DNA of 64,000 nucleotides from Shimia aestuarii (GTDB lineage: Bacteria > Pseudomonadota > Alphaproteobacteria > Rhodobacterales > Rhodobacteraceae). Location of the stretch: contig NZ_FOTQ01000001.1 of the NCBI RefSeq assembly GCF_900114635.1, positions 930,001 to 994,000 of the forward strand. The letters run 5' to 3'. Shown in pieces: positions 1-64,000 of the stretch. Below the pieces are notes generated by a model that was not told the DNA's origin, searched no databases, and was given only the letters and a program-made list of their open reading frames with translations. Every line of letters begins with the position of its first letter. Within the stretch, counting starts at the first letter, position 1. Made by a program: the position numbers and the translations under genes.

Positions 1-1250
1 GCCGCTATTGGCAGCCCGCCGCTCTCTCGGACGAACTGGCCGGCAACCGGCCCGTCGTCCCGGTGCGTCTTCTGGGCGAAGACCTCGTTCTGTTTCGTGA
101 CAGCGAGGGCGAACTGGGCCTGATCCAGCGCGCCTGCCCGCATCGCGGCGCCGACATGTGCTTTGGCCGTCTAGAAGACAACGGCCTGCGCTGCCCCTTC
201 CATGGCTGGCACTTCAACCGCTCCGGCCAGTGCGTCGAGCAACCCGGCGAACCCGAAGGCTCGCGCATGCACGAAAAGATCAAGGCGACCGCCTATCCGG
301 TGGTTGAAAAGAACGGCATCATCTTTGCCTATATGGGCCCGGGCGAACCGCCCGCCTTCCCCGATCTCGACTGTTTCCGCGCCCCCGACACCCATGTCTT
401 TGCCTTCAAGGGCCTCTGGGAATGCAACTGGCTTCAGGCGCTTGAGGTTGGCATCGACCCGGCCCACGCCTCCTTCCTGCACCGCTTCCTGCAGGACGAA
501 GACCCCGAGGAAGGCTATGGCAAGCAATTCCGCGACAAGGCGGCGGATACCGAGATCCCCATGACCCGCCTCCTGCGCGAATACCCACGGCCTGAGATCA
601 GCGTCGAAGACACCGATTACGGCATGCGCATCATCGCCCTGCGTCACCTCGATGACGGGCGCACCCATGTGCGCGTCACCAACCAGATCTTCCCCGAAGC
701 GATCTCGATCCCGATGTCGCGCGAGATGATCATCACCCAGTGGCACGTGCCCGTAGATGACGAGAACTGCTATTGGTATTCGATGTTCACCAGCTTCGAC
801 AAGCCGGTGAACAAAGAGCTGATGCGCGCACAGCGGCTCGAAGAACACGACCTGCCCTCCTATGCGCCCAAGAAAAACAAGACCAACAACTATGGCTACA
901 ACGCCGAGGAACAAGGCGCGCTGACCTATACGGGCATGGGACTTGATATCAACGTGCATGACCAATGGGCGGTCGAAAGCATGGGCGCGATCCAGGATCG
1001 GACCCGCGAACATCTCGGCAAGACCGACGCCGCCATCATTGCCTATCGCCGCAAACTGCGCGCCGCGATCAAGGCGCTTCAGGACGGCGAGGAAGAGGCG
1101 CTTCCGATGCGCAACGGCGTGGACCCGACGACGATCAAAGGGCCGATCTCCAACGACACGCTGACCAGCGACGGCGACTGGCGCAAATCCTATGAACAGG
1201 GCGATGCCGCCCGCCGTGCCGCCTGCACCGACTGGGACGCGACCATCTGA
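1..1250 (+). CDS. Rieske 2Fe-2S aromatic ring-hydroxylating oxygenase, alpha subunit (5' partial)
   Basis: The reading frame is open to the first base, so the start lies outside the window; 415 residues are visible. A Rieske cluster is clear near the N-terminus: CPHRGAD, then 15 residues on CPFHGWH. The mononuclear iron site is seen as GIDPAHASFLH. This is the single-component alpha layout of the phthalate 4,5-dioxygenase/phenoxybenzoate dioxygenase group, which hydroxylates or demethylates aromatic acids using electrons from a separate reductase. No reductase lies nearby. The next gene, 95 bp downstream on the same strand, is a glutamine-synthetase-like ligase. Family assignment is firm; the substrate is unknown. 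Confidence 0.9.
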   Translation, partial: RYWQPAALSDELAGNRPVVPVRLLGEDLVLFRDSEGELGLIQRACPHRGADMCFGRLEDNGLRCPFHGWHFNRSGQCVEQPGEPEGSRMHEKIKATAYPVVEKNGIIFAYMGPGEPPAFPDLDCFRAPDTHVFAFKGLWECNWLQALEVGIDPAHASFLHRFLQDEDPEEGYGKQFRDKAADTEIPMTRLLREYPRPEISVEDTDYGMRIIALRHLDDGRTHVRVTNQIFPEAISIPMSREMIITQWHVPVDDENCYWYSMFTSFDKPVNKELMRAQRLEEHDLPSYAPKKNKTNNYGYNAEEQGALTYTGMGLDINVHDQWAVESMGAIQDRTREHLGKTDAAIIAYRRKLRAAIKALQDGEEEALPMRNGVDPTTIKGPISNDTLTSDGDWRKSYEQGDAARRAACTDWDATI

Positions 1251-1270
1251 ACCAAACCACCACTCACGGG

Positions 1271-1311
1271 CCAAGGCGCGCGCGCAAAGCTTGCCGCGCG
1301 CCCGCCCTTGG
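1271..1311 (+). other. GC-rich stem-loop between the Rieske and ligase genes
   Basis: CCAAGG plus a GCGC-rich run pairs with a CGCGCGCC run and CCTTGG across a short AAGCTT-containing loop. No T-tract follows, so this may be mRNA processing or weak termination rather than a strong terminator. Confidence 0.35.
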
Positions 1312-1345
1312 TGTTTGATCCCCTTAACACATTCATTTCAACAGG

Positions 1346-2812
1346 ATGCGCCCCTTGACCAGCCACAGGGACAAAATTGCAAACGGCGCGCTTGCGCGAC
1401 TTGGCCTCATGACGCCCGAGCGGATCGACGCGGCCACAGCACTGGCCGAAACCGTCGCGACCTCCGATCTCGAAACCATCCGTGTCCTGTTTCCCGATCA
1501 GCACGGCATCCTGCGGGGCAAGGCAATCACCGCCGCCGCCCTTCCTTCAATCCTCGCCAGCGGCATGGCCGCGCCGTCGACCCTGCTGCTCAAAGACACC
1601 TCAAGCCGAACGGTCTTCCCGGTCTGGAGCGGTGAAGCCGCCACCGACGCCGACCCGATGCGTGGCGCGGGCGACATTCTTCTCGTTCCCGATCCGGCCA
1701 CCTTCCACCCCTTGCCATGGGCGCCCCATTCGGCCTGGCTGCTCTGTGACGCGCATTTCAAATCCGGCGCGGAAATCCCCTTTGCCTCCCGTACCGTCCT
1801 GCGCCGCGCGCTGGACCAACTGGGCGCGCAGAACCTCTCTCTGACCGTTGGACTCGAACTCGAATTCCACGTCTTAGAACGCCTCGACCCGGCGCCCGAA
1901 CATGCCGACACCACCATGCCGGGCCAACCGCCCCGCACCCGCCCGCTTGCCCCCGGCTACCAGTTCCTGACCGACTCGCTCTACGACATGCTGGAACCGG
2001 TCATGGATGACATCCGCCGCACCGCGCAGGCGATGAACATGCCCGTCCGCTCGACCGAAGTCGAAATGGGCCCCTCGCAGTTCGAAGTCACTTTTGAGCC
2101 GTCAGACCCCATGACCCATGCCGACACGATGGTCATGTTCCGCACAATGGTAAAACAGCTCTGCGCGCGACGCGGCCTGCACGCCACCTTCATGACCCGC
2201 CCCCGGCTCGACAATATCGCCGCGTCCGGCTGGCACCTGCATCAATCCCTTACCGATACGACGGGCAAGAACCTCTTCACACCCGGCGACGACGGCAGAT
2301 TGACCCCACACGCCTCTGCGTGGATCGCGGGCCTTCTGGCCCATGCCGAGGAAAGCTGCCTGCTGACCACGCCCACGGTCAACGGCTACAAACGCTACCA
2401 ACCTTTTCAGCTTGCCCCCGACCGCATCCAATGGGGACAGGACAATCGCGGCGCCATGCTGCGCGCGCTCATGGCGCCGTGTGACCCGGCCAGCCGTATC
2501 GAGAACCGTGTCCCCGAAAGCGCGGCCAATCCCCACTACGTCATGGCCAGCCAGATCCTCTCGGGCCTCTCCGGCCTGGCCCGATCCCTCACTGCCCCCG
2601 CGCCGTGCGAACAACCCTACGACCCGGCGGCGCCAGCCCTGCCCAAGAGCCTTGCCGAGGCCATCGCTCATTTCGAAACCGGCACGCTCTACCGCGACGC
2701 GCTTGGGCAGGACTTCGTCGCCTACATCACCCGTATCAAGCGCGCCGAGTGGGACCGCTACGTCGGCGCCCTGTCCGAATGGGAGCAGGCCGAATACTTC
2801 AGCCTGTTCTGA
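1346..2812 (+). CDS. Glutamine synthetase family protein (gamma-glutamylamide synthetase-like ligase)
   Basis: 488 aa with the glutamine synthetase catalytic fold: metal-binding GLELEFH, then NGYKRYQPFQLAPDR, the nucleotide-site stretch QWGQDNRGAMLRAL and ENRVPESAANPHY. The divergent N-terminus (residues 1-110) and lack of typical GlnA landmarks place it with the GlnA-like/PuuA-type ligases that join glutamate to amines rather than ammonia. It follows a Rieske oxygenase and is 4 bp upstream of an arylamine N-acetyltransferase, probably one operon. Amine ligation is inferred from family and context; the amine is unknown. Confidence 0.85.
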   Translation: MRPLTSHRDKIANGALARLGLMTPERIDAATALAETVATSDLETIRVLFPDQHGILRGKAITAAALPSILASGMAAPSTLLLKDTSSRTVFPVWSGEAATDADPMRGAGDILLVPDPATFHPLPWAPHSAWLLCDAHFKSGAEIPFASRTVLRRALDQLGAQNLSLTVGLELEFHVLERLDPAPEHADTTMPGQPPRTRPLAPGYQFLTDSLYDMLEPVMDDIRRTAQAMNMPVRSTEVEMGPSQFEVTFEPSDPMTHADTMVMFRTMVKQLCARRGLHATFMTRPRLDNIAASGWHLHQSLTDTTGKNLFTPGDDGRLTPHASAWIAGLLAHAEESCLLTTPTVNGYKRYQPFQLAPDRIQWGQDNRGAMLRALMAPCDPASRIENRVPESAANPHYVMASQILSGLSGLARSLTAPAPCEQPYDPAAPALPKSLAEAIAHFETGTLYRDALGQDFVAYITRIKRAEWDRYVGALSEWEQAEYFSLF

Positions 2813-2816
2813 GCCC

Positions 2817-3620
2817 ATGCTGCACACCGACGCCTATCTCGCCCGCCTCGGCCTCTCCGCCCCCGTCGCGCATACGCTCGACGGGCTGACGACGCTGCAG
2901 GCGGCGCACCTGCGGTCCATCCCGTTCGAAAACCTCGACCCGCTGCTTGGCATGGTTCCCGACCTTGACCTGCATGCCATCCAGACCAAGCTGCTGGACA
3001 AGGGACGCGGCGGCTATTGCTTCGAACAGAACGCGTTGTTCGGATGTGCCCTGCGCGAGTGGGGCTTCGCCGCCGAGCCGCTCCTGGCCCGCGTCCGCAA
3101 CGGCGCCCCGCATGGCGGCGCGCGCAGCCACCAGGCATGGATCGTGGCCATAGACCGCCGCGAGTACCTTGCCGATACCGGCTTTGGCGGGGCGGGCAGC
3201 ATCGCGCCCATCCAGCTCGACACCGACATGGAACAGCCCACACCCAGCGGCACCTACCGTGTGCGCCACGACGACACGACCAATGAAACCGTCCTTGAAA
3301 AAAATGGCCCCGATGGCTGGTTCTCCCTGTTCAGCTTTGACCGAATCGAGGTCGCGCCAATTGATTTTCAGGCCGCCAACCATCTCTGCGCCACATGGCA
3401 CGGCGCACCTTTCCGCGACAATCTCCTGATGTCACGACACCTGCCTTCGGGCCGGATCAGCCTTTTCAACCGCGCCTTTCGGGAACGGGGCGCAACAACG
3501 CTGATCAACACCCCGGAGGCGTTCGAAACCCTTCTCACGAACCGGTTCGGCCTCACCCTGCCGGGTGGTATGGCGTTGGCTGCATGGAACAGGATCAAGG
3601 ATCAGCCGGTCACGCGGTAG
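2817..3620 (+). CDS. Arylamine N-acetyltransferase
   Basis: 267 aa. NAT enzymes move acetyl from acetyl-CoA to aryl amines or hydrazines through a Cys-His-Asp triad. Here the triad is visible as Cys68 (RGGYCFEQN), His105 (GGARSHQAW) and Asp120 (YLADTGFGG). Length matches bacterial NATs. The ATG at 2817, 4 bp after the ligase stop, is chosen because the conserved N-terminus (MLHTDAYLARLGL) begins there; the longer open frame upstream overlaps the ligase gene. Co-transcription with the ligase and Rieske oxygenase suggests shared amine chemistry. Confidence 0.92.
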   Translation: MLHTDAYLARLGLSAPVAHTLDGLTTLQAAHLRSIPFENLDPLLGMVPDLDLHAIQTKLLDKGRGGYCFEQNALFGCALREWGFAAEPLLARVRNGAPHGGARSHQAWIVAIDRREYLADTGFGGAGSIAPIQLDTDMEQPTPSGTYRVRHDDTTNETVLEKNGPDGWFSLFSFDRIEVAPIDFQAANHLCATWHGAPFRDNLLMSRHLPSGRISLFNRAFRERGATTLINTPEAFETLLTNRFGLTLPGGMALAAWNRIKDQPVTR

Positions 3621-3653
3621 TGCCCCGCACTTGCACATCCCCCGGGTCGCGCG

Positions 3654-4268
3654 TCAAACCTTCGGGCTGCGCGCGATCACGATCAGGCGCGCCACCAGCA
3701 TCAGCGCGAAACACAATACCAGCGCCACCCGCTGATCCATCATCGGCGCGACGATCACGAACACGGCCCCGCCCAGCAACGAAATCGTGGCATAAAGATC
3801 TTCCTTCAAAACCGATGGCGTGACATTGCACAGGATATCGCGGATCATGCCCCCGACTGTCCCGGTGATGCAGCCAATGATCACCGCGACCAGAGGATGC
3901 GTGCCCATCTGAAGCGCCACCTCGTTCCCCACCAGCGTGAATAGCGCCAACCCGACCGCATCGAACATCATCAAGAGGCGCAACCGCCGCCCATTGCCCG
4001 ATGGCAACCGGCTCCCGATGGCAAAGGCCCCGATCCCCACGGGAATGGCCGTCAGCAGATAGGTCAGGTCAGTGATCCAGAACACCGGCACCCGCCCCAG
4101 CAACAGGTCGCGCACCGTCCCGCCCCCCACGGCGGCGGCCACCGCGATCACCGTCGCACCAAAAAGATCGAGATCATGGCGCACCCCCTGAATGGCCGCC
4201 GAGGCCGCCATGACCGCTGTCGCCAGCACCGTCAGCAGGAAAACCACCTGGGCGAGCGGATCAATCAT
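3654..4268 (-). CDS. TRIC/UPF0126 family membrane protein
   Basis: 204 aa, about seven hydrophobic segments, with the two-repeat TRIC/UPF0126 pattern (GGGTVRDLLLGRVPVFW in the first half and GGMIRDILCNVTPSVL in the second). Prokaryotic members form trimeric cation channels; some are annotated as glycine transporters. The start overlaps the end of the upstream flavoprotein gene by 8 bp, so it is probably the last gene of the amine-dehydrogenase operon. A transport or ion-balance role for that pathway is inference only. Confidence 0.85.
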   Translation of the reverse strand: MIDPLAQVVFLLTVLATAVMAASAAIQGVRHDLDLFGATVIAVAAAVGGGTVRDLLLGRVPVFWITDLTYLLTAIPVGIGAFAIGSRLPSGNGRRLRLLMMFDAVGLALFTLVGNEVALQMGTHPLVAVIIGCITGTVGGMIRDILCNVTPSVLKEDLYATISLLGGAVFVIVAPMMDQRVALVLCFALMLVARLIVIARSPKV

Positions 4269-5667
4269 GCCCGCCTACCTGCTCCAAAGGGTCATTCGGG
4301 TCATGCAAGGCCGCAAGCGCGCCCAGCGAGACGGGTTTTATGGGCGGGCGGATCCTGAAGTACCCCACCTCATCGGGATCGACGCCCCGCTCCTCGGCCA
4401 TCAACCGCGTGACCGTCAATCCACAAAACCGCCCCTGGCACCGTCCCATCCCGGCGCGGGTGAAGGCTTTGAGTTGGTCCGGCCCGGTGCATCCGCTCGT
4501 CGCCGCCGCACGAATCTCCTGCGCGCTGACCTCTTCACAACGGCACACCGTCGCCTCGTCTTCCGGCACCAGAGCAGCCTCATAAGGTGGATAGGCCCGT
4601 TCAAGAAAAGAGCGGATACTCAATTCAATCGCCCTTTTTGATATCAAGGGAAGTGCCCGCGCGTTGCGTTCCTCCAGTGTTATGCCACCTAGCGCCTGCG
4701 CAATGGCCCAGCCCGCGATCCGGCCCGATTGTTCCGCAACCTGCGCGCCGCCAATTCCCGCGCCATCCCCGGCAATCCAGATTCCTTCGACCGGTGTCCG
4801 CCCCCAGCGATCCACCTCCGGCACAAAGGCGTGCTGCCGATTGTTCCAGCGGTGCGGAACGCCGACAGCGCGCGCCGCCTGTACGTTGGGAACAACCCCG
4901 TGATGCAGCAGCACCGTGTCAGAGGCCAGTTCGTGCACCGTCCCGCCACAGCGGAAATGAACCGCTTCGACCCGACGGCGCCCCAACAGGGTCACCTCCC
5001 GGGCACCGACGAATCGTGCGATGCCTGCGTTTCGCAATTCGTTGAGCATCGCCGCGCCGCGCTGCAGATATCGCCAGCCACGAAGCGCCGCCCGCCAATG
5101 GATCAACGCCCCGCGCATATCCCCCCGCGTCTGCGTTTCCACCAGCGCACGCGGTGGGTATCCGGCCCGCAGCAACTGCACCGCGACCAGGTACAAAAGC
5201 GGACCGGAACCCACCAATACCGCGTCCCGAGTGGCAATCCCGGCCTCCTTGAGCATGATCTGAGCCGCACCGGCCGTCATCACCCCCGGCAGCGTCCAAC
5301 CCGGCACCGGCATCGCCCTTTCAAGCGCCCCCGTGGCCAGCAGGACATGTTCTGCACACACCTCCTGCGCCTCATCACCGGTTACAAAGCGCACCACGCG
5401 GTCTTCGATGGACCACACCGATGCCCCGGTTACATGCGTAATGTCGCGATGCGCCAGCCCCATTGTCAGCTTGCGCCCCACGACGAAGTCTTGCCCCAAC
5501 ACCTTGTCACGGACCTCGGACGCGGCATCGACATTGCGAAACACCTGCCCCCCGGCGCTGCGCTGTTCGTCAAGAAGCAGAACCCGAAGCCCGGCGCCCG
5601 CTGCTTCGGTCGCCGCAGCCATACCTGCAGGTCCGGCCCCGATGACCGCCAGATCAACGCGCTTCAT
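4261..5667 (-). CDS. NAD(P)/FAD-dependent oxidoreductase, HcnB/opine-oxidase alpha-like subunit
   Basis: 468 aa. The N-terminal FAD motif is VIGAGPAGMAAATEAAGAG; a second Rossmann region lies near residues 130-160 (DAVLVGSGPLLYL). The C-terminal 100 residues carry a BFD-like [2Fe-2S] domain with CRCEE and GRCQGRFCG. This layout matches the large subunit of HcnABC hydrogen cyanide synthase, octopine/nopaline oxidases and heteromeric D-hydroxyproline dehydrogenase. A strong ribosome site (AGGAGGGG) precedes ATG 5667. It overlaps the ferredoxin-like gene by 14 bp. The true substrate cannot be told from sequence. Confidence 0.88.
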   Translation of the reverse strand: MKRVDLAVIGAGPAGMAAATEAAGAGLRVLLLDEQRSAGGQVFRNVDAASEVRDKVLGQDFVVGRKLTMGLAHRDITHVTGASVWSIEDRVVRFVTGDEAQEVCAEHVLLATGALERAMPVPGWTLPGVMTAGAAQIMLKEAGIATRDAVLVGSGPLLYLVAVQLLRAGYPPRALVETQTRGDMRGALIHWRAALRGWRYLQRGAAMLNELRNAGIARFVGAREVTLLGRRRVEAVHFRCGGTVHELASDTVLLHHGVVPNVQAARAVGVPHRWNNRQHAFVPEVDRWGRTPVEGIWIAGDGAGIGGAQVAEQSGRIAGWAIAQALGGITLEERNARALPLISKRAIELSIRSFLERAYPPYEAALVPEDEATVCRCEEVSAQEIRAAATSGCTGPDQLKAFTRAGMGRCQGRFCGLTVTRLMAEERGVDPDEVGYFRIRPPIKPVSLGALAALHDPNDPLEQVGGHD

Positions 5668-5968
5668 AGGGCCCCTCCTGTGCCTGTCCGCTCCGGCGAA
5701 TGTCCATTCCCTCGCGCACCTGCATCAGACACGCTTGGCGCGACTCGCCATCCACCTCGACCAGACAGTCAAAGCATGCCCCCATCATGCAGAAGGGCGC
5801 GCGCCCCACACCGCGCTGTGCCGTGCGCCCGAACACCTTCACCCCCGCTGCCAGCAGGGCCGCGGCAAGATTGGCCCCCTCCGGCAGGCGATAGCTCTGA
5901 CCGGCAAAATGCACCGCCACGTGCGGCACATCCGGCTCCAGTAGCTCAAATCGCGAATCTGGCTTCAC
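5654..5968 (-). CDS. (2Fe-2S)-binding protein, HcnA/opine-oxidase gamma-like subunit
   Basis: 104 aa from a GTG at 5968, chosen because GGAGGTG ends 4 bases upstream; the frame is open further but without a ribosome site. Plant-type [2Fe-2S] cysteines are seen in APFCMMGACFDCLVEV and later RQACLMQV. It is the small electron-carrier subunit between the two flavin subunits of this enzyme class. The 23-bp overlap with the upstream oxidase and 14-bp overlap with the downstream gene point to translational coupling and a fixed subunit ratio. Confidence 0.85.
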   Translation of the reverse strand: MKPDSRFELLEPDVPHVAVHFAGQSYRLPEGANLAAALLAAGVKVFGRTAQRGVGRAPFCMMGACFDCLVEVDGESRQACLMQVREGMDIRRSGQAQEGPYEAR

Positions 5969-7046
5969 CAAACACCTCCAGATCGGGCGCGTCCGGGCGC
6001 CCCAATAACCAATCCCCAACCAACCGCGCATGGGCAGCGGCCAATGTGATCCCGCTATGACACGTTATCAAAAACGCCCCCGGCATCACGCCGCTTTCCT
6101 GATAAACCGGCAACCCGTCCGGGGTCATCACACGCAAGGCCCCCCAACTGCGCAGCAGCTTCGCGCGCGCCAGCGCCGGGTAGGCCGCAACCGCCTCGGC
6201 GGCCAGTTGCGCCAGCCCCTTGCCGGTGACCCCGTCGTCCATACCAACCCGTTCATTCGTGGCGCTGATCTGCACCCCACCCTCGTTCACCTGCCGCGCA
6301 ATCAGCGACGGGCGTCGTATCAGAGGCGGTAGCTTTTCCGTGATCAGGATCTGACCGCGTTCCGGGTTGACCGGCGTCTTGAACCCCAGCTGCGGCCCCA
6401 GCATCGCGGCGCCAAGCCCCACCGCCAGAACCACCTTTTCCGCCCGGATTTCCGGGCCATCGGCACAGGTGATGCAAAACAACCCGTCCCCCTGTGTAAC
6501 CCGGCTCACCTCGCGCCCCGCCTCGATCCGCCCGCCAAGGCGCTGCACATCCTCGCTCAGCGCGCGCAACAGACGCAGCGGGTTGGCGTGCCCATCCTGA
6601 TGATGCAACAAGGCCCCCACCACGCGCGGCCCAATCGCCGGCTCCTCAAGCCTGAGCGCGCGTGCGTCCAGTATCTCGTAGGGATAATCTCCGCCCAAGG
6701 CCGCCTTGAGCGCCTCGTATTTCGCGGCCCATTCGGCAAGGCTGTCTTCGCTGAAATGCAGATCCAGCCCGCCCCGTTGTTCAAGTGCCACGTTCCGGCC
6801 CGTGGAATCCTCCAACTCTACGGCAAAGTCGGACCACAAGGCGGCGGATTGCTGGCTCCAGGCAGCATAGCGCGGCTGACGGGTTCCCTTGCCCTGCACC
6901 CAGATCAGGCCAAAGTTGCCCCGGCTCGCACGCGGCGTGCGCTCGGTTCCATCAATGACAATGACGCTCTGACCATGTTTCAAAAGGCCCCATGCCACCG
7001 ACAGGCCGACAACACCGCCTCCAACAATGGCAAAATCCGCGTCCAT
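5946..7046 (-). CDS. FAD-dependent amino acid/amine oxidase subunit (DAAO family, HcnC/opine-oxidase beta-like)
   Basis: 366 aa. The FAD-binding N-terminus (DFAIVGGGVVGLSVAWGLL) and the C-terminal GVMPGAFLITCHSGITLAAAHA are typical of the D-amino-acid oxidase/sarcosine oxidase/HcnC group. ATG 7046 is chosen with GGGAGATG just upstream; the longer frame adds 15 unlikely residues. It is the first gene of a four-gene minus-strand operon and probably the substrate-oxidising subunit. Candidate substrates by homology are opines, glycine, D-hydroxyproline or other secondary amines. Confidence 0.87.
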   Translation of the reverse strand: MDADFAIVGGGVVGLSVAWGLLKHGQSVIVIDGTERTPRASRGNFGLIWVQGKGTRQPRYAAWSQQSAALWSDFAVELEDSTGRNVALEQRGGLDLHFSEDSLAEWAAKYEALKAALGGDYPYEILDARALRLEEPAIGPRVVGALLHHQDGHANPLRLLRALSEDVQRLGGRIEAGREVSRVTQGDGLFCITCADGPEIRAEKVVLAVGLGAAMLGPQLGFKTPVNPERGQILITEKLPPLIRRPSLIARQVNEGGVQISATNERVGMDDGVTGKGLAQLAAEAVAAYPALARAKLLRSWGALRVMTPDGLPVYQESGVMPGAFLITCHSGITLAAAHARLVGDWLLGRPDAPDLEVFGEARFAI

Positions 7047-7246
7047 CAAACATCTCCCGAGTCGCGTGAAATTGCACGCCTGCAGGTTCAATACCGGGTT
7101 GTCATGGGGCCTGCCAACCGCACTTTGCGGTCCGTGAAATTATTTGGGGGGCTTGATGCCCCCCGATTACCTGCCTGCCTGTCCCGATGGTCCCGTGGCT
7201 TCCCGATTTTGGTGGTCTGAATTGGCGGAAAACCGAGGTTGCTTCG

Positions 7247-7276
7247 ACTATAAGCGTGGTGATTCGAATCAGTCAA
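7247..7276 (-). promoter_or_regulatory. Sigma70-type promoter of the amine-dehydrogenase operon with overlapping operator
   Basis: On the minus strand, -35 TTGACT (7276-7271) and -10 TATAGT (7252-7247) are separated by 18 bp. The perfect 12-bp palindrome TGATTCGAATCA (7260-7271) sits in the spacer and touches the -35. This is a classic repressor position. A second inverted repeat lies just upstream. Confidence 0.6.
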
Positions 7277-7281
7277 TGGGG

Positions 7282-7301
7282 TGATTCGGAAAAACGAATC
7301 A
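7282..7301. promoter_or_regulatory. Inverted repeat of TGATTCG half-sites upstream of the -35
   Basis: TGATTCG (7282-7288) is followed by a 6-bp spacer and CGAATCA (7295-7301). The half-site equals that of the palindrome at 7260-7271, suggesting two binding sites for one regulator. Every half-site also makes a GANTC sequence, the CcrM methylation target in alphaproteobacteria. Confidence 0.5.
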
Positions 7302-7363
7302 ATTGCCCCGAATCGGCTACCCGATCACGAAAACCGCCCCGCGCCTGCCGTACGGACCGTATT

Positions 7364-8638
7364 TCAGCCGTTTTCGCGTAAAATCGCCCCGGCAAGGTAC
7401 AGCGAGCCACAGATCAAAACCCGCGCCCGAGCATCCTGCGCAACAATCTCCCGCAACGCGGCCTCGACCGTGTCGGCCTCTTGCGCCACCAACCCGACAG
7501 CGCGCGCAGCCGCCGCGGTTGCCTCCGCCGGAAGCGTGTTCTGCTCGCCCGGAATGGACACGGCCGTCAGGCTCTCGGCCTCTGCCGCCAGCGGCGACAG
7601 GTATCCCGAGATGTCCTTGGTGTTCAGCATCCCGCAAATCAGGTGGGTCGGGCGTTTGGGCAGCTTCGCAAGATGCGCGCCCAGCGCCTGACCGGCGGCA
7701 GCATTGTGTCCGCCATCCAGCCACAATTCGACTTCCGGCGCAGCCTCGACCAGCGGCCCCTGTCTCAGGCGCTGCATGCGCGCGGGCCAGAATACATTTT
7801 CCATCGCCGCCACACAGGCTGCTTCATCCGCCCCAAGATGACGCAACGCGGCAATCGCCGCCCCGGCATTCTGGATCTGGTGGGCACCGGGAAGGGCTGG
7901 CATGGGCAGGTCCAGAAGCCCGGTCTCATCTTGAAAGATCAACCGCCCGCGCTCTTCATAGACATGCCAGTGCTGCCCATGCGCAATCAACGGCGCGCCC
8001 ATCTTAGCCGCCTGTCGCTCGATCACCTCAAGGGCTTCGTCCTCCTGCGGGCCGACCACACAGGGCACGCCCCGCTTGAGAATACCGGCCTTTTCAAACG
8101 CGATCTTGCCCAGCGTGTTCCCAAGGAACTGTTCATGGTCGATCGACACAGGCGTGATCACCGTCATTGCCGGGGCGTCCATCACATTGGTCGCATCCAG
8201 TCGCCCGCCAAGCCCGACTTCCAAAAGCGTGTAATCCGCGGGCGTGCGGGCGAAGGCCAGCAGCGCCGCACAGGTGGTGATCTCGAAATAGGTGATATCC
8301 GCACCGCCATTGGCCGCGTAGCACTCATCCAGCACCGCCGTAAGGTGCTCTTCCGAAATCAGCTCCCCAGCCAGCCGAATACGCTCGTGAAACCGGGCGA
8401 GATGCGGGCTGGTATAGGCATGCACGGATTTGCCCATACCTTCCAACCCGGCCCGGATCATGGCTTGCGTCGATCCCTTGCCATTGGTTCCGGCCAGATG
8501 GATCACCGGTGGCAGGCGGTCCTGCGGGTTGTCCAACGCCGCCAAAAGACGCCAGACCCGGTCCAGCGTCAGATCAATGATCTTTGGGTGCAACGCCATC
8601 ATCCGATCAAGGATGACGTCAGATGTCACGGCGCTCAT
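7364..8638 (-). CDS. folC: Bifunctional dihydrofolate synthase/folylpolyglutamate synthase
   Basis: 424 aa. It adds L-glutamate to dihydropteroate and then to folates in the cytoplasm. The Mur-ligase-like P-loop HLAGTNGKGSTQAMI is near residues 48-62, followed by TSPHLARFHERIRL and, later, LLEVGLGGRLDATNV, the Mg/folate-binding stretch. Length is normal. Its ATG overlaps the accD stop by 4 bp, the accD-folC order common in proteobacteria. Confidence 0.95.
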   Translation of the reverse strand: MSAVTSDVILDRMMALHPKIIDLTLDRVWRLLAALDNPQDRLPPVIHLAGTNGKGSTQAMIRAGLEGMGKSVHAYTSPHLARFHERIRLAGELISEEHLTAVLDECYAANGGADITYFEITTCAALLAFARTPADYTLLEVGLGGRLDATNVMDAPAMTVITPVSIDHEQFLGNTLGKIAFEKAGILKRGVPCVVGPQEDEALEVIERQAAKMGAPLIAHGQHWHVYEERGRLIFQDETGLLDLPMPALPGAHQIQNAGAAIAALRHLGADEAACVAAMENVFWPARMQRLRQGPLVEAAPEVELWLDGGHNAAAGQALGAHLAKLPKRPTHLICGMLNTKDISGYLSPLAAEAESLTAVSIPGEQNTLPAEATAAAARAVGLVAQEADTVEAALREIVAQDARARVLICGSLYLAGAILRENG

Positions 8639-9594
8639 TTCTTGGTCGACTTGTCCGAAGCCGCATCCGCCTTGGGCGTGCGCGCGTCCTTGGTTTCTAC
8701 CTCTGCTCCGGCCTCGGGCGCCGGCAAGTCCCCGGCCACGGCGGGCGGCAAGCCCATCAGCATCCGCGTGATGGTGATCAACTCGTCCCGCAGCTCGGTG
8801 CGCTTCGTCACCCGGTCAAGCATGCCGTGGTCCAGCAGATACTCGGCCCGCTGGAACCCGTCGGGCAGCTTTTCACGGATCGTCTGTTCGATCACCCGCG
8901 GCCCGGCAAAACAAATGAGCGCGTTGGGTTCGGAAATATGAACATCCCCCAGCATGGCATAAGACGCGGTCACACCGCCGGTGGTCGGATGGGTCAGCAC
9001 CACGATATAGGGCAAACCGGCTTCTTTCAGCATCTGCACCGCCACCGTCGTGCGCGGCATCTGCATCAGGCTCAGGATGCCCTCCTGCATGCGCGCGCCC
9101 CCGGCAGCGGAAAACAGGATCAGCGGGCGCTTGAGTTTCACCGCGCGTTCGGCTGCAGCAATGATCGCATTGCCGACATACATGCCCATCGACCCGCCCA
9201 TGAAGCTGAAATCCTGGCACGCGGCCACGATCGGCGTGCGCCCGATGTCGCCCTCGGCGACAAGCATCGCTTCCTTTTCGCCGGTGTTCTTCTGGGCGGC
9301 TTTCATCCGGTCGGGATATTTCTTCTGATCGCGGAAATGCAGCGGGTCGGCCAGCGGCTCCGGCACCTCCACTTCCACAAACACACCGCCGTCAAACAGC
9401 GCCTCGAACCGGGCGCGCGGGGTGATCGCCATGTGATGATCGCACTGCGTGCAAACATTGAGATTGGCGCTCAGTTCGCGGTGAAACAACATCGTCCCGC
9501 ACTCGTCGCACTTGGTCCACAGATTGTCCGGGACTTCGCGACGGGAAAAGATCGAGTTGATCCGGGGACGGACGTAGTTTGTGATCCAGTTCAT
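8635..9594 (-). CDS. accD: Acetyl-CoA carboxylase carboxyltransferase subunit beta
   Basis: 319 aa. With AccA it transfers CO2 from carboxybiotin to acetyl-CoA in fatty acid synthesis. The N-terminal zinc ribbon is visible (CDECG then CTQCDHH), followed by the crotonase-like carboxyltransferase core with SAAGGARMQEG and the TGGVTASYA oxyanion region. The C-terminal 35 residues are charged and low-complexity. It precedes folC with a 4-bp overlap. Confidence 0.96.
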   Translation of the reverse strand: MNWITNYVRPRINSIFSRREVPDNLWTKCDECGTMLFHRELSANLNVCTQCDHHMAITPRARFEALFDGGVFVEVEVPEPLADPLHFRDQKKYPDRMKAAQKNTGEKEAMLVAEGDIGRTPIVAACQDFSFMGGSMGMYVGNAIIAAAERAVKLKRPLILFSAAGGARMQEGILSLMQMPRTTVAVQMLKEAGLPYIVVLTHPTTGGVTASYAMLGDVHISEPNALICFAGPRVIEQTIREKLPDGFQRAEYLLDHGMLDRVTKRTELRDELITITRMLMGLPPAVAGDLPAPEAGAEVETKDARTPKADAASDKSTKK

Positions 9595-9658
9595 GCGCTT
9601 TTTTCGCCTCTCGGGTTCGCAGTAGGCCTGAAATAGGACGCTACGGAAAGAAATGCAA

Positions 9659-10540
9659 TCAGCGTCGCAACGCGATCCGCGCCGTCAACCACCCGCACAG
9701 CAACACCCCAGCCTCCAGCGGCATCGCCCAAAGCAGCTTCTCGGTATCTTCCGGCCCGAACGGCAAGGTATAAAGCGCCAGCCCGTCCCAATAACCTTCC
9801 AGTGACATGAGGCTCATGGCCGTGAAATTGTTCACCATATGCAGGGCAATCGCCGGACCCAGCGTCCCCGACCGCGCCGTCAGATCGGCCGCGGCAAGGC
9901 CGAAAACCCCCGCCCAGACCACCATCCAGATAGCTGCGCCGCCATAAACCCCCGGCTCGTAATGCAATAGCGCAAACAAGAGACTCGGCAGACCCATCCA
10001 GACAATGGGCGAACGGAACCGCGCCGCCAGCTGGCTCTGCAGATAGCCCCGAAACAGCAGTTCCTCGGCCCCGCATTGCAACAATAACAGCCCGAGACTG
10101 ATCGGCAGCAACGTCAGCCAATAGCCGAAATCCTTGGCCCGCGTCGGTGCGATCTCCTCGGGCATCGGCATCAGGAACACCACGACATAAAGAACAATGC
10201 AAAGCCGGAAGACCCGCCACCCCTGCCCCCAGAAAACCCGCCAGGGCCCCAGAAGACCCAGCATCGAGCGGCGATGCACCAGCCGAACCGCTACCCAGAG
10301 CGCCGCCACGAGGCACGAGAAACTGCCCAGCAAAAGCGCCATGCCCCGCACGGTGGTTCCGCTGGCGATTTCCTCAAAAATCGTACCCGCATCCGGCATG
10401 GCCCGGATCGCCGCAAACCACCCCACATTCAGTGCGATGAAGGCGATCACGGTCACCAGAACCCCAAGAACCAGCCACCCCGGCGCAGCACTGCGACGGG
10501 CGGGGGCGATCAGGGGCTCATGCGGGTCATAGGCGCTCAT
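9659..10540 (-). CDS. CPBP family intramembrane glutamic endopeptidase
   Basis: 293 aa with about eight hydrophobic segments. The CPBP/Rce1-like signature EELLFRGYL, with the Glu pair at residues 159-160, and a later membrane-buried histidine (ALLHYEPG) identify the family, whose members cleave within membranes or act in protein sorting. It lies 64 bp upstream of accD on the same strand and could be co-transcribed. The substrate is unknown. Confidence 0.88.
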   Translation of the reverse strand: MSAYDPHEPLIAPARRSAAPGWLVLGVLVTVIAFIALNVGWFAAIRAMPDAGTIFEEIASGTTVRGMALLLGSFSCLVAALWVAVRLVHRRSMLGLLGPWRVFWGQGWRVFRLCIVLYVVVFLMPMPEEIAPTRAKDFGYWLTLLPISLGLLLLQCGAEELLFRGYLQSQLAARFRSPIVWMGLPSLLFALLHYEPGVYGGAAIWMVVWAGVFGLAAADLTARSGTLGPAIALHMVNNFTAMSLMSLEGYWDGLALYTLPFGPEDTEKLLWAMPLEAGVLLCGWLTARIALRR

Positions 10541-10640
10541 GCTCCTGACCTAGCGCAGCCCCGGCGCAAAGGAAACAGCGACAATTTTTTTCACGCTGCC
10601 TTCCCCCTTGCTCTTGCCCGGCGCGCATTTGTGCGTTTGT

Positions 10641-10669
10641 TTGATGGCAACCTTTTGGGTAAATAATGA
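10641..10669 (+). promoter_or_regulatory. Putative sigma70 promoter for the DUF6478 operon
   Basis: TTGATG (10641-10646), a 17-bp spacer and TAATGA (10664-10669) lie about 80 bp before ATG 10749, in a more AT-rich stretch between divergent genes. Confidence 0.4.
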
Positions 10670-10748
10670 AAACAACCACCCCCCTTTGTTTCGCCAATCG
10701 AAACAGTATGGCGCGCGGCGGTATGCACAGGGCAGGTTCAGAGACACC

Positions 10749-11519
10749 ATGGCGCAAGGCAGCAGTTTCTTCCAGCGGCTCTTCCAGAAGGGCGCCGCAC
10801 GCCAATGGGCCCGCATGGCCCGCAAGGCGGAGCGCACCGACCTGCCCACCCTGCGCGCCCAGCGCCGCAGCGCCCGCAGCCTGCGCCAGCATCTTGATGC
10901 GTTGATTTCGGTGGCCGAAAGCCGCCTTGCCCTGCCGATGATCGGCTCGAACGCCTTTCCAAAACCGCATGGCACCGACTGGTCCTGGCGTCCCCAGCTT
11001 TGGCGCGAACCGATTGCGGTCAAGGGGCGCGCGGCGGTGGAAAACAAGGAAATGCTGGGGGATGAGGTCACGCTGTTTCACGACTGCCGGATCAGCGAAC
11101 TGACCCTGCGCCAGCTGCGCAACAACCGGGACAAGGATCTTGCACCCTTCGGCCTGCGCATGGACGTGTTCCGCTTTGACGGCTCGTTCCTGTCGCTGGT
11201 CGTCGACCTGCCGCCCGAGTCGGTCGATGGCCTTAAACGCAATCACGTGATCCGCGTCGATACGATCGTGGAAATGGAAAAACCGCTGGAAATCTTTGCC
11301 CGGCTCAACATCCGCCACGGCCCCAATACGGAACAGATTGTGCGCGAACTGCCGCTGCGGGAAGAGGACATTCGCGTCGAGTTTGACCTGGCCTATTCCA
11401 ACCTGAACGAAAAACGGGTCGAACAGATGTGGCTTGACCTGATCTTCGAAGGCCCCGAGATGAACCAGGTCATTCTGCGGGACGTGACCTTCTCGCGCCG
11501 CCCACGCGCCGAATTCTAA
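10749..11519 (+). CDS. DUF6478 family protein (unknown function)
   Basis: 256 aa, soluble, with a basic N-terminus (KGAARQWARMARKAERTDL) followed by a helix-rich stretch and a beta-rich C-terminal half ending in LRDVTFSRRPRAEF. I recognise it as a Rhodobacteraceae family of unknown function (DUF6478). No catalytic motif or signal peptide is apparent. ATG 10749 is chosen because conservation-like composition starts there; the longer frame is implausible. It is the first gene of a tight three-gene operon. Confidence 0.8.
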   Translation: MAQGSSFFQRLFQKGAARQWARMARKAERTDLPTLRAQRRSARSLRQHLDALISVAESRLALPMIGSNAFPKPHGTDWSWRPQLWREPIAVKGRAAVENKEMLGDEVTLFHDCRISELTLRQLRNNRDKDLAPFGLRMDVFRFDGSFLSLVVDLPPESVDGLKRNHVIRVDTIVEMEKPLEIFARLNIRHGPNTEQIVRELPLREEDIRVEFDLAYSNLNEKRVEQMWLDLIFEGPEMNQVILRDVTFSRRPRAEF

Positions 11520-11537
11520 GACCAAAGGACAGCGATC

Positions 11538-11915
11538 ATGAGCCAACTGACCCTGACCAAGACCCGGCTGTTCGAAGGCATCTGGGAAGGTGTTCTGAGC
11601 TATGGCGAGGGCACCGGCCCCGAACCCATGATCAACGTCACCTATCAAGAAAAGCCAGTGCCGGGCGTATCGGTCACCGCCCATACCGACAGCACCGGCT
11701 GGGCGCTGCGCATCCCGCTTCCCCCTGAAAGCCTTCAGGACGGGGTGCAGACCGTGCTGATCACCGACAGCGCCACGGGCGCGCGGCTCGACACCATCAC
11801 CTTCATTGCCGGTGAGGCCCTGGCAGACGACATTCGCGCCGAAATCGACCTGCTGCGCGCCGAGCTGGACATGCTCAAACGCGCCTTCCGGCGTCACTGC
11901 GTGGAAACCATGTAA
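11538..11915 (+). CDS. Hypothetical protein with beta-sandwich-like N-terminus and coiled-coil tail
   Basis: 125 aa, family not recognised. Residues 1-90 look beta-rich, with an alternating pattern around VSVTAHTDSTGWALRIPLP that could form a transthyretin/Ig-like fold. Residues 93-120 (ADDIRAEIDLLRAELDMLK) form a heptad coiled coil. It sits 18 bp after the DUF6478 gene and 18 bp before the YdhR-like gene, so the three are likely made together. No signal peptide. Function unknown. Confidence 0.75.
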   Translation: MSQLTLTKTRLFEGIWEGVLSYGEGTGPEPMINVTYQEKPVPGVSVTAHTDSTGWALRIPLPPESLQDGVQTVLITDSATGARLDTITFIAGEALADDIRAEIDLLRAELDMLKRAFRRHCVETM

Positions 11916-11933
11916 CAGTTCAGGAAGTGGCCC

Positions 11934-12248
11934 ATGATTACCGAGATTGTTCGTTTCGACCTTCCCCATGACAAGAGCCGCGCCGAAGTGGTTGCGTTGT
12001 TCGAGGCCACCGTGGCGCGATGGCAATCCAACGACCGCCTGATCCGCAAGCAATATCTCTATGACGGGGAACGCGGTATTGGCGGAGGCATCTATCTCTG
12101 GCCAAGCAAGGCCGACGCGCTTGCCGCCCATGATACCACTTGGTGTGAAATGGCCGAACAGGTCTATGGCAGCCGTCCATCCTTTGAGTATTTCGAAACG
12201 CCGATCGTTGTCGACAATGCCGCCGGGGTGGTTTTGCACGAGGGCTGA
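11934..12248 (+). CDS. YdhR-like dimeric alpha-beta barrel protein
   Basis: 104 aa. The start (ITEIVRFDLPHDKSRAEVVALFEATVARW), the GIGGGIYLWPSKADALA middle and the end pattern fit YdhR/monooxygenase-like ferredoxin-fold proteins, which dimerise and sometimes act as cofactor-free oxygenases. It is the last gene of the DUF6478 operon and is followed by a hairpin at 12261. Enzymatic activity is not shown by any motif. Confidence 0.7.
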   Translation: MITEIVRFDLPHDKSRAEVVALFEATVARWQSNDRLIRKQYLYDGERGIGGGIYLWPSKADALAAHDTTWCEMAEQVYGSRPSFEYFETPIVVDNAAGVVLHEG

Positions 12249-12260
12249 GGGCCGTTCGTT

Positions 12261-12351
12261 GGCTCAGCAAAGCTGAGCCTGTTTTGGGGGGCGCTGCCCC
12301 CGTCTCAGCTTTGGCTGAGACTCCCCCGGGGTATTTGGGGAAAAAGAAAGA
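12261..12351 (+). repeat. Dispersed intergenic repeat, copy A, with terminator hairpin
   Basis: GGCTCAGC/GCTGAGCC with an AAA loop (12261-12279) and T-rich flank forms a terminator. It is followed by a GGGGCGCTGCCCC palindrome, a GTCTCAGC/GCTGAGAC stem and the tail GGGGTATTTGGGGAAAAAG. The same order recurs elsewhere in the window. Confidence 0.7.
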
Positions 12352-12432
12352 ACCGGGGGAGAAATCCGACAATGGTTAACAAATCCCAGCGTGCGCAGTC
12401 TTAACAATCGGGTTCTGAGATGCGGAGCCGAA

Positions 12433-12465
12433 GCGATACCGACGCAATACCGACGTGATACCGAT
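12433..12465 (+). repeat. Three tandem 11-bp repeats upstream of the FadH-like gene
   Basis: GCGATACCGAC, GCAATACCGAC and GTGATACCGAT are directly adjacent, one helical turn apart, about 160-190 bp before ATG 12626. The 12-mer CGACGTGATACC inside the array recurs at 14856-14867 before the LysR gene. Confidence 0.6.
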
Positions 12466-12559
12466 GCAAAACCGCAGACCCCAATCCTTGAAAACAAGGC
12501 CGTTCACCATGATTCGGGCTTTTGGACGCAACGGCACCGTGCGGTGCCCTGTTCCATGA

Positions 12560-14653
<2,094 letters not shown>

Positions 14654-14654
14654 T

Positions 14655-14706
14655 CTTCCCTCTCATTGGTTCCAAATACCCAATCGCCGCGCCCCTCGGG
14701 GCGCGG
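14655..14706 (-). repeat. Dispersed intergenic repeat, reversed copy with ACCAATGAGA-type tail
   Basis: Read on the minus strand, a CCGCGCCCC/GGGGCGCGG stem is followed by ATTGGGTATTTGGAACCA, very close to the tail at 46112-46139. On the plus strand the stem may end fadH transcription. Confidence 0.55.
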
Positions 14707-14901
14707 CCCGGCCCAACGCCTTGGAGCGCATCCCGGATGCGTTTCAATGGGGCGGGAGCGCCTCGTTCAACAACTGTTTCGCTGTTTCCACGCCGCAAAC
14801 GATCCCTGACAAATCCCTGATATTGTCTGCCCTCTGCCCTCATCCTGCCCGATTTCGACGTGATACCTGATCCTCAACAATGCATGTAGAGGTAGGAACG
14901 A

Positions 14902-15807
14902 ATGGATCGCCTGACCGAAATGGAAGCTTTTGCCACCGTGGTGGATCAGGGTGGCTTCACCGATGCCGCCAAGAAAATGGGCATCTCGAAATCAGCCGTG
15001 TCCAAGCACGTCTCAAGCCTCGAGGCGCGCCTTGGCGCGCGCCTATTGAACCGCACCACCCGCCGTGTCAGCCCGACCGAAATCGGTCTGGCTTATTATG
15101 ACCGCGCCCGCCGTGTACTGAACGATGCGGGCGAGGCGGACGCCCTTGTCACTTCGATGCAATCTGCTCCTTCGGGCCTTCTCCGCATCTCCGTGGCCAC
15201 CGATTTCGGCGTCAATCATCTGTCCCCGGTCCTGGGCGAATTTCTCAATGAATTCCCGGACATCACCGTCAACATGGTGCTCAACAACCGCTATGTTGAA
15301 CTGATTTCCGAAGGCTTTGACATGGCCATCCGCATTGGCGAACTGGAAGACAGCACCCTGCGTGCGCGCAAGCTGACCGAAACCACCAAGCGCATGATTG
15401 CCAGCCCGGGATATTTCAAACGCTACGGGCGTCCGCAGAAGATCGACGACCTGAACGATCACAAACTGCTGCACTACTCCAGCCAGTCCAACGGCGCGGT
15501 CTGGAAACTGACCGCCCCGTCCGGCGAAAAGCGTCAGGTCCGCACCGCCGGCTGGCTTTCGGTCAATGATGGACAATCGCTCCTGAACGCGGCCATTGCC
15601 GGTCTCGGCATCGCCTACCTGCCGAGCTTCCTCTATGCCGAAGCCATGGAACAGGGTCTGGTCGAGGACGCGATTCCCGATTTACCCCTGGAAACCCAAG
15701 GCATCTACGCAGTCTATCCGCCCGGCCGCTTCACCCAGCCCAAGGTTCGCGCCTTCATCGACTTTCTGGTGCATGCCTTTGCTGAAAAGGGCCCGACCGA
15801 CTGGTAA
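14902..15807 (+). CDS. LysR family transcriptional regulator
   Basis: 301 aa. The N-terminal winged helix-turn-helix is typical (MDRLTEMEAFATVVDQGGF, then KMGISKSAVSKHVSSLEARLG, about residues 1-60), followed by the periplasmic-binding-like effector domain. It belongs to the DsdC/AaeR-like group with a C-terminal YPPGRFTQPKVRAFIDFLV. It is followed by a strong terminator at 15849. A 12-mer shared between its upstream region and that of fadH hints that it controls both. Confidence 0.92.
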   Translation: MDRLTEMEAFATVVDQGGFTDAAKKMGISKSAVSKHVSSLEARLGARLLNRTTRRVSPTEIGLAYYDRARRVLNDAGEADALVTSMQSAPSGLLRISVATDFGVNHLSPVLGEFLNEFPDITVNMVLNNRYVELISEGFDMAIRIGELEDSTLRARKLTETTKRMIASPGYFKRYGRPQKIDDLNDHKLLHYSSQSNGAVWKLTAPSGEKRQVRTAGWLSVNDGQSLLNAAIAGLGIAYLPSFLYAEAMEQGLVEDAIPDLPLETQGIYAVYPPGRFTQPKVRAFIDFLVHAFAEKGPTDW

Positions 15808-15848
15808 GACGACTTCCCCGAAGCTTTCCGTCATGCGAAAGCAAACCT

Positions 15849-15880
15849 GACCCGGACCGCTTTGGACCGGGTCTTTTTTT
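15849..15880 (+). terminator. Rho-independent terminator of the LysR gene
   Basis: GACCCGG pairs with CCGGGTC, with an extra CC/GG pair inside and loop GCTTT, followed by seven T. The T-tract overlaps the stop codon of the convergent OmpA-like gene. Confidence 0.9.
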
Positions 15881-16856
15881 ATTCGGTGTTCAAAAGAACC
15901 GCTTCCACCCGACGATTGGCGTTGCGCCCCTCTTCCGTCAGGTTCGACGCGATGGGCGACAGAAACCCCACACCCTGCGCTTCAAGTTGCCCCGCGCCCA
16001 CGCCATAGGCCTCGACCAACCGGGCCTGAACGGCGACAGCACGCTTGCGTGACAATTCGCTGTTCTGTGCCAACGACCCTTCGCTGTCCGTGTGCCCCAC
16101 CAGCGCCACCCGGCGGGTTGTATCCGCATTGAGATAAGCCGCGAGCGAGTCCAGCGACCGGAACGGCCCCGCCCCAAGTCGGGACGATCCGGTCTCGAAC
16201 TCCAGATCCGAAAGCACGATGTGCCCTGTCCGTTCAAGCCAAAGCGGAATGCTGTCGGCATCAACCACGTCTGGGCGCAACGTCGTGTCCTGGCGCGCCG
16301 GTCCGGTGGTGCCGATACGAGGCGTCGAAGGCTCGTCTCCGACGCGCGCTTCCTGTGTTTCGAAGGGTGCCGGGCTGACCTCGATCACCTGCACCATACC
16401 CGCCTGTGCCGTGCGGCTGACCAGCACACCGACCCCCTCCGGCCCGGAATCGCCATCGCGAAAGCCCGAGGTGAACTGATAATCCGACAGGTCCACGAAC
16501 ATCTCGGGCGGGGGCAGAACTTCGGTGTTGAAACGGAAATCAAACCCGCCGCAAAGCTCTGCGTCGCAGGAAAATACGATATCGTAACCCGCGCTTAACA
16601 ATTGTGCCGTAAGGTCGGCGGCCATGGCCCCTGTCCCGGCAAACCCACTCGGAATGCGCCAACTGCGCCGCATCACCGCGCCGGGCAATCGGTCGCTGGG
16701 CACCTCGTCATTGGTGAAGGGGCCCGTCGGTACCGCATAGAACCCTTGCGCGCTGCGGACATCGCCCAATAGCTGCGCCCCTTCTGGCAGCACGGGCTCG
16801 AACCCCGCCGCCAGCCCTGGCCACACCGCCAACGATATGGCCAGTCCCCGTTTCAT
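15879..16856 (-). CDS. OmpA family protein
   Basis: 325 aa with an N-terminal signal peptide (MKRGLAISLAVWPGLAAG). The C-terminal 110 residues are an OmpA-like peptidoglycan-binding domain (VALVGHTDSEGSLAQNSELSRKRA, then GRNANRRVE). The middle, about residues 20-150, has two cysteines (CDAELCGG) and resembles periplasmic DUF4892-like proteins, with no beta-barrel signature. It probably anchors to peptidoglycan from the periplasm or outer membrane. Its ATG overlaps the upstream stop by 4 bp. Confidence 0.85.
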   Translation of the reverse strand: MKRGLAISLAVWPGLAAGFEPVLPEGAQLLGDVRSAQGFYAVPTGPFTNDEVPSDRLPGAVMRRSWRIPSGFAGTGAMAADLTAQLLSAGYDIVFSCDAELCGGFDFRFNTEVLPPPEMFVDLSDYQFTSGFRDGDSGPEGVGVLVSRTAQAGMVQVIEVSPAPFETQEARVGDEPSTPRIGTTGPARQDTTLRPDVVDADSIPLWLERTGHIVLSDLEFETGSSRLGAGPFRSLDSLAAYLNADTTRRVALVGHTDSEGSLAQNSELSRKRAVAVQARLVEAYGVGAGQLEAQGVGFLSPIASNLTEEGRNANRRVEAVLLNTE

Positions 16857-17428
16857 CGCGCCTGTGCGTGATACTCATCATTGGGCCACATGCCCGTGGC
16901 CGAAGCGACCCGGTTTGACATGTTGTAGAACCCGGCGACATTGGCGATGTCCCAGATATCCCGATCGCTGAACCCGACGTCGCGCAGGTGCTGGCGGTCT
17001 ACCTCCTCGATGGTCGCTGACGCCATTGTCATCTTCTCGGCAAAGGCCAGCATCGCGTATTGCCGCGCGTCGAGATCCGCCACCCGCCAGTTCATCACCA
17101 TCATCTCGCCCAGCTTCGGGTCGCCTGAATACTGCCGCACCGCCGCACCATGCGCCACCAGACAATAGAAACACTTGTTGATGGCGCTCACCACGACCGC
17201 GATCATCTCGCGTTCCAGCTTGTTCAACCCGCTTTCACCCAGCATCAGGTCATTGTAAAGCGCCGTGAACGCGTTGAGCTTGGTGACATCAAGGGCATAG
17301 GCCTTGAGCACGTTCGGCACCATGCCAAGCTTCTCGGTGCAGATGTCGAAATAGCGCTGCGTCTCTTCGGGCAGCGGGTTCATCATCGGGATGTCCAATG
17401 CGGTTGGCTGGTCAGTCTTGCTCAACAT
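16853..17428 (-). CDS. Peroxidase-related enzyme, AhpD/carboxymuconolactone decarboxylase-like
   Basis: 191 aa. The AhpD-like core carries the CxxC pair in NKCFYCLVAHGAAVR with the following His, as in alkylhydroperoxidase-like proteins of the uncharacterised peroxidase-related group. ATG 17428 is preceded by AGGGAG at short spacing; a TTG four codons upstream is possible. It lies in a minus-strand operon cinA, GNAT, this gene, OmpA-like. A redox role is likely; the substrate is unknown. Confidence 0.85.
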   Translation of the reverse strand: MLSKTDQPTALDIPMMNPLPEETQRYFDICTEKLGMVPNVLKAYALDVTKLNAFTALYNDLMLGESGLNKLEREMIAVVVSAINKCFYCLVAHGAAVRQYSGDPKLGEMMVMNWRVADLDARQYAMLAFAEKMTMASATIEEVDRQHLRDVGFSDRDIWDIANVAGFYNMSNRVASATGMWPNDEYHAQAR

Positions 17429-17436
17429 AGTCTCCC

Positions 17437-18165
17437 TCAATCAATGACTTTCTGACGATAGTGATAGTGTCCCACAACCTTCATTCCGAGGGAAGAATAG
17501 AGCCCGTTTGCCGCCTTGTTACGCGACGTACAAATCACGGCAAGCGTGTGCCCGCCATTGTCGAGCACCCAATAGGCCGCCCGTCGCATCAACCAGCGCC
17601 CAACACCTTCGCGGCGCTGATGCGGCAGGATTTCCAGCGCGTGCACCATTCCAATTCCATCATGCATCGACAGGAACGACGCGCCCGCAGGCTGGTCCCG
17701 CCAACGTGACACGAACCCGGTCTTGGGAGCACTGGCACGATGCATCACCGCGAGCCGACCTTCACCGATTCCACCCGAAGCCCACATCTCCTCCATGATC
17801 TTCAGCGGCTCCCAGGCCGGGATCGCTGCCGTGCGAGGCGGGCGTTCCGTGGCGATGTCCTCCGAGCGCGCCGCGTACATCGTGACCGGATCGACGATCT
17901 CGTACCCAGCCTCGTCCAATACCGCGTCCAGCGCCGCGTCCCCCTCCCGGATCTGGAACAATGGCACCTGTCCCAGTGCTCGCATCGCGGCCTCCGCCTC
18001 TGGCAGGTCCGCTGCCGTCGCGGGCCCCTCCGCCGTCGCCGCCGACACCCGCTTGCCGCCACCACGCCCTTCGCGGATCGTGAACGGCCCGCACTGGCTG
18101 GTTGCATAAGGCGGCCACGTCGCCTCGATCACCTCGTAGAGCTTTTGCGCATCCGGTTGTGCCAT
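17437..18165 (-). CDS. GNAT family N-acetyltransferase
   Basis: 242 aa. The C-terminal half has the acetyl-CoA-binding pattern LEILPHQRREGVGRWLMRRA and a late NGLYSSLGMKVVGHYHYR typical of GNATs. The N-terminal half is divergent. The start codon overlaps the stop of cinA (ATGA), so the two are translationally coupled. The acceptor substrate is unknown. Confidence 0.88.
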   Translation of the reverse strand: MAQPDAQKLYEVIEATWPPYATSQCGPFTIREGRGGGKRVSAATAEGPATAADLPEAEAAMRALGQVPLFQIREGDAALDAVLDEAGYEIVDPVTMYAARSEDIATERPPRTAAIPAWEPLKIMEEMWASGGIGEGRLAVMHRASAPKTGFVSRWRDQPAGASFLSMHDGIGMVHALEILPHQRREGVGRWLMRRAAYWVLDNGGHTLAVICTSRNKAANGLYSSLGMKVVGHYHYRQKVID

Positions 18166-18884
18166 TATCCAAACATCTCCGCCAGTCGTGTCATCGCCGC
18201 GTCCACCCGCGCGCCATCCGTGCCGCGGATGACGATATTCGCCCCGAACACCCCGTCCTTCTGGAAGGGATAGGACCCAATGGACAGATCGGAAAAATCC
18301 GCCGCCAACGCGCCCAAAGGCCCGGCAATATCGCCCTCGCCCTTCATGATCCGCAAGGACTGCGACAACAGCGGCGCACCGCCGGTCAACGTCGGCAACA
18401 CGCTCGCCACCATTGCCTGGAATACCGACGGGACCCCGGCCATCACGTGCACGTTTTCTACCGTGAACCCCGGCGCCACCGAAACCGGGTTGTCAATCAA
18501 GGCCGCCCCGTCCGGAATACGCGCCATACGCAGCCGCGCCTCGTTCAGTTCCTGCCCCGAGTTGTCGTAATGCGCCTGCAACAGGGCCCGCGCATCGCTG
18601 CGCACATCAATCGACCGCCCAAAGGCCGCAGCGATGCAGTCGGCGGTAATGTCGTCATGGGTCGGCCCGATTCCACCGCTTGTAAACACTGTGTCATAAG
18701 TCCCCGACAATGCCTGAACGGCCGCGATGATCATCTCGCGGTCATCCGCCACGATCCGCACCTCTCGCAGGTCAACCCCGTGCTTGGTCAGCTCCCCGGC
18801 CAGGAAATGCATGTTCGCATCCCGTGTCCGGCCCGAAAGGATTTCGTCCCCGATCACCAGCATGGCAGCGGTGGGATTGGTCAT
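18165..18884 (-). CDS. cinA: Competence/damage-inducible protein A-type molybdopterin-binding protein
   Basis: 239 aa, the CinA/COG1058 N-terminal domain alone (AAMLVIGDEILSGRTRDAN, TSGGIGPTHDDITADC). Long CinA proteins add a C-terminal nicotinamide-nucleotide amidase domain, which is missing here; stand-alone domains act as ADP-ribose or FAD pyrophosphatases in some bacteria. The divergent sfsA starts 49 bp away, so the two promoters must overlap. Confidence 0.88.
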   Translation of the reverse strand: MTNPTAAMLVIGDEILSGRTRDANMHFLAGELTKHGVDLREVRIVADDREMIIAAVQALSGTYDTVFTSGGIGPTHDDITADCIAAAFGRSIDVRSDARALLQAHYDNSGQELNEARLRMARIPDGAALIDNPVSVAPGFTVENVHVMAGVPSVFQAMVASVLPTLTGGAPLLSQSLRIMKGEGDIAGPLGALAADFSDLSIGSYPFQKDGVFGANIVIRGTDGARVDAAMTRLAEMFG

Positions 18885-18933
18885 GGCGCAGCGCTCCTTG
18901 TCAGAGGGTCACCGCAGGTATAGGGCTGAGACC

Positions 18934-19644
18934 ATGCGCTTTCAAACCCCTCTTTTGCCCGCCGTGCTGATCCGCCGCTACAAACGCTTTCTCGCCGATG
19001 CCCGGCTCGAGGACGGCACCGAGATCACCGCCCATTGCGCCAATCCCGGTTCCATGATGGGGCTGGCTGATCCGGGCAGCCGGATCTGGCTGGAACCCAA
19101 TGACGACCCGAAGAAGAAACTGAAATACGGCTGGCGGCTGGTCGATCATGAGAATGGCCATTTCACAGGTGTCGACACCTCGGTCCCGAACCGTGCCCTC
19201 AAAGCCGCGCTGATGGCGCATCAACTCCCCGAACTCGCCGCCTACCCGATGGTGCGCAGCGAGGTGAAATACGGCGAAAACAGCCGCATCGACTTTCTGC
19301 TGACCGGTGACGACTTGCCCGACCTCTATGTCGAGGTAAAATCCGTCACGCTCTCGCGCAGCCCCGGCTTGGCCGAGTTTCCCGACAGCGTCACTGCGCG
19401 CGGCACCAAGCATCTTGGTGAATTACAGCAGATGGTCACCGCCGGCCACCGTGCCATGATGCTCTACCTTGTCCAGCGCACGGATGCACAAACCGTCACC
19501 CTCGCGCGGGATATCGACCCGACCTATGCCGCCGCCTTCGCCGCCGCACGCGCCGCCGGAGTCGAGGTCATGGCCTATGGCTGTCAGATCACCCCCGACG
19601 CCATCGACATTGGCACGCGCCTGCCGTTCCACGACGCCCCCTGA
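18934..19644 (+). CDS. sfsA: DNA/RNA nuclease SfsA
   Basis: 236 aa. Family landmarks include RRYKRFLADARLEDGTEITA, the CANPGSM motif and the nuclease-like core SRIDFLL...LYVEVKSVTLS with the Asp/Glu/Lys set of a PD-(D/E)xK fold. SfsA was first linked to maltose gene expression and later to sugar fermentation stimulation; nuclease function is the current family view. ATG 18934 begins the conserved N-terminus. It is followed by map. Confidence 0.93.
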   Translation: MRFQTPLLPAVLIRRYKRFLADARLEDGTEITAHCANPGSMMGLADPGSRIWLEPNDDPKKKLKYGWRLVDHENGHFTGVDTSVPNRALKAALMAHQLPELAAYPMVRSEVKYGENSRIDFLLTGDDLPDLYVEVKSVTLSRSPGLAEFPDSVTARGTKHLGELQQMVTAGHRAMMLYLVQRTDAQTVTLARDIDPTYAAAFAAARAAGVEVMAYGCQITPDAIDIGTRLPFHDAP

Positions 19645-19645
19645 T

Positions 19646-19707
19646 CTTTCTTTTTCCGAAAATACCCCCGGGGGAGTCGCGCGTCTGCGCGACGGGGGCG
19701 GCGCCCC
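19646..19707 (-). repeat. Dispersed intergenic repeat, reversed copy B
   Basis: On the minus strand: GGGGCGCC palindrome, a GTCGCGC/GCGCGAC stem, CCCCCGGGGG, then GTATTTTCGGAAAAAGAAAG. Same architecture as the copies at 12261 and 41901, with a different middle stem. Confidence 0.7.
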
Positions 19708-19803
19708 AACCCCCAACCCCCAACAGACATGCGCGCCCCCTCTGGTTCTTTCGCATGTTTCCGCTTAAGTAACAAAAAAAGCGCATTTGATGGAGCAGAC
19801 CCC

Positions 19804-20610
19804 ATGATCGGCAAAGGCCGCCAGACCCGCGACGGGATCCGCATTTACGAACAGGCCGATTTCGCAGGCATGCACGCCGCCGGCGAACTGGCAGCGCGCA
19901 TCCTTGACGAAGTGGCTGAGCTTGTCGTCCCGGGCCAGACCACGGGCGAGATTGACCGCGTCATCGAATCTAAGGTCAACGCTGCGGGCGCCAAATCGGC
20001 AACGATCGGCTATCGCGGCTATCAGCACGCCTCCTGCATCAGCGTCAACCACGTGGTCTGCCATGGCATTCCCGGCGACAAGAAACTGAAAGAGGGCGAC
20101 ATTCTCAACATCGACGTTACCGTGATCGTTGACGGCTGGTACGGCGACACCAGCCGCATGTATGTGGCGGGCAAACTGAACCGCAAGGCCGAGCGCCTGA
20201 TCCAGGTCACGCATGACGCGCTGATGACAGGGATCGAGGCGGTCAAACCCGGTAACACGTTCGGCGACATCGGCCATGCCATCCAGAGCTATGTCGAAGG
20301 CCACCGCATGTCCGTGGTGCGCGACTTCTGCGGTCACGGGCTGGGTCGCGTCTTTCACGCCCCGCCCAATGTGCTGCATTATGGCCGCCCCGGCACCGGC
20401 GCCGTGCTTGAAGAAGGCATGTTCTTCACCATCGAACCCATGGTGAACCTGGGGCGCCCCGAAACCAAAGTGCTGGCAGATGACTGGACGGCCGTGACCC
20501 GAGACAAGTCACTATCGGCGCAGTTCGAACACTCCATCGGCGTCACTGCGGACGGGGCCGAAATCTTTACCCTGTCGCCGGGCGGAAAGTTTCACCCGAC
20601 CTACGGCTGA
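19804..20610 (+). CDS. map: Type I methionine aminopeptidase
   Basis: 268 aa. It removes the initiator methionine from new proteins. The five metal ligands are visible: Asp in NIDVTVIVDGWYGDTS (two), His in DFCGHGLGRVFH, Glu in FTIEPMV and Glu in FEHSIGV. The substrate histidine is in VCHGIPG. ATG 19804 gives the standard length; the longer frame runs into the repeat. It is convergent with the DUF2189 gene, whose end is 3 bp away. Confidence 0.96.
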   Translation: MIGKGRQTRDGIRIYEQADFAGMHAAGELAARILDEVAELVVPGQTTGEIDRVIESKVNAAGAKSATIGYRGYQHASCISVNHVVCHGIPGDKKLKEGDILNIDVTVIVDGWYGDTSRMYVAGKLNRKAERLIQVTHDALMTGIEAVKPGNTFGDIGHAIQSYVEGHRMSVVRDFCGHGLGRVFHAPPNVLHYGRPGTGAVLEEGMFFTIEPMVNLGRPETKVLADDWTAVTRDKSLSAQFEHSIGVTADGAEIFTLSPGGKFHPTYG

Positions 20611-20613
20611 GCC

Positions 20614-21474
20614 TCAGTCATAGCTCACGGCCATCCGGTAAAGATGCCATGTTGCGTGGCCCAGCACGGGCAAGGCGATCACCAGGCCGATGAAAAACGG
20701 TACCGAGCCGATCACGAGGCAGGCAGCGACGACAAAGCCCCATGCCGCCGTCACAAGCGGGTTCTTGACCGCCACCCGGATCGAGGTGGCCACGGCGACC
20801 GGCAATCCGAAAGGATGGTCCACCAGCATCGGGAAACTGACAATCGTCGTGACCAGGACAACCGCGGCAAACACGAACCCGACACCACATCCGACCCAGA
20901 TCAAGGTCCATCCCGCGGGCGTGGTCAGAACCTCACGCAGCATTCCCGTCAGCGTCTTGGGCAACTCCGGCCCCATGATGGCGCCATAAATTTCAAGCGC
21001 TACCACCATCCAGATCGCGTAGAACCCCAACAGATATAGGCCGAGCACCATGATCGGCCCAAACACGCGGCTGCGCAGCGATACCAACGCCGAAACCCAT
21101 GTCACGTCTTCGCCCGCCTCGTATTGGCGACTCATCTCGTAAAGCGCAACGGCCGCCAAAGGCCCCAGAAGGGCAAATCCCGCCGCCATCGGAAAGACCA
21201 GCGGGATCAGGGCGCTATTGAAAGCGACCAATGTCAACGCCAACCCGATCAACGGATAGATCATCACCAGCATCATCACGTCGCTGCGGCTCCTGCCCAA
21301 ATCAGCCAGCCCCAGTTTCAGCGCCTTCCTGATATCGTTCAGGTGCAGGGCATGCACCCGCGGTGAGACCCGTGCATCACTGGACATGCCTTCGGCCACG
21401 TCATGCGCCGCATGACCGAGACCACTCAGGGCCTTCGCGCCCCAACTCAGTGGATTTCCGATAGTTTCAACCAT
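20614..21474 (-). CDS. DUF2189 domain-containing integral membrane protein
   Basis: 286 aa with six strong hydrophobic segments after a 50-residue polar N-terminus (VHALHLNDIRKALKLGLADLGRSRSDVM). The pattern fits DUF2189, membrane proteins of unknown function sometimes called cytochrome c oxidase subunit I-like by automated annotation; no haem ligands are evident. ATG 21474 is supported by GGGAGGA upstream. Confidence 0.82.
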   Translation of the reverse strand: MVETIGNPLSWGAKALSGLGHAAHDVAEGMSSDARVSPRVHALHLNDIRKALKLGLADLGRSRSDVMMLVMIYPLIGLALTLVAFNSALIPLVFPMAAGFALLGPLAAVALYEMSRQYEAGEDVTWVSALVSLRSRVFGPIMVLGLYLLGFYAIWMVVALEIYGAIMGPELPKTLTGMLREVLTTPAGWTLIWVGCGVGFVFAAVVLVTTIVSFPMLVDHPFGLPVAVATSIRVAVKNPLVTAAWGFVVAACLVIGSVPFFIGLVIALPVLGHATWHLYRMAVSYD

Positions 21475-21630
21475 GGCGTCCTCCCGGTTTACACAAGGCA
21501 GGCCGCGCATTTCTCGCGTCTCAATGCAGGAGGGTCAGACCCAATTCAACAGGCCCGAACACTCAGGCGGCCTGCATCATCCCATCTAGTGTAGCATATT
21601 TCCCTGATTCACCGGCGCACAATCGTGCGA

Positions 21631-22206
21631 TCATCTGCAATCGTTCGCATCACGCTCAAGGAAGGTCACATGCGTGTCGCCGTATTTGCGCTGATCCAGC
21701 AGGGCGAAACCTTCCGGTGCCAGTTGCGGCGCATTCTCTTCCCAAACGATCAACGCCCCCGGCGCAATCCACCTCCCCGCGACCGCCGTCGCAAGCGCCC
21801 GCTCTCCCATGCCCTTGCCATAGGGCGGGTCCAGAAACACGAGGTCGAACCCCGCGCCATCCCACACCGGAAGCCGCGTTGCATCGCGCATCACGAGCCT
21901 TGTCGACGCCTTGCTGCGGGTCAGGCGGATGTTTTCGCGGATCAACGATCCCGCCTTGCGCCCATCATCGACGAAACAGACCTCGGACGCGCCGCGCGAC
22001 AGTGCCTCAAGCCCCAGCGCCCCAGTTCCTGCAAACAGGTCAAGCACCCGCGCACCGCTGATCGGATCGCTAAACTTGCCCCCCATCAGCACGTTGAACA
22101 GGCTTTCGCGGACGCGATCAGTTGTCGGACGCAGATGGGCACCCGCATCTCCCTTGCCGACACTGGCAAGCGCCGTGCCGCGAAACTGACCCGCGATAAT
22201 GCGCAT
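21631..22206 (-). CDS. rsmD: 16S rRNA (guanine966-N2)-methyltransferase
   Basis: 191 aa. RsmD methylates G966 in helix 31 of 16S rRNA during 30S assembly. Landmarks: N-terminal MRIIAGQFRG and RPTTDRVRESLFNVL, SAM-binding VLDLFAGTGALGLEALSRGA, and the catalytic DPPYGKG. It lies 10 bp after the flavoprotein gene on the same strand. Confidence 0.95.
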   Translation of the reverse strand: MRIIAGQFRGTALASVGKGDAGAHLRPTTDRVRESLFNVLMGGKFSDPISGARVLDLFAGTGALGLEALSRGASEVCFVDDGRKAGSLIRENIRLTRSKASTRLVMRDATRLPVWDGAGFDLVFLDPPYGKGMGERALATAVAGRWIAPGALIVWEENAPQLAPEGFALLDQRKYGDTHVTFLERDANDCR

Positions 22207-22216
22207 TCTTGCTTCC

Positions 22217-23425
22217 CTAACCGCGCATCAGCGCTTTCATATCGGTCTCGGGATCTGCAATCGCTGCCGGGTCCGCCGATTTCCCCATTTCGATCAGCCG
22301 TTTGCCCACCATGTAATCTCGCGGCGCGTTCATCGCGTCCACGGCAAGCAGCGTCTCCCCCTTGTAATACCAGAACGACACCGACATTCCCTCACCGGGG
22401 CGCGTCACCACGTTGTCATACCCTGCATTCAGCCCGGCAATCTGCAACTTGATGTCATACTGATCCGACCAGAACCACGGCTTCGCGACATAATCTTTTT
22501 CCGCCCCCATGATGTTCTCGGCCACGCATTCGGCCTGATCAATCGCGTTGGGCACACTCTCCAGCCGGATGCGGGTGCCGCGATAGGGAAACGAGGCGCA
22601 ATCCCCCGCCGCCCAGATCGCAGGGTCCGATGTGCGCCCTTGTGCGTCGGTCTTGATCCCGTTATCGACCTCAAGCCCCGCTGCCTCGGCCAGCGATGTC
22701 GCCGGCGTGATTCCGACCCCCACAATCGCGAAATCCAGCACCAGTTCGGTGCCATCGCTCAGCACCGCGCCATCCACACGCCCATCACCCGTCAACCGCT
22801 CAAGGCCCACACCTTCAAGGATATTGACCCCATGGCCAGCATGTAGTGTGCGGAAATAATCACTGGTCTGGGGCGCGGCCACGCGTTGCAGAATACGGTC
22901 CGCCATCTCGACCAGCGTCACCTGCAGCCCCTTGGACGCCGCCACCGCTGCTGCCTCCAGGCCGATATAACCGCCACCGATAATCAGAACCCGCTTGCCT
23001 TCGGCAAACTCCGGCGCCATGGCGTCCACGTCCCTCAGATCCCGCACGGTGTAAACCCCGTCCAAAGCACCTCCAATCGCAGCGGGCAAGCGGCGCGGCA
23101 CCGAACCGGTCGTCAGAACAAGGTGGTCATAGTCAAGCGCGCGCCCGGCGGTGATCACTTTTTTATCGGCCCTGTCAATCGACACCACGGTCTCGTCCAG
23201 ATGCAGGTCGATCCCGTTTTCGCCGTAATAGCTTTCGGGCCGCAGGTACAGCCGTTCGACCTCCATCTCTCCCAGAAGGTATTTCTTGCTCAGCGGCGGG
23301 CGCTGATAGGGCGGCGCATGCTCTTCCCCGATCAGGGTGATCTGTCCTTCGAAGCCAAGACTGCGCAGCTTTGCCACGCATGAAGAACCTGCCTGCCCTG
23401 CTCCGATCACAACAACGTGCGTCAC
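22217..23425 (-). CDS. FAD-dependent ferredoxin/rubredoxin reductase-like oxidoreductase
   Basis: 402 aa, with FAD motif VVIGAGQAGSSCVAKL and NAD motif VLIIGGGYIGLEAAAVA, plus the family stretch ASFPYRGTRIRLESVPNA. It matches reductases that pass electrons from NAD(P)H to a ferredoxin for P450s or Rieske oxygenases. GTG 23425 is preferred because GGGGGGA lies 6 bases upstream, whereas ATG 23440 has no ribosome site. No ferredoxin gene is adjacent; the window does contain a Rieske oxygenase and a P450, but a link is speculative. Confidence 0.88.
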   Translation of the reverse strand: MTHVVVIGAGQAGSSCVAKLRSLGFEGQITLIGEEHAPPYQRPPLSKKYLLGEMEVERLYLRPESYYGENGIDLHLDETVVSIDRADKKVITAGRALDYDHLVLTTGSVPRRLPAAIGGALDGVYTVRDLRDVDAMAPEFAEGKRVLIIGGGYIGLEAAAVAASKGLQVTLVEMADRILQRVAAPQTSDYFRTLHAGHGVNILEGVGLERLTGDGRVDGAVLSDGTELVLDFAIVGVGITPATSLAEAAGLEVDNGIKTDAQGRTSDPAIWAAGDCASFPYRGTRIRLESVPNAIDQAECVAENIMGAEKDYVAKPWFWSDQYDIKLQIAGLNAGYDNVVTRPGEGMSVSFWYYKGETLLAVDAMNAPRDYMVGKRLIEMGKSADPAAIADPETDMKALMRG

Positions 23426-23511
23426 GTCATTTCCCCCCATTTTTGTTTGCGCCGCTTCTGCGTGACCCTATATCGCTGAAACAGGGAAACGCAACGAAAG
23501 AGAAATCCTTC

Positions 23512-24000
23512 ATGACAATTGAAATTGGTGCAGAGCTGCCTTCGGGCAATCTGATGAAACTTGGCGAAAACGGCCCCGAACCCGTGGATGTCGCGGCCCT
23601 GACCAAGGGGCGCAAAGTGGTTCTGTTCGGCCTGCCCGGTGCTTTCACCGGCACCTGCACATCGGCGCACCTGCCCAGCTTCATGCGCACCGCCGAAGCA
23701 TTTCGCACAAAGGGCGTGGACGAGATCATTTGCATGTCGGTGAACGACCCTTGGGTCATGGATGCCTGGGACAAATCCATGGGCGCCTCGGAAGCGGGGA
23801 TCACCATGCTCGCGGATCCCGCTGGCGACTTGACCATGGCAATGGGGCTCGATTTCTCAGCGCCCGTGGTGGGTTTCGTGAACCGCACCCGCCGCTTTGC
23901 AGCCATTGTCGAGGACGGCGTGATCCAGGCGCTCAACGAAGAAACCGAACGTGGTGTCTGCGATCGCACCGCCGGAGAAACTCTGCTCGAGGCGATCTGA
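23512..24000 (+). CDS. Peroxiredoxin, Prx5-type
   Basis: 162 aa. It reduces peroxides with thiol donors. The peroxidatic Cys49 lies in the Prx5 motif PGAFTGTCTSAHLP. The ATG at 23512 starts the conserved N-terminus (IEIGAELPSGNLMKL). It is divergent from the flavoprotein gene and ends in a strong terminator at 24023. Confidence 0.93.
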   Translation: MTIEIGAELPSGNLMKLGENGPEPVDVAALTKGRKVVLFGLPGAFTGTCTSAHLPSFMRTAEAFRTKGVDEIICMSVNDPWVMDAWDKSMGASEAGITMLADPAGDLTMAMGLDFSAPVVGFVNRTRRFAAIVEDGVIQALNEETERGVCDRTAGETLLEAI

Positions 24001-24022
24001 GCAAGAGATAACCGTAAGTAAG

Positions 24023-24069
24023 AAACGGGCTGGTAATCATGGTGATTTCCAGCCCGTTTGCTTTTTTTT
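24023..24069 (+). terminator. Long-stem rho-independent terminator
   Basis: AAACGGGCTGG pairs with CCAGCCCGTTT, continued inside by AATCA/TGATT around a TGG loop, then a run of eight T. It ends the peroxiredoxin gene. Confidence 0.93.
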
Positions 24070-24089
24070 CAAAAGGGGTAAACCGCTGC

Positions 24090-24380
24090 CTAAAGCGTGT
24101 CCATCTTGCGCGCAAGCTTGGCATCCAGGGACGACACACCATCAACATCATGCGTGGTCAAAACCACCTCTACCCGATTGTAAACATTAGACCATTCCGG
24201 GTGGTGGTTCCATTTCTCGGCCCATAGCGCGGCGCGTGTCATCCACCCGAACGCGTCAACGAAACTGTCAAACTTGTAGGTCTTGGTGATCGCGTCGCGC
24301 CCCTCGACCATCTCCCAGCCGCTTGCCAGCAACGGCCCCAGCACCGCGTCCCGCGCGGCATCGCTCAGTCGTTCAGTCAT
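24090..24380 (-). CDS. phhB: 4a-hydroxytetrahydrobiopterin dehydratase (pterin-4-alpha-carbinolamine dehydratase)
   Basis: 96 aa. It recycles the pterin cofactor used by phenylalanine hydroxylase. The family active-site pattern is visible: [27 protein letters not shown] 24380 overlaps the stop of the upstream GNAT/DUF482 gene (ATGA). No phenylalanine hydroxylase gene is in the window. Confidence 0.94.
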
Positions 24381-25564
24381 TCGTGGTCCTCTCTGGTTTC
24401 CTTGCGAAACGGCCCCCACGCCGTCATCACTTCGATCTCTTCACTGACCGCCGCCCGTTCAGCCACCAGATAGCGGTCCACCGCCTCCGCAAAGCCCGGA
24501 TCTCCAATCCAGTGCAACGACTGCGTCTGGACCGGCAAATACCCGCGCGCAAGTTTGTGTTCGCCCTGAGCCCCGGCCTCGACTCGGCACAGCCCGTGTG
24601 CAATGGCCCAGTCCATCGCCTGATAATAACATAGTTCGAAGTGAAGGCAGGGATAATCCTCGATACACCCCCAATAGCGCCCGAACAGGCAATCACGCCC
24701 GATGAGGTTCATAGCCCCCGCCACGGGCACCCCATCCCGCATGGCGAAGACCAACAGGATGTCGTCGCGCATGGTGGCATGCGCCATGTCGAAAAAGGCC
24801 CGCGTCAGATAGGGCGTCCCCCACTTTCGCGCCCCGGTATCCTGATAGAAACGCCACATGGCGTCCCAGTGCTCCGGGCGGATGTCGTCACCCGTGAGAT
24901 GCACGATCTCGCCCCCGAACGCTTGCGCGCGCGCCCGCTCCTTGCGCAGCGTCTTGCGTTTGCGCGACGACAACGAGCCGAGGAATTCGTCAAAGCAGCC
25001 ATACGCCCGATTCACCCAATGGTATTGCTGCCCGGTCCGCAGCATCAGCCCCATCGCCTGCCCGGCCTCCGCGTCGGCCTCGCTGCAAAAAGTGAGATGC
25101 ACCGAGGACAGCTGATTGTCCGCCGCAACTTGCACTGCCCCCTGCACAAGCGCGCTCTGCCCCATCGCCTCGAACCCCGGACGCACCAGAAGGCGCCGCC
25201 CGGTGACAGGGGTAAAGGGCACCGCGATCTGCAATTTGGGATAATACCTTCCACCGGCACGCTCATAGGCATGCGCCCAGTTGTGATCAAAGACGTATTC
25301 GCCCTGGCTGTGCGACTTGGCATACATCGGCGCCACGGCAATAACCTGTCCACTCGCGCGGGCGCTGAGGTACTGAGGTTGCCAGCCGGTCCCCGGCCCG
25401 ACCGAGCCGCTTTCCTCCAGCGCATTCAGAAAGCGGTAGGTCGTGAACGGGTCACGGGGGCGCCCCCCGTCTGCCACCTCGGGGCAGGCGCAGGCATCCC
25501 ACTCCCCTTCGCCGATGCCAGACAATGTGCCGTGCAACGCAATCTCGATCTGTCCGCCATCCAT
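24377..25564 (-). CDS. GNAT/FemAB-like protein (DUF482, peptidogalycan biosynthesis-like)
   Basis: 395 aa. The pattern [32 protein letters not shown] and [22 protein letters not shown] identifies the DUF482 family with a tandem GNAT/Fem-like fold; the function is not established. ATG 25564 is chosen because GGGAG is 8 bases upstream; a GTG two codons earlier has poor spacing. Coupled by overlap to phhB. Confidence 0.85.
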
Positions 25565-25653
25565 GCCCACGTCTCCCTGCCCTTACTATCTGGCACCGAT
25601 ACGCGTGGGATCAAGGCCAACGCGGTTTTCACCCCATTGGCCAAATCACCCGG

Positions 25654-26418
25654 TCACTTCGCAGCAAGATATCCTTCAAAGGTCACGTTATCCGCGACCT
25701 CGCGGGCCTCAGCCTCAATCTCGGTGGACTTCACGGTCCAACAGAGCACATGCGTGCCCGCCTTCTTGAGGTCGGCCACCCGCGCGCGTTTCAGGTCGCT
25801 GACATGGTGGCTGATGAAACAGGCCCCGACCCGGTCGTAATCGGGGATGTCGCGCAACCGGTCGCGTACCGCGGCACGCACCAAAGGCCACTCATCGGCA
25901 TCAAATTCTTCGGTCACGAGGCCACGGGGTACCTCTGGCGCAAATCGCGCCATCGCTGCCACGCTTTCGGGATTGAAGGACATGAAGGCAAGCGGCCCAT
26001 CGTAGCCACGCGCAGCTTTGGCCGCCGCCGCCTCCAGAACACCGACATTCTTGCCCAGCGCGCCGTCCTGATCCTTGATCTCGACCAGAAGAGGCACCCG
26101 GCCATCAACGAGCGCCAACACTTCGGCAAATGTCGGCACCCCTTCGTCACCACCGCGAAGGGCAATCCCGGCCAATTCAGCCGCCGTGCGTTGCCGCACC
26201 GGACCAGAGGCTTCGGCCAAACGCTCCAACTGGTAGTCGTGGAACACCATGGCCTGCCCGTCTTTGGACAATTGCAGGTCGATTTCGATCCCATAGCCAT
26301 GCGCCATCGCCGCTCGGATCGCCGCGCGGCTGTTTTCCGGACGCCCGTCAGAAACATCATGCAAGGCACGATGCGCCAGCGGGATCTGCAGAAATGCCGG
26401 GTCCAACACCATCTTCAT
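25654..26418 (-). CDS. Glycerophosphodiester phosphodiesterase family protein
   Basis: 254 aa. It hydrolyses glycerophosphodiesters to glycerol-3-phosphate and an alcohol. Family residues are seen as LAHRALHD and ENSRAAIRAAMAHGYGIEIDLQLSKDGQAMVFHD, giving the His-Glu-Asp-His active site. No signal peptide, so a cytoplasmic form. The start overlaps the ridA stop by 4 bp. Confidence 0.93.
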   Translation of the reverse strand: MKMVLDPAFLQIPLAHRALHDVSDGRPENSRAAIRAAMAHGYGIEIDLQLSKDGQAMVFHDYQLERLAEASGPVRQRTAAELAGIALRGGDEGVPTFAEVLALVDGRVPLLVEIKDQDGALGKNVGVLEAAAAKAARGYDGPLAFMSFNPESVAAMARFAPEVPRGLVTEEFDADEWPLVRAAVRDRLRDIPDYDRVGACFISHHVSDLKRARVADLKKAGTHVLCWTVKSTEIEAEAREVADNVTFEGYLAAK

Positions 26419-26876
26419 GCGATCTGGAAAATGCCTTCGATCTCCACCGCAACGCCCAATGGAAGCGCCGCCGCAGAAACGGCTGAGCGCGCATGACGCC
26501 CCTTATCGCCCAGCGCCTCGACAAGGAAATCCGACGCCCCGTTGATCACCTTGGGTTGCTCAGTGAAATCCGCGGTCGAATTGACGAACCCGGTCAGCTT
26601 GACCACCCGCACCAAGCGCTCAATATCCCCGCCACAGGCGGCCTTGAGCTGGGCCAACAGGCCAATGGCACAGGTTCGTGCCGCTGCAGCACCGGCGTCG
26701 ACGTCCATGTCATCACCCAGCTTGCCCTGGATCAGGCCATCCGCATTCATCGAAATCTGACCCGAGATATAAACGATGTCTCCCACCTGGACGAATGGAA
26801 CATAGTTTGCCGCAGGCGCGGGCGCGTCCGGCAATGTTACACCCAGTTCTGCAAGTTTCGCTTCGATGGCACCCAT
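26415..26876 (-). CDS. RidA/YjgF family protein
   Basis: 153 aa. RidA proteins hydrolyse reactive enamines and imines released by PLP enzymes. The N-terminal VGDIVYISGQI and later RLVRVVKLTGFVNSTADF fit the longer YjgF subgroup. The catalytic Arg typical of true RidA (CEA(R)V context) is not obvious here, so the exact activity is uncertain. GGGAGA precedes ATG 26876. Confidence 0.87.
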   Translation of the reverse strand: MGAIEAKLAELGVTLPDAPAPAANYVPFVQVGDIVYISGQISMNADGLIQGKLGDDMDVDAGAAAARTCAIGLLAQLKAACGGDIERLVRVVKLTGFVNSTADFTEQPKVINGASDFLVEALGDKGRHARSAVSAAALPLGVAVEIEGIFQIA

Positions 26877-26954
26877 TTCAGTTCTCCCAATTCTGCAATT
26901 CGCCGCGAACGCTAGAGGGCGACGACGATTATGGAAACCCCAAAATGCTTCGAA

Positions 26955-28256
26955 TCAACCCTCTCTGAAGGCCCTGCTGAAATAGTCCGTGAGCGGTTTG
27001 ATGAGATAGGCCAGCGGCGTCCGGTCTGCGGTACGCAGGTACGCATCCACCGGCATGCCGGGGATCAATGACACGTCGGCCGGCAGTTTGTCGATTTCCC
27101 CTTCCCGAATGATGATTTCCGCCCGGTAGTAATCGGAGCGTGTTCCTTCGTCCTGAAACGCATCCGCGGAAATCAGAACCACTTCGCCCAACAATTCAGG
27201 CGTTGTGCGCTGGTCGAAAGCAGAGAAGCGCAACGAGACCGTTTGTCCCGGGAAGACCTGATCGATGTGAATAGGCGGCACGCTCACCACCACCACAAGA
27301 GGGCGGTCCTGAGGGACGATAAACAGGATCGAATCTGCTGGCCTTATCACCGAACGCGGGGTCGTTACGCGCATCCCGAGCACGATCCCTGCAACCGGCG
27401 CCCGAATCTCCAGCCGCGAAATCTTTTCGACAAGGTTCCTGCGACGTTCGCCAAGTTCGACCTCACGATACCGCAAGTCCCGCAGCCTGGTGATCGCGTC
27501 TTCCCGCCGTGATGTGACCAGGCCGAGTATGCCAAGCTCGATTTCTGTAATGCGCCCCTCGGCCTGCGCACGCTGTGCCGTCAACTCGCCGACGCGCCCG
27601 GCGAGCCCGGCTTCTTCGCGTCTCAGGTTCAAAACACGGGCCGCCTGCGCAAGCCCCTTGTCCAAGAGAGCCTGCTGATCCTCCAACTCGTCCCGGATCA
27701 GTTCGAGTTGCGTGGTCAAAGCCGTGCGTTGCGCATCGATTCCCTCGATTTGGTTGACGATCTGCTCACGGCGCTTGGTCAATTGATCCACTTCCTGCTG
27801 AAGCGTTTCCTGACGCGCTTGGAACAGTCGGACCTGTCCATCAACCAACCCCTGTATCTCGGGACCAAGTTCAGCATTTTCGACAAGTTCACTGTCAAAG
27901 ACGATCTCTTCGAGGCCATCGCGTTCGGCTTCAAACCGCCCGCGTCGCGCCATGAGTTCGAAAAGCTGGCTCTCCGTCACAGCCAGGTTGGATTTCAACA
28001 ATGCGTCATCCAACTTCAAAAGCAGCTGGCCAACCTCGACGAGATCCCCTTCATCGACAATCATTTCGGACACGACACCACCGTCCGGGTGCTGAACTAC
28101 CTGCCGATTACGGTCGACCTCGACACGACCCGAGGCGACAATAGCTCCGGAGATTTGCGTCGCGACGGACCATGCACCAAAACCGCCCAGCAAAAGGATC
28201 AAGGCGAAACCACCAAGGGCAAGTGGCCCCCACGCACTCCAAGATTTCTTGCTCAC
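26955..28256 (-). CDS. HlyD-family type I secretion membrane fusion protein
   Basis: 433 aa. One N-terminal membrane segment (GGFALILLLGGFGAWSV) is followed by a lipoyl half (GRVEVDRNRQVVQHPDGGVVSE), a coiled coil of about 200 residues (residues 90-280) and the second lipoyl half (LEIRAPVAGIVLGM). It links the inner-membrane ABC exporter to an outer-membrane TolC protein. It starts at GTG 28256, overlapping the ABC gene stop, with GGAGGT upstream. No TolC gene is in the window. Confidence 0.94.
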   Translation of the reverse strand: MSKKSWSAWGPLALGGFALILLLGGFGAWSVATQISGAIVASGRVEVDRNRQVVQHPDGGVVSEMIVDEGDLVEVGQLLLKLDDALLKSNLAVTESQLFELMARRGRFEAERDGLEEIVFDSELVENAELGPEIQGLVDGQVRLFQARQETLQQEVDQLTKRREQIVNQIEGIDAQRTALTTQLELIRDELEDQQALLDKGLAQAARVLNLRREEAGLAGRVGELTAQRAQAEGRITEIELGILGLVTSRREDAITRLRDLRYREVELGERRRNLVEKISRLEIRAPVAGIVLGMRVTTPRSVIRPADSILFIVPQDRPLVVVVSVPPIHIDQVFPGQTVSLRFSAFDQRTTPELLGEVVLISADAFQDEGTRSDYYRAEIIIREGEIDKLPADVSLIPGMPVDAYLRTADRTPLAYLIKPLTDYFSRAFREG

Positions 28257-29986
28257 CTTACACCTCCCGGCCCGGAACTGTCCTTGATCTGCTGGTAATT
28301 CGTGAGAACCTCCCGCATGACTTCTTCACGCGGCCCAAAGGCGCGTTTCGCCCCGGAATCAAGAACAAGAAGCGTGTCGCACTCCTGAATAGCTGCTGGC
28401 CGATGGGCCATGATGAGAACCGAACGCCCATCTTCCTTTGTGGCGCGTATCGCTCTGTTGAGCGCCAACGATCCTTCGTTGTCGAGATTTGAGTTTGGTT
28501 CATCCAATACGAGGATAATCGGATCTCCATACATCGCGCGCGCCAAACCGATCCGCTGCATTTGCCCGCCCGAGAGCCGCCCACCATGCGTTGCAACTGG
28601 CGTGTCATATCCATTGGGCAGTTTCAGGATCATTTCGTGGGCATCAGCGCGCTGCGCCGCCTCAACCACTTTCTTCGGATCCAGATTTGGGTCAAATCGC
28701 GCAATATTCTCTGCCACGGTCCCGTCGAAGAGTTCCACACGCTGCGGCAGATATCCAATGTAACGCCCCAGGTCCGCGGGATCATAATGTTCCAACGCAG
28801 CCCCATCCAGGCGCACCTTGCCGCCAGCAGCGCGCCAAACGCCGGTCAGGGCGCGTGCAAGGCTCGACTTCCCGGCTCCGGATGGGCCAATCACCCCTAC
28901 AGCCTGTCCGGGTGCAACTGAAAAGCTGACCATGCGCAGCGACGCTTGCGGCTCACCCGGCGGAAGAACTGTGAGCTGGTGAACATCGAGTTTTGCAGCC
29001 GGTACCGGAAGCTTTGTGCGCGGCACCTCGGGTGGAACTTCGCTTAGCAATACACCAAGGTTGTTCCAACCGGTGCGCGCCCGCTGAACCAGAGTCCATT
29101 GGTTTACCGCCATTTCGATCGGAGCCAACGCCCGCCCCATCAGGATCGAACCGGCAATCATGGCCCCCGGGGTCACCTCCCCCTTGAGTGCCAGATACGC
29201 ACCCAAACCCAACATCGCCGACTGCAGGAACAGCCGGAATGTCTTTGTAGAAACCAGGAAAGCGCCCCCGACATCGGACGCGGCAACCGTCGCCCTAAGA
29301 GACTCGTCGCGCGCTTTTTGCCATCTTTCGAAAGTGGCATTCTGCATACCCATGGCACGCACCATCTCGGCTTCCGATTGTATCTGCGCGGACATCTTTT
29401 GCGCCCTGTGAGAGGTCGATCCGGCACGAGCCACGGAACGTCGTGTCGCAAACTGGTTTGCAACGGTGGTGAGGATCAAGATGCCGCCCCCTACGATCGC
29501 CAGAACACCAAGCCAAGGATGGAACAGAGAAATCCCGAACAAGAAGACAGGCGTCCACGGAATGTCAAAAACCGTTGTCAGGACCGGAGAGGTCATCAGT
29601 CGTTGTACGGATTCGAGATCGGCAAGACCAGTTTCTGCTTTTTCCGACTGCCCGAAGACCGACCTGCGCAAAACCGCATCAAAAACCCGCTTGTCCAGCC
29701 GGGATTGGAAACGCGCGCCAACCCGCGCCATGATCCGGCCCCTGGCGAAATCCAGAAGCCCCATCATTGCGAACAGAAAACCGACCAGAATTGCCAGTGC
29801 GAACAGGGTTTCCTCCGATCGGCTTCCAAGAACTCGATCGTAGACTTGCAGCATGAACAGCGGCCCAGTCAGCATCAGGAGATTCACGAAGAAACTGAAG
29901 ATGCCGGCGGCCCAATATAACCCCCTGCTCTCCCGGCGCGCGGCGCGCAGTTCTTCAAAACCTCTGCCTGAATGTGGTATTGCCAT
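28253..29986 (-). CDS. Type I secretion system ABC permease/ATPase (PrtD-like)
   Basis: 577 aa. The N-terminal half has six membrane helices; the ATPase half has Walker A (GPSGAGKSSL), signature (LSGGQMQR) and Walker B (IILVLDEP). It lacks an N-terminal peptidase C39 domain, as expected for exporters of RTX proteins with an uncleaved C-terminal signal. ATG 29986 has AAGGA 7 bases upstream. Likely cargo are RTX/Hint proteins such as the one at 54791, but no cargo gene is adjacent. Confidence 0.94.
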   Translation of the reverse strand: MAIPHSGRGFEELRAARRESRGLYWAAGIFSFFVNLLMLTGPLFMLQVYDRVLGSRSEETLFALAILVGFLFAMMGLLDFARGRIMARVGARFQSRLDKRVFDAVLRRSVFGQSEKAETGLADLESVQRLMTSPVLTTVFDIPWTPVFLFGISLFHPWLGVLAIVGGGILILTTVANQFATRRSVARAGSTSHRAQKMSAQIQSEAEMVRAMGMQNATFERWQKARDESLRATVAASDVGGAFLVSTKTFRLFLQSAMLGLGAYLALKGEVTPGAMIAGSILMGRALAPIEMAVNQWTLVQRARTGWNNLGVLLSEVPPEVPRTKLPVPAAKLDVHQLTVLPPGEPQASLRMVSFSVAPGQAVGVIGPSGAGKSSLARALTGVWRAAGGKVRLDGAALEHYDPADLGRYIGYLPQRVELFDGTVAENIARFDPNLDPKKVVEAAQRADAHEMILKLPNGYDTPVATHGGRLSGGQMQRIGLARAMYGDPIILVLDEPNSNLDNEGSLALNRAIRATKEDGRSVLIMAHRPAAIQECDTLLVLDSGAKRAFGPREEVMREVLTNYQQIKDSSGPGGVR

Positions 29987-30167
29987 CAATCAATCCTTGT
30001 TGCTGTGTCCAGCCCCCACTTCCATTTTGGCACGGGAAGGGCCGACACCCTGTAAAAAACCTGTTTCCATTCTGCCACAGCAGTATGGTAAGCCAATGAC
30101 CCTATTTGGGGTCCTGCCCTGAATGCATTAAGTGTCACGTATTCGTTAGTAATAGAGAAATACCCTC

Positions 30168-30947
30168 GTGTCATCTCGTCAAAAACCGGCTCTGAACCGA
30201 TTGATCCGTCCAATCCTCATCTGCGGCGCCTTGGCGCTTGCAGGCTGTGCCTCCAATAACGAGGTGAGCCGCTCCGGGATCTATGATCCCTACGAAAAAG
30301 ACAACCGGCAAACGCACGAGTTCAACAAGGCCGTGGACAAATACCTGTTCTCGCCAGCGTCTGATGGCTACGGGTCGATCTTTCCCGCACCTGTGCGTCA
30401 GAGCTTCTCGAATTTCGCGGACCATCTCTCGCTGCCCAATGACGTGATCAACCATACGCTTCAGGGCGATATCGATGCTGCGGCTCTCACGACGGTGCGG
30501 TTCGTGGTCAACACGTTCTTCGGAATCGCGGGCTTTTTTGACCCGGCCACCGAATTCGACATCGCGCGTGAAGATACGGATTTCGGAGAAACCCTGCATG
30601 TCTGGGGCGCCGCCGAGGGGCCATATGTCGAATTGCCCTTCTTCGGCCCGTCGACATCACGCGACGCGGTCGGGCTCGTTACCGATATCATCATGAACCC
30701 CTTCGTAGTGCTGTTCCAGGATCCGACGCAATATATCGGCGTCGTTGCCTACGTGGTGGATGCCATGGGCAACCGCTATGACTACGATACGACCATCGAT
30801 TCGATCCTGTATGAAAGCGCCGACAGCTATGCGCAGGCACGGATTCTTTATTTGCAGAATCGCCGTCATACGCTTGGAGTGGAGGGAGAAGATACTTATC
30901 TAGATCCCGATTTTGACCCTTACGAGGATCCATACGATGATTTCTGA
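30168..30947 (+). CDS. mlaA: MlaA (VacJ) family outer-membrane lipoprotein
   Basis: 259 aa from a GTG start. Signal peptide with lipobox LALAGC, then the family core (DPYEKDNRQTHEFNKAVDKY, LSLPNDVINHTLQGD, FGIAGFFDPATEFD). MlaA removes misplaced phospholipids from the outer leaflet of the outer membrane and passes them to MlaC. The acidic tail is unusual but common in this group. It overlaps mlaC by 11 bp. Confidence 0.93.
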   Translation: MSSRQKPALNRLIRPILICGALALAGCASNNEVSRSGIYDPYEKDNRQTHEFNKAVDKYLFSPASDGYGSIFPAPVRQSFSNFADHLSLPNDVINHTLQGDIDAAALTTVRFVVNTFFGIAGFFDPATEFDIAREDTDFGETLHVWGAAEGPYVELPFFGPSTSRDAVGLVTDIIMNPFVVLFQDPTQYIGVVAYVVDAMGNRYDYDTTIDSILYESADSYAQARILYLQNRRHTLGVEGEDTYLDPDFDPYEDPYDDF

Positions 30948-31542
30948 GCTGTCCCGCCGCACTTTTGTGACTTGTCTTTCCGCCACGGCTCTAGTCGGTG
31001 CGGCTCCTGGCGCGGCGCTGGCTCTGAACGACGCACAGGCCAAGGCGCTGATCGACAAGGTCGTCGCCGACATCAACCGCGTGATCAACTCCGGCAAATC
31101 GCTGAACGCGATGATCAAGGAATTCGAACGTATCTTCGTCAAGTATGGCGACGTTCCGATCATTGCGCGCTCGGCCCTTGGCGCGGATGCCCGCCGCATG
31201 AGCAGTGCGCAGCTCAATGCCTATACCAAGGCGTTTCAGGGCTACATGGCGCGCAAGTACGGGAAGCGCTTCAACGAGTTCGTCGGAGGTAAGATCGACG
31301 TTCAGGGCAGCCGCAAGGTCAAGAGCTTCTACGAGGTCAAATCCACGGTCAAGCTGCGCGGCCAGGCGCCCTTCGAGGTCAACTTCCTCGTTTCGGACAA
31401 GTCCGGCCAGGACAAGTTCTTTGACATGATCATCGAAGGCATCAGCCTGCGCCTTTCCGAAAAGTCGGAAATCGGGGCCATGCTCGACAAACGTGGCGGT
31501 GACATCAACGCCCTGATCGCTGATCTTCAAAAGGCGGGCTGA
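30937..31542 (+). CDS. mlaC: MlaC/Ttg2D family periplasmic phospholipid-binding protein
   Basis: 201 aa. The signal peptide carries twin arginines (SRRTFVTCLSATALVG), so Tat export is possible. The body matches the MlaC/toluene-tolerance Ttg2 family (FVKYGDVPIIARSALGADAR, YTKAFQGYMARKYGKRF). It carries phospholipid between MlaA and the inner-membrane MlaFEDB exporter, whose genes are not in this window. ATG 30937 lies inside the end of mlaA. Confidence 0.92.
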   Translation: MISELSRRTFVTCLSATALVGAAPGAALALNDAQAKALIDKVVADINRVINSGKSLNAMIKEFERIFVKYGDVPIIARSALGADARRMSSAQLNAYTKAFQGYMARKYGKRFNEFVGGKIDVQGSRKVKSFYEVKSTVKLRGQAPFEVNFLVSDKSGQDKFFDMIIEGISLRLSEKSEIGAMLDKRGGDINALIADLQKAG

Positions 31543-31581
31543 GCACTTATCGCGCCTTGCCTGCGAACCCACCGCCTGCAA

Positions 31582-31607
31582 AGCTCCTGTTTGACCGAAC
31601 AGGAGCT
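31582..31607 (+). promoter_or_regulatory. Perfect hairpin that contains the ribosome-binding site of the ACT-domain gene
   Basis: AGCTCCTGTT and its exact complement flank the loop TGACCG. The right arm holds AGGAG, the only good ribosome site for ATG 31613. No T-tract follows, so translational control is as likely as termination after mlaC. Confidence 0.55.
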
Positions 31608-31612
31608 ATTTC

Positions 31613-32032
31613 ATGTCGCAACGCGCCCATACCGCCCATGAAATGATCTCCGGCATGTCACCAGAGCCCATGGACGGGACATACGTGTTTGTCACCACGA
31701 CGGATACCGAACTGGCCACGGTCCTCACCGAAAACGCATTGGCACTTTATCGAGAAACCGAGGGCATCTCCCTGATTATTCCGGTCTCAGTGGCCGCCGA
31801 GGCCGGTTTCGCGGTCGATCAGCCAATGCGGTGCATCACGCTCAATGTCTATTCCGCGCTCGATGGCGTCGGCCTCACCGCTGCCGTGGCCACCGAACTG
31901 GCGGCTGTCGGTATTCCCTGCAATATGGTTGCCGCCTACAATCACGACCATGTCTTCGTGCCCGAAACCTTGCTGGAGCGCGCACTCGCCTCCCTGCAGG
32001 TGTTGCAATCAAGGGCGCAACAAGGCTGCTGA
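31613..32032 (+). CDS. ACT domain-containing protein
   Basis: 139 aa, a stand-alone double ACT-like protein (MDGTYVFVTTTD, MRCITLNVYSALDGVGLTA, GIPCNMVAAYNHDHVFVPE), the family with an ACT_7-type domain and no enzymatic part. Such proteins are thought to bind amino acids and regulate. Its ribosome site is inside a hairpin. It is convergent with the penicillin-binding protein gene, 2 bp away. Confidence 0.85.
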   Translation: MSQRAHTAHEMISGMSPEPMDGTYVFVTTTDTELATVLTENALALYRETEGISLIIPVSVAAEAGFAVDQPMRCITLNVYSALDGVGLTAAVATELAAVGIPCNMVAAYNHDHVFVPETLLERALASLQVLQSRAQQGC

Positions 32033-32034
32033 CC

Positions 32035-34808
<2,774 letters not shown>

Positions 34809-34833
34809 GCGTCCCAGGGGAAGGAAAACACTC

Positions 34834-36171
34834 ATGAAAACCCTTACGAAACTCGCCCTGCCCGCCGCGCTGATCGCGCTGCCGGCCATGGGCATGGCCG
34901 AAGAAGGTCCGGTTCCCGGCGTGAACGCCTCGACCGACACGGTCTTCATCCTGAACTCGGTGCTGTTCCTTGTGGGCGGCTTCCTCGTGTTCTGGATGGC
35001 AGCAGGCTTTGCCATGCTCGAAGCCGGGCTCGTACGCTCCAAGAACGTGACCATGCAGCTGATGAAGAACGTTGCCCTGTTCTCGCTGGCGGCCATCTTC
35101 TACTACCTGATCGGCTACAACCTGATGTACCCGCTCGGAACCTGGTCGGTTGACGGTATCCTGTCGGGCGTCTGGGGTCCCGGTGTTCTCGAAGCAGTTG
35201 GTGTTTCGGCGGCAGATGCCGACGATTACTCCTACGCCTCGACCGGCTCGGATTTCTTCTTCCAGCTGATGTTCTGCGCCACCACGGCCTCGATCGTGTC
35301 AGGTACGCTGGCTGAACGTATCAAGCTCTGGCCCTTCCTGATCTTCGTGATCATCCTGACCGGTATCATCTATCCGCTGCAGGCATCGTGGAAATGGGGC
35401 GGTGGCTTCCTCGACCAAGCAGGCTTCCTCGACTTCGCTGGCTCGACCGTTGTGCACTCGGTGGGTGGCTGGGCCGCTCTGACCGGCGCGCTGATCCTGG
35501 GTCCGCGTATCGGCAAGTATAACAAAGATGGCAAGACAGTGCCGATGCCCGGTTCGAACCTGACCCTCGCAACGCTCGGTACGTTCATCCTGTGGCTTGG
35601 CTGGTTTGGCTTCAACGGCGGCTCGCAGCTGGCCATGGGCACCGTGGGGGACGTTGCCGATGTGTCGCGCATCTTTGCCAACACCAACACGGCAGCCGCT
35701 GGTGGCGCAATTGCGGCCATGATCGTCTCGCAGCTGATGTTCAAAAAGCCTGACCTTACCATGACCCTGAACGGCGCGCTGGCCGGTCTCGTGTCGATCA
35801 CCGCAGAACCGCTGACGCCTTCCCTCGGCGCAGCTACCCTGATCGGCATGATCGGCGGTGTGATCGTGGTCTTCGCCATCCCGATGATGGACAAGCTCAA
35901 GATCGACGACGTGGTTGGCGCGATCCCGGTTCACCTGATCTGCGGCATCTGGGGCACCATTGCCGTGGCCTTCACCAACTCGGACGCTTCGATCGGCACC
36001 CAGCTTTACGGCGTGATCGTGGTCGGTATCTTCACCGTGGTTGTCTCGGGCGTGGTCTGGTTCATCCTGAACGCCATCATGGGCCTGCGGGTCGATGAAG
36101 AGACCGAGATCAACGGTCTGGACATGGCCGAGCTTGGGATGGAAGCCTATCCGGAATTCACCAACGGCTAA
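34834..36171 (+). CDS. amtB: Ammonium transporter AmtB
   Basis: 445 aa with a signal peptide (ALPAALIALPAMGMAEE) and eleven expected membrane helices. Amt landmarks include AGFAMLEAGLVRSKN, the first pore histidine region HSVGGWAAL and the late pore region around IPVHLICGIWGT. It takes up ammonium under nitrogen limitation and is gated by GlnK from the same operon. GGGGAAGGA precedes the ATG. A GC-rich hairpin follows at 36200. Confidence 0.97.
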   Translation: MKTLTKLALPAALIALPAMGMAEEGPVPGVNASTDTVFILNSVLFLVGGFLVFWMAAGFAMLEAGLVRSKNVTMQLMKNVALFSLAAIFYYLIGYNLMYPLGTWSVDGILSGVWGPGVLEAVGVSAADADDYSYASTGSDFFFQLMFCATTASIVSGTLAERIKLWPFLIFVIILTGIIYPLQASWKWGGGFLDQAGFLDFAGSTVVHSVGGWAALTGALILGPRIGKYNKDGKTVPMPGSNLTLATLGTFILWLGWFGFNGGSQLAMGTVGDVADVSRIFANTNTAAAGGAIAAMIVSQLMFKKPDLTMTLNGALAGLVSITAEPLTPSLGAATLIGMIGGVIVVFAIPMMDKLKIDDVVGAIPVHLICGIWGTIAVAFTNSDASIGTQLYGVIVVGIFTVVVSGVVWFILNAIMGLRVDEETEINGLDMAELGMEAYPEFTNG

Positions 36172-36199
36172 TCCCGCCGCTCAATTCTGAAAAACAAAT

Positions 36200-36231
36200 G
36201 AGGCCCGGGCTCCCCAAAGCCCGGGCCTCTT
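36200..36231 (+). terminator. GC-rich terminator hairpin after amtB
   Basis: GAGGCCCGGGCT and AGCCCGGGCCTC form a 12-bp perfect stem with loop CCCCAA. Only a short TT follows, so strength depends on the stem. Confidence 0.75.
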
Positions 36232-36263
36232 CGTGCGAAACGTCTTCCGCACGGGCCGTCCCG

Positions 36264-36545
36264 TCAGGCGCAAGCGCCCTGTGGCCGCATTTCCAGGTGC
36301 ACGTGCTTTCGCAACTCGGCAATCAACTGGGCCTGCGCCATGCGCTCGCCGGGGTCGGTCAACTGCATCAACCGCGCTTGTGCGGTAACGATCTGCCGGT
36401 TGAGAAGCCCAATCAAACTGTCCCTGCGCGTGTTCGAACGGACATCTTCGTGCGACCGGGGCACCGCCGCCAGACGCAAGGCACCGTCCGGGCGTTCAGC
36501 CAGCTTCAAAGCTCTTTGAATAGCGTGATGCATCTGTTTGCGCAT
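36264..36545 (-). CDS. Hypothetical protein, small helical
   Basis: 93 aa from ATG 36545, chosen because GGGAAGGA lies 7 bases upstream; the frame extends further to 36608 or 36620. The sequence is helix-rich and basic (MRKQMHHAIQRALKLAER, then LIGLLNRQIVTAQARLMQL). Family not recognised. It is convergent with amtB and divergent from hemP. Confidence 0.55.
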   Translation of the reverse strand: MRKQMHHAIQRALKLAERPDGALRLAAVPRSHEDVRSNTRRDSLIGLLNRQIVTAQARLMQLTDPGERMAQAQLIAELRKHVHLEMRPQGACA

Positions 36546-36728
36546 CTGAAATCCTTCCCGACCCGGCATCGGGTCCTTGTCTTCATGCCATGTCTTGTTA
36601 GCGGTCATATGGGAGCGCATCCGTCGTTTTTCAGGGGCAAAACACAGTCGTGACAGGAACTCACAAAAGATTGACGCCTCCGGTCAAACAGCCCCCTCCG
36701 ACAAACGGACACTTCAACTTGACATATC

Positions 36729-36743
36729 TGACTGTTTTTGTCA
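36729..36743. promoter_or_regulatory. Iron-responsive operator (IRO/RirA-type) upstream of hemP
   Basis: TGA-N9-TCA (TGACTGTTTTTGTCA), extended to CTGAC/GTCAG, matches the RirA-type iron operator described for alphaproteobacteria. A -35-like TTGACA lies 4 bp upstream (36719-36724), so bound regulator would cover the promoter. Confidence 0.6.
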
Positions 36744-36808
36744 GTTTATTTGCAACAGCCACCCGACAGGGAAGCCAACAATCCAGACCATCACTGAAAG
36801 AGGCTCGC

Positions 36809-36967
36809 ATGACGGTGCACCAGCCATTTGCCCCGACCACCAACCTGACCCCGATCCACGATGCAACGCGCCTGACCGGCGACAATGGCCTTGCCCATAT
36901 TCAGCTTGGCGACCAGCTCTATACGCTGCGCATTACCCGCGCCGGAAAGCTGATCCTGACCAAGTGA
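36809..36967 (+). CDS. hemP: Hemin uptake protein HemP
   Basis: 52 aa. The C-terminus GDQLYTLRITRAGKLILTK is the HemP family signature. HemP/HmuP proteins are small regulators or accessories of haem uptake genes. AAGAGG precedes ATG 36809. It stands alone here; no hmu transport genes are adjacent. The IRO-type operator at 36729 supports iron-starvation induction. Confidence 0.88.
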   Translation: MTVHQPFAPTTNLTPIHDATRLTGDNGLAHIQLGDQLYTLRITRAGKLILTK

Positions 36968-37076
36968 GCGCAGGCGCGACACATGCGCCCGGCCACATAA
37001 GATACTCACGCGACTTAACCCTCCCTTAGATATTTGACGCCACCCTGAGCGCAATTCTTTGCTGGGATTGAGTTTC

Positions 37077-38045
37077 ATGGAGTTCTGGTTGCGCAACATC
37101 AAGGCTGTCATCTGCGCATGTCTCGTGAGTGTCCTCCTCGCGCAAACAGCCTTGGCGCGCTGCGGCCTGCCCGATGATGTCATGCACCTGTGGGAGCAAT
37201 TGGAGACCGCCAGCGCCATCTCCGGTGCAGATCAGGCGGCCTGGGCTCACCGGCTCTCGAACGCATCGGGCCGGGTCGACATGGGCGCCGTGAGCAAGAA
37301 ACTCTTCTCCGTCGGAATGCCAAACAGCCGCACGCAGGTGGACGTGCTCTTGCGCGAGGCGCAGAGGTTCGGGGGCGACAGGGACTGGTTCGATCGAAAA
37401 CAGCTGCGCCGCCAGCTCGACCTTGTTGAACAGTTGGACATCCTTGTTTGCAAACTGGAAACCTCCGATGGCAGGTCCGGCGACCGGACGGAGCCCGAAA
37501 AGGTCGGCAAGTCCAACGCACAGATGCCCCTGCCCCGCCAACTCCTTGATTCAGAGGGCATGTTGAGAATGGGGGTGCTTCTCGGGGTCGTAGCCCTGAT
37601 GATCCTCCTGATCTTCGCGATCAGAGTGGCCTTTGACTGGGCCTATGCCGTCACCCACAACCGTCGCAGCTGCCGGATACAGGCCGTCGTCGAATCGGGG
37701 CTGGACGTGATCGACGGACACATCACCATTCTCGGGCGCAAGGGGTGCCGTTTCCAGCCGGTCAACGAAGGCGCCTATGCCCGGCTCGAGCAAACGGCCC
37801 AGGCCCGATACGTAACACTCTATGTCAGTGATCACGCTTTCCCAATGCTGATCGACGGGACATATGGCCATTTCGCCGCCCTCTATTTCAATGTGCCGCT
37901 CAGTCGGGAAGGACAGGGAACCCTGCTAGGGTATTCGTCGATGACCCCCAGATACGTGCCCCGCAGCAAGACCACTGCACGGACACGCAAGAGCAAGCAG
38001 GCGGACAGGGCTCATTCGCCACACGGCTCGCGCGCCAGCGGATAA
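37077..38045 (+). CDS. Membrane protein with signal peptide and C-terminal PilZ-like domain
   Basis: 322 aa. An N-terminal signal sequence (AVICACLVSVLLAQTALA) precedes a helical periplasmic part with two to three cysteines (residues 25-150). A membrane helix (MGVLLGVVALMILLIFAIRVAF, about 165-188) leads to a cytoplasmic domain beginning HNRRSCRIQAVV and ITILGRKGCRFQP, which resembles PilZ. The canonical PilZ c-di-GMP pattern (RxxxR, then D/NxSxxG) is only partly kept, so ligand binding is uncertain. The basic tail is low-complexity. Family not named with confidence. Confidence 0.7.
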   Translation: MEFWLRNIKAVICACLVSVLLAQTALARCGLPDDVMHLWEQLETASAISGADQAAWAHRLSNASGRVDMGAVSKKLFSVGMPNSRTQVDVLLREAQRFGGDRDWFDRKQLRRQLDLVEQLDILVCKLETSDGRSGDRTEPEKVGKSNAQMPLPRQLLDSEGMLRMGVLLGVVALMILLIFAIRVAFDWAYAVTHNRRSCRIQAVVESGLDVIDGHITILGRKGCRFQPVNEGAYARLEQTAQARYVTLYVSDHAFPMLIDGTYGHFAALYFNVPLSREGQGTLLGYSSMTPRYVPRSKTTARTRKSKQADRAHSPHGSRASG

Positions 38046-38049
38046 GAAA

Positions 38050-38075
38050 GGGCGCCTCGCAAGGCGCCCGGTCCA
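38050..38075 (-). terminator. Terminator of the aminotransferase-sseA operon
   Basis: GGGCGCC/GGCGCCC with a 6-base loop lies 30 bp past the aminotransferase stop. On the minus strand it is followed by a TTTCTT stretch. It may also act weakly on the plus strand. Confidence 0.65.
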
Positions 38076-38099
38076 ATCGGTATAGCGTGTCCGCGCAGA

Positions 38100-39284
38100 T
38101 CAGATTCCAGCGTCAATGATCGCCTTGGCCAGAACCGGCACGCTGTGCGCATTCAGACCGGCGATGTTCAGACGGCTGTCACTGACCATGTAGATCGCGT
38201 GATCCGCGCGCAGGATTTCCACTTTGTCCGGCGTGGTGCCGATCTGGCTGAACATGCCGCGGTGCTGCGCGATGAAACCGAAACGGTCCGACCCGGACAG
38301 CTTCTGCAGCTCATCCGCCAATTGCTGACGCAGCCCCAGCATGCCCAGACGCATCTCTTCCAGCTCCGCCATCCAATCGGCTTTCAATGCCGGGTCGGTG
38401 AGGATTTCCGTCACCACCCGCGCCCCGTGGTCGGGCGGGAAGGAAAAGTTCTGACGGTTGAGGTGGTTCAGGTTGCCCTGCGTGACCGCCGTGTTCTCGG
38501 CCTTCTCGCCAATCGCAATCAACAAACCCGTGCGTTCGCGATAGATGCCGAAATTCTTCGAGCAGCTCGCCGCGATCAGCAACTGGGGCACCGAAGACGC
38601 CACCAACCGTGTCGCCGCCGCATCTTCTTCGAGACCGTCACCAAAGCCCTGGTAGGCGATGTCGATCATCGGCAGACAGCCCTTGTCGTTGATCAGGTCG
38701 ATCACCGACTGCCACTGCGTCAGGTTCAGGTTGGCGCCGGTCGGGTTGTGACAGCAGCCATGCAGCAGAACCACGTCATTCGACGTCACATCGGCCAGGT
38801 CTTCCATCATGCCTTCGAAATCCACCGCCCGGGTCTCGGTGTCGAAATAGCGATACTTGACGACCGGAATACCCAGATAGCCCAGAATGCTCACGTGGTT
38901 CGGCCATGTCGGGTCAGACACAAAAACCCGCGCATCCGGATTGGCCATCTTCACCAGTTCAAACGCCTGACGCACGGCACCGGTGCCACCCGGGGTCGCC
39001 ACTGCCGCCAGCCGCGCGCGGTCCACACTGTCCGCCAGCAAAAGATCACACATTGCTTCGGAGTAGGCCGGGTCTCCGGCCAGACCGACATAGGACTTGC
39101 TGGTCTGCTCCTCGACCAGCTTGCGCTCGGCCGCCTTGACGGCGCGCATGACCGGAGTCACGCCCTCGGCGTTTTTATAGACCCCCACGCCAAGGTCGAT
39201 CTTGGTCGGGCGCGGGTCTTCGCGGTAAAGGGCCATCAGGCCAAGGATCTTGTCCTTGGGCTGTTCTTTCAGATTGCTGAGCAT
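38100..39284 (-). CDS. Aromatic amino acid/aspartate aminotransferase (class I, AspC/TyrB type)
   Basis: 394 aa. Landmarks of the Ia aminotransferase subgroup: KIDLGVGVYKNAEGVTPVM, the PLP-side DPTWPNHVSI, HGCCHNPTGANL and the PLP lysine in IAASCSKNFGIYRERTG; the terminal SRLNIAGL binds the carboxylate. It exchanges amino groups between aspartate or aromatic amino acids and 2-oxoglutarate. ATG 39284 gives the best spacing from GGGAG; ATG 39287 just before it overlaps the sseA stop. Co-transcribed with sseA. Confidence 0.93.
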   Translation of the reverse strand: MLSNLKEQPKDKILGLMALYREDPRPTKIDLGVGVYKNAEGVTPVMRAVKAAERKLVEEQTSKSYVGLAGDPAYSEAMCDLLLADSVDRARLAAVATPGGTGAVRQAFELVKMANPDARVFVSDPTWPNHVSILGYLGIPVVKYRYFDTETRAVDFEGMMEDLADVTSNDVVLLHGCCHNPTGANLNLTQWQSVIDLINDKGCLPMIDIAYQGFGDGLEEDAAATRLVASSVPQLLIAASCSKNFGIYRERTGLLIAIGEKAENTAVTQGNLNHLNRQNFSFPPDHGARVVTEILTDPALKADWMAELEEMRLGMLGLRQQLADELQKLSGSDRFGFIAQHRGMFSQIGTTPDKVEILRADHAIYMVSDSRLNIAGLNAHSVPVLAKAIIDAGI

Positions 39285-40141
39285 CATGCTTCTCCCGTGG
39301 CAATGGGCAAAGTGGGGAACGCCCCCCACTCGGTCCAGGAACCGTCATAAATCGAATAGTCGGACTTGCCGAAACGCTCCATGGCAAGCGCGAGAACACA
39401 GGCCGTCACACCAGAGCCACAGGATGTGATCGCCGGCTTGGAAAGGTCCACCCCGGCCGCCTCGAACGCCGACTTGAGGGTGTCCGGATCCTTCATCGTA
39501 CCGTCGTCGTTCAGAAGCACGGCAAAGGGGACGTTCTTCGACCCCGGAATATGGCCCGACCGCAGCCCCTCGCGCGGTTCGGGTGCCTCTCCGCGAAACC
39601 GCTCGCCGCTGCGCGCGTCAATGATCTCGTAATCGCCAAGCTTGCTGGCGGCAGCGACCTGCGTGACATCTTTGACAAGGTGATTCTGACGGCGCACCGT
39701 CATGTGACGATCGCGGATCACCGGCGGCATGTCCTCGATCGGTCGCCCCTCGGCCTTCCACTTTTCGAACCCGCCGTCCAGCACGGCCACGTCGTTCTGC
39801 CCCATCAGCTTGAACAACCACCACACCCGCGCCGCCGAAAAGGCGCCGTTGGTGCCATAGACCACAACCTGATGACCGTCACCGACCCCCATGGCGCGCA
39901 TCCGGCTCATGAACTTTTCGATCGGCGGCACCATATGCGGCAAGTCGCTGCGCAGGTCGCTGATTTCGTCAATGTCAAAGAAACGGGCGCCGGGAATGTG
40001 CTCGGCGTCATACTCGGCCTTGGCGTCACGATTCTCGGCCGGCATGTGCCAGCTTGCGTCGATCACGCGCAAATCCGGGTCCTTGAGGTGCTTGGCCAGC
40101 CATTGCGTGGAAACAAGCGTTTTGGGATCGTCCTGTGCCAT
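39284..40141 (-). CDS. sseA: 3-mercaptopyruvate sulfurtransferase
   Basis: 285 aa with two rhodanese domains. The catalytic Cys241 lies in CGSGVTACVL, the loop typical of mercaptopyruvate rather than thiosulfate sulfurtransferases. It transfers sulfur from 3-mercaptopyruvate, a cysteine transamination product. The aminotransferase downstream could make that substrate from cysteine, so the pairing is functionally sensible. Confidence 0.93.
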   Translation of the reverse strand: MAQDDPKTLVSTQWLAKHLKDPDLRVIDASWHMPAENRDAKAEYDAEHIPGARFFDIDEISDLRSDLPHMVPPIEKFMSRMRAMGVGDGHQVVVYGTNGAFSAARVWWLFKLMGQNDVAVLDGGFEKWKAEGRPIEDMPPVIRDRHMTVRRQNHLVKDVTQVAAASKLGDYEIIDARSGERFRGEAPEPREGLRSGHIPGSKNVPFAVLLNDDGTMKDPDTLKSAFEAAGVDLSKPAITSCGSGVTACVLALAMERFGKSDYSIYDGSWTEWGAFPTLPIATGEA

Positions 40142-40234
40142 GTTTGCCCCCGGGGTCAGAGTCGATCTCCTGCCTACTACCGGGGGCGCAGCGAGGCAAG
40201 GGTGCGGCGCCTGTTAAGCGCCGCACTTATTGTC

Positions 40235-40510
40235 CTATTTGGACAGCGCATTGCGTATCACGCTCACAAGCGCCAGAACGACGCCGCCGCCCACACCACC
40301 GCTGGCGATCTGACCGATGATCCCGGCAATATCCATGCCGCCCCCGGCCAGCCCCCCGGCGCCAATCATGCTCAGCAACTGACCGCCAAGCCCGCCTCCT
40401 AGGATCCCGGCAATCGAGTTGATCAGCACGCCCTGATCGATCTTGCCGACCAGCTTGCCCGCCGCATTACCGCCAAACGCTCCGGCCAGAAGCGAAATCA
40501 AGAGTTCCAT
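40235..40510 (-). CDS. Glycine-rich small membrane protein
   Basis: 91 aa, two to three hydrophobic glycine-rich segments (SLLAGAFGGNAAGKLVG, GILGGGLGGQLLSMIGAGG, GGGVVLALVSVIRN). It resembles GlsB/YeaQ-like or DNA-methyltransferase-misannotated glycine-zipper proteins, but I cannot name the family. It is divergent from the gene at 40655. Confidence 0.65.
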   Translation of the reverse strand: MELLISLLAGAFGGNAAGKLVGKIDQGVLINSIAGILGGGLGGQLLSMIGAGGLAGGGMDIAGIIGQIASGGVGGGVVLALVSVIRNALSK

Positions 40511-40654
40511 GTCATGTCCTTTTTGTCATCCACAAGTGATCTGGTAACGCGCTTTGTCGCGTATACTCGTTATGGTCACACAGTACGGGCCGTTCACAGC
40601 TGTGGCAGCGGGAAAACCTTGCCGCCATTCCCCGCACCCAATACAGGAGCGCCG

Positions 40655-41395
40655 ATGACCGCCCGCAACAACGACATCGTTCTCATCCTCGGAAGCGGCC
40701 CCCAGGCCCCCCATAGCCGCAACTGGAACAGAAGCCAGTTCTCGGACATCGTCGCTATCAACAACGCGTGGAATGTGCGCCCGGACTGGACCCACCTGAT
40801 TCACCCGGAAGATTTTCCGCCCGACCGACGCCCCTCAGAACTGGCTCCGGGCCAGCGCATGGTCGACCATACCGAGTATGTCCCGCAAACCAACCGTTTC
40901 GGCGGCATGGTCTATGCCGGGGGAACGATGGCATTCACGGCCGGGTACTGGGCGCTCGGGGCGTTCCAACCGCGAATCCTCGCGTTCATGGGCTGTGACA
41001 TGGTCTATCCAAGTAAGGGAAGAACACATTTTTATGGAACCGGCACCGCCGATCCGCTGCGCGATGACCTTACGCTGCAAAGCCTCGAAGCCAAATCCGC
41101 TCGCCTCTGGTTCATGGCCGCCGAACAGGGATGCCTTTGCGTGAATCTGTCGACCGCGCCCAGTCGCCTTCTGTTTCCCCGCGCGGCTCCCGCAGAACTG
41201 GCGGGCCTGCCACGGATCACAGCGCCACATCCCAAGGTGACAGCCCCGGCGATTCTGAACGAATTGAAACTGGGGTATACAGCCCCTGACGGACGGTATT
41301 GGGAACAGCGCGACCAATATGACGCGACCGAACTGGCGCGCATCGACGCCCTGTGGCTCGACGCATGGGGGGCGGCCTCAGTCGCCGTGGCGTAG
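40655..41395 (+). CDS. Orphan protein resembling MAF/DUF115 or GT42-type glycan enzymes
   Basis: 246 aa, no signal peptide. The N-terminal [16 protein letters not shown] and DIVAINNAW, followed by [14 protein letters not shown] and [11 protein letters not shown], recall the nucleotide-sugar-binding pattern of motility-accessory (DUF115) and sialyltransferase-like GT42 proteins. No flagellar or capsule genes are near. AGGAGC precedes ATG 40655. It overlaps the convergent smpB by 18 bp. Family placement is tentative. Confidence 0.6.
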
Positions 41396-41860
41396 CAGGC
41401 GCTGTTTCTGACGGCCCCAGTCGCGCTTGGCCTCGGTGGCGCGCTTGTCGTGGTTCTTCTTGCCCTTGGCGATGCCGATCTTCAGCTTCACCAGCCCTCT
41501 GTGGTTGAAATACATGACCAACGGCACCAGCGTCATGCCCTTGCGTTGGGTCGCATTCCAGAGGTTTGTCAGCTCCTTGCGGCTGACGAGAAGCTTGCGC
41601 TTGCGTCGTTCAAGATGAGAAAACATGGCCCGCTCGTAGGGCGCAATGTAGGAATTGACCAGCCACAGCTCGCCGTCTTCCACAGCCGCATAGCTTTCGG
41701 CAATATTGGCGGATTTTTCGCGCAGAGATTTGACCTCCGACCCGCTCAGGATGATGCCGCATTCAAGGTCATCTTCGATCGCATAGTCGTAGCGGGCGCG
41801 CCGGTTCTCGGCGATCACCTTGTAATTCGGGTCCGTGCTCTGTTTCTTTTTCTTGGCCAT
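41378..41860 (-). CDS. smpB: SsrA-binding protein SmpB
   Basis: 160 aa. It binds tmRNA and brings it to stalled ribosomes. Conserved parts: [33 protein letters not shown], the [10 protein letters not shown] block and the basic tail [19 protein letters not shown] 41860 starts the conserved MAKKKK; the longer frame is unlikely. Its end overlaps the convergent upstream-neighbour gene. Confidence 0.96.
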
Positions 41861-41900
41861 GGTCGGGATGGGATAGCGTGCGGCGCGCGTGGTGTCCATG

Positions 41901-41967
41901 GGGGTTCGGGGCGCTGCCCCGTCTCAGCAAGCTGAGACTCCCCGGGGTATTTTTGGAAAAAGAAAGA
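41901..41967 (+). repeat. Dispersed intergenic repeat, copy C
   Basis: GGGGCGCTGCCCC, the stem GTCTCAGC/GCTGAGAC with an AA loop, then CCCCGGGG and the tail GTATTTTTGGAAAAAGAAAG. Nearly the same as copy A. It lies between the divergent smpB and methyltransferase genes. Confidence 0.75.
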
Positions 41968-41998
41968 CATGGGTGGCCATTGCGGCTATGGAGGCGCG

Positions 41999-43105
41999 AT
42001 GAAGAAGTTCGAGATCTTTCTGGTGGCCCCGCCGGGGCTTGAAAAAGCGCTTGCCGAAGAGGCGCGCGCGGCGGGGTTTTCCAAACCCAAGATGATGCCC
42101 GGTGGCGTCCGCTTTCGCGGCAACTGGCAGGATGCGTGGCGCGCCAATCTGGAGCTGCGCGGCGCGGTGCGTGTGCTTGCGCGGCTGGGTGGGTTTTCCG
42201 CCATGAGCCTTGGCGCGTTGGAAAAGCGGGCGACTGATTTTCCGTGGCTCAACGTGCTGCGCAAGGATGTGCCGGTGCGGGTCGAGGTAACCTCGCAGAA
42301 GTCCAAGATCTATCATCAGGGCGCCGCCGCCGAGCGGATCGAAAAGGTTCTGCGCGAGGCGGTTGGCATCCCGGTCGCGGCGGATGCGCCGGTATTGCTC
42401 AAGACCCGGATCGACGACAATGCCGTGACCTTCAGCATTGATACCTCGGGCGAGAGCCTGCACAAGCGCGGCCATAAAGAAGCTGTGGCCAAAGCGCCAA
42501 TGCGCGAAACCATGGCGGCGCTGTTCCTGCGCCAGATGGGGTTTGACGGGCAGGAACCTGTGCTGGATCCGATGTGCGGTTCGGGCACATTCGTGATTGA
42601 GGCCGCCGAGATCGCCGCAGGATTGAAGCCGGGCCGGTCCCGATCTTTTGCCTTTGAACACCTGGCGGGCTTTGACGCCGCCGCATGGCAGGAGATGCGC
42701 GCGCAAGGCCCCGCAGCCTCCCCCGCGGTGCGATTCTATGGCTCGGACCGCGACGCTGGCGCCGTGGCGATGAGCACCGCCAATGCCAAGCGGGCCGGGG
42801 TCGCCGACTGGACCCGGTTCACCCAAGGCAACGCCTCCGAGATCACGCCGCCCGACGGTCCGCCCGGTCTTGTGATCGTCAACCCGCCCTATGGCGCGCG
42901 GGTAGGCAACAAGAAACAGTTGTTTGGCCTCTATGCCGGGCTTGGGCGGGCGTTGCTTGAACGTTTCTCTGGCTGGCGCGTTGGCATCGTCACCACCGAT
43001 GGCGGGCTGGCGCGGGCCAGCGGTTTGCCCCTGCGCGAGCCGGGGCCACCGGTGGCGCATGGGGGTCTTCGGGTCAAGCTTTACCGCACCGATCCGCTGC
43101 CCTGA
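41999..43105 (+). CDS. THUMP-domain class I RNA guanine-N2 methyltransferase (RlmL N-terminal-like)
   Basis: 368 aa. The N-terminal THUMP region (FEIFLVAPPGLEKALAEEA, residues 1-160) is followed by the methyltransferase with DPMCGSGTFVIEAAEIAAG and the catalytic NPPYGAR. This equals the first half of RlmL, which makes m2G2445 in 23S rRNA; the RlmK half is absent. ATG 41999 starts the conserved MKKFEIF. The end overlaps the convergent dnaE2 by 25 bp. Confidence 0.9.
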   Translation: MKKFEIFLVAPPGLEKALAEEARAAGFSKPKMMPGGVRFRGNWQDAWRANLELRGAVRVLARLGGFSAMSLGALEKRATDFPWLNVLRKDVPVRVEVTSQKSKIYHQGAAAERIEKVLREAVGIPVAADAPVLLKTRIDDNAVTFSIDTSGESLHKRGHKEAVAKAPMRETMAALFLRQMGFDGQEPVLDPMCGSGTFVIEAAEIAAGLKPGRSRSFAFEHLAGFDAAAWQEMRAQGPAASPAVRFYGSDRDAGAVAMSTANAKRAGVADWTRFTQGNASEITPPDGPPGLVIVNPPYGARVGNKKQLFGLYAGLGRALLERFSGWRVGIVTTDGGLARASGLPLREPGPPVAHGGLRVKLYRTDPLP

Positions 43106-46038
43106 ACCTGCGGGGCAGGAACACCGATTGGCGGCGTCAGCAGATCCCGCAGCAATGCCACCGGATGGCGGCGCAGGGTCAGCCGCATTGCCACGTAATC
43201 CTCGACCACCTGCTCCCCCTCGCTCATCTCGGGCAAGAGCGCGGCCGGCTCCACGATCCCCTCGCCATCCATGTCCCCGGCAAACAGCGGCAGCGGCTTT
43301 TCGGCGGTGATCGCCTTGGCCTCCCATAGCGCCTCGCGCCGCTTGAGCCCCAACCCGGCAAAGCTGTCCGCCTCGGCCAGCAGGGTCAGCACATGCGGTG
43401 CCACCCCGGCCCGCCGCCAGACATCCTCGACCGTCAGATAGCCATTGCCCCGCGCCGCCGTGATCCAGCGCGCATCCTCTTCCTTCAACCGCCGCACCTG
43501 CCGGAACCCAAGCCGCAAGGCCAGCCCCCCGCGCCCGTCCGGTTCCATCACGTTGTCCCAATAGCTTTCGTTGATATCCACCGGGCGCACCTCGACCCCA
43601 TGTTCGCGCGCATCGCGCACGATCTGGGCCGGTGCATAAAACCCCATCGGCTGCGAGTTCAGCAAGGCGCAGGCAAACACCCCCGGATGGTGGCACTTGA
43701 TCCACGCGCTGGCATAGACCAACAGCGCAAAAGACGCCGCGTGGCTTTCGGGGAAGCCATAAGAGCCAAACCCCTCAATCTGGGAAAAACAGCGCGCAGC
43801 GAAATCTTCGTCATAGCCGTTCTTCTTCATCCCCCGCATGAAGCGATCGTGAAATTCGCTGACTGACCCGTGTTTCTTGAAGGTCGCCAGCGAGCGGCGC
43901 AGGCGGTCGGCCTCTTCCGGGGTGAACCCGGCGCCGATGATGGCGATCTGCATCGCCTGTTCCTGGAACAATGGCACGCCCAACGTCTTGCCCAGCACCT
44001 CGCCCAGCGCATCCGACGGGAACGTCACCTGCTCCTCGCCATTACGCCGCCGGATATAGGGGTGCACCATGTCGCCCTGAATGGGGCCGGGTCGGATGAT
44101 CGCCACCTCGATCACCAGATCATAGAAATTGCGCGGCCGCATCCGGGGCAGGAAATTCATCTGTGCCCGGCTTTCCACCTGAAACACGCCGATACTGTCC
44201 GCCGCACACAGCATGTCGTAAACCGCCGGGTCCTCGGGCGGCAGGCTCGAAAGCGTGAAACGCTGCCCGAGATGCAGCTCCATCAGGTCAAACGCCTTGC
44301 AGATACAGGTCAGCATCCCAAGGCTCAGCACATCAACCTTCAGGATGCCCAGCGCGTCGATATCATCCTTGTCCCAGCAAATGACCGTCCGGTCTTCCAT
44401 CGTCGCGTTTTCGATCGGGACCAGCTCATCCAGCCTCCCCTCGGTGATGATAAATCCCCCGACATGCTGGGACAGATGGCGCGGAAACCCGATGATCTCG
44501 TGCACCAACGCCATGGTGCGTTGCAGCTGCGGATCACGGGGATCAAGGCCGATCTCGCGCATCCGCGCATCTTCCACGCCCCGCGCGCTGAAAAACCCCC
44601 AGAGCTGCGAAGACAGCGCCGTGATCGTGTCCTCGCTCAGCCCCATGGCACGGCCCACTTCGCGGATGGCGCGCTTGCCCCGGTAATGTACCACCGTCGC
44701 ACACAGCCCCGCGCGGTGGCGGCCATAGCGCTCATAGATCCACTGGATCACCTCTTCGCGCCGCTCATGTTCGAAATCCACGTCGATATCGGGCGGCTCG
44801 TCACGCGCCTCGCTGACGAAGCGCTCAAACACCATGGTGCCGATTTCGGGGCTGACCGAGGTCACGCCAAGGCAATAACAGACCACCGAATTGGCCGCGC
44901 TCCCGCGCCCCTGACACAGGATGTCGCGGGACCGGGCAAAGGCCACCACATCGCGCACGGTGAGGAAATAGGGCTCGTAGTTCAGCTTGGCGATCAGGGT
45001 CAGTTCGTGTTCGAGCATGCCCCGCACCTTGTCGGGTGCCCCGTGCGGATAGCGCCAGCGCAACCCCTCATGGGCCAGCCGCCGCAAACGCTCGCTCGCG
45101 GTCTCACCGGATGCCACTTCACTGGGATATTCATAGCGCAACTCATCAAGCGAAAAGCCACATCGGGCCGCAAGTGCTTCGGTCTGCGCCAGCGCCGCTT
45201 CATACCCCTTGAAAAGCTGCGCCATTTCGCCCGCACTACGCAGGCGCTGCTCTCCATTGGCCAGCGCAGCGCGCCCCAGTTCCGCCACCCGGCATCCCAG
45301 CCGCACCGCGCTCAGCACATCCGCCAGCCGCCGCCGTCCACCGTGATGCATCATCGGCGCGGCCGTCGCGACCAGCGGCAGGCTGAGCCGTGCCGCCTCC
45401 TCGGCCCGCGCGGCAAAACGGGCGGCATCCTCGCCATCATATCCCGGCGTCAGCGCAAGCTGCATCCGCCCGGCAAAGCGGCGCGTCAACCGGGGCAGAT
45501 GCCGCGCCCACCCGCTCGCGCCGCACGGCGGCCCCGCCAGCTCCCCGACATCGCCCTGTGCCCCCGGATGCAGGATCAACTGCAGCCCCTCACCATGATC
45601 CAGCAGGTCAGCAAGGGTCAGCCTGCAACGCCCCTTCTCTGCCCTGAGCCGCCCCTTGGACAGAACCCGGCACAAGCTGGCCCAGCCCACCCGTGTTTCG
45701 GGGAGCGCGGTAACCGGCGGCGCATCCTCAAACACCAGCCGCGCGGCCGGGATCAGCCGGGGCGTGGCATAGATCGGGGCGCTGTCCGGCTTTGGCGCAT
45801 GGTCGGGCCGGGGTGGCCCAATCAGCCCCACCTCCCGGTCAAACGCCAGCCTCTCGCGCACCTTGCGTGAAATCTCACGCGCCTGCGCATGTGCCCGCAC
45901 AATCCCCGCCACGCTGTTCACATCGGCAATCGCAATCGCCTCCAGCCCCGCCATGGCGGCCCGGCGCATGTATTCCTCCGGGTGCGACGCCCCCGTCAGA
46001 AAGGTGAAATTGGACGTGATGCAAAGCTCGGCAACCAT
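43081..46038 (-). CDS. dnaE2: Error-prone DNA polymerase DnaE2 (ImuC), lacking the C-terminal OB domain
   Basis: 985 aa. The N-terminal PHP domain (ELCITSNFTFLTGASHPEEYM) is followed by the C-family polymerase core; catalytic aspartates lie in PPDIDVDFEHERR and a later DVLSLGMLTC. The protein ends about 25 residues after VVEDYVAMRLTLRRHP, where longer DnaE2 proteins continue into an OB-fold. DnaE2 does mutagenic translesion synthesis with ImuA and ImuB, which are not beside it. A LexA-like box lies just upstream (46055). Confidence 0.92.
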   Translation of the reverse strand: MVAELCITSNFTFLTGASHPEEYMRRAAMAGLEAIAIADVNSVAGIVRAHAQAREISRKVRERLAFDREVGLIGPPRPDHAPKPDSAPIYATPRLIPAARLVFEDAPPVTALPETRVGWASLCRVLSKGRLRAEKGRCRLTLADLLDHGEGLQLILHPGAQGDVGELAGPPCGASGWARHLPRLTRRFAGRMQLALTPGYDGEDAARFAARAEEAARLSLPLVATAAPMMHHGGRRRLADVLSAVRLGCRVAELGRAALANGEQRLRSAGEMAQLFKGYEAALAQTEALAARCGFSLDELRYEYPSEVASGETASERLRRLAHEGLRWRYPHGAPDKVRGMLEHELTLIAKLNYEPYFLTVRDVVAFARSRDILCQGRGSAANSVVCYCLGVTSVSPEIGTMVFERFVSEARDEPPDIDVDFEHERREEVIQWIYERYGRHRAGLCATVVHYRGKRAIREVGRAMGLSEDTITALSSQLWGFFSARGVEDARMREIGLDPRDPQLQRTMALVHEIIGFPRHLSQHVGGFIITEGRLDELVPIENATMEDRTVICWDKDDIDALGILKVDVLSLGMLTCICKAFDLMELHLGQRFTLSSLPPEDPAVYDMLCAADSIGVFQVESRAQMNFLPRMRPRNFYDLVIEVAIIRPGPIQGDMVHPYIRRRNGEEQVTFPSDALGEVLGKTLGVPLFQEQAMQIAIIGAGFTPEEADRLRRSLATFKKHGSVSEFHDRFMRGMKKNGYDEDFAARCFSQIEGFGSYGFPESHAASFALLVYASAWIKCHHPGVFACALLNSQPMGFYAPAQIVRDAREHGVEVRPVDINESYWDNVMEPDGRGGLALRLGFRQVRRLKEEDARWITAARGNGYLTVEDVWRRAGVAPHVLTLLAEADSFAGLGLKRREALWEAKAITAEKPLPLFAGDMDGEGIVEPAALLPEMSEGEQVVEDYVAMRLTLRRHPVALLRDLLTPPIGVPAPQVQGSGSVR

Positions 46039-46054
46039 GGTGAATCAAGATAAT

Positions 46055-46069
46055 ATTCACCTTTTGTTC
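46055..46069. promoter_or_regulatory. LexA (SOS) box-like site upstream of dnaE2
   Basis: ATTC-N7-GTTC lies 17 bp before the dnaE2 ATG. It differs at one base from the alphaproteobacterial LexA direct repeat GTTC-N7-GTTC. DnaE2 is a known SOS gene in this class, which supports the call. Confidence 0.6.
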
Positions 46070-46111
46070 TTATTGCGAGTCACATTCCCGGTCATGCGTG
46101 CTGCAAGGACG

Positions 46112-46139
46112 GGATTGGGTATTTGGGACCATTGAGAAG
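46112..46139 (+). repeat. Dispersed repeat tail (ACCATTGAGAA type)
   Basis: ATTGGGTATTTGGGACCA followed by TTGAGAAG. The same tail is at 14655 (reversed) and at 50540 in inverted pairs; here the GC-rich head is missing. Confidence 0.5.
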
Positions 46140-46149
46140 AGGCTCAAAC

Positions 46150-46176
46150 GAAAAACGGGGCCGAAAGGGCCCCGTC
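46150..46176 (-). terminator. Terminator of mcl1
   Basis: On the minus strand ACGGGGCC pairs with GGCCCCGT around CTTTC and is followed by a TTTTT run, about 20 bp past the mcl1 stop. Confidence 0.85.
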
Positions 46177-46196
46177 TATGCGCATGTCTGTCCTGA

Positions 46197-47156
46197 TCAA
46201 TCGGCAGCAATCAGCTCGGCCTGTGCCACGATCACCTCGGCCTGCTTGATCGAGGCGATGTCCACCAGGCGACCCTTGTAAACCGTGGCGCCTTCGCCAT
46301 TGGCCTTGGCCTGTTCCATCGCGGCGAGGATTTCGCGCGCTTCGGTCACGGCTTCCTCGGAGGGGGTGAACACCTCGTTGGCCAGCGCGATCTGCTTGGG
46401 GTGGATGGCCCATTTTCCGACCATGCCCAGCGTCGCGGACCGTTTGGCCTGCGCGATAAAGCCTTCGTCATCCGAGAAGTCACCAAACGGCCCATCAACA
46501 GGCAGAACGCCATGGGTCCGGCAAGCCGCGACAATCGCCGCCTGCGCCCAGTGCCACGGGTCAGACCAGTGCTTCTGGCCTTCGTGGATCATGTAATAGT
46601 TTTCCTGCGTGCCACCGATCCCGGTGGTCTGCATCCCCATCGAGGCCGCAAAGTCAGCCGCGCCGAGGCTCATCGCTTCAAGGCGGGGCGAGGCGGCGGC
46701 AATGGCTTCGACATGGGCAATCCCGGCTGCCGATTCGATGATCACTTCAAAGGCAATCGGCTTCGCGCGGCCCTTGGCGCGCTCAATCGCCGTGACCAGC
46801 GCATCCACCGCATAGATATCTTCGGCGCAACCGACCTTCGGGATCATGATCTGGTCCAGACGGTCGCCTGCCTGTTCAAGCAGGTCGACAACGTCGCGAT
46901 ACCAATAAGGCGTGTCGAGCCCGTTGATCCGCACAGACAGGGTCTTCTTGCCCCAGTCAATCGTGTTGATCGCCTCGATCGCGTTGGCGCGGGCCATGTC
47001 CTTGTCGCTCGGCGCGACCGAATCTTCGAGGTCGATGTTGATCACATCCGCCGCAGAAGCGGCCATCTTGGCGAACAGCTTGGTATTGGAAGCCGGGCCA
47101 AACAGCTGGCAGCGGTTGGGGCGGGCCGGGGCGGCGGGCTGGATGCGGAAGCTCAT
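46197..47156 (-). CDS. mcl1: L-malyl-CoA/beta-methylmalyl-CoA lyase
   Basis: 319 aa, the usual size of Rhodobacter-type Mcl1. It cleaves beta-methylmalyl-CoA to glyoxylate and propionyl-CoA and malyl-CoA to glyoxylate and acetyl-CoA, steps of the ethylmalonyl-CoA pathway. CitE-superfamily motifs: NRCQLFGPASNTKLF, VINIDLEDSVAPSDK, IAFEVIIESAAGI with the Mg-binding Glu, and GMVGKWAIHPKQI. ATG 47156 starts the conserved N-terminus; the longer frame upstream lacks homology-like composition. It is divergent from dgcN. Confidence 0.95.
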   Translation of the reverse strand: MSFRIQPAAPARPNRCQLFGPASNTKLFAKMAASAADVINIDLEDSVAPSDKDMARANAIEAINTIDWGKKTLSVRINGLDTPYWYRDVVDLLEQAGDRLDQIMIPKVGCAEDIYAVDALVTAIERAKGRAKPIAFEVIIESAAGIAHVEAIAAASPRLEAMSLGAADFAASMGMQTTGIGGTQENYYMIHEGQKHWSDPWHWAQAAIVAACRTHGVLPVDGPFGDFSDDEGFIAQAKRSATLGMVGKWAIHPKQIALANEVFTPSEEAVTEAREILAAMEQAKANGEGATVYKGRLVDIASIKQAEVIVAQAELIAAD

Positions 47157-47469
47157 GTCTGTCTGGCCTTTCGGTAATGAAATTGCGTCAGGGTCTGGCG
47201 TAGCGGTATTAAATTGCGCGCCCCGCTGCAAGTGGAATCTGTGCGCCTGCGGCATGATCACGCCGCGCCGCAGAAGAAATAGGGCAATCTTGCTGAGCCA
47301 TTGACAGATTCCGGGATAATGACCCCACGTTAAGAAAAATTCTCCCGCAAAATTCGAAGTTCTTCGAATTTTCTTCCAGTCACGCAGGCATTCGACGCAG
47401 CTTAACAAGATAATTTCGCGACCGCTGGGCAAAACTGCCATTCAAGAAACATGATTGGGGAACTGCGCC
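47157..47469. other. 313-bp divergent intergenic region between mcl1 and dgcN
   Basis: No gene is seen. It is AT-richer than its surroundings, has -10-like ATAATG near 47312 and a perfect 24-bp inverted repeat at 47349-47372. Promoters for both genes must lie here; I cannot fix either with confidence. Confidence 0.6.
47349..47372. promoter_or_regulatory. Perfect 11-bp inverted repeat upstream of dgcN, probable operator
   Basis: Left arm AAAATTCGAAG, spacer TT, right arm its exact reverse complement. It lies 98 bp before ATG 47470 and has no T-tract role as a terminator because no gene ends nearby. A dimeric regulator site is the likeliest reading. Confidence 0.6.
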
Positions 47470-48477
47470 ATGTCGATGATTGAAACTCCGTACCTGCTTT
47501 TCCTGGGCGACGCCCCGGACCAACTCGCCGCAAAAGTTGCCATCGGTATCAAGGACTGGCGCCCTGAGAACGCCGTTGGCCAGTTCCGCATGGAAGGCTG
47601 CAAGGCAGATGTCGGCCTCACCGACATGACGCTGGTCGAAGCCCGCGAAGCCGGTGCCAAGACGCTGGTGATCGGCGTGGCCAACCGTGGCGGGGTGATC
47701 TCTCCCGAGTGGAAAAAGGTTCTCGTTATGGCGCTCGAAGAGGGTTTCGACCTTGCCTCGGGCCTGCACAACCTGCTGCGCGACGAACCTGACCTCGTGG
47801 CCGTGGCAGAAGCAACGGGGCGCAAGCTGCATGACGTGCGCGTGCCCGAAGTCGACTACCCGATCGCCAATGGCAAGAAACGCCGCGGCAAACGCTGTCT
47901 CGCCGTGGGCACCGATTGCTCGGTCGGCAAGATGTATACGGCGCTCTGCATGGATGACGAAATGCGCAAGCGCGGTATGAAGTCGACCTTCCGCGCGACG
48001 GGCCAGACTGGCATCCTGATCACCGGCGACGGTGTGCCGCTTGACGCCGTGATCGCCGATTTCATGGCCGGGTCCGTCGAATGGCTGACCCCGGACAATG
48101 ACGACGACCACTGGGATCACATCGAAGGTCAGGGCAGCCTGTTCCACGTCTCCTATTCCGGTGTGACCATGGCACTGATCCATGGCGGTCAGCCGGACGC
48201 TCTTGTTCTTGCCCACGAGCCCACCCGCGAACACATGCGTGGCCTTCCCGAATACCAGCAGCCCTCGCTGCCCGACCTGCGCGACATGGCGCTGGCGCTG
48301 GCCCGTGTTGCCAACCCGGCCTGCCAGGTGATCGGCGTTTCGGTCAACACGCAGCACATGGGTGAAGACGAAGCCAAAGCTTATCTCGCCGCAATCGAAG
48401 CCGAGATGAACCTGCCCGCCACGGACCCATTCCGCTTTGGCGCAGGCAAGCTGGTGGATGCGCTCGCCGCCGTTTGA
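47470..48477 (+). CDS. dgcN: D-glutamate N-acetyltransferase (DUF1611, DgcN)
   Basis: 335 aa. DUF1611 protein with a P-loop-like GTDCSVGKMYTAL near residue 155 and the conserved GQTGILITGDGVPLDAV. DgcN acetylates D-glutamate as the first step of a D-glutamate catabolic route known from marine proteobacteria. The next gene is the partner racemase DgcA, which strongly supports this over older epimerase or NAD-dependent labels. ATG 47470 has GGGGAA 8 bases upstream. Confidence 0.88.
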   Translation: MSMIETPYLLFLGDAPDQLAAKVAIGIKDWRPENAVGQFRMEGCKADVGLTDMTLVEAREAGAKTLVIGVANRGGVISPEWKKVLVMALEEGFDLASGLHNLLRDEPDLVAVAEATGRKLHDVRVPEVDYPIANGKKRRGKRCLAVGTDCSVGKMYTALCMDDEMRKRGMKSTFRATGQTGILITGDGVPLDAVIADFMAGSVEWLTPDNDDDHWDHIEGQGSLFHVSYSGVTMALIHGGQPDALVLAHEPTREHMRGLPEYQQPSLPDLRDMALALARVANPACQVIGVSVNTQHMGEDEAKAYLAAIEAEMNLPATDPFRFGAGKLVDALAAV

Positions 48478-48489
48478 TAGAAGGTAAGG

Positions 48490-48537
48490 CCGGGGGCGCT
48501 GCCCCCGGACCCCCGGAGTATTTTTGGCAAAATGAAG
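48490..48537 (+). repeat. Dispersed intergenic repeat, copy D
   Basis: GGGGGCGCTGCCCCC, then CCCCCGGAGTATTTTTGGCA and AAATGAAGGAG. Its tail supplies the AAGGAG ribosome site used by dgcA. It lies between dgcN and dgcA. Confidence 0.75.
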
Positions 48538-48546
48538 GAGCAGGTT

Positions 48547-49509
48547 GTGGAGATTTCGGTCACGGCTGATGTGTTCAAACTGGCGCAGGTATTCACCATT
48601 TCGCGCGGCTCGCGCACCGAGGCCAAAGTGCTGACCGTGCGGATTACTGAGAATGGCGTGACCGGATGGGGCGAATGCGTGCCCTATGCGCGATACGATG
48701 AAACTCTCGCAAGCGTGACCGCCGAGATCGAAAGCGTCAGCGGCCCCGTGACGCGGGAAGGGCTCTACACCCTGCCGGCAGGGGCTGCCCGCAACGCGCT
48801 GGACTGCGCGCTTTGGGACCTCGAAGCCAAGAAGGCGGGCAAGCGGGTTTGGGACCTGGCCGGGCTGCCCGCGCCGGGGCCGGAGATCACCGCTTACACC
48901 CTGTCGCTGGACACCCCCGAAAAGATGCGGGAACAGGCCGCACAGAACGCCTTTCGTCCGCTTCTGAAGATCAAACTTGGCACGCCCGACGACATGCCCC
49001 GCCTTGAAGCCGTGCGCGCGGGCGCCCCGAAATCGACCATCATCGTCGATGCCAACGAGGGCTGGTCCGCCGCCGTCTATGCCGATCTTGCGCCGCATCT
49101 GGTGCGCCTTGGCGTGGCCCTTGTGGAACAGCCCCTGCCCGCGGGCGAGGATGACGCGCTTCTCGGCATGGAGCGCCCGGTGCCTGTCTGCGCCGATGAA
49201 AGTTGTCATGACCGCGCCAGCCTTCCGGCACTCAAGGGCAAATATGATGTGGTCAATATCAAGCTCGACAAGACCGGCGGCCTGACCGAGGCTCTTGCCC
49301 TGCGCGAGGCCGCACTGGCTGAGGGCTACAAGGTCATGGTCGGCTGCATGGTTGGCTCAAGCCTTGCCATGGCGCCGGCAACGCTGGTGGCCCAAGGCGC
49401 GATGATCACCGATCTGGACGGGCCGCTTCTGCTGGCCGAGGACCGCGACCAACCGCTGCTGTTTGACGACGCGGGCGTGCACCCCCCGCAGGCCGATTTG
49501 TGGGGGTGA
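48547..49509 (+). CDS. dgcA: N-acetyl-D-glutamate racemase (dipeptide-epimerase family, DgcA)
   Basis: 320 aa, enolase superfamily. Catalytic landmarks: the KxK pair in LLKIKLG, metal ligands in IIVDANEGWS, LVEQPLP and VCADESCHD, and the second base in VNIKLDKTGG. DgcA racemises N-acetyl-D-glutamate to the L form. GTG 48547 is preferred because AAGGAG is 6 bases upstream; an in-frame ATG at 48532 lies within the repeat tail. Together with dgcN it forms the described D-glutamate pathway. Confidence 0.87.
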   Translation: MEISVTADVFKLAQVFTISRGSRTEAKVLTVRITENGVTGWGECVPYARYDETLASVTAEIESVSGPVTREGLYTLPAGAARNALDCALWDLEAKKAGKRVWDLAGLPAPGPEITAYTLSLDTPEKMREQAAQNAFRPLLKIKLGTPDDMPRLEAVRAGAPKSTIIVDANEGWSAAVYADLAPHLVRLGVALVEQPLPAGEDDALLGMERPVPVCADESCHDRASLPALKGKYDVVNIKLDKTGGLTEALALREAALAEGYKVMVGCMVGSSLAMAPATLVAQGAMITDLDGPLLLAEDRDQPLLFDDAGVHPPQADLWG

Positions 49510-49619
49510 TCGGAACCGGGCCACACCCAGCGCGCCAAGGCGACCTGCGTTGACAAACCCCGCGTTTGCGCCAAAACAGACGGCGCAGCGCAAAACCCTA
49601 GCAGAGAAGACTGAGAGAC

Positions 49620-50480
49620 ATGACCAGAACCGTATACGTAAATGGCGAATACCTGCCCGAAACCGAAGCCAAGGTTTCGATTTTTGATCGCGGCTTTCTC
49701 TTTGCAGACGCGGTCTATGAAGTGACATCGGTCCTGGACGGCAAGCTGATCGACTTTGATGGCCACGCCGTGCGCCTGCAGCGTTCGCTGGACGAGCTCG
49801 AAATGGCAAGCCCCTGCTCCAAGGAGGACCTGCTCGAAGTCCACCGCAAGCTGGTGGAACTGAACGGAATCGACGAAGGTCTGATCTACTTGCAGGTCAC
49901 GCGCGGCTCGGATGGCGATCGCGATTTTGTCTTCCCTTCGGAAGACACCCCGCCAAGCCTCGTGCTTTTCACTCAGAACAAGCCCGGCCTCGCCGACAGC
50001 CCTGCCGCCAAGAAGGGCGCCAAGGTCATCTCGATCGAGGACATCCGCTGGGGCCGCCGCGACATCAAGACGGTGCAGTTGCTCTACCCGTCGATGGGCA
50101 AAATGATGGCCAAGAAAGCCGGATGCGACGACGCATGGCTGGTTGAGGATGGCTATGTCACCGAAGGGACATCCAACAACGCCTATTTCGTGAAGAATGG
50201 CACCATCGTGACCCGCCCGCTCTCCAATGACATCCTGCACGGCATCACTCGCAAGGCGGTGCTGCGCATGGCTCAGGAAGCCCAGATGAAAATCGAAGAG
50301 CGCCTCTTTACCATCGAGGAAGCCCAAGGAGCCGATGAAGCTTTCACCACGTCGGCCAGCGCCTTCGTGATGCCGGTCATCGAGATTGACGGTGTGCAGC
50401 TTGGCGATGGAACGCCCGGTCCGATCGCACGCCGCCTGCGCGAGATCTATCTGGAAGAAAGCCGCAACGCCGCAGTTTGA
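49620..50480 (+). CDS. D-amino-acid transaminase (class IV PLP enzyme)
   Basis: 286 aa. The fold-type IV pattern is clear: FDRGFLFADAVYEV, the PLP lysine K150 in RRDIKTVQLL, EGTSNNAYFV and the late TSASAFVMPV. It moves amino groups between D-amino acids, typically D-alanine and 2-oxoglutarate giving D-glutamate. Placed 110 bp after dgcA on the same strand, it would feed D-amino nitrogen into D-glutamate for the DgcN-DgcA route. Confidence 0.92.
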   Translation: MTRTVYVNGEYLPETEAKVSIFDRGFLFADAVYEVTSVLDGKLIDFDGHAVRLQRSLDELEMASPCSKEDLLEVHRKLVELNGIDEGLIYLQVTRGSDGDRDFVFPSEDTPPSLVLFTQNKPGLADSPAAKKGAKVISIEDIRWGRRDIKTVQLLYPSMGKMMAKKAGCDDAWLVEDGYVTEGTSNNAYFVKNGTIVTRPLSNDILHGITRKAVLRMAQEAQMKIEERLFTIEEAQGADEAFTTSASAFVMPVIEIDGVQLGDGTPGPIARRLREIYLEESRNAAV

Positions 50481-50487
50481 AGACAAG

Positions 50488-50638
50488 GTGGGAGGGGGCC
50501 AGCCCCCTCTTGAGCCTGCTGGCTCAATTCACCCCCGGGGTATTTCGAACCATTGAGAAAAGCATGCCATGCTATTCTCAATGGTAGTGAGTACCACGGG
50601 GGGAGTCGCAGCTTGCTGCGGCGGAGGGCAGCGCCCCA
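50488..50638. repeat. Two head-to-head dispersed repeats between convergent genes
   Basis: The left unit has GAGGGGGC/GCCCCCTC and TTGAGCC/GGCTCAA stems and a GTATTTCGAACCATTGAGAA tail. The right unit is an inverted copy ending TTCTCAATGGT...GTAC with its own GC-rich head toward hisD. The meeting tails form a long palindrome, arms 50549-50559 and 50575-50585, around AGCATGCCATGCT. Likely a two-way terminator for dat (+) and hisD (-). Confidence 0.7.
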
Positions 50639-51940
50639 TTATTTATTCAACCCGTCTAGACGTGCGCGCACGCTCAGCCCATGCGCCTCAAGGCTCTCCG
50701 AGATGGCCAGCGTCTCAGCGGCCGGCCCAATCGCGCGGAGCGCTTCGGGTGTCATTTTTGACAAGGTCGTGCGTTTGATGAAGTCCATCACGCTCAGACC
50801 GGACGAGAAACGGGCGGACCGCGCTGTCGGCAGCACATGGTTCGGCCCACCGACATAATCCCCGATCGCTTCCGGTGTGTACTGACCCAGAAAGATCGCG
50901 CCCGCATGGGTAATATCCTCAGCCAGCGCATCAGGGTCTGCGACACAGAGTTCGAGGTGCTCGGGCGCGACGCGATTGGACAAATCGGCAGCAGTCTTCA
51001 GGTCAGGTACGGTGATCACCGCGCCATAGTCGCGCCAACTGACCCCGGCGATGTCCCGCCGCTCCAGTGTTTCAAGGCGTTTGTCCACCGCCTGCGCAAC
51101 CGCCTGCCCAAAGTCTTCATCATCCGTGATCAGGATCGACTGCGCGCTTTCATCATGTTCGGCCTGGCTCAGAAGGTCGAGCGCGATCCAGTCCGGGTTG
51201 TTATCCTTGTCAGCGATCACGAGGATTTCCGACGGCCCCGCGATCATGTCGATCCCGACCTTGCCGAACACGCGCCGTTTGGCCGCTGCCACGAAGGCGT
51301 TGCCCGGCCCGGTGATCTTGTCCACCGGCGCAATTGTGTCTGTGCCATAAGCCAAGGCGGCAACCGCCTGCGCGCCACCGATCCGGTAAACCTCGTCCAC
51401 GCCTGCCAGCCGCGCAGCCAGAAGCACAAGGGGATTGGCCACGCCGTCCGGTGTCGGCACCACGATGGCCAGCCGTTCGACTCCGGCGACCTTGGCTGGA
51501 ATCGCGTTCATCAGTACCGAGGATGGATAAGACGCAAGCCCCCCGGGCACATACAGACCTGCGGCGGATACTGGGGTCCAGCGCCATCCCAGCATGGCGC
51601 CGGTTTCCTCGGTCCACAGCGCATCTTCCGGCATTTGGCGCGCGTGATAGGCGCGAATGCGTTCCGCCGCCAACTCCAGCGCTGCGCGATCTTCGTCGTT
51701 CACTTCGGCGCAAAATGCGTCGATGTCCGCATCCGAAAACCGCAGCGTGTCCGGCGTCAACTCGAGCCGATCAAACTTCGCCGTCAGCTCGATGACCGCC
51801 GCATCGCCACGGGCGCGCACATCGGCGATAATGTCGGCCACAACAGCGTCCACATCCGGGCTGTCTTCGCGCTTGGCCCCCAGAAGGGCCGCAAAACGGG
51901 ATTCGAAATCAGGTGCGTTGGCGTTCAGGAACTGGGGCAT
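50639..51940 (-). CDS. hisD: Histidinol dehydrogenase
   Basis: 433 aa. It oxidises L-histidinol to histidine in two NAD-dependent steps. Landmarks: YVPGGLASYPSSVLMN, ITGPGNAFVAAAKRRVFG, the active region DMIAGPSEILVIAD and zinc-site QAEHDESAQ. ATG 51940 has GGAGAG upstream. The order murA, DUF2948, hisD on one strand is common in Rhodobacteraceae. Confidence 0.96.
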   Translation of the reverse strand: MPQFLNANAPDFESRFAALLGAKREDSPDVDAVVADIIADVRARGDAAVIELTAKFDRLELTPDTLRFSDADIDAFCAEVNDEDRAALELAAERIRAYHARQMPEDALWTEETGAMLGWRWTPVSAAGLYVPGGLASYPSSVLMNAIPAKVAGVERLAIVVPTPDGVANPLVLLAARLAGVDEVYRIGGAQAVAALAYGTDTIAPVDKITGPGNAFVAAAKRRVFGKVGIDMIAGPSEILVIADKDNNPDWIALDLLSQAEHDESAQSILITDDEDFGQAVAQAVDKRLETLERRDIAGVSWRDYGAVITVPDLKTAADLSNRVAPEHLELCVADPDALAEDITHAGAIFLGQYTPEAIGDYVGGPNHVLPTARSARFSSGLSVMDFIKRTTLSKMTPEALRAIGPAAETLAISESLEAHGLSVRARLDGLNK

Positions 51941-52041
51941 CGGGCTCTCCTTTGATGCGCTCATACCGCTCCGACGCCCGGGTCTCAAGCGCCACGTCGC
52001 CGCGAAGAAAGCGCGAAAGGGCTAGAAGAGTTGCCCGCGCT

Positions 52042-52518
52042 TTACACCTCGTGTTTAGGGGCCTGGCGCGACGGCGCCATATAGGGGCGCGTCACGTCCT
52101 TGAGGGTCACTTCCAATGCCTCGACAGACAGGCGGATTCCGCCATCCCCGGCCAGGGTCAGGACAACAAACCCGGCCCCGTCATCGCCCGGTTCGAACGA
52201 AACCGTCAGCACCGAAAGGATCATGTCCGTATCTTTGCGATCGACGCCCTGGCTCGCCACGCCAAGCACGTTGTCGACCACCAACAGCGATTGCACACGC
52301 TCGACGGCGCGTTTGCGCCGCTCGGCCGCCGGAAGGTCTTCCCAGCGGAAGCGATTGACCAACAGCGCAAAGCGCCGTTCCTTTGGCAACCACTTCATCT
52401 CGCTGGCCGGGAATACCGCATCCTGCATCAGCGTGGACAGGACCTTGAGATCCTCAACGTCCAGCGCCCCAAGGTTCAGCGGCGCCTCGCGCCCGTCTTC
52501 AAACCGTGCGTCCTGCAT
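52042..52518 (-). CDS. DUF2948 family protein
   Basis: 158 aa. Sequence such as PLNLGALDVEDLKVLSTLMQ and KERRFALLVNRFRWED matches DUF2948, an alphaproteobacterial family of unknown function that habitually sits between murA and hisD. No motif suggests an activity. The start shares its A with the murA stop, so it is coupled to murA. Confidence 0.88.
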   Translation of the reverse strand: MQDARFEDGREAPLNLGALDVEDLKVLSTLMQDAVFPASEMKWLPKERRFALLVNRFRWEDLPAAERRKRAVERVQSLLVVDNVLGVASQGVDRKDTDMILSVLTVSFEPGDDGAGFVVLTLAGDGGIRLSVEALEVTLKDVTRPYMAPSRQAPKHEV

Positions 52519-53786
52519 TACGTCTCCCGAACCCTTTCGATATGTGCCCCGACATTGCCGAGCTTCTCCTCGACCCTCTCATAGCCGCGATCCAGATGGT
52601 AGACCCGGCTGACGATGGTCTCGCCTTCGGCCGCCAACCCGGCAAGGATCAGCGACACGCTGGCCCGCAGATCGGTCGCCATCACCGGCGCCCCCTTGAG
52701 CCGCTCGACACCATGCACCGTCGCGGTGCCGCCATGTACCTCGATCGACGCGCCCATGCGCACAAGTTCCGGCGCATGCATGAAGCGGTTCTCGAAGATC
52801 TTCTCTTCCAGAACCGATGTCCCCTCCGCCGTGCACAACAACGCCATCATCTGGGCCTGCAGGTCGGTCGGAAAGCCCGGGAATGGCTCGGTCGTCACGT
52901 TCACCGCGCTGACCCGGCCATTGCGCCGCGCCACCTTGAGGCCCTTTTCGGTTTCCTCGACGTGAATTCCGGCCGCGTCGAGCTTCTCGGCGAAAGCCCC
53001 GATCAGATCGAGCCGCCCGCCCAGGCATTCCACCTCACCGCCGCAGAAGGCCGGGGCCAGCATATAGGTGCCAAGCTCGATCCTGTCCGCGACAACCGGA
53101 TGGGTCGCCCCGTGCAAACGGTCGACCCCCTGCACCACGATCTCGGATGTTCCGTCACCTTCAATCTGTGCGCCCATGGCGCGCAGACAGGTGGCAAGGT
53201 CCACGATTTCCGGCTCACGTGCCGCATTCCGGATCACCGTCGTGCCCTTGGCCAGCGTCGCGGCCATCAGGATATTCTCGGTTGCCCCGACCGATGCAAA
53301 GGCCAGCGCGATTTCCGCGCCCTTCAACCCACGCGGTGCCTTGGCATGCAGATAGCCTTCTTTCAGTTCAATTTCGGCACCCAGCGCTTCGAGACCGTGA
53401 ATATGAAGGTCCATCGGGCGGGCACCAATCGCGCAGCCGCCGGGAAGCGATACCACCGCCTGCCCCAGCCGCGCCAGCATCGGCCCCAGCACAAGGTTCG
53501 AGGCGCGCATCTTGCGCACAATGTCGTATTCCGCGACATGATTGTCGAGGTCATGGCTCGACATGGCGAGCACCTTACCGTCCTGAAGGCTTGTCACCTC
53601 GGCGCCCAGCGACCCAAGCAGAAGCCCCATCGTCTTGATGTCACTCAGCCGAGGCGCATTGGTAAGCGTAAGCGGTTCCTCGCTCAGCAAGGTTGCAGGC
53701 ATCAACGTCAGACAGGCGTTCTTGGCGCCTGCAATCGGGATCTGGCCATTCAGTTCGCCATTCCCGCGCACAATAATCGAATCCAT
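52518..53786 (-). CDS. murA: UDP-N-acetylglucosamine 1-carboxyvinyltransferase
   Basis: 422 aa. First committed step of peptidoglycan synthesis: adds enolpyruvate to UDP-GlcNAc. The two-fold alpha-beta repeats are evident, with Lys22-Asn23 (IAGAKNACL) and the fosfomycin-target Cys118 in [16 protein letters not shown]. Length is standard. The start shares one base with the stop of the small upstream gene. Confidence 0.97.
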
Positions 53787-53956
53787 CAGTTCTGCCCCTC
53801 GTTGCTGCCTGCCTCATCCCCATCCGCTTTGTGTTCCGCGCGGGCACGCGCCTGCGCCTTGCGACGGCCCATATTTGCCTTGAGCGCCGCCTTCAGGCGA
53901 TCTTCCCGGCTTGGTGCCTTTTTCGGCTTGGATGCGGTGGGTGATTTACGTTCCAT
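53786..53956 (-). CDS. Small basic protein upstream of murA
   Basis: 56 aa, Lys/Arg/Ala-rich and probably disordered or helical: begins [20 protein letters not shown] and continues with [19 protein letters not shown] to an acidic end ([11 protein letters not shown]). AAGGAA lies 6 bases before ATG 53956, and its stop overlaps the murA start by one base, so it is almost certainly translated with murA. Family not named; small proteins of this kind occur before murA in related bacteria. Function unknown. Confidence 0.75.
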
Positions 53957-53999
53957 GCACTTTCCTTACATGAGGTGCAAAAAAGGGTCCAGATTGGGG

Positions 54000-54028
54000 T
54001 TGCGCCCTCGGAACTTTGTCGCTAAATC
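54000..54028 (+). promoter_or_regulatory. Promoter of tRNA-Thr
   Basis: TTGCGC (54000-54005), 17-bp spacer, TAAATC (54023-54028), then a GC-rich discriminator before the tRNA, as expected for stable RNA genes. Confidence 0.5.
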
Positions 54029-54044
54029 CCGCGCCACGACAGAT

Positions 54045-54119
54045 GCTGTGGTAGCTCAGTGGTAGAGCGCACCCTTGGTAAGGGTGAGGTCGGGAGTTCA
54101 ATCCTCCCTCACAGCACCA
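54045..54119 (+). tRNA. tRNA-Thr (anticodon GGT)
   Basis: Acceptor GCTGTGG pairs with TCACAGC; D-arm GCTC...GAGC; anticodon stem CACCC/GGGTG with loop TTGGTAA (anticodon GGT); T-arm GGGAG/CTCCC with loop TTCAATC. The CCA end is encoded. Confidence 0.97.
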
Positions 54120-54790
54120 TCCTCCCTCGACAAAATGACAGCTTTCGACGCCCCAATCCGAATTAAGTTCGGTGCAGGTGCAATTTGCGCGGGAATCACC
54201 GCGCTGAATTGATGCCAAACACTTGATTCGAATCAGGTTTGTTCCCGCAGCCGACCCAATTCCCGGCGCAAATTCGACTTTGTTTCCGCTTTGTGCCCAA
54301 TCCTGCCAGAAGCGATTTGGTCCGCTGACCACGCCGTTTTGTTGCCGTCCTCCAGATGATTGGTTCCATGCTGGAAACGAAGCATTCGGCAAATCGGACC
54401 ATTCCCGGCACAGCCAGTGAAAAAAGGCGGGAATGTGGCATGTTTTGGACACCCGTCGCTGCCAATTTCGCCAGATTTCCGCCACATTCAGGAAACAATG
54501 CGCCAACAAAGTCATATAAAACAGGCGTATACGTATCGCTGAAATTGAGGCATGTGCGACGCTTTTTTGCCAAATTTGACAGGTTTTTGTTTTCCCCGCT
54601 CGCCCGATGGCCCATATTTGGAGCACGTCCAACTGGGGGGCGGGAGTTCTGGCTAGGGGCGGCCAACTGACAACTGAAGCATCTTCGCGATGCCTACTTA
54701 CCGCTGCGTGTGGACGGCGCCGGGATGTTTTCCGACGCACCTGTTTCCTGCGGCCGGTGTGGCGGCGTGGAATAGTAAATGAGGTTTATT
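54120..54790. other. 671-bp spacer of lower GC between tRNA-Thr and the Hint/RTX gene
   Basis: No convincing gene; open frames here lack ribosome sites and family resemblance. The stretch is visibly AT-richer than its neighbours. It contains TGATTCGAATCA at 54224-54235, identical to the operator at 7260, and several T-runs. It may be a long leader of the downstream gene or a scar beside the tRNA. Confidence 0.6.
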
Positions 54791-56707
54791 ATGGCTGATC
54801 CTACTGGTCCCGGCGTCGTGGACGGAACTGAGAACGACGACATCCTGGACGTTGGCACGACCGATTCTGATGGCGATTCCATCACGGTAGGTGGCGACGT
54901 CGTCAGCGCGGGCGACGGTGACGACTCCGTTCGTGGCGGCGAAGGCGACGACACGCTGTTCGGCGGCATGGGCAGCGACACGGTACGTGGCGGCGCGGAT
55001 GACGACATCATTCTTGGCGACGAATTTGGCCCATACGACGGCACCGACTCGCCCGGCGACGACCTGCTCGTCGGCGAAGGCGGCAACGACACCATCTTTG
55101 GTGGCGACGGCAATGACACCATCTACGGCGACTACGAACCCGGCACTCGTCCGGCTCCCGCCGGACCATCGCGCGAAAGCTTCAACTGGGACGAAGTTGG
55201 CACGCCTTCCGACGAAGACCCGCTTGGTGGGCCTTACACGCAGGATACCGGCTCGGTGGAAGTCACGTTCACGACCGGTACCAACCATGGCGTGGAAACG
55301 ACTTTCGAAGACGATCCGCAGATCCTGACGGGCATCGACAGCGGCACTGAACCGACCAATCCCAACAGCGCGTTGGCCTCAGAGGTCGAAGAGCGCGAGG
55401 GCGCCAGCTACATGCTGAGCTTTTCGGAGCCGGTCGAAGACGTTCAGTTCCGGATCAACGACATCGACAACGACTCTGCCGTCAAGGTCTACGCCTACGA
55501 CGCCGAGGGCAACCGTATCGAGGTCAACCTGACCGGCAGCGATACCACGAACCTCAATATCCTCGATATTGACGGCGCGCCCGGTAAAGAAGCTGCGGTA
55601 TCCGGCGGTGGCGACGGTGCATCCGATGATGCTGACAACTCCGTTCTGGTCGACATTCCCGGTCCGGTGCACAGCATCGAAATCGTGCACCTGAACCTCG
55701 GCACGGAACCGTCTGAAATCACCATGTCGGACGTGTACTTCACCAACCCGGCCAATGTTGTCGCAGAAGATGCCGACGATCTGCTGATCGGTGGTGCGGG
55801 CGATGACGTAATCTATGGCCAGGAAGGCAATGACACGATCGCGGGCGTCTCCGGTCAGGACGACATGTATGGCGGCGACGACCGCGATGTCTTTGCCCTG
55901 TTCGGCCCCGGCAGCACCATTCACGGCGGCGAGGGCGGCGACGACTTCGACTCGATCAGCCTTGCCGGTCTCGTGGACCGCTACGTTCCGGGCGGCGAAG
56001 TCCGGGTCGAGTTTGACCCGCTGGACAGCGAAGCCGGCACCATCACCTACATCGACGATGAGGGTAACGTGGTGGGTGTGACCGAGTTCTTTGAAATCGA
56101 GAACATCTTCCAGACGCCGGTTATTCTCTGCTTCACCCCGGGCACCCGCATCCTGACGCCGATGGGTGAAATCCCCGTCGAACAGCTTCAGCCGGGCGAC
56201 AAGGTCGTGACACGCGACAATGGCCTTCAGGAAATCCGCTGGGCGGGTAAGAAGCACCTGTCCGGCCAGGAATTGATGGCGCGCCCGCAACTGCGCCCGG
56301 TGCTGATCAAGCAAGGCGCCCTGGGCCCGAACCAGCCCGAGCGTGACATGATGGTCTCACCCAACCACCGCATGCTGCTGGTGTCCCAGCAGGCCGAGCT
56401 GCTTTTTGACGAGCGCGAGGTCCTGATTGCGGCCAAGCACCTGACCCATCTGGACGGGGTCCAGCAGGTCGATACCGTTGGCGTGGATTACGTGCACTTC
56501 ATGTGTGATAATCACGAGGTCGTGCTGGCCGATGGCGCTTGGAGCGAAAGCTTCCAGCCCGGCGAGTATTCGATCAACGGAATCGACAAGGACCAACGCG
56601 CGGAACTTTATGACCTGTTCCCCGAGTTGCGTCAGCCCGAGGGCCTCGAAGCCTACCCGGCCGCCCGTCTGACTCTGAAACGTCACGAGGCCCAGCTGAT
56701 CGGCTGA
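54791..56707 (+). CDS. Secreted RTX-repeat protein with C-terminal Hint domain
   Basis: 638 aa, acidic, no N-terminal signal peptide. Residues 30-110 hold RTX-like calcium repeats (GGEGDDTLFGGMGSD, GGNDTIFGGDGNDTIYGD); residues 115-320 are beta-rich and lectin- or jelly-roll-like; a second RTX block follows near 330-380. A Hint domain begins at Cys447 (CFTPGTRILTPMGEIPVEQL) and runs to the end, with SPNHRMLL. Such proteins are exported by type I secretion. Whether the Hint domain self-processes is unknown. ATG 54791 follows TGAGG. Confidence 0.9.
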   Translation: MADPTGPGVVDGTENDDILDVGTTDSDGDSITVGGDVVSAGDGDDSVRGGEGDDTLFGGMGSDTVRGGADDDIILGDEFGPYDGTDSPGDDLLVGEGGNDTIFGGDGNDTIYGDYEPGTRPAPAGPSRESFNWDEVGTPSDEDPLGGPYTQDTGSVEVTFTTGTNHGVETTFEDDPQILTGIDSGTEPTNPNSALASEVEEREGASYMLSFSEPVEDVQFRINDIDNDSAVKVYAYDAEGNRIEVNLTGSDTTNLNILDIDGAPGKEAAVSGGGDGASDDADNSVLVDIPGPVHSIEIVHLNLGTEPSEITMSDVYFTNPANVVAEDADDLLIGGAGDDVIYGQEGNDTIAGVSGQDDMYGGDDRDVFALFGPGSTIHGGEGGDDFDSISLAGLVDRYVPGGEVRVEFDPLDSEAGTITYIDDEGNVVGVTEFFEIENIFQTPVILCFTPGTRILTPMGEIPVEQLQPGDKVVTRDNGLQEIRWAGKKHLSGQELMARPQLRPVLIKQGALGPNQPERDMMVSPNHRMLLVSQQAELLFDEREVLIAAKHLTHLDGVQQVDTVGVDYVHFMCDNHEVVLADGAWSESFQPGEYSINGIDKDQRAELYDLFPELRQPEGLEAYPAARLTLKRHEAQLIG

Positions 56708-56736
56708 TCCGACGCACAACGTTTCGCTATGGGATC

Positions 56737-56770
56737 GGGCGGCCTTCGGGCCGTCCTTTCTCGTTTTGGC
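56737..56770 (+). terminator. Terminator after the Hint/RTX gene
   Basis: An eight-pair stem (one G-U pair) closed by a TTCG tetraloop (56737-56756), followed by a T-rich stretch. Confidence 0.8.
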
Positions 56771-56896
56771 ACCCCACGATTTTGTCACCGGACAAGTTCC
56801 GCCAATCAACGCGGTTCACCTTGGCCACGGACCGGAAATCTGGCACTCTCATCGCCAAAGACATAACCGCACCCTCAAACAAAGCGGAAAACAGGC

Positions 56897-58051
56897 ATGA
56901 GCATTTCACGACGTCATTTTACCATTGGCATGGCCGCCCTCGGGTTGTCGGCTTGCACCAATCAGGCCCTGCGCCAACCCCAGCAACGCAGCACCGTTTC
57001 CATAGGCGGACTCCCCGTCGATCTGCGGCCCATCCCGAATGCGGGGTATGACGCTTGGGTCAAAGCGTTCCGCGGTCGCGCAATGGCCAAAGGCATCTCC
57101 GAAACCACCCTGAACGCGGCCTTTCGCAACGCGGGTTACCTACCCGGCGTAATCAAACGCGACCGGAACCAGGCCGAGTTCAAACGCAGCCTCGAAGACT
57201 ACCTCTCGATTGCCGCCTCGGACGAACGCATTTCCAAGGGACGCGCGGCCTTTGCACGCCACCGTAACACTTTGAAAACACTGGAAAGCAGCTACGGCGT
57301 GGATGCGGAAATCATCTGCGCCATCTGGGGTCTGGAAAGCTTCTATGGCGAGCGGCGCGGCGACGTGCCTGTGATCTCGGCCACCTCGACCCTTGCCTAT
57401 GACGGGCGCCGCGGAGCGTTCTTTGAAAAGCAACTGGTCGCCGCCTTGCAAATCGTGCAGTCCGGCGACATCCCCGCCGACCGCATGACCGGAAGCTGGG
57501 CGGGCGCCATGGGCCACACCCAGTTCATCCCGACCTCGTATCAGGCTTTTGCCGTCGATTTCACCGGCGACGGGCGACGCGATATCTGGTCCGAAGATCC
57601 GACCGACGCGCTCGCCTCCACCGCGGCCTACCTGCAAAAGAACGGTTGGACCCGCGGCGTGAAATGGGGCGGCGAGGCCGGCCCCGGCGCGCCGTCTGGC
57701 CGCGTCATTCAGCCACAAGATGGCGGCCCCAAATTCTCGGTCACAAGCAACTTCAACGTGATCAAGCGCTACAACAACTCGGATTCCTATGCGATCGGCG
57801 TTGGCCACTTGGCCGACCGGATTGGCGGTGCAGGCCCCTTGCGCGGCAGCTTCCCGCCCGATGAATACGGCCTGACCAAGAAGGACCGCATCGCCATGCA
57901 GGAAAAACTGACTGCTCGCGGCTTTGACACGGGCGGCTCGGACGGGGTGATCGGCCCCAAGACCCGCGAGGCCATCGGCGCCTATCAATCCAGCGTCGGC
58001 ATCACCCCAACTGGAGAACCTTCGCTCGACCTGTTGCGTAAACTTGGATAG
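56897..58051 (+). CDS. Lytic murein transglycosylase (MltB-like) with peptidoglycan-binding domain
   Basis: 384 aa. The N-terminus has twin arginines and a lipobox-like LSACT (residues 17-21), so an exported lipoprotein is likely. The SLT_2 domain carries catalytic Glu147 in CAIWGLESFYGERRG and the MGHTQFIPTSYQ motif. A PG_binding_1 domain ends the protein (LTARGFDTGGSDGVIGPKTREA). It cuts glycan strands to form anhydro-muropeptides. Confidence 0.94.
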   Translation: MSISRRHFTIGMAALGLSACTNQALRQPQQRSTVSIGGLPVDLRPIPNAGYDAWVKAFRGRAMAKGISETTLNAAFRNAGYLPGVIKRDRNQAEFKRSLEDYLSIAASDERISKGRAAFARHRNTLKTLESSYGVDAEIICAIWGLESFYGERRGDVPVISATSTLAYDGRRGAFFEKQLVAALQIVQSGDIPADRMTGSWAGAMGHTQFIPTSYQAFAVDFTGDGRRDIWSEDPTDALASTAAYLQKNGWTRGVKWGGEAGPGAPSGRVIQPQDGGPKFSVTSNFNVIKRYNNSDSYAIGVGHLADRIGGAGPLRGSFPPDEYGLTKKDRIAMQEKLTARGFDTGGSDGVIGPKTREAIGAYQSSVGITPTGEPSLDLLRKLG

Positions 58052-58069
58052 GGCGTAAAAAATCACGGC

Positions 58070-58104
58070 TTGACTCCCTGTTCGGAATTTACTTAACATG
58101 TGAA
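58070..58104 (+). promoter_or_regulatory. Promoter and possible operator of the hpa operon
   Basis: TTGACT (58070-58075), 17-bp spacer, TTAACA (58093-58098). The -10 is part of the near-palindrome TTAACATGTGAA (58093-58104), a plausible GntR-type site; the GntR gene ends this operon. Confidence 0.5.
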
Positions 58105-58122
58105 TTATAACCGGAGGGGGTC

Positions 58123-58500
58123 ATGCCGCATTTCATCATCGAATACTCGGCCAATCTCGAAGAGGCGCTGGATATCGCAGGCCTCTGCGAAGAGATCCGC
58201 GCCTGCGCGTCCGAGATCGACACCTTTCCCACGCCCGGCATCCGCGTGCGCGCGTTCCGCACGGATCACTACGCCATCGCCGATGGCAATCCGGCACACG
58301 GCTATATCGACATCTCGATCCGTTTGCGCGGCGGACGCCCCGAGGACGTGAAACGGGATGCAACGACCCGCATTTTCGAAGCCGCCCGCGCCTATGTCGC
58401 GCCGGTCATGGCCCGCCAGCCCATCGCTCTGTCGCTTGAAATGCGCGACATTGATCCCGCCCTCTCGCCAAAGACCGGCTCTATCCGCGACTTTCTCTGA
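58123..58500 (+). CDS. hpaF: 5-carboxymethyl-2-hydroxymuconate Delta-isomerase
   Basis: 125 aa. Begins with the catalytic Pro1 after Met removal (MPHFIIEYSANLEE), tautomerase-like, and matches HpaF/HpcD in size and in the stretch FRTDHYAIADGNPAHGYIDISIRLR. It isomerises an intermediate of homoprotocatechuate meta-cleavage. GGAGGGGG precedes the ATG. First gene of the operon. Confidence 0.93.
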   Translation: MPHFIIEYSANLEEALDIAGLCEEIRACASEIDTFPTPGIRVRAFRTDHYAIADGNPAHGYIDISIRLRGGRPEDVKRDATTRIFEAARAYVAPVMARQPIALSLEMRDIDPALSPKTGSIRDFL

Positions 58501-58512
58501 CAGGAGTTTCCC

Positions 58513-59493
58513 ATGCCCGTTCCTGCCCCGAACCTCTATCCGCCGTTCAACATCGTGCGCCTGAGCCATGTCGAATACCGCGTACGCGACCTTGCCAAGT
58601 CCCGCGCCTTTTACGTCGACACGTTGGGCCTTCAGGTCACGCATGAGGACGCCGACCGCATCTACCTGCGCGCCTTGGAAGAGCGCGGCCACCATTGCAT
58701 CGTTCTGGTGCGCGCCGAAGCTTCGGACGTGGGCGTGCTGGGCTTCAAACTCTACGACGAGCCCGACCTCGACCAGGCCGCCGCATGGTTCGCCGACAAG
58801 GGCCTGCCTGTGGAATGGGTTGAACGGCCCCACATGGGTCGCACTCTGCGCACCCGCGATCCGTGGGGCATTCCTTTGGAATTCTACGTGAAAATGGAGC
58901 GCCTCGCCCCGATCCACCAGCACTACAAGCTTTATCGCGGTGTGCGCCCGCTGCGCATCGACCATTTCAACATGTTCTCGGCGGATGTCGACGCCTCGGT
59001 GGCATTCTACAACGAGATGGGATTCCGCACGACCGAGTACACGGAAGACGCCGAAAGTGGCAAGGTCTGGGCGGCTTGGATGCACCGCAAAGGCGGCGTG
59101 CATGATGTCGCCTTCACCAACGGCCTCGGCCCGCGCCTGCACCACACCGCCTTCTGGGTGCCCACACCTATGGCGATCATCGACCTTTTGGACCTGATGG
59201 CCACCACCGGCTGGGTCGACAACATCGAACGCGGCCCCGGTCGGCACGGGATTTCCAACGCCTTCTTCCTTTATGTGCTCGACCCCGACGGACACCGGAT
59301 CGAAATCTACTGTTCGGATTACCAGACGGTTGATCCCGATCTGGAACCGATCAAATGGGACCTCAAGGACCCCCAGCGCCAGACACTCTGGGGCGCACCC
59401 GCGCCGCGCTCTTGGTTCGAACATGGATCACTGTTCGAAGGTGCCGAGCCACAGGAGGTCGCTCTTAAGGCGCAGCCGATCATTGCGCCGTGA
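58513..59493 (+). CDS. hpaD: Homoprotocatechuate (3,4-dihydroxyphenylacetate) 2,3-dioxygenase
   Basis: 326 aa, two-domain VOC extradiol dioxygenase of the Brevibacterium/Arthrobacter HPCD type. The metal ligands are seen in the C-terminal domain: His in RIDHFN, His in RLHHTAF, Glu in HRIEIY; FAWMHRK-like AAWMHRKGGVHDVA and ERGPGRHG are also conserved. It opens the aromatic ring of homoprotocatechuate. It starts 12 bp after hpaF. Confidence 0.94.
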   Translation: MPVPAPNLYPPFNIVRLSHVEYRVRDLAKSRAFYVDTLGLQVTHEDADRIYLRALEERGHHCIVLVRAEASDVGVLGFKLYDEPDLDQAAAWFADKGLPVEWVERPHMGRTLRTRDPWGIPLEFYVKMERLAPIHQHYKLYRGVRPLRIDHFNMFSADVDASVAFYNEMGFRTTEYTEDAESGKVWAAWMHRKGGVHDVAFTNGLGPRLHHTAFWVPTPMAIIDLLDLMATTGWVDNIERGPGRHGISNAFFLYVLDPDGHRIEIYCSDYQTVDPDLEPIKWDLKDPQRQTLWGAPAPRSWFEHGSLFEGAEPQEVALKAQPIIAP

Positions 59494-59504
59494 GCGGCGG
59501 AATT

Positions 59505-59530
59505 CGAGTATTTTTGGCAAAATGAAGCAG
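59505..59530 (+). repeat. Dispersed repeat tail, copy F
   Basis: GAGTATTTTTGGCAAAATGA, the tail of the repeat without the GC-rich head, in the leader of the following gene as in copy D. Confidence 0.6.
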
Positions 59531-59541
59531 GGGTGTTGGAC

Positions 59542-60393
59542 ATGAGATTTGCAACCGTTTCGGCAGGTGGAGAGCAGCTATATGGCGCGGTGGTCGAAGG
59601 TGGCTTCGTGGCGCTGTCCCCGGACTTTCAACATTGGCCAACGCTCAAATCCGTGATCGAAGCCGGGGCGCTCGACCAGCTCGAAGCTGCCGCTCAGGGG
59701 CGGGCCGTCACACATACCGAGTTCACCTACGACATCCCGATGCCGGACGTGGTGCGCATTCTTTGTGTGGGTGTGAACTTCCCCGACCGCAATGCCGAAT
59801 ACAAGGACGGCAGCGTGCAACCGAAGTACATGTCGCTCTTCCCCCGCTTTTCCAGCGGCTTTACTGGCCATGAGCAAAACCTCGTGCGTCCACCAGAAAA
59901 CCATACGCTGGATTACGAGGGCGAGGTTGTCGTGGTGATCGGCAAACCCGGGCGCCGGATCAAGGCAGAAGATGCCTATGACCACATCGCCGCGCTGACG
60001 CTTTGCAACGAAGGCACGATCCGAGACTGGGTGCGCCACGCCAAGTTCAACGTCACCCAAGGCAAGAACTGGGACAAGTCCGGCGCCATTGGCCCGTGGC
60101 TGGTGCCCTTCAGGGATGCCACCCAGCTGGACGATGCGCGCATCATCACCCGCGTCAACGGCGAGGTTCGACAGGACGACACGCTCAACCGCATGATGTT
60201 CCCGATCCGCGAGGAAATCGCCTATATTTCGACCTTCATGACCCTTCAGCCCGGCGACATGATCGTCACCGGCACGCCCACTGGCGCCGGTGCACGCTTT
60301 GACCCGCCGCGCTATCTTAAACCCGGGGATGTGGTTGAGATCGAGGTGAACGGCATCGGCACTCTGCGCAATGGCGTGGAGGACGAGGCATGA
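59542..60393 (+). CDS. hpaG: Fumarylacetoacetate hydrolase family protein, HpaG-like
   Basis: 283 aa, one FAH domain with metal-binding residues in DYEGEVVVVIGK and the PGDMIVTGTPTGAG loop. In this operon it probably acts as 5-oxopent-3-ene-1,2,5-tricarboxylate decarboxylase or the related isomerase step. E. coli HpaG is a two-domain protein of about 430 aa; here there is a single domain. ATG 59542 is preferred over TTG 59533. It overlaps hpaH by 4 bp. Confidence 0.85.
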   Translation: MRFATVSAGGEQLYGAVVEGGFVALSPDFQHWPTLKSVIEAGALDQLEAAAQGRAVTHTEFTYDIPMPDVVRILCVGVNFPDRNAEYKDGSVQPKYMSLFPRFSSGFTGHEQNLVRPPENHTLDYEGEVVVVIGKPGRRIKAEDAYDHIAALTLCNEGTIRDWVRHAKFNVTQGKNWDKSGAIGPWLVPFRDATQLDDARIITRVNGEVRQDDTLNRMMFPIREEIAYISTFMTLQPGDMIVTGTPTGAGARFDPPRYLKPGDVVEIEVNGIGTLRNGVEDEA

Positions 60394-61187
60394 CGCCGGA
60401 GAAGCACGCCGAGGCCGCCGCCGCCCTGCTCCACGCGGAAAAAACGGGTCAACAGATCGGCCTTTTGTCCCTGCAATACCCGGACATGACGCTGGACGAT
60501 GCCTATGCGATCCAATCCGCGCTGATGGCCGCGAAACTGGCCGATGGGCGAAAGGTGATCGGCTGGAAAATTGGCCTGACGTCGAAAACCATGCAACGCG
60601 CGCTGGGGATCGACATTCCCGACAGCGGCGTGTTGTTCGATGATATGATGTTCGCTCATGGTGCCGCGATCCCCGAGGGGCGCTTTATTCAGCCCCGCGT
60701 CGAAGCCGAGATCGCCTTTGTCATGAAGGCCCCTTTGGGCGGTGCCGATGTCACGCGGGACGACGTTTTGCGCGCCACGGAATATGTCGCGCCAAGCCTC
60801 GAAATCCTCGACACCCGCATTCTGCGCAGCGACCCCGCAACGGGCCGCGCGCGCATCATCACGGATACCGTGTCCGACAATGCCGCCAATGCCGGGATTG
60901 TTTTGGGCCCAGACCACCACGCCCCCGACGCGCATGACCTGCGCTGGGTTGGCGCAATCGTCACCCGCAACGGCGAAGTCGAAGAAACCGGCCTTGGCGC
61001 CGGCGTCCTCAACGATCCGGTCGAGGGCATCGTCTGGCTGGCGCGCCGGATGCACACCTACGGGCAAAGGATCGAAGCTGGACAAGTCATCCTGTCCGGG
61101 TCTTTTATCAGCCCCATCGAATGCCCGCCCGGCGCCGCGATCCACGCCGATTTCGGCGCGTTCGGCACCGTGTCCTGCCACTTCTGA
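60390..61187 (+). CDS. hpaH: 2-oxo-hept-4-ene-1,7-dioate hydratase
   Basis: 265 aa, the HpaH/MhpD hydratase family (IGWKIGLTSKTMQRALG, RFIQPRVEAEIAFV, LSGSFISPIECPPG). It adds water to the 2-oxo-heptenedioate made in the previous step. Coupled to the gene before by a 4-bp overlap and 15 bp before hpaI. Confidence 0.93.
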   Translation: MTPEKHAEAAAALLHAEKTGQQIGLLSLQYPDMTLDDAYAIQSALMAAKLADGRKVIGWKIGLTSKTMQRALGIDIPDSGVLFDDMMFAHGAAIPEGRFIQPRVEAEIAFVMKAPLGGADVTRDDVLRATEYVAPSLEILDTRILRSDPATGRARIITDTVSDNAANAGIVLGPDHHAPDAHDLRWVGAIVTRNGEVEETGLGAGVLNDPVEGIVWLARRMHTYGQRIEAGQVILSGSFISPIECPPGAAIHADFGAFGTVSCHF

Positions 61188-61202
61188 GCGAGAGGTTTCC
61201 CA

Positions 61203-61982
61203 ATGCCCGCCCCAATAAACCCGTTCAAATCCGCCATCGCCGCGAACCGCCCCCAGATCGGCTGCTGGCTGACCTTTGCCGAGGCGGGGGCCGCCGAACT
61301 GATGGCCCATACCGGGTTTGACTGGCTGGTGGTCGACGGCGAACACAGCCCCAACGACCTGCGTTCGATCCGCGATCAGCTTGCGGTGATCGACCCAACA
61401 GACAGCCACGCCGTCGTGCGCGTGCCCTTCGGCGAGGCATGGATGATCAAACAGGTGCTCGATGCCGGCGCCCAGACCGTGCTCGTACCGATGGTCGATA
61501 CCGCAGAGCACGCCGCCGAGATGGTTCGGGCCTGCCGTTACCCGCCCGAGGGCATTCGCGGCATGGGAGCCACAGGCGCCCGTGTCACGAAGTTCGGCGC
61601 GATTCCGGATTATGTTTCCAACGCCAACCAGGAAATCTGCCTGCTGGTTCAGGCCGAAAGCCGCGCCGCGCTCGAAAATCTCGACGCGATTCTCGCCGTC
61701 GATGGCGTCGATGGCGTTTTCATCGGCCCGGCCGACCTATCGGCCGACATGGGCTATCCCGGCAATGCCGCCGCACCGGAAGTACAAGAGGCCATCGCCG
61801 ACGCCATCCCCCGCATCCGCGCGGCGGGCAAGGCCGCTGGCATCCTGACCCAGACACTCGAAGGCGCGCAAAAGCATCTAGATCAGGGCGCAACCTTTGT
61901 CGCGGTGGGCATCGACACGCTGATCCTTGCCAAGGCCGCCCGTGCCCTCTCTGCCGGAACCAAGGCCATGATCAAGGGCTAG
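61203..61982 (+). CDS. hpaI: 4-hydroxy-2-oxo-heptane-1,7-dioate aldolase
   Basis: 259 aa, class II HpcH/HpaI aldolase (MAHTGFDWLVVDGEHSPND, LVQAESRAALENLDAI, FIGPADLSADMGYPG). It splits the last intermediate to pyruvate and succinic semialdehyde. Five consecutive catabolic genes share one strand with gaps under 50 bp. Confidence 0.94.
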   Translation: MPAPINPFKSAIAANRPQIGCWLTFAEAGAAELMAHTGFDWLVVDGEHSPNDLRSIRDQLAVIDPTDSHAVVRVPFGEAWMIKQVLDAGAQTVLVPMVDTAEHAAEMVRACRYPPEGIRGMGATGARVTKFGAIPDYVSNANQEICLLVQAESRAALENLDAILAVDGVDGVFIGPADLSADMGYPGNAAAPEVQEAIADAIPRIRAAGKAAGILTQTLEGAQKHLDQGATFVAVGIDTLILAKAARALSAGTKAMIKG

Positions 61983-61996
61983 ACAAGCCCGCCCCC

Positions 61997-62665
61997 ATGG
62001 CCGATCAAGGCGACATGGCGGGACAAACCAACATGATCGTTCAGGCGATCCTCGAAGATATCGACCGGGGCGATCTCAACCCCGGCGACAGCCTTGACGA
62101 ACAGACACTGGCCCAGCGTCTCGGCGTCTCGCGCACCCCGGTGCGCGAAGCGCTGATCCAGCTGGAAACCTCCGGCCTGATCCTGCGCCTGCCGCGCAAG
62201 GGTGCGGTGCTCTTCAAACCCACGCTCGAGGAATTCCTCGCCATTCTCGAAGTCCATGCCAAGCTCGAAGGTCAAGCCGCTGGCCTCGCCGCCCGCCGCC
62301 TCTCCGAAAACGGCCAGTCCCACCTCGAAAGCATCGTCACAGCCTGCGAAATCCATGCTTCCACCAAGGGCGATGCAGACCCGGACGGCTATTACCAACT
62401 CAACCTCACCTTCCACAAAACCGTGGCCGAAATCGCGGGCAACCCGTTCCTTCTGGACATGATCAAGACCAACGCGCGCAAGCTCATGGCCTATTACCGC
62501 GCCCGCTATGCCTACGTCGGCGCCATCGCCACCTCGGCCCGCGAACACCGCGAAATCGCGGACCACATCTTTGCCCGCGACGCCGCCGCCGCCGAAACCG
62601 CCATGGCCCGTCACGTGCAATTCGATCAGGTCACGGCCATGGACCTGCTCGCGGCCCTGAGCTGA
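61997..62665 (+). CDS. GntR family transcriptional regulator (FCD type)
   Basis: 222 aa. N-terminal winged helix (LNPGDSLDEQTLAQRLGVSRTPVREAL) and a helical FCD effector domain with metal-type residues (D...H in LNLTFHKTVAEIAGN, and REHREIADHI). It lies 14 bp after hpaI and probably controls the operon; the classic hpa regulator is MarR-type HpaR. ATG 62015, with CAAGG upstream, is an alternative start. Confidence 0.92.
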   Translation: MADQGDMAGQTNMIVQAILEDIDRGDLNPGDSLDEQTLAQRLGVSRTPVREALIQLETSGLILRLPRKGAVLFKPTLEEFLAILEVHAKLEGQAAGLAARRLSENGQSHLESIVTACEIHASTKGDADPDGYYQLNLTFHKTVAEIAGNPFLLDMIKTNARKLMAYYRARYAYVGAIATSAREHREIADHIFARDAAAAETAMARHVQFDQVTAMDLLAALS

Positions 62666-62671
62666 GCCAAC

Positions 62672-62734
62672 TCTTCCTTTTGCCGGAAATATCTCGGGGG
62701 AATCGCCGCTCGCGGCGCTGGGAGCAGCGTCCCC
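62672..62734 (-). repeat. Dispersed intergenic repeat, reversed copy G
   Basis: On the minus strand: GGGGACGCTGCTCCC, a GCGCCGCGAGCGGCG stem, CCCCCGAGATATTTCCGGCA and AAAGGAAG. A diverged member lying between convergent genes. Confidence 0.6.
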
Positions 62735-63441
62735 TATGCCTTAACAGCCCACTCGAAAAACCCGACGATCTGACGCGCCCAATCTTCCCGATCCGCGCGG
62801 TTCTTCAACGATTCCCGCGCCGCTTTCGTCACCTCCGGCCCCACATAATCTGCCGTGAATTCCACCAGATCCGCAATGAACGCATCCGTCATTTCCGGGT
62901 GATATTGTGTTGAATAGATATGCCGCCCCTTGAGGTAGCCCCCCACCGGGCACCCCGGTCCGCTTGCCACGGCCTCGATCCCCTCGGGCAAGTCCGCGAC
63001 CTGCTCGATATGGCTGGCATAAACCCCGATCCGCGCTGGTGCCTCGGCCCAAGGCAGCGGCATTTGCGTCACGTCGGCATACCCGTGCACCCAGCCCTCA
63101 GGGTTCCGATCCACGGCCCCGCCCAGCGCCACCGCAATCGCCTGATGCCCGAAACAGGCGCCAAACATGGGAATCTCCCGCCGGTCAATCTCGCGGATCA
63201 ACGCAAACAATTGCCCCACCCACGGCGCCTCATCATGTACCGAGGCCGGGCTTCCGGTGATCATCACCCCGTCAAACGCCCCGATATCCTCGGGAAACAC
63301 CCCATCCTTCACCGGGAACACCGAACAGTCCCAGTCGGGGCGCAGCTCCTTGATCAGAATGGTGAATTTTTCACCATCCTTGGGCCGCGCCTGGGCGAAT
63401 TCCGTCTCATCCGTGTTGGTCATCAGGATCGCGAGATGCAT
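62734..63441 (-). CDS. Class I glutamine amidotransferase-like protein (GuaA-type domain)
   Basis: 235 aa with the GATase1 nucleophile Cys in FGACFGHQAIAVALGG and the His/Glu pair in STQYHPEMTD. This is the stand-alone family often annotated as GMP synthase-like; relatives hydrolyse gamma-glutamyl compounds. ATG 63441 follows GGAGAGG. It is divergent from the P450 gene, 89 bp away. Given the glutamine-synthetase-like ligase at 1346, a gamma-glutamyl role is possible but unproven. Confidence 0.88.
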   Translation of the reverse strand: MHLAILMTNTDETEFAQARPKDGEKFTILIKELRPDWDCSVFPVKDGVFPEDIGAFDGVMITGSPASVHDEAPWVGQLFALIREIDRREIPMFGACFGHQAIAVALGGAVDRNPEGWVHGYADVTQMPLPWAEAPARIGVYASHIEQVADLPEGIEAVASGPGCPVGGYLKGRHIYSTQYHPEMTDAFIADLVEFTADYVGPEVTKAARESLKNRADREDWARQIVGFFEWAVKA

Positions 63442-63467
63442 GATTGGCCTCTCCAAAAGATTCTTCT

Positions 63468-63497
63468 TTGCGTATTTATGAAGTCCATATATATACA
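63468..63497 (+). promoter_or_regulatory. Putative promoter for the cytochrome P450
   Basis: TTGCGT (63468-63473), 18-bp spacer and TATACA (63492-63497) within a TATATATA-rich divergent region. A minus-strand promoter for the amidotransferase must overlap it. Confidence 0.35.
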
Positions 63498-63530
63498 TAA
63501 CAAAGCAAGCAAACAAGGGAGGTGCTTTGC

Positions 63531-64000
63531 ATGACGGTCTGGACTCCAACCGATGACGGCTTTGCCGATCTGACCAGCCACGACACCTTTGCACAAGGCG
63601 CCCCGCACAATACCTTTGCCCGCCTGCGCCGCGAAGACCCGGTCAGCTGGACCGATTACGATCAGGGTCAGGGCTTCTGGTCGATCACCCGCCATCAGGA
63701 CATCACCGAGATGAACCGCAATTTCGCCGTGTTCTCCTCGGCCCGCGGCATTCGCATGGAAGACCAGACCTACGAGGAATACCTCGCGCGCCGCACCTTT
63801 CAGGAAACCGACCCGCCCGAGCACATGAAAACCCGGATCAAGGTCGCCAAGGCGTTTTCCAAACCTGTCGTGGCCGGGTTCGAACAGGACCTGCGCGACC
63901 TCTCCAACCAGATCCTCGACGCCGCCCTCTCCAACACCACGTTCGACGCCACCAAGGACATCGCCCGCCAGCTTCCGATGCTCATGTTGGGCCGCATCCT
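63531..64000 (+). CDS. Cytochrome P450 (3' partial)
   Basis: The first 156 residues are visible before the window ends. AGGGAGG stands 8 bases before ATG 63531. Features of bacterial P450s: FARLRREDPVSW, FWSITRHQDITEMNRNFAVFSS (B region) and TDPPEHMKTRIKVAKAFS, the helix-C region with the haem-contact His/Arg. The haem-binding Cys region lies outside. The substrate is unknown. Confidence 0.9.
   Translation, partial: MTVWTPTDDGFADLTSHDTFAQGAPHNTFARLRREDPVSWTDYDQGQGFWSITRHQDITEMNRNFAVFSSARGIRMEDQTYEEYLARRTFQETDPPEHMKTRIKVAKAFSKPVVAGFEQDLRDLSNQILDAALSNTTFDATKDIARQLPMLMLGRI

Follow-up and report, generated by a model that had tools for sequence, protein, structure and literature searches.

The window, by which we mean the whole 64-kb stretch of DNA analysed here, corresponds to positions 930001–994000 of contig C18 in a genome (G000) of the genus Shimia in the broad sense, which comprises 27 contigs and has an estimated completeness of 100%. 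It contains a 52-codon open reading frame (ORF) that matches the hemP profile PF10636 at 53.3 bits, above the curated cut-off of 25, and a whole-genome search found this single hemP copy. Upstream lie a gene that we named amtB by eye and an opposite-strand 118-aa ORF (36264–36620). By eye, the product of the latter is like F36, a small protein encoded divergently from hemP in several members of the genus. Downstream, a 328-aa ORF (37059–38045, plus strand) is followed by an aromatic aminotransferase gene on the opposite strand, and neither is a haem gene. The 328-aa protein has an apparent signal peptide and a membrane segment by eye, and it has no match in Pfam or NCBIfam. Inspection of the neighbouring ORFs and searches against Pfam and NCBIfam revealed no haem gene adjoining hemP. 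The initial annotation had described a 52-aa HemP with a clear family signature that stands alone, with no haem transport genes behind it; the profile match bears out the former and the neighbouring ORFs the latter. The features of the locus are collected in Table 1.

Table 1 Features at the hemP locus, in window coordinates.
Feature	Position	Strand	Basis
Putative −35 hexamer TTGACA	36719..36724	+	Sequence; its ACA lies within a conserved block, matrix consensus ACATACCTGACTAAATTAGTCAGATTAAG
Iron-Rhodo-box / IscR-type operator CTGAC-N7-GTCAG	36728..36744	+	Matrix score; conserved before hemP of many relatives
Leader RNA element	36757..36777	+	AGCCA 36757–36761; stem CCC/GGG, 36762–36764 with 36769–36771; AGCCA 36773–36777
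Ribosome-binding site AGAGG	36799..36803	+	Sequence
hemP, 52 aa plus stop	36809..36967	+	PF10636, 53.3 bits; dN/dS 0.033, 0.025
F1 start position in most relatives	36964..36967	+	ATGA in those relatives, GTGA in the window, where F1 is absent

The hemP gene is under purifying selection, with dN/dS of about 0.03 in comparison with its two nearest relatives. Over the last 38 codons, where dS is about 1, the ratio was 0.033 against locus L096 and 0.025 against L095, both from genomes without a TonB receptor and without HemS. For nine more distant copies it was 0.06–0.14 or not computable. When the PDB was searched with a HemP profile, it matched 2loj (a “putative cytoplasmic protein”; E 8.5e-05) and 4ynx (YdiE; E 4.4e-04), while the single window sequence matched no chain at E 0.01; the two structures are thus distant relatives at the profile level. 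The NCBIfam profile PRK10183, which we take to be YdiE, gave 27 bits against the window HemP, below its cut-off of 77. The structure model of HemP is of moderate quality (pLDDT 79.5, pTM 0.48).

We searched for the haem uptake genes on which a HemP protein might act. The genus set comprised 25 genomes, our own included, and all 25 carry hemP, with 41 copies in total. Searches with PF05171 (HemS, the common family of haem-degrading proteins) and PF00593 (TonB-dependent receptor) each gave matches in 16/25 genomes of the genus but none in our genome, where first-look candidates for a receptor numbered zero as well. Imelysin (PF09375) likewise had no match in our genome, whereas control genomes did match. 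Eight of the 25 genomes (G000, G001, G003, G005, G007, G008, G010 and G023) have hemP with neither HemS nor a TonB receptor, and G020 has no receptor and one HemS match. To place these counts in the family, 160 genomes from different genera were sorted into those with hemP and a receptor (69), hemP only (24, our own included), a receptor only (17) and neither (50). The receptor count of 86 genomes applies at E ≤ 0.001, with 85 over the cut-off. This split shows that hemP and receptors are associated (odds ratio 8.5), though a quarter of the hemP-bearing genomes (24/93) have no TonB receptor match.

The 41 hemP copies of the genus were classed by synteny and sequence; the classes are our own, and the neighbouring genes were named by eye. 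Class A has 23 copies, including the one in the window, most of which neighbour amtB or precede a serine-protease-like gene. Nine of the 10 class B copies precede an operon of imelysin-like and di-haem-oxidoreductase-like genes. Class C has eight copies, three of which (L076, L077 and L088) are within 4 kb of hmuR, hmuS and hmuT seeds. Class A is present in 8/9 receptor-less genomes of the genus.

In 19/23 class A loci, the end of hemP overlaps the gene for an unannotated protein of 147–180 aa, which we call F1. Of 84 rows (19 from the genus, 55 named and 10 from the family), 82 have an F1 start codon right at the ATGA-type overlap; this count includes duplicates, sets aside one opposite-strand match and takes as start the codon nearest to the overlap. 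The proteins share a conserved stretch, RH-x3-C-x-C-x-G-x-DE, and the structure model is confident (pLDDT 90.3) and mostly helical. None of 29 members matched Pfam at E 0.1; in another set of 13 members searched with a limit of 1, there were single-member matches only, the best at 0.0074. Matches in NCBIfam were also confined to single members (best 0.039), the best E value among PDB sequences was 0.89, and a search of the F1 fold against the PDB returned nothing at E ≤ 0.001 (best 0.86). Of five plasmid records containing F1, four label it “hypothetical protein” and one leaves it unannotated. F1 is absent from our locus and from L096, L075 and L087, that is, from 4/23 class A loci, and an F1 profile search of our whole genome, run without a positive control, found nothing. 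One example of F1 is at L145:6156–6629. The overlap with the hemP stop also occurs in other Rhodobacteraceae, and at several loci imelysin-like and di-haem-oxidoreductase-like genes follow F1.

The putative operator begins three bases behind TTGACA. It contains TGACTGTTTTTGTCA (36729–36743), the TGA-N9-TCA box that the initial annotation had described as overlapping the promoter zone, and the box proved exact. The operator was scored with a matrix of 29 columns trained on 84 distinct boxes that precede other hemP genes, with the window excluded; as the training boxes were chosen for their resemblance to the palindrome, the score is partly circular for the palindrome but not for its flanks. The operator scored 37.0 bits, while the second-best distinct site in the window reached 9.1. 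In a scan of contig C18 (1,572,858 bases with overlaps) that assumed a slightly different base composition, the values were 36.1 and 20.9 bits, respectively. Among 56 comparison tiles of the locus, none matched the 10 palindrome letters equally well. Four genomic sites have the bare palindrome, the same count as in the control read backwards, and it is therefore not over-represented; the case for the operator rests instead on its context and conservation. One of the palindromes, at C15:309213, has neighbouring genes of transposase-like appearance by eye and was taken to be a chance occurrence, and two further ones on C18 scored below 8.5 bits with the matrix.

The box is well but not fully conserved: measured against 6,311 background tiles, it exceeded the 99th percentile at 35/40 genus loci, 66/80 named loci and 13/27 receptor-less family loci, many of which were also in the training set of the matrix. 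The highest background tile, at 37.5, reaches the level of a true hemP box because hemP leaders had not been fully removed from the background. In the same comparison, the boxes of the two nearest relatives scored 26.1 and 34.9 bits and our own 31.4. A second box of the IscR type (L253:14681–14709, near 54481 on C18; 20.9 bits) stops 12 bases short of a 275-aa ORF, which is followed by a protein that we take to be a PiuC-type dioxygenase. This is likely a further member of the iron regulon.

Two Rrf2 proteins may be considered as readers of the operator. One is an IscR-like protein, and the gene adjoining it presumably encodes a cysteine desulfurase, as recognised by eye. The IscR-like protein (L106) scores 145 bits against TIGR02010, below the cut-off of 207.55, and has the single-Cys motif APCPAV as in the literature (PMC4618611). 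The other is closest to RirA, at 126 bits against a cut-off of 193. The leader of iscR itself in our genome reaches only 8–9 bits with the box matrix. In Rhodobacter sphaeroides, IscR binds the hemP promoter (PMC4618611), and hemP (RSP_6006) has an Iron-Rhodo-box promoter and is strongly induced by iron limitation (PMC4618611, PMC3413700, PMC4176601); one source gives it a value of 34.7 among the genes that rise in iron limitation (PMC3413700). Our hemP resembles this member of the IscR regulon in the Iron-Rhodo-box at its promoter. It differs in standing alone, whereas co-transcription with irpA-bfd-bfr is presumed for the R. sphaeroides gene. By analogy, we infer that IscR controls hemP through the Iron-Rhodo-box in our organism as well. 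The initial annotation had suggested an iron operator of the IRO type read by RirA: the iron operator is supported, but RirA is a less likely, though still conceivable, reader than IscR in view of the single-Cys IscR-like protein; the RirA-nearest protein scores well below its cut-off.

The comparison of hemP leaders revealed an element between the box and the start codon that consists of AGCCA, a short hairpin and a second AGCCA. The pattern AGCCA-N8-26-AGCCA was found in 76/148 hemP leaders versus 92/11,022 background tiles, although the 148 are not independent because they include duplicate records, close relatives and many Ruegeria. It is present in 19/23 class A leaders of the genus and in 7/8 class A leaders of receptor-less genomes; outside the genus this strict pattern is uncommon at receptor-less family loci (8/27). 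Both the box and the element are kept at our locus and in the two nearest receptor-less relatives. With a looser rule (a GCCA repeat and a stem of at least 3 bp), the counts were 19/23 for class A, 0/10 for class B, 0/8 for class C, 47/80 for named loci and 6/27 for receptor-less family loci, with a background of 9.5%.

The hairpin of the element shows covariation. Its inner stem has at least three base pairs in 59/62 distinct examples, compared with about 26% of shuffles. For the alignment, 46 of the 62 examples were used, with 14 that have long or unusual inner parts and two near-copies left out; this selection biases the outcome towards a clean signal, and the aligned sequences themselves served to derive the structure. 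In this alignment, 93.5% of the cells of a four-pair stem are paired. The covariation score was 0.428, compared to 0.104 in shuffles, none of 500 being as high, and slid controls that keep the relatedness of the sequences gave at most 0.045. Both partners had changed in three of the four pairs, for one of these pairs in just one sequence, and 10/500 shuffles reached this count of three; two of the four pairs carry nearly all the change. The stem in the window is of 3 bp only, and the folded window leader is no more stable than its shuffles (z −0.76; 42/200 at least as stable). Rfam gave no match to 36600–37100 up to E 1.

A covariance model of the element (R1) gives the window copy 29.8 bits. 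Among 60 genus loci (697 kb: 40 hemP regions, 16 hmuS and 4 receptor loci), it produced 15 matches up to E 1, mostly to members of its training set, and all 15 are class A hemP leaders (15/22); the hmuS and receptor loci had none at that limit. In a set of 67 loci (40 of the 80 named and the 27 receptor-less family loci), the model gave 13 matches, each of them upstream of hemP at a distance of no more than about 300 bases. Over C18 (1.57 Mb, with about 63% of the genome lying outside), the hemP copy has an E value of 0.031 and the next hit 18.5 bits and 3.1. The simple AGCCA-stem-AGCCA pattern occurs at three further places on this contig. A copy at window 19064–19091 (minus strand), with a perfect 7-bp stem, lies opposite a coding frame, scores 10.6 bits with the covariance model and is probably due to chance; the copy at L278:13329 is inside a long coding frame, and there is no long frame at L286:13705. 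A separate repeat, GAGTATTTTTGGCAAAATGAA, is found at window positions 48516 and 59506 and at nine further places on C18, making 11 copies in 1.57 Mb, one of which has A for T.

A similar signal was sought at haem uptake genes in the genus. AGCCA repeats lie 13–42 bases before the start of hmuS at 5/16 loci. With the looser rule and a stem of at least 4 bp, 5/12 hmuS loci were positive, two of the five being nearly identical and 4/16 having been dropped as they offered no anchor, against a background of 4.5% (P about 1e-4). At four receptor loci without hemP (L110–L113), the AGCCA repeat is absent. The link between the element and hmuS is weak.

The window HemP is similar to HmuP of E. meliloti and B. 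japonicum, HemP of B. multivorans and ChuP of C. violaceum in its Pfam family, small size, conserved C-terminal core and iron-type operator. The proteins of those species regulate TonB receptor genes (PMC9131926, PMC11442138), whereas no TonB receptor was found in our genome. HmuP and ChuP are reported to raise the expression of a receptor gene, post-transcriptionally in two species; ChuP binds haem, and the presumed site of HmuP and ChuP is the HPRE, which consists of direct repeats within the 5′ leader (PMC9131926, PMC11442138, PMC9241770). Other HemP proteins are reported by these sources to be direct transcriptional activators, and HemP of S. maltophilia represses (PMC9241770). Whether HemP/HmuP targets DNA or RNA is a point on which reports differ (PMC9131926). 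The HPRE is described as a direct repeat (PMC9241770), and the one predicted for chuR of C. violaceum has AGCCA repeats in the 5′ leader (PMC9131926). The element before our hemP shares with it a direct repeat of AGCCA, at 36757 and 36773, in what would be the 5′ leader given the expected transcription start. HPREs, however, are reported upstream of receptor genes (PMC9131926, PMC9241770), whereas our element precedes hemP and has a covarying hairpin between its repeats. As it stands before hemP rather than a receptor gene, we call it HPRE-like only. Considering the role of HPREs and the AGCCA repeats in that of chuR, we therefore propose that class A HemP may bind the element in its own leader.

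We propose that hemP encodes a functional protein induced by iron starvation, whose job would be independent of a TonB haem receptor and HmuS, with IscR as its probable controller and the leader element most likely HemP's own site; on the sequence evidence, we consider the chances of this reading to be about even. Holo-IscR on the box that overlaps the promoter would keep hemP repressed as long as Fe-S clusters abound. Iron starvation would release IscR, as is seen in R. sphaeroides. The transcript would start a few bases before AGCCA-hairpin-AGCCA, judging from the spacing to TTGACA. HemP would then bind this structure in its own leader, amounting to post-transcriptional autoregulation. A similar signal would serve in trans at hmuS in some of the relatives that have hmu genes.

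The element may have another reader altogether. It could serve a different RNA-binding protein, the protection of the 5′ end or a processed small RNA, with no binding of HemP, which we regard as unlikely but well worth considering. Its position, only a few bases from the expected 5′ end, fits such functions, as does its absence from hemP classes B and C and from most receptor-less family loci. There is also a precedent in Burkholderia cenocepacia, where the small RNA BrrF derives from the 3′ end of the hemP mRNA (PMC7377471), so hemP transcripts can be dual-function. BrrF, however, comes from the opposite end of the transcript and, according to that source, is not found outside Burkholderiales (PMC7377471); the likeness to the direct repeat of the HPRE and the AGCCA repeats before some hmuS genes favour HemP as the ligand. 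Alternatively, HemP could act in trans on iron genes unrelated to TonB, such as those for ABC ferric uptake, Feo or storage, with no part for the leader element. ChuP of Chromobacterium also controls a siderophore receptor (PMC9131926), which indicates that HemP is not confined to haem, and many relatives have hemP as the first gene of an operon with imelysin-like and di-haem oxidoreductase-like members. On the other hand, the C18 scan shows just one other box, of moderate score, before the 275-aa ORF and the PiuC-like protein, and we hold action on such genes to be possible though unlikely.

Two further explanations relate HemP to haem uptake itself. The gene may be a relic of lost haem uptake on its way out, as could be suggested by the loss of F1 here and at three other class A loci of 23 and by the lack of an imelysin family match in the genome. 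Yet the dN/dS values against the two relatives without receptor and HemS, together with the retention of the box and leader element at all three loci, make such decay improbable. The initial annotation had suggested that HemP may work in trans, its target being an hmu locus at a distance, which would agree with the known role of HemP/HmuP (PMC9131926, PMC11442138) and with the AGCCA repeats upstream of hmuS in some hmu-bearing members of the genus. The hmu cluster that it suggested looking for elsewhere in the genome is not there by PF05171 and PF00593, searches that succeed in most genomes of the genus. A distant hmu locus is thus ruled out for our genome unless the assembly misses it, and we consider this explanation highly improbable.

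Here, an established protein family and an established operator turn up in a context where they were not expected. In the literature searched, which covers earlier work only in part, we found no report on a receptor-less hemP or on an HPRE at hemP itself, nor an earlier description of the leader element or the F1 family, and we do not claim priority. In a broader and rather doubtful extension of our proposal, again drawn from sequence comparison, HemP would be an RNA-binding regulator with a minimal, self-contained circuit through its own leader, which would have outlived haem uptake in Shimia and its kin. In receptor-less species, it would work in iron or haem homeostasis rather than import, with F1 or, once F1 is lost as here, without it. 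Those characterised members of the family that the sources cited here describe are tied to receptor genes. A lineage that keeps HemP, in which no TonB receptor was found and whose hemP has a covarying element in its own leader, cautions against taking the annotation “hemin uptake protein” literally and offers a minimal system for the question of whether HemP acts on DNA or RNA.
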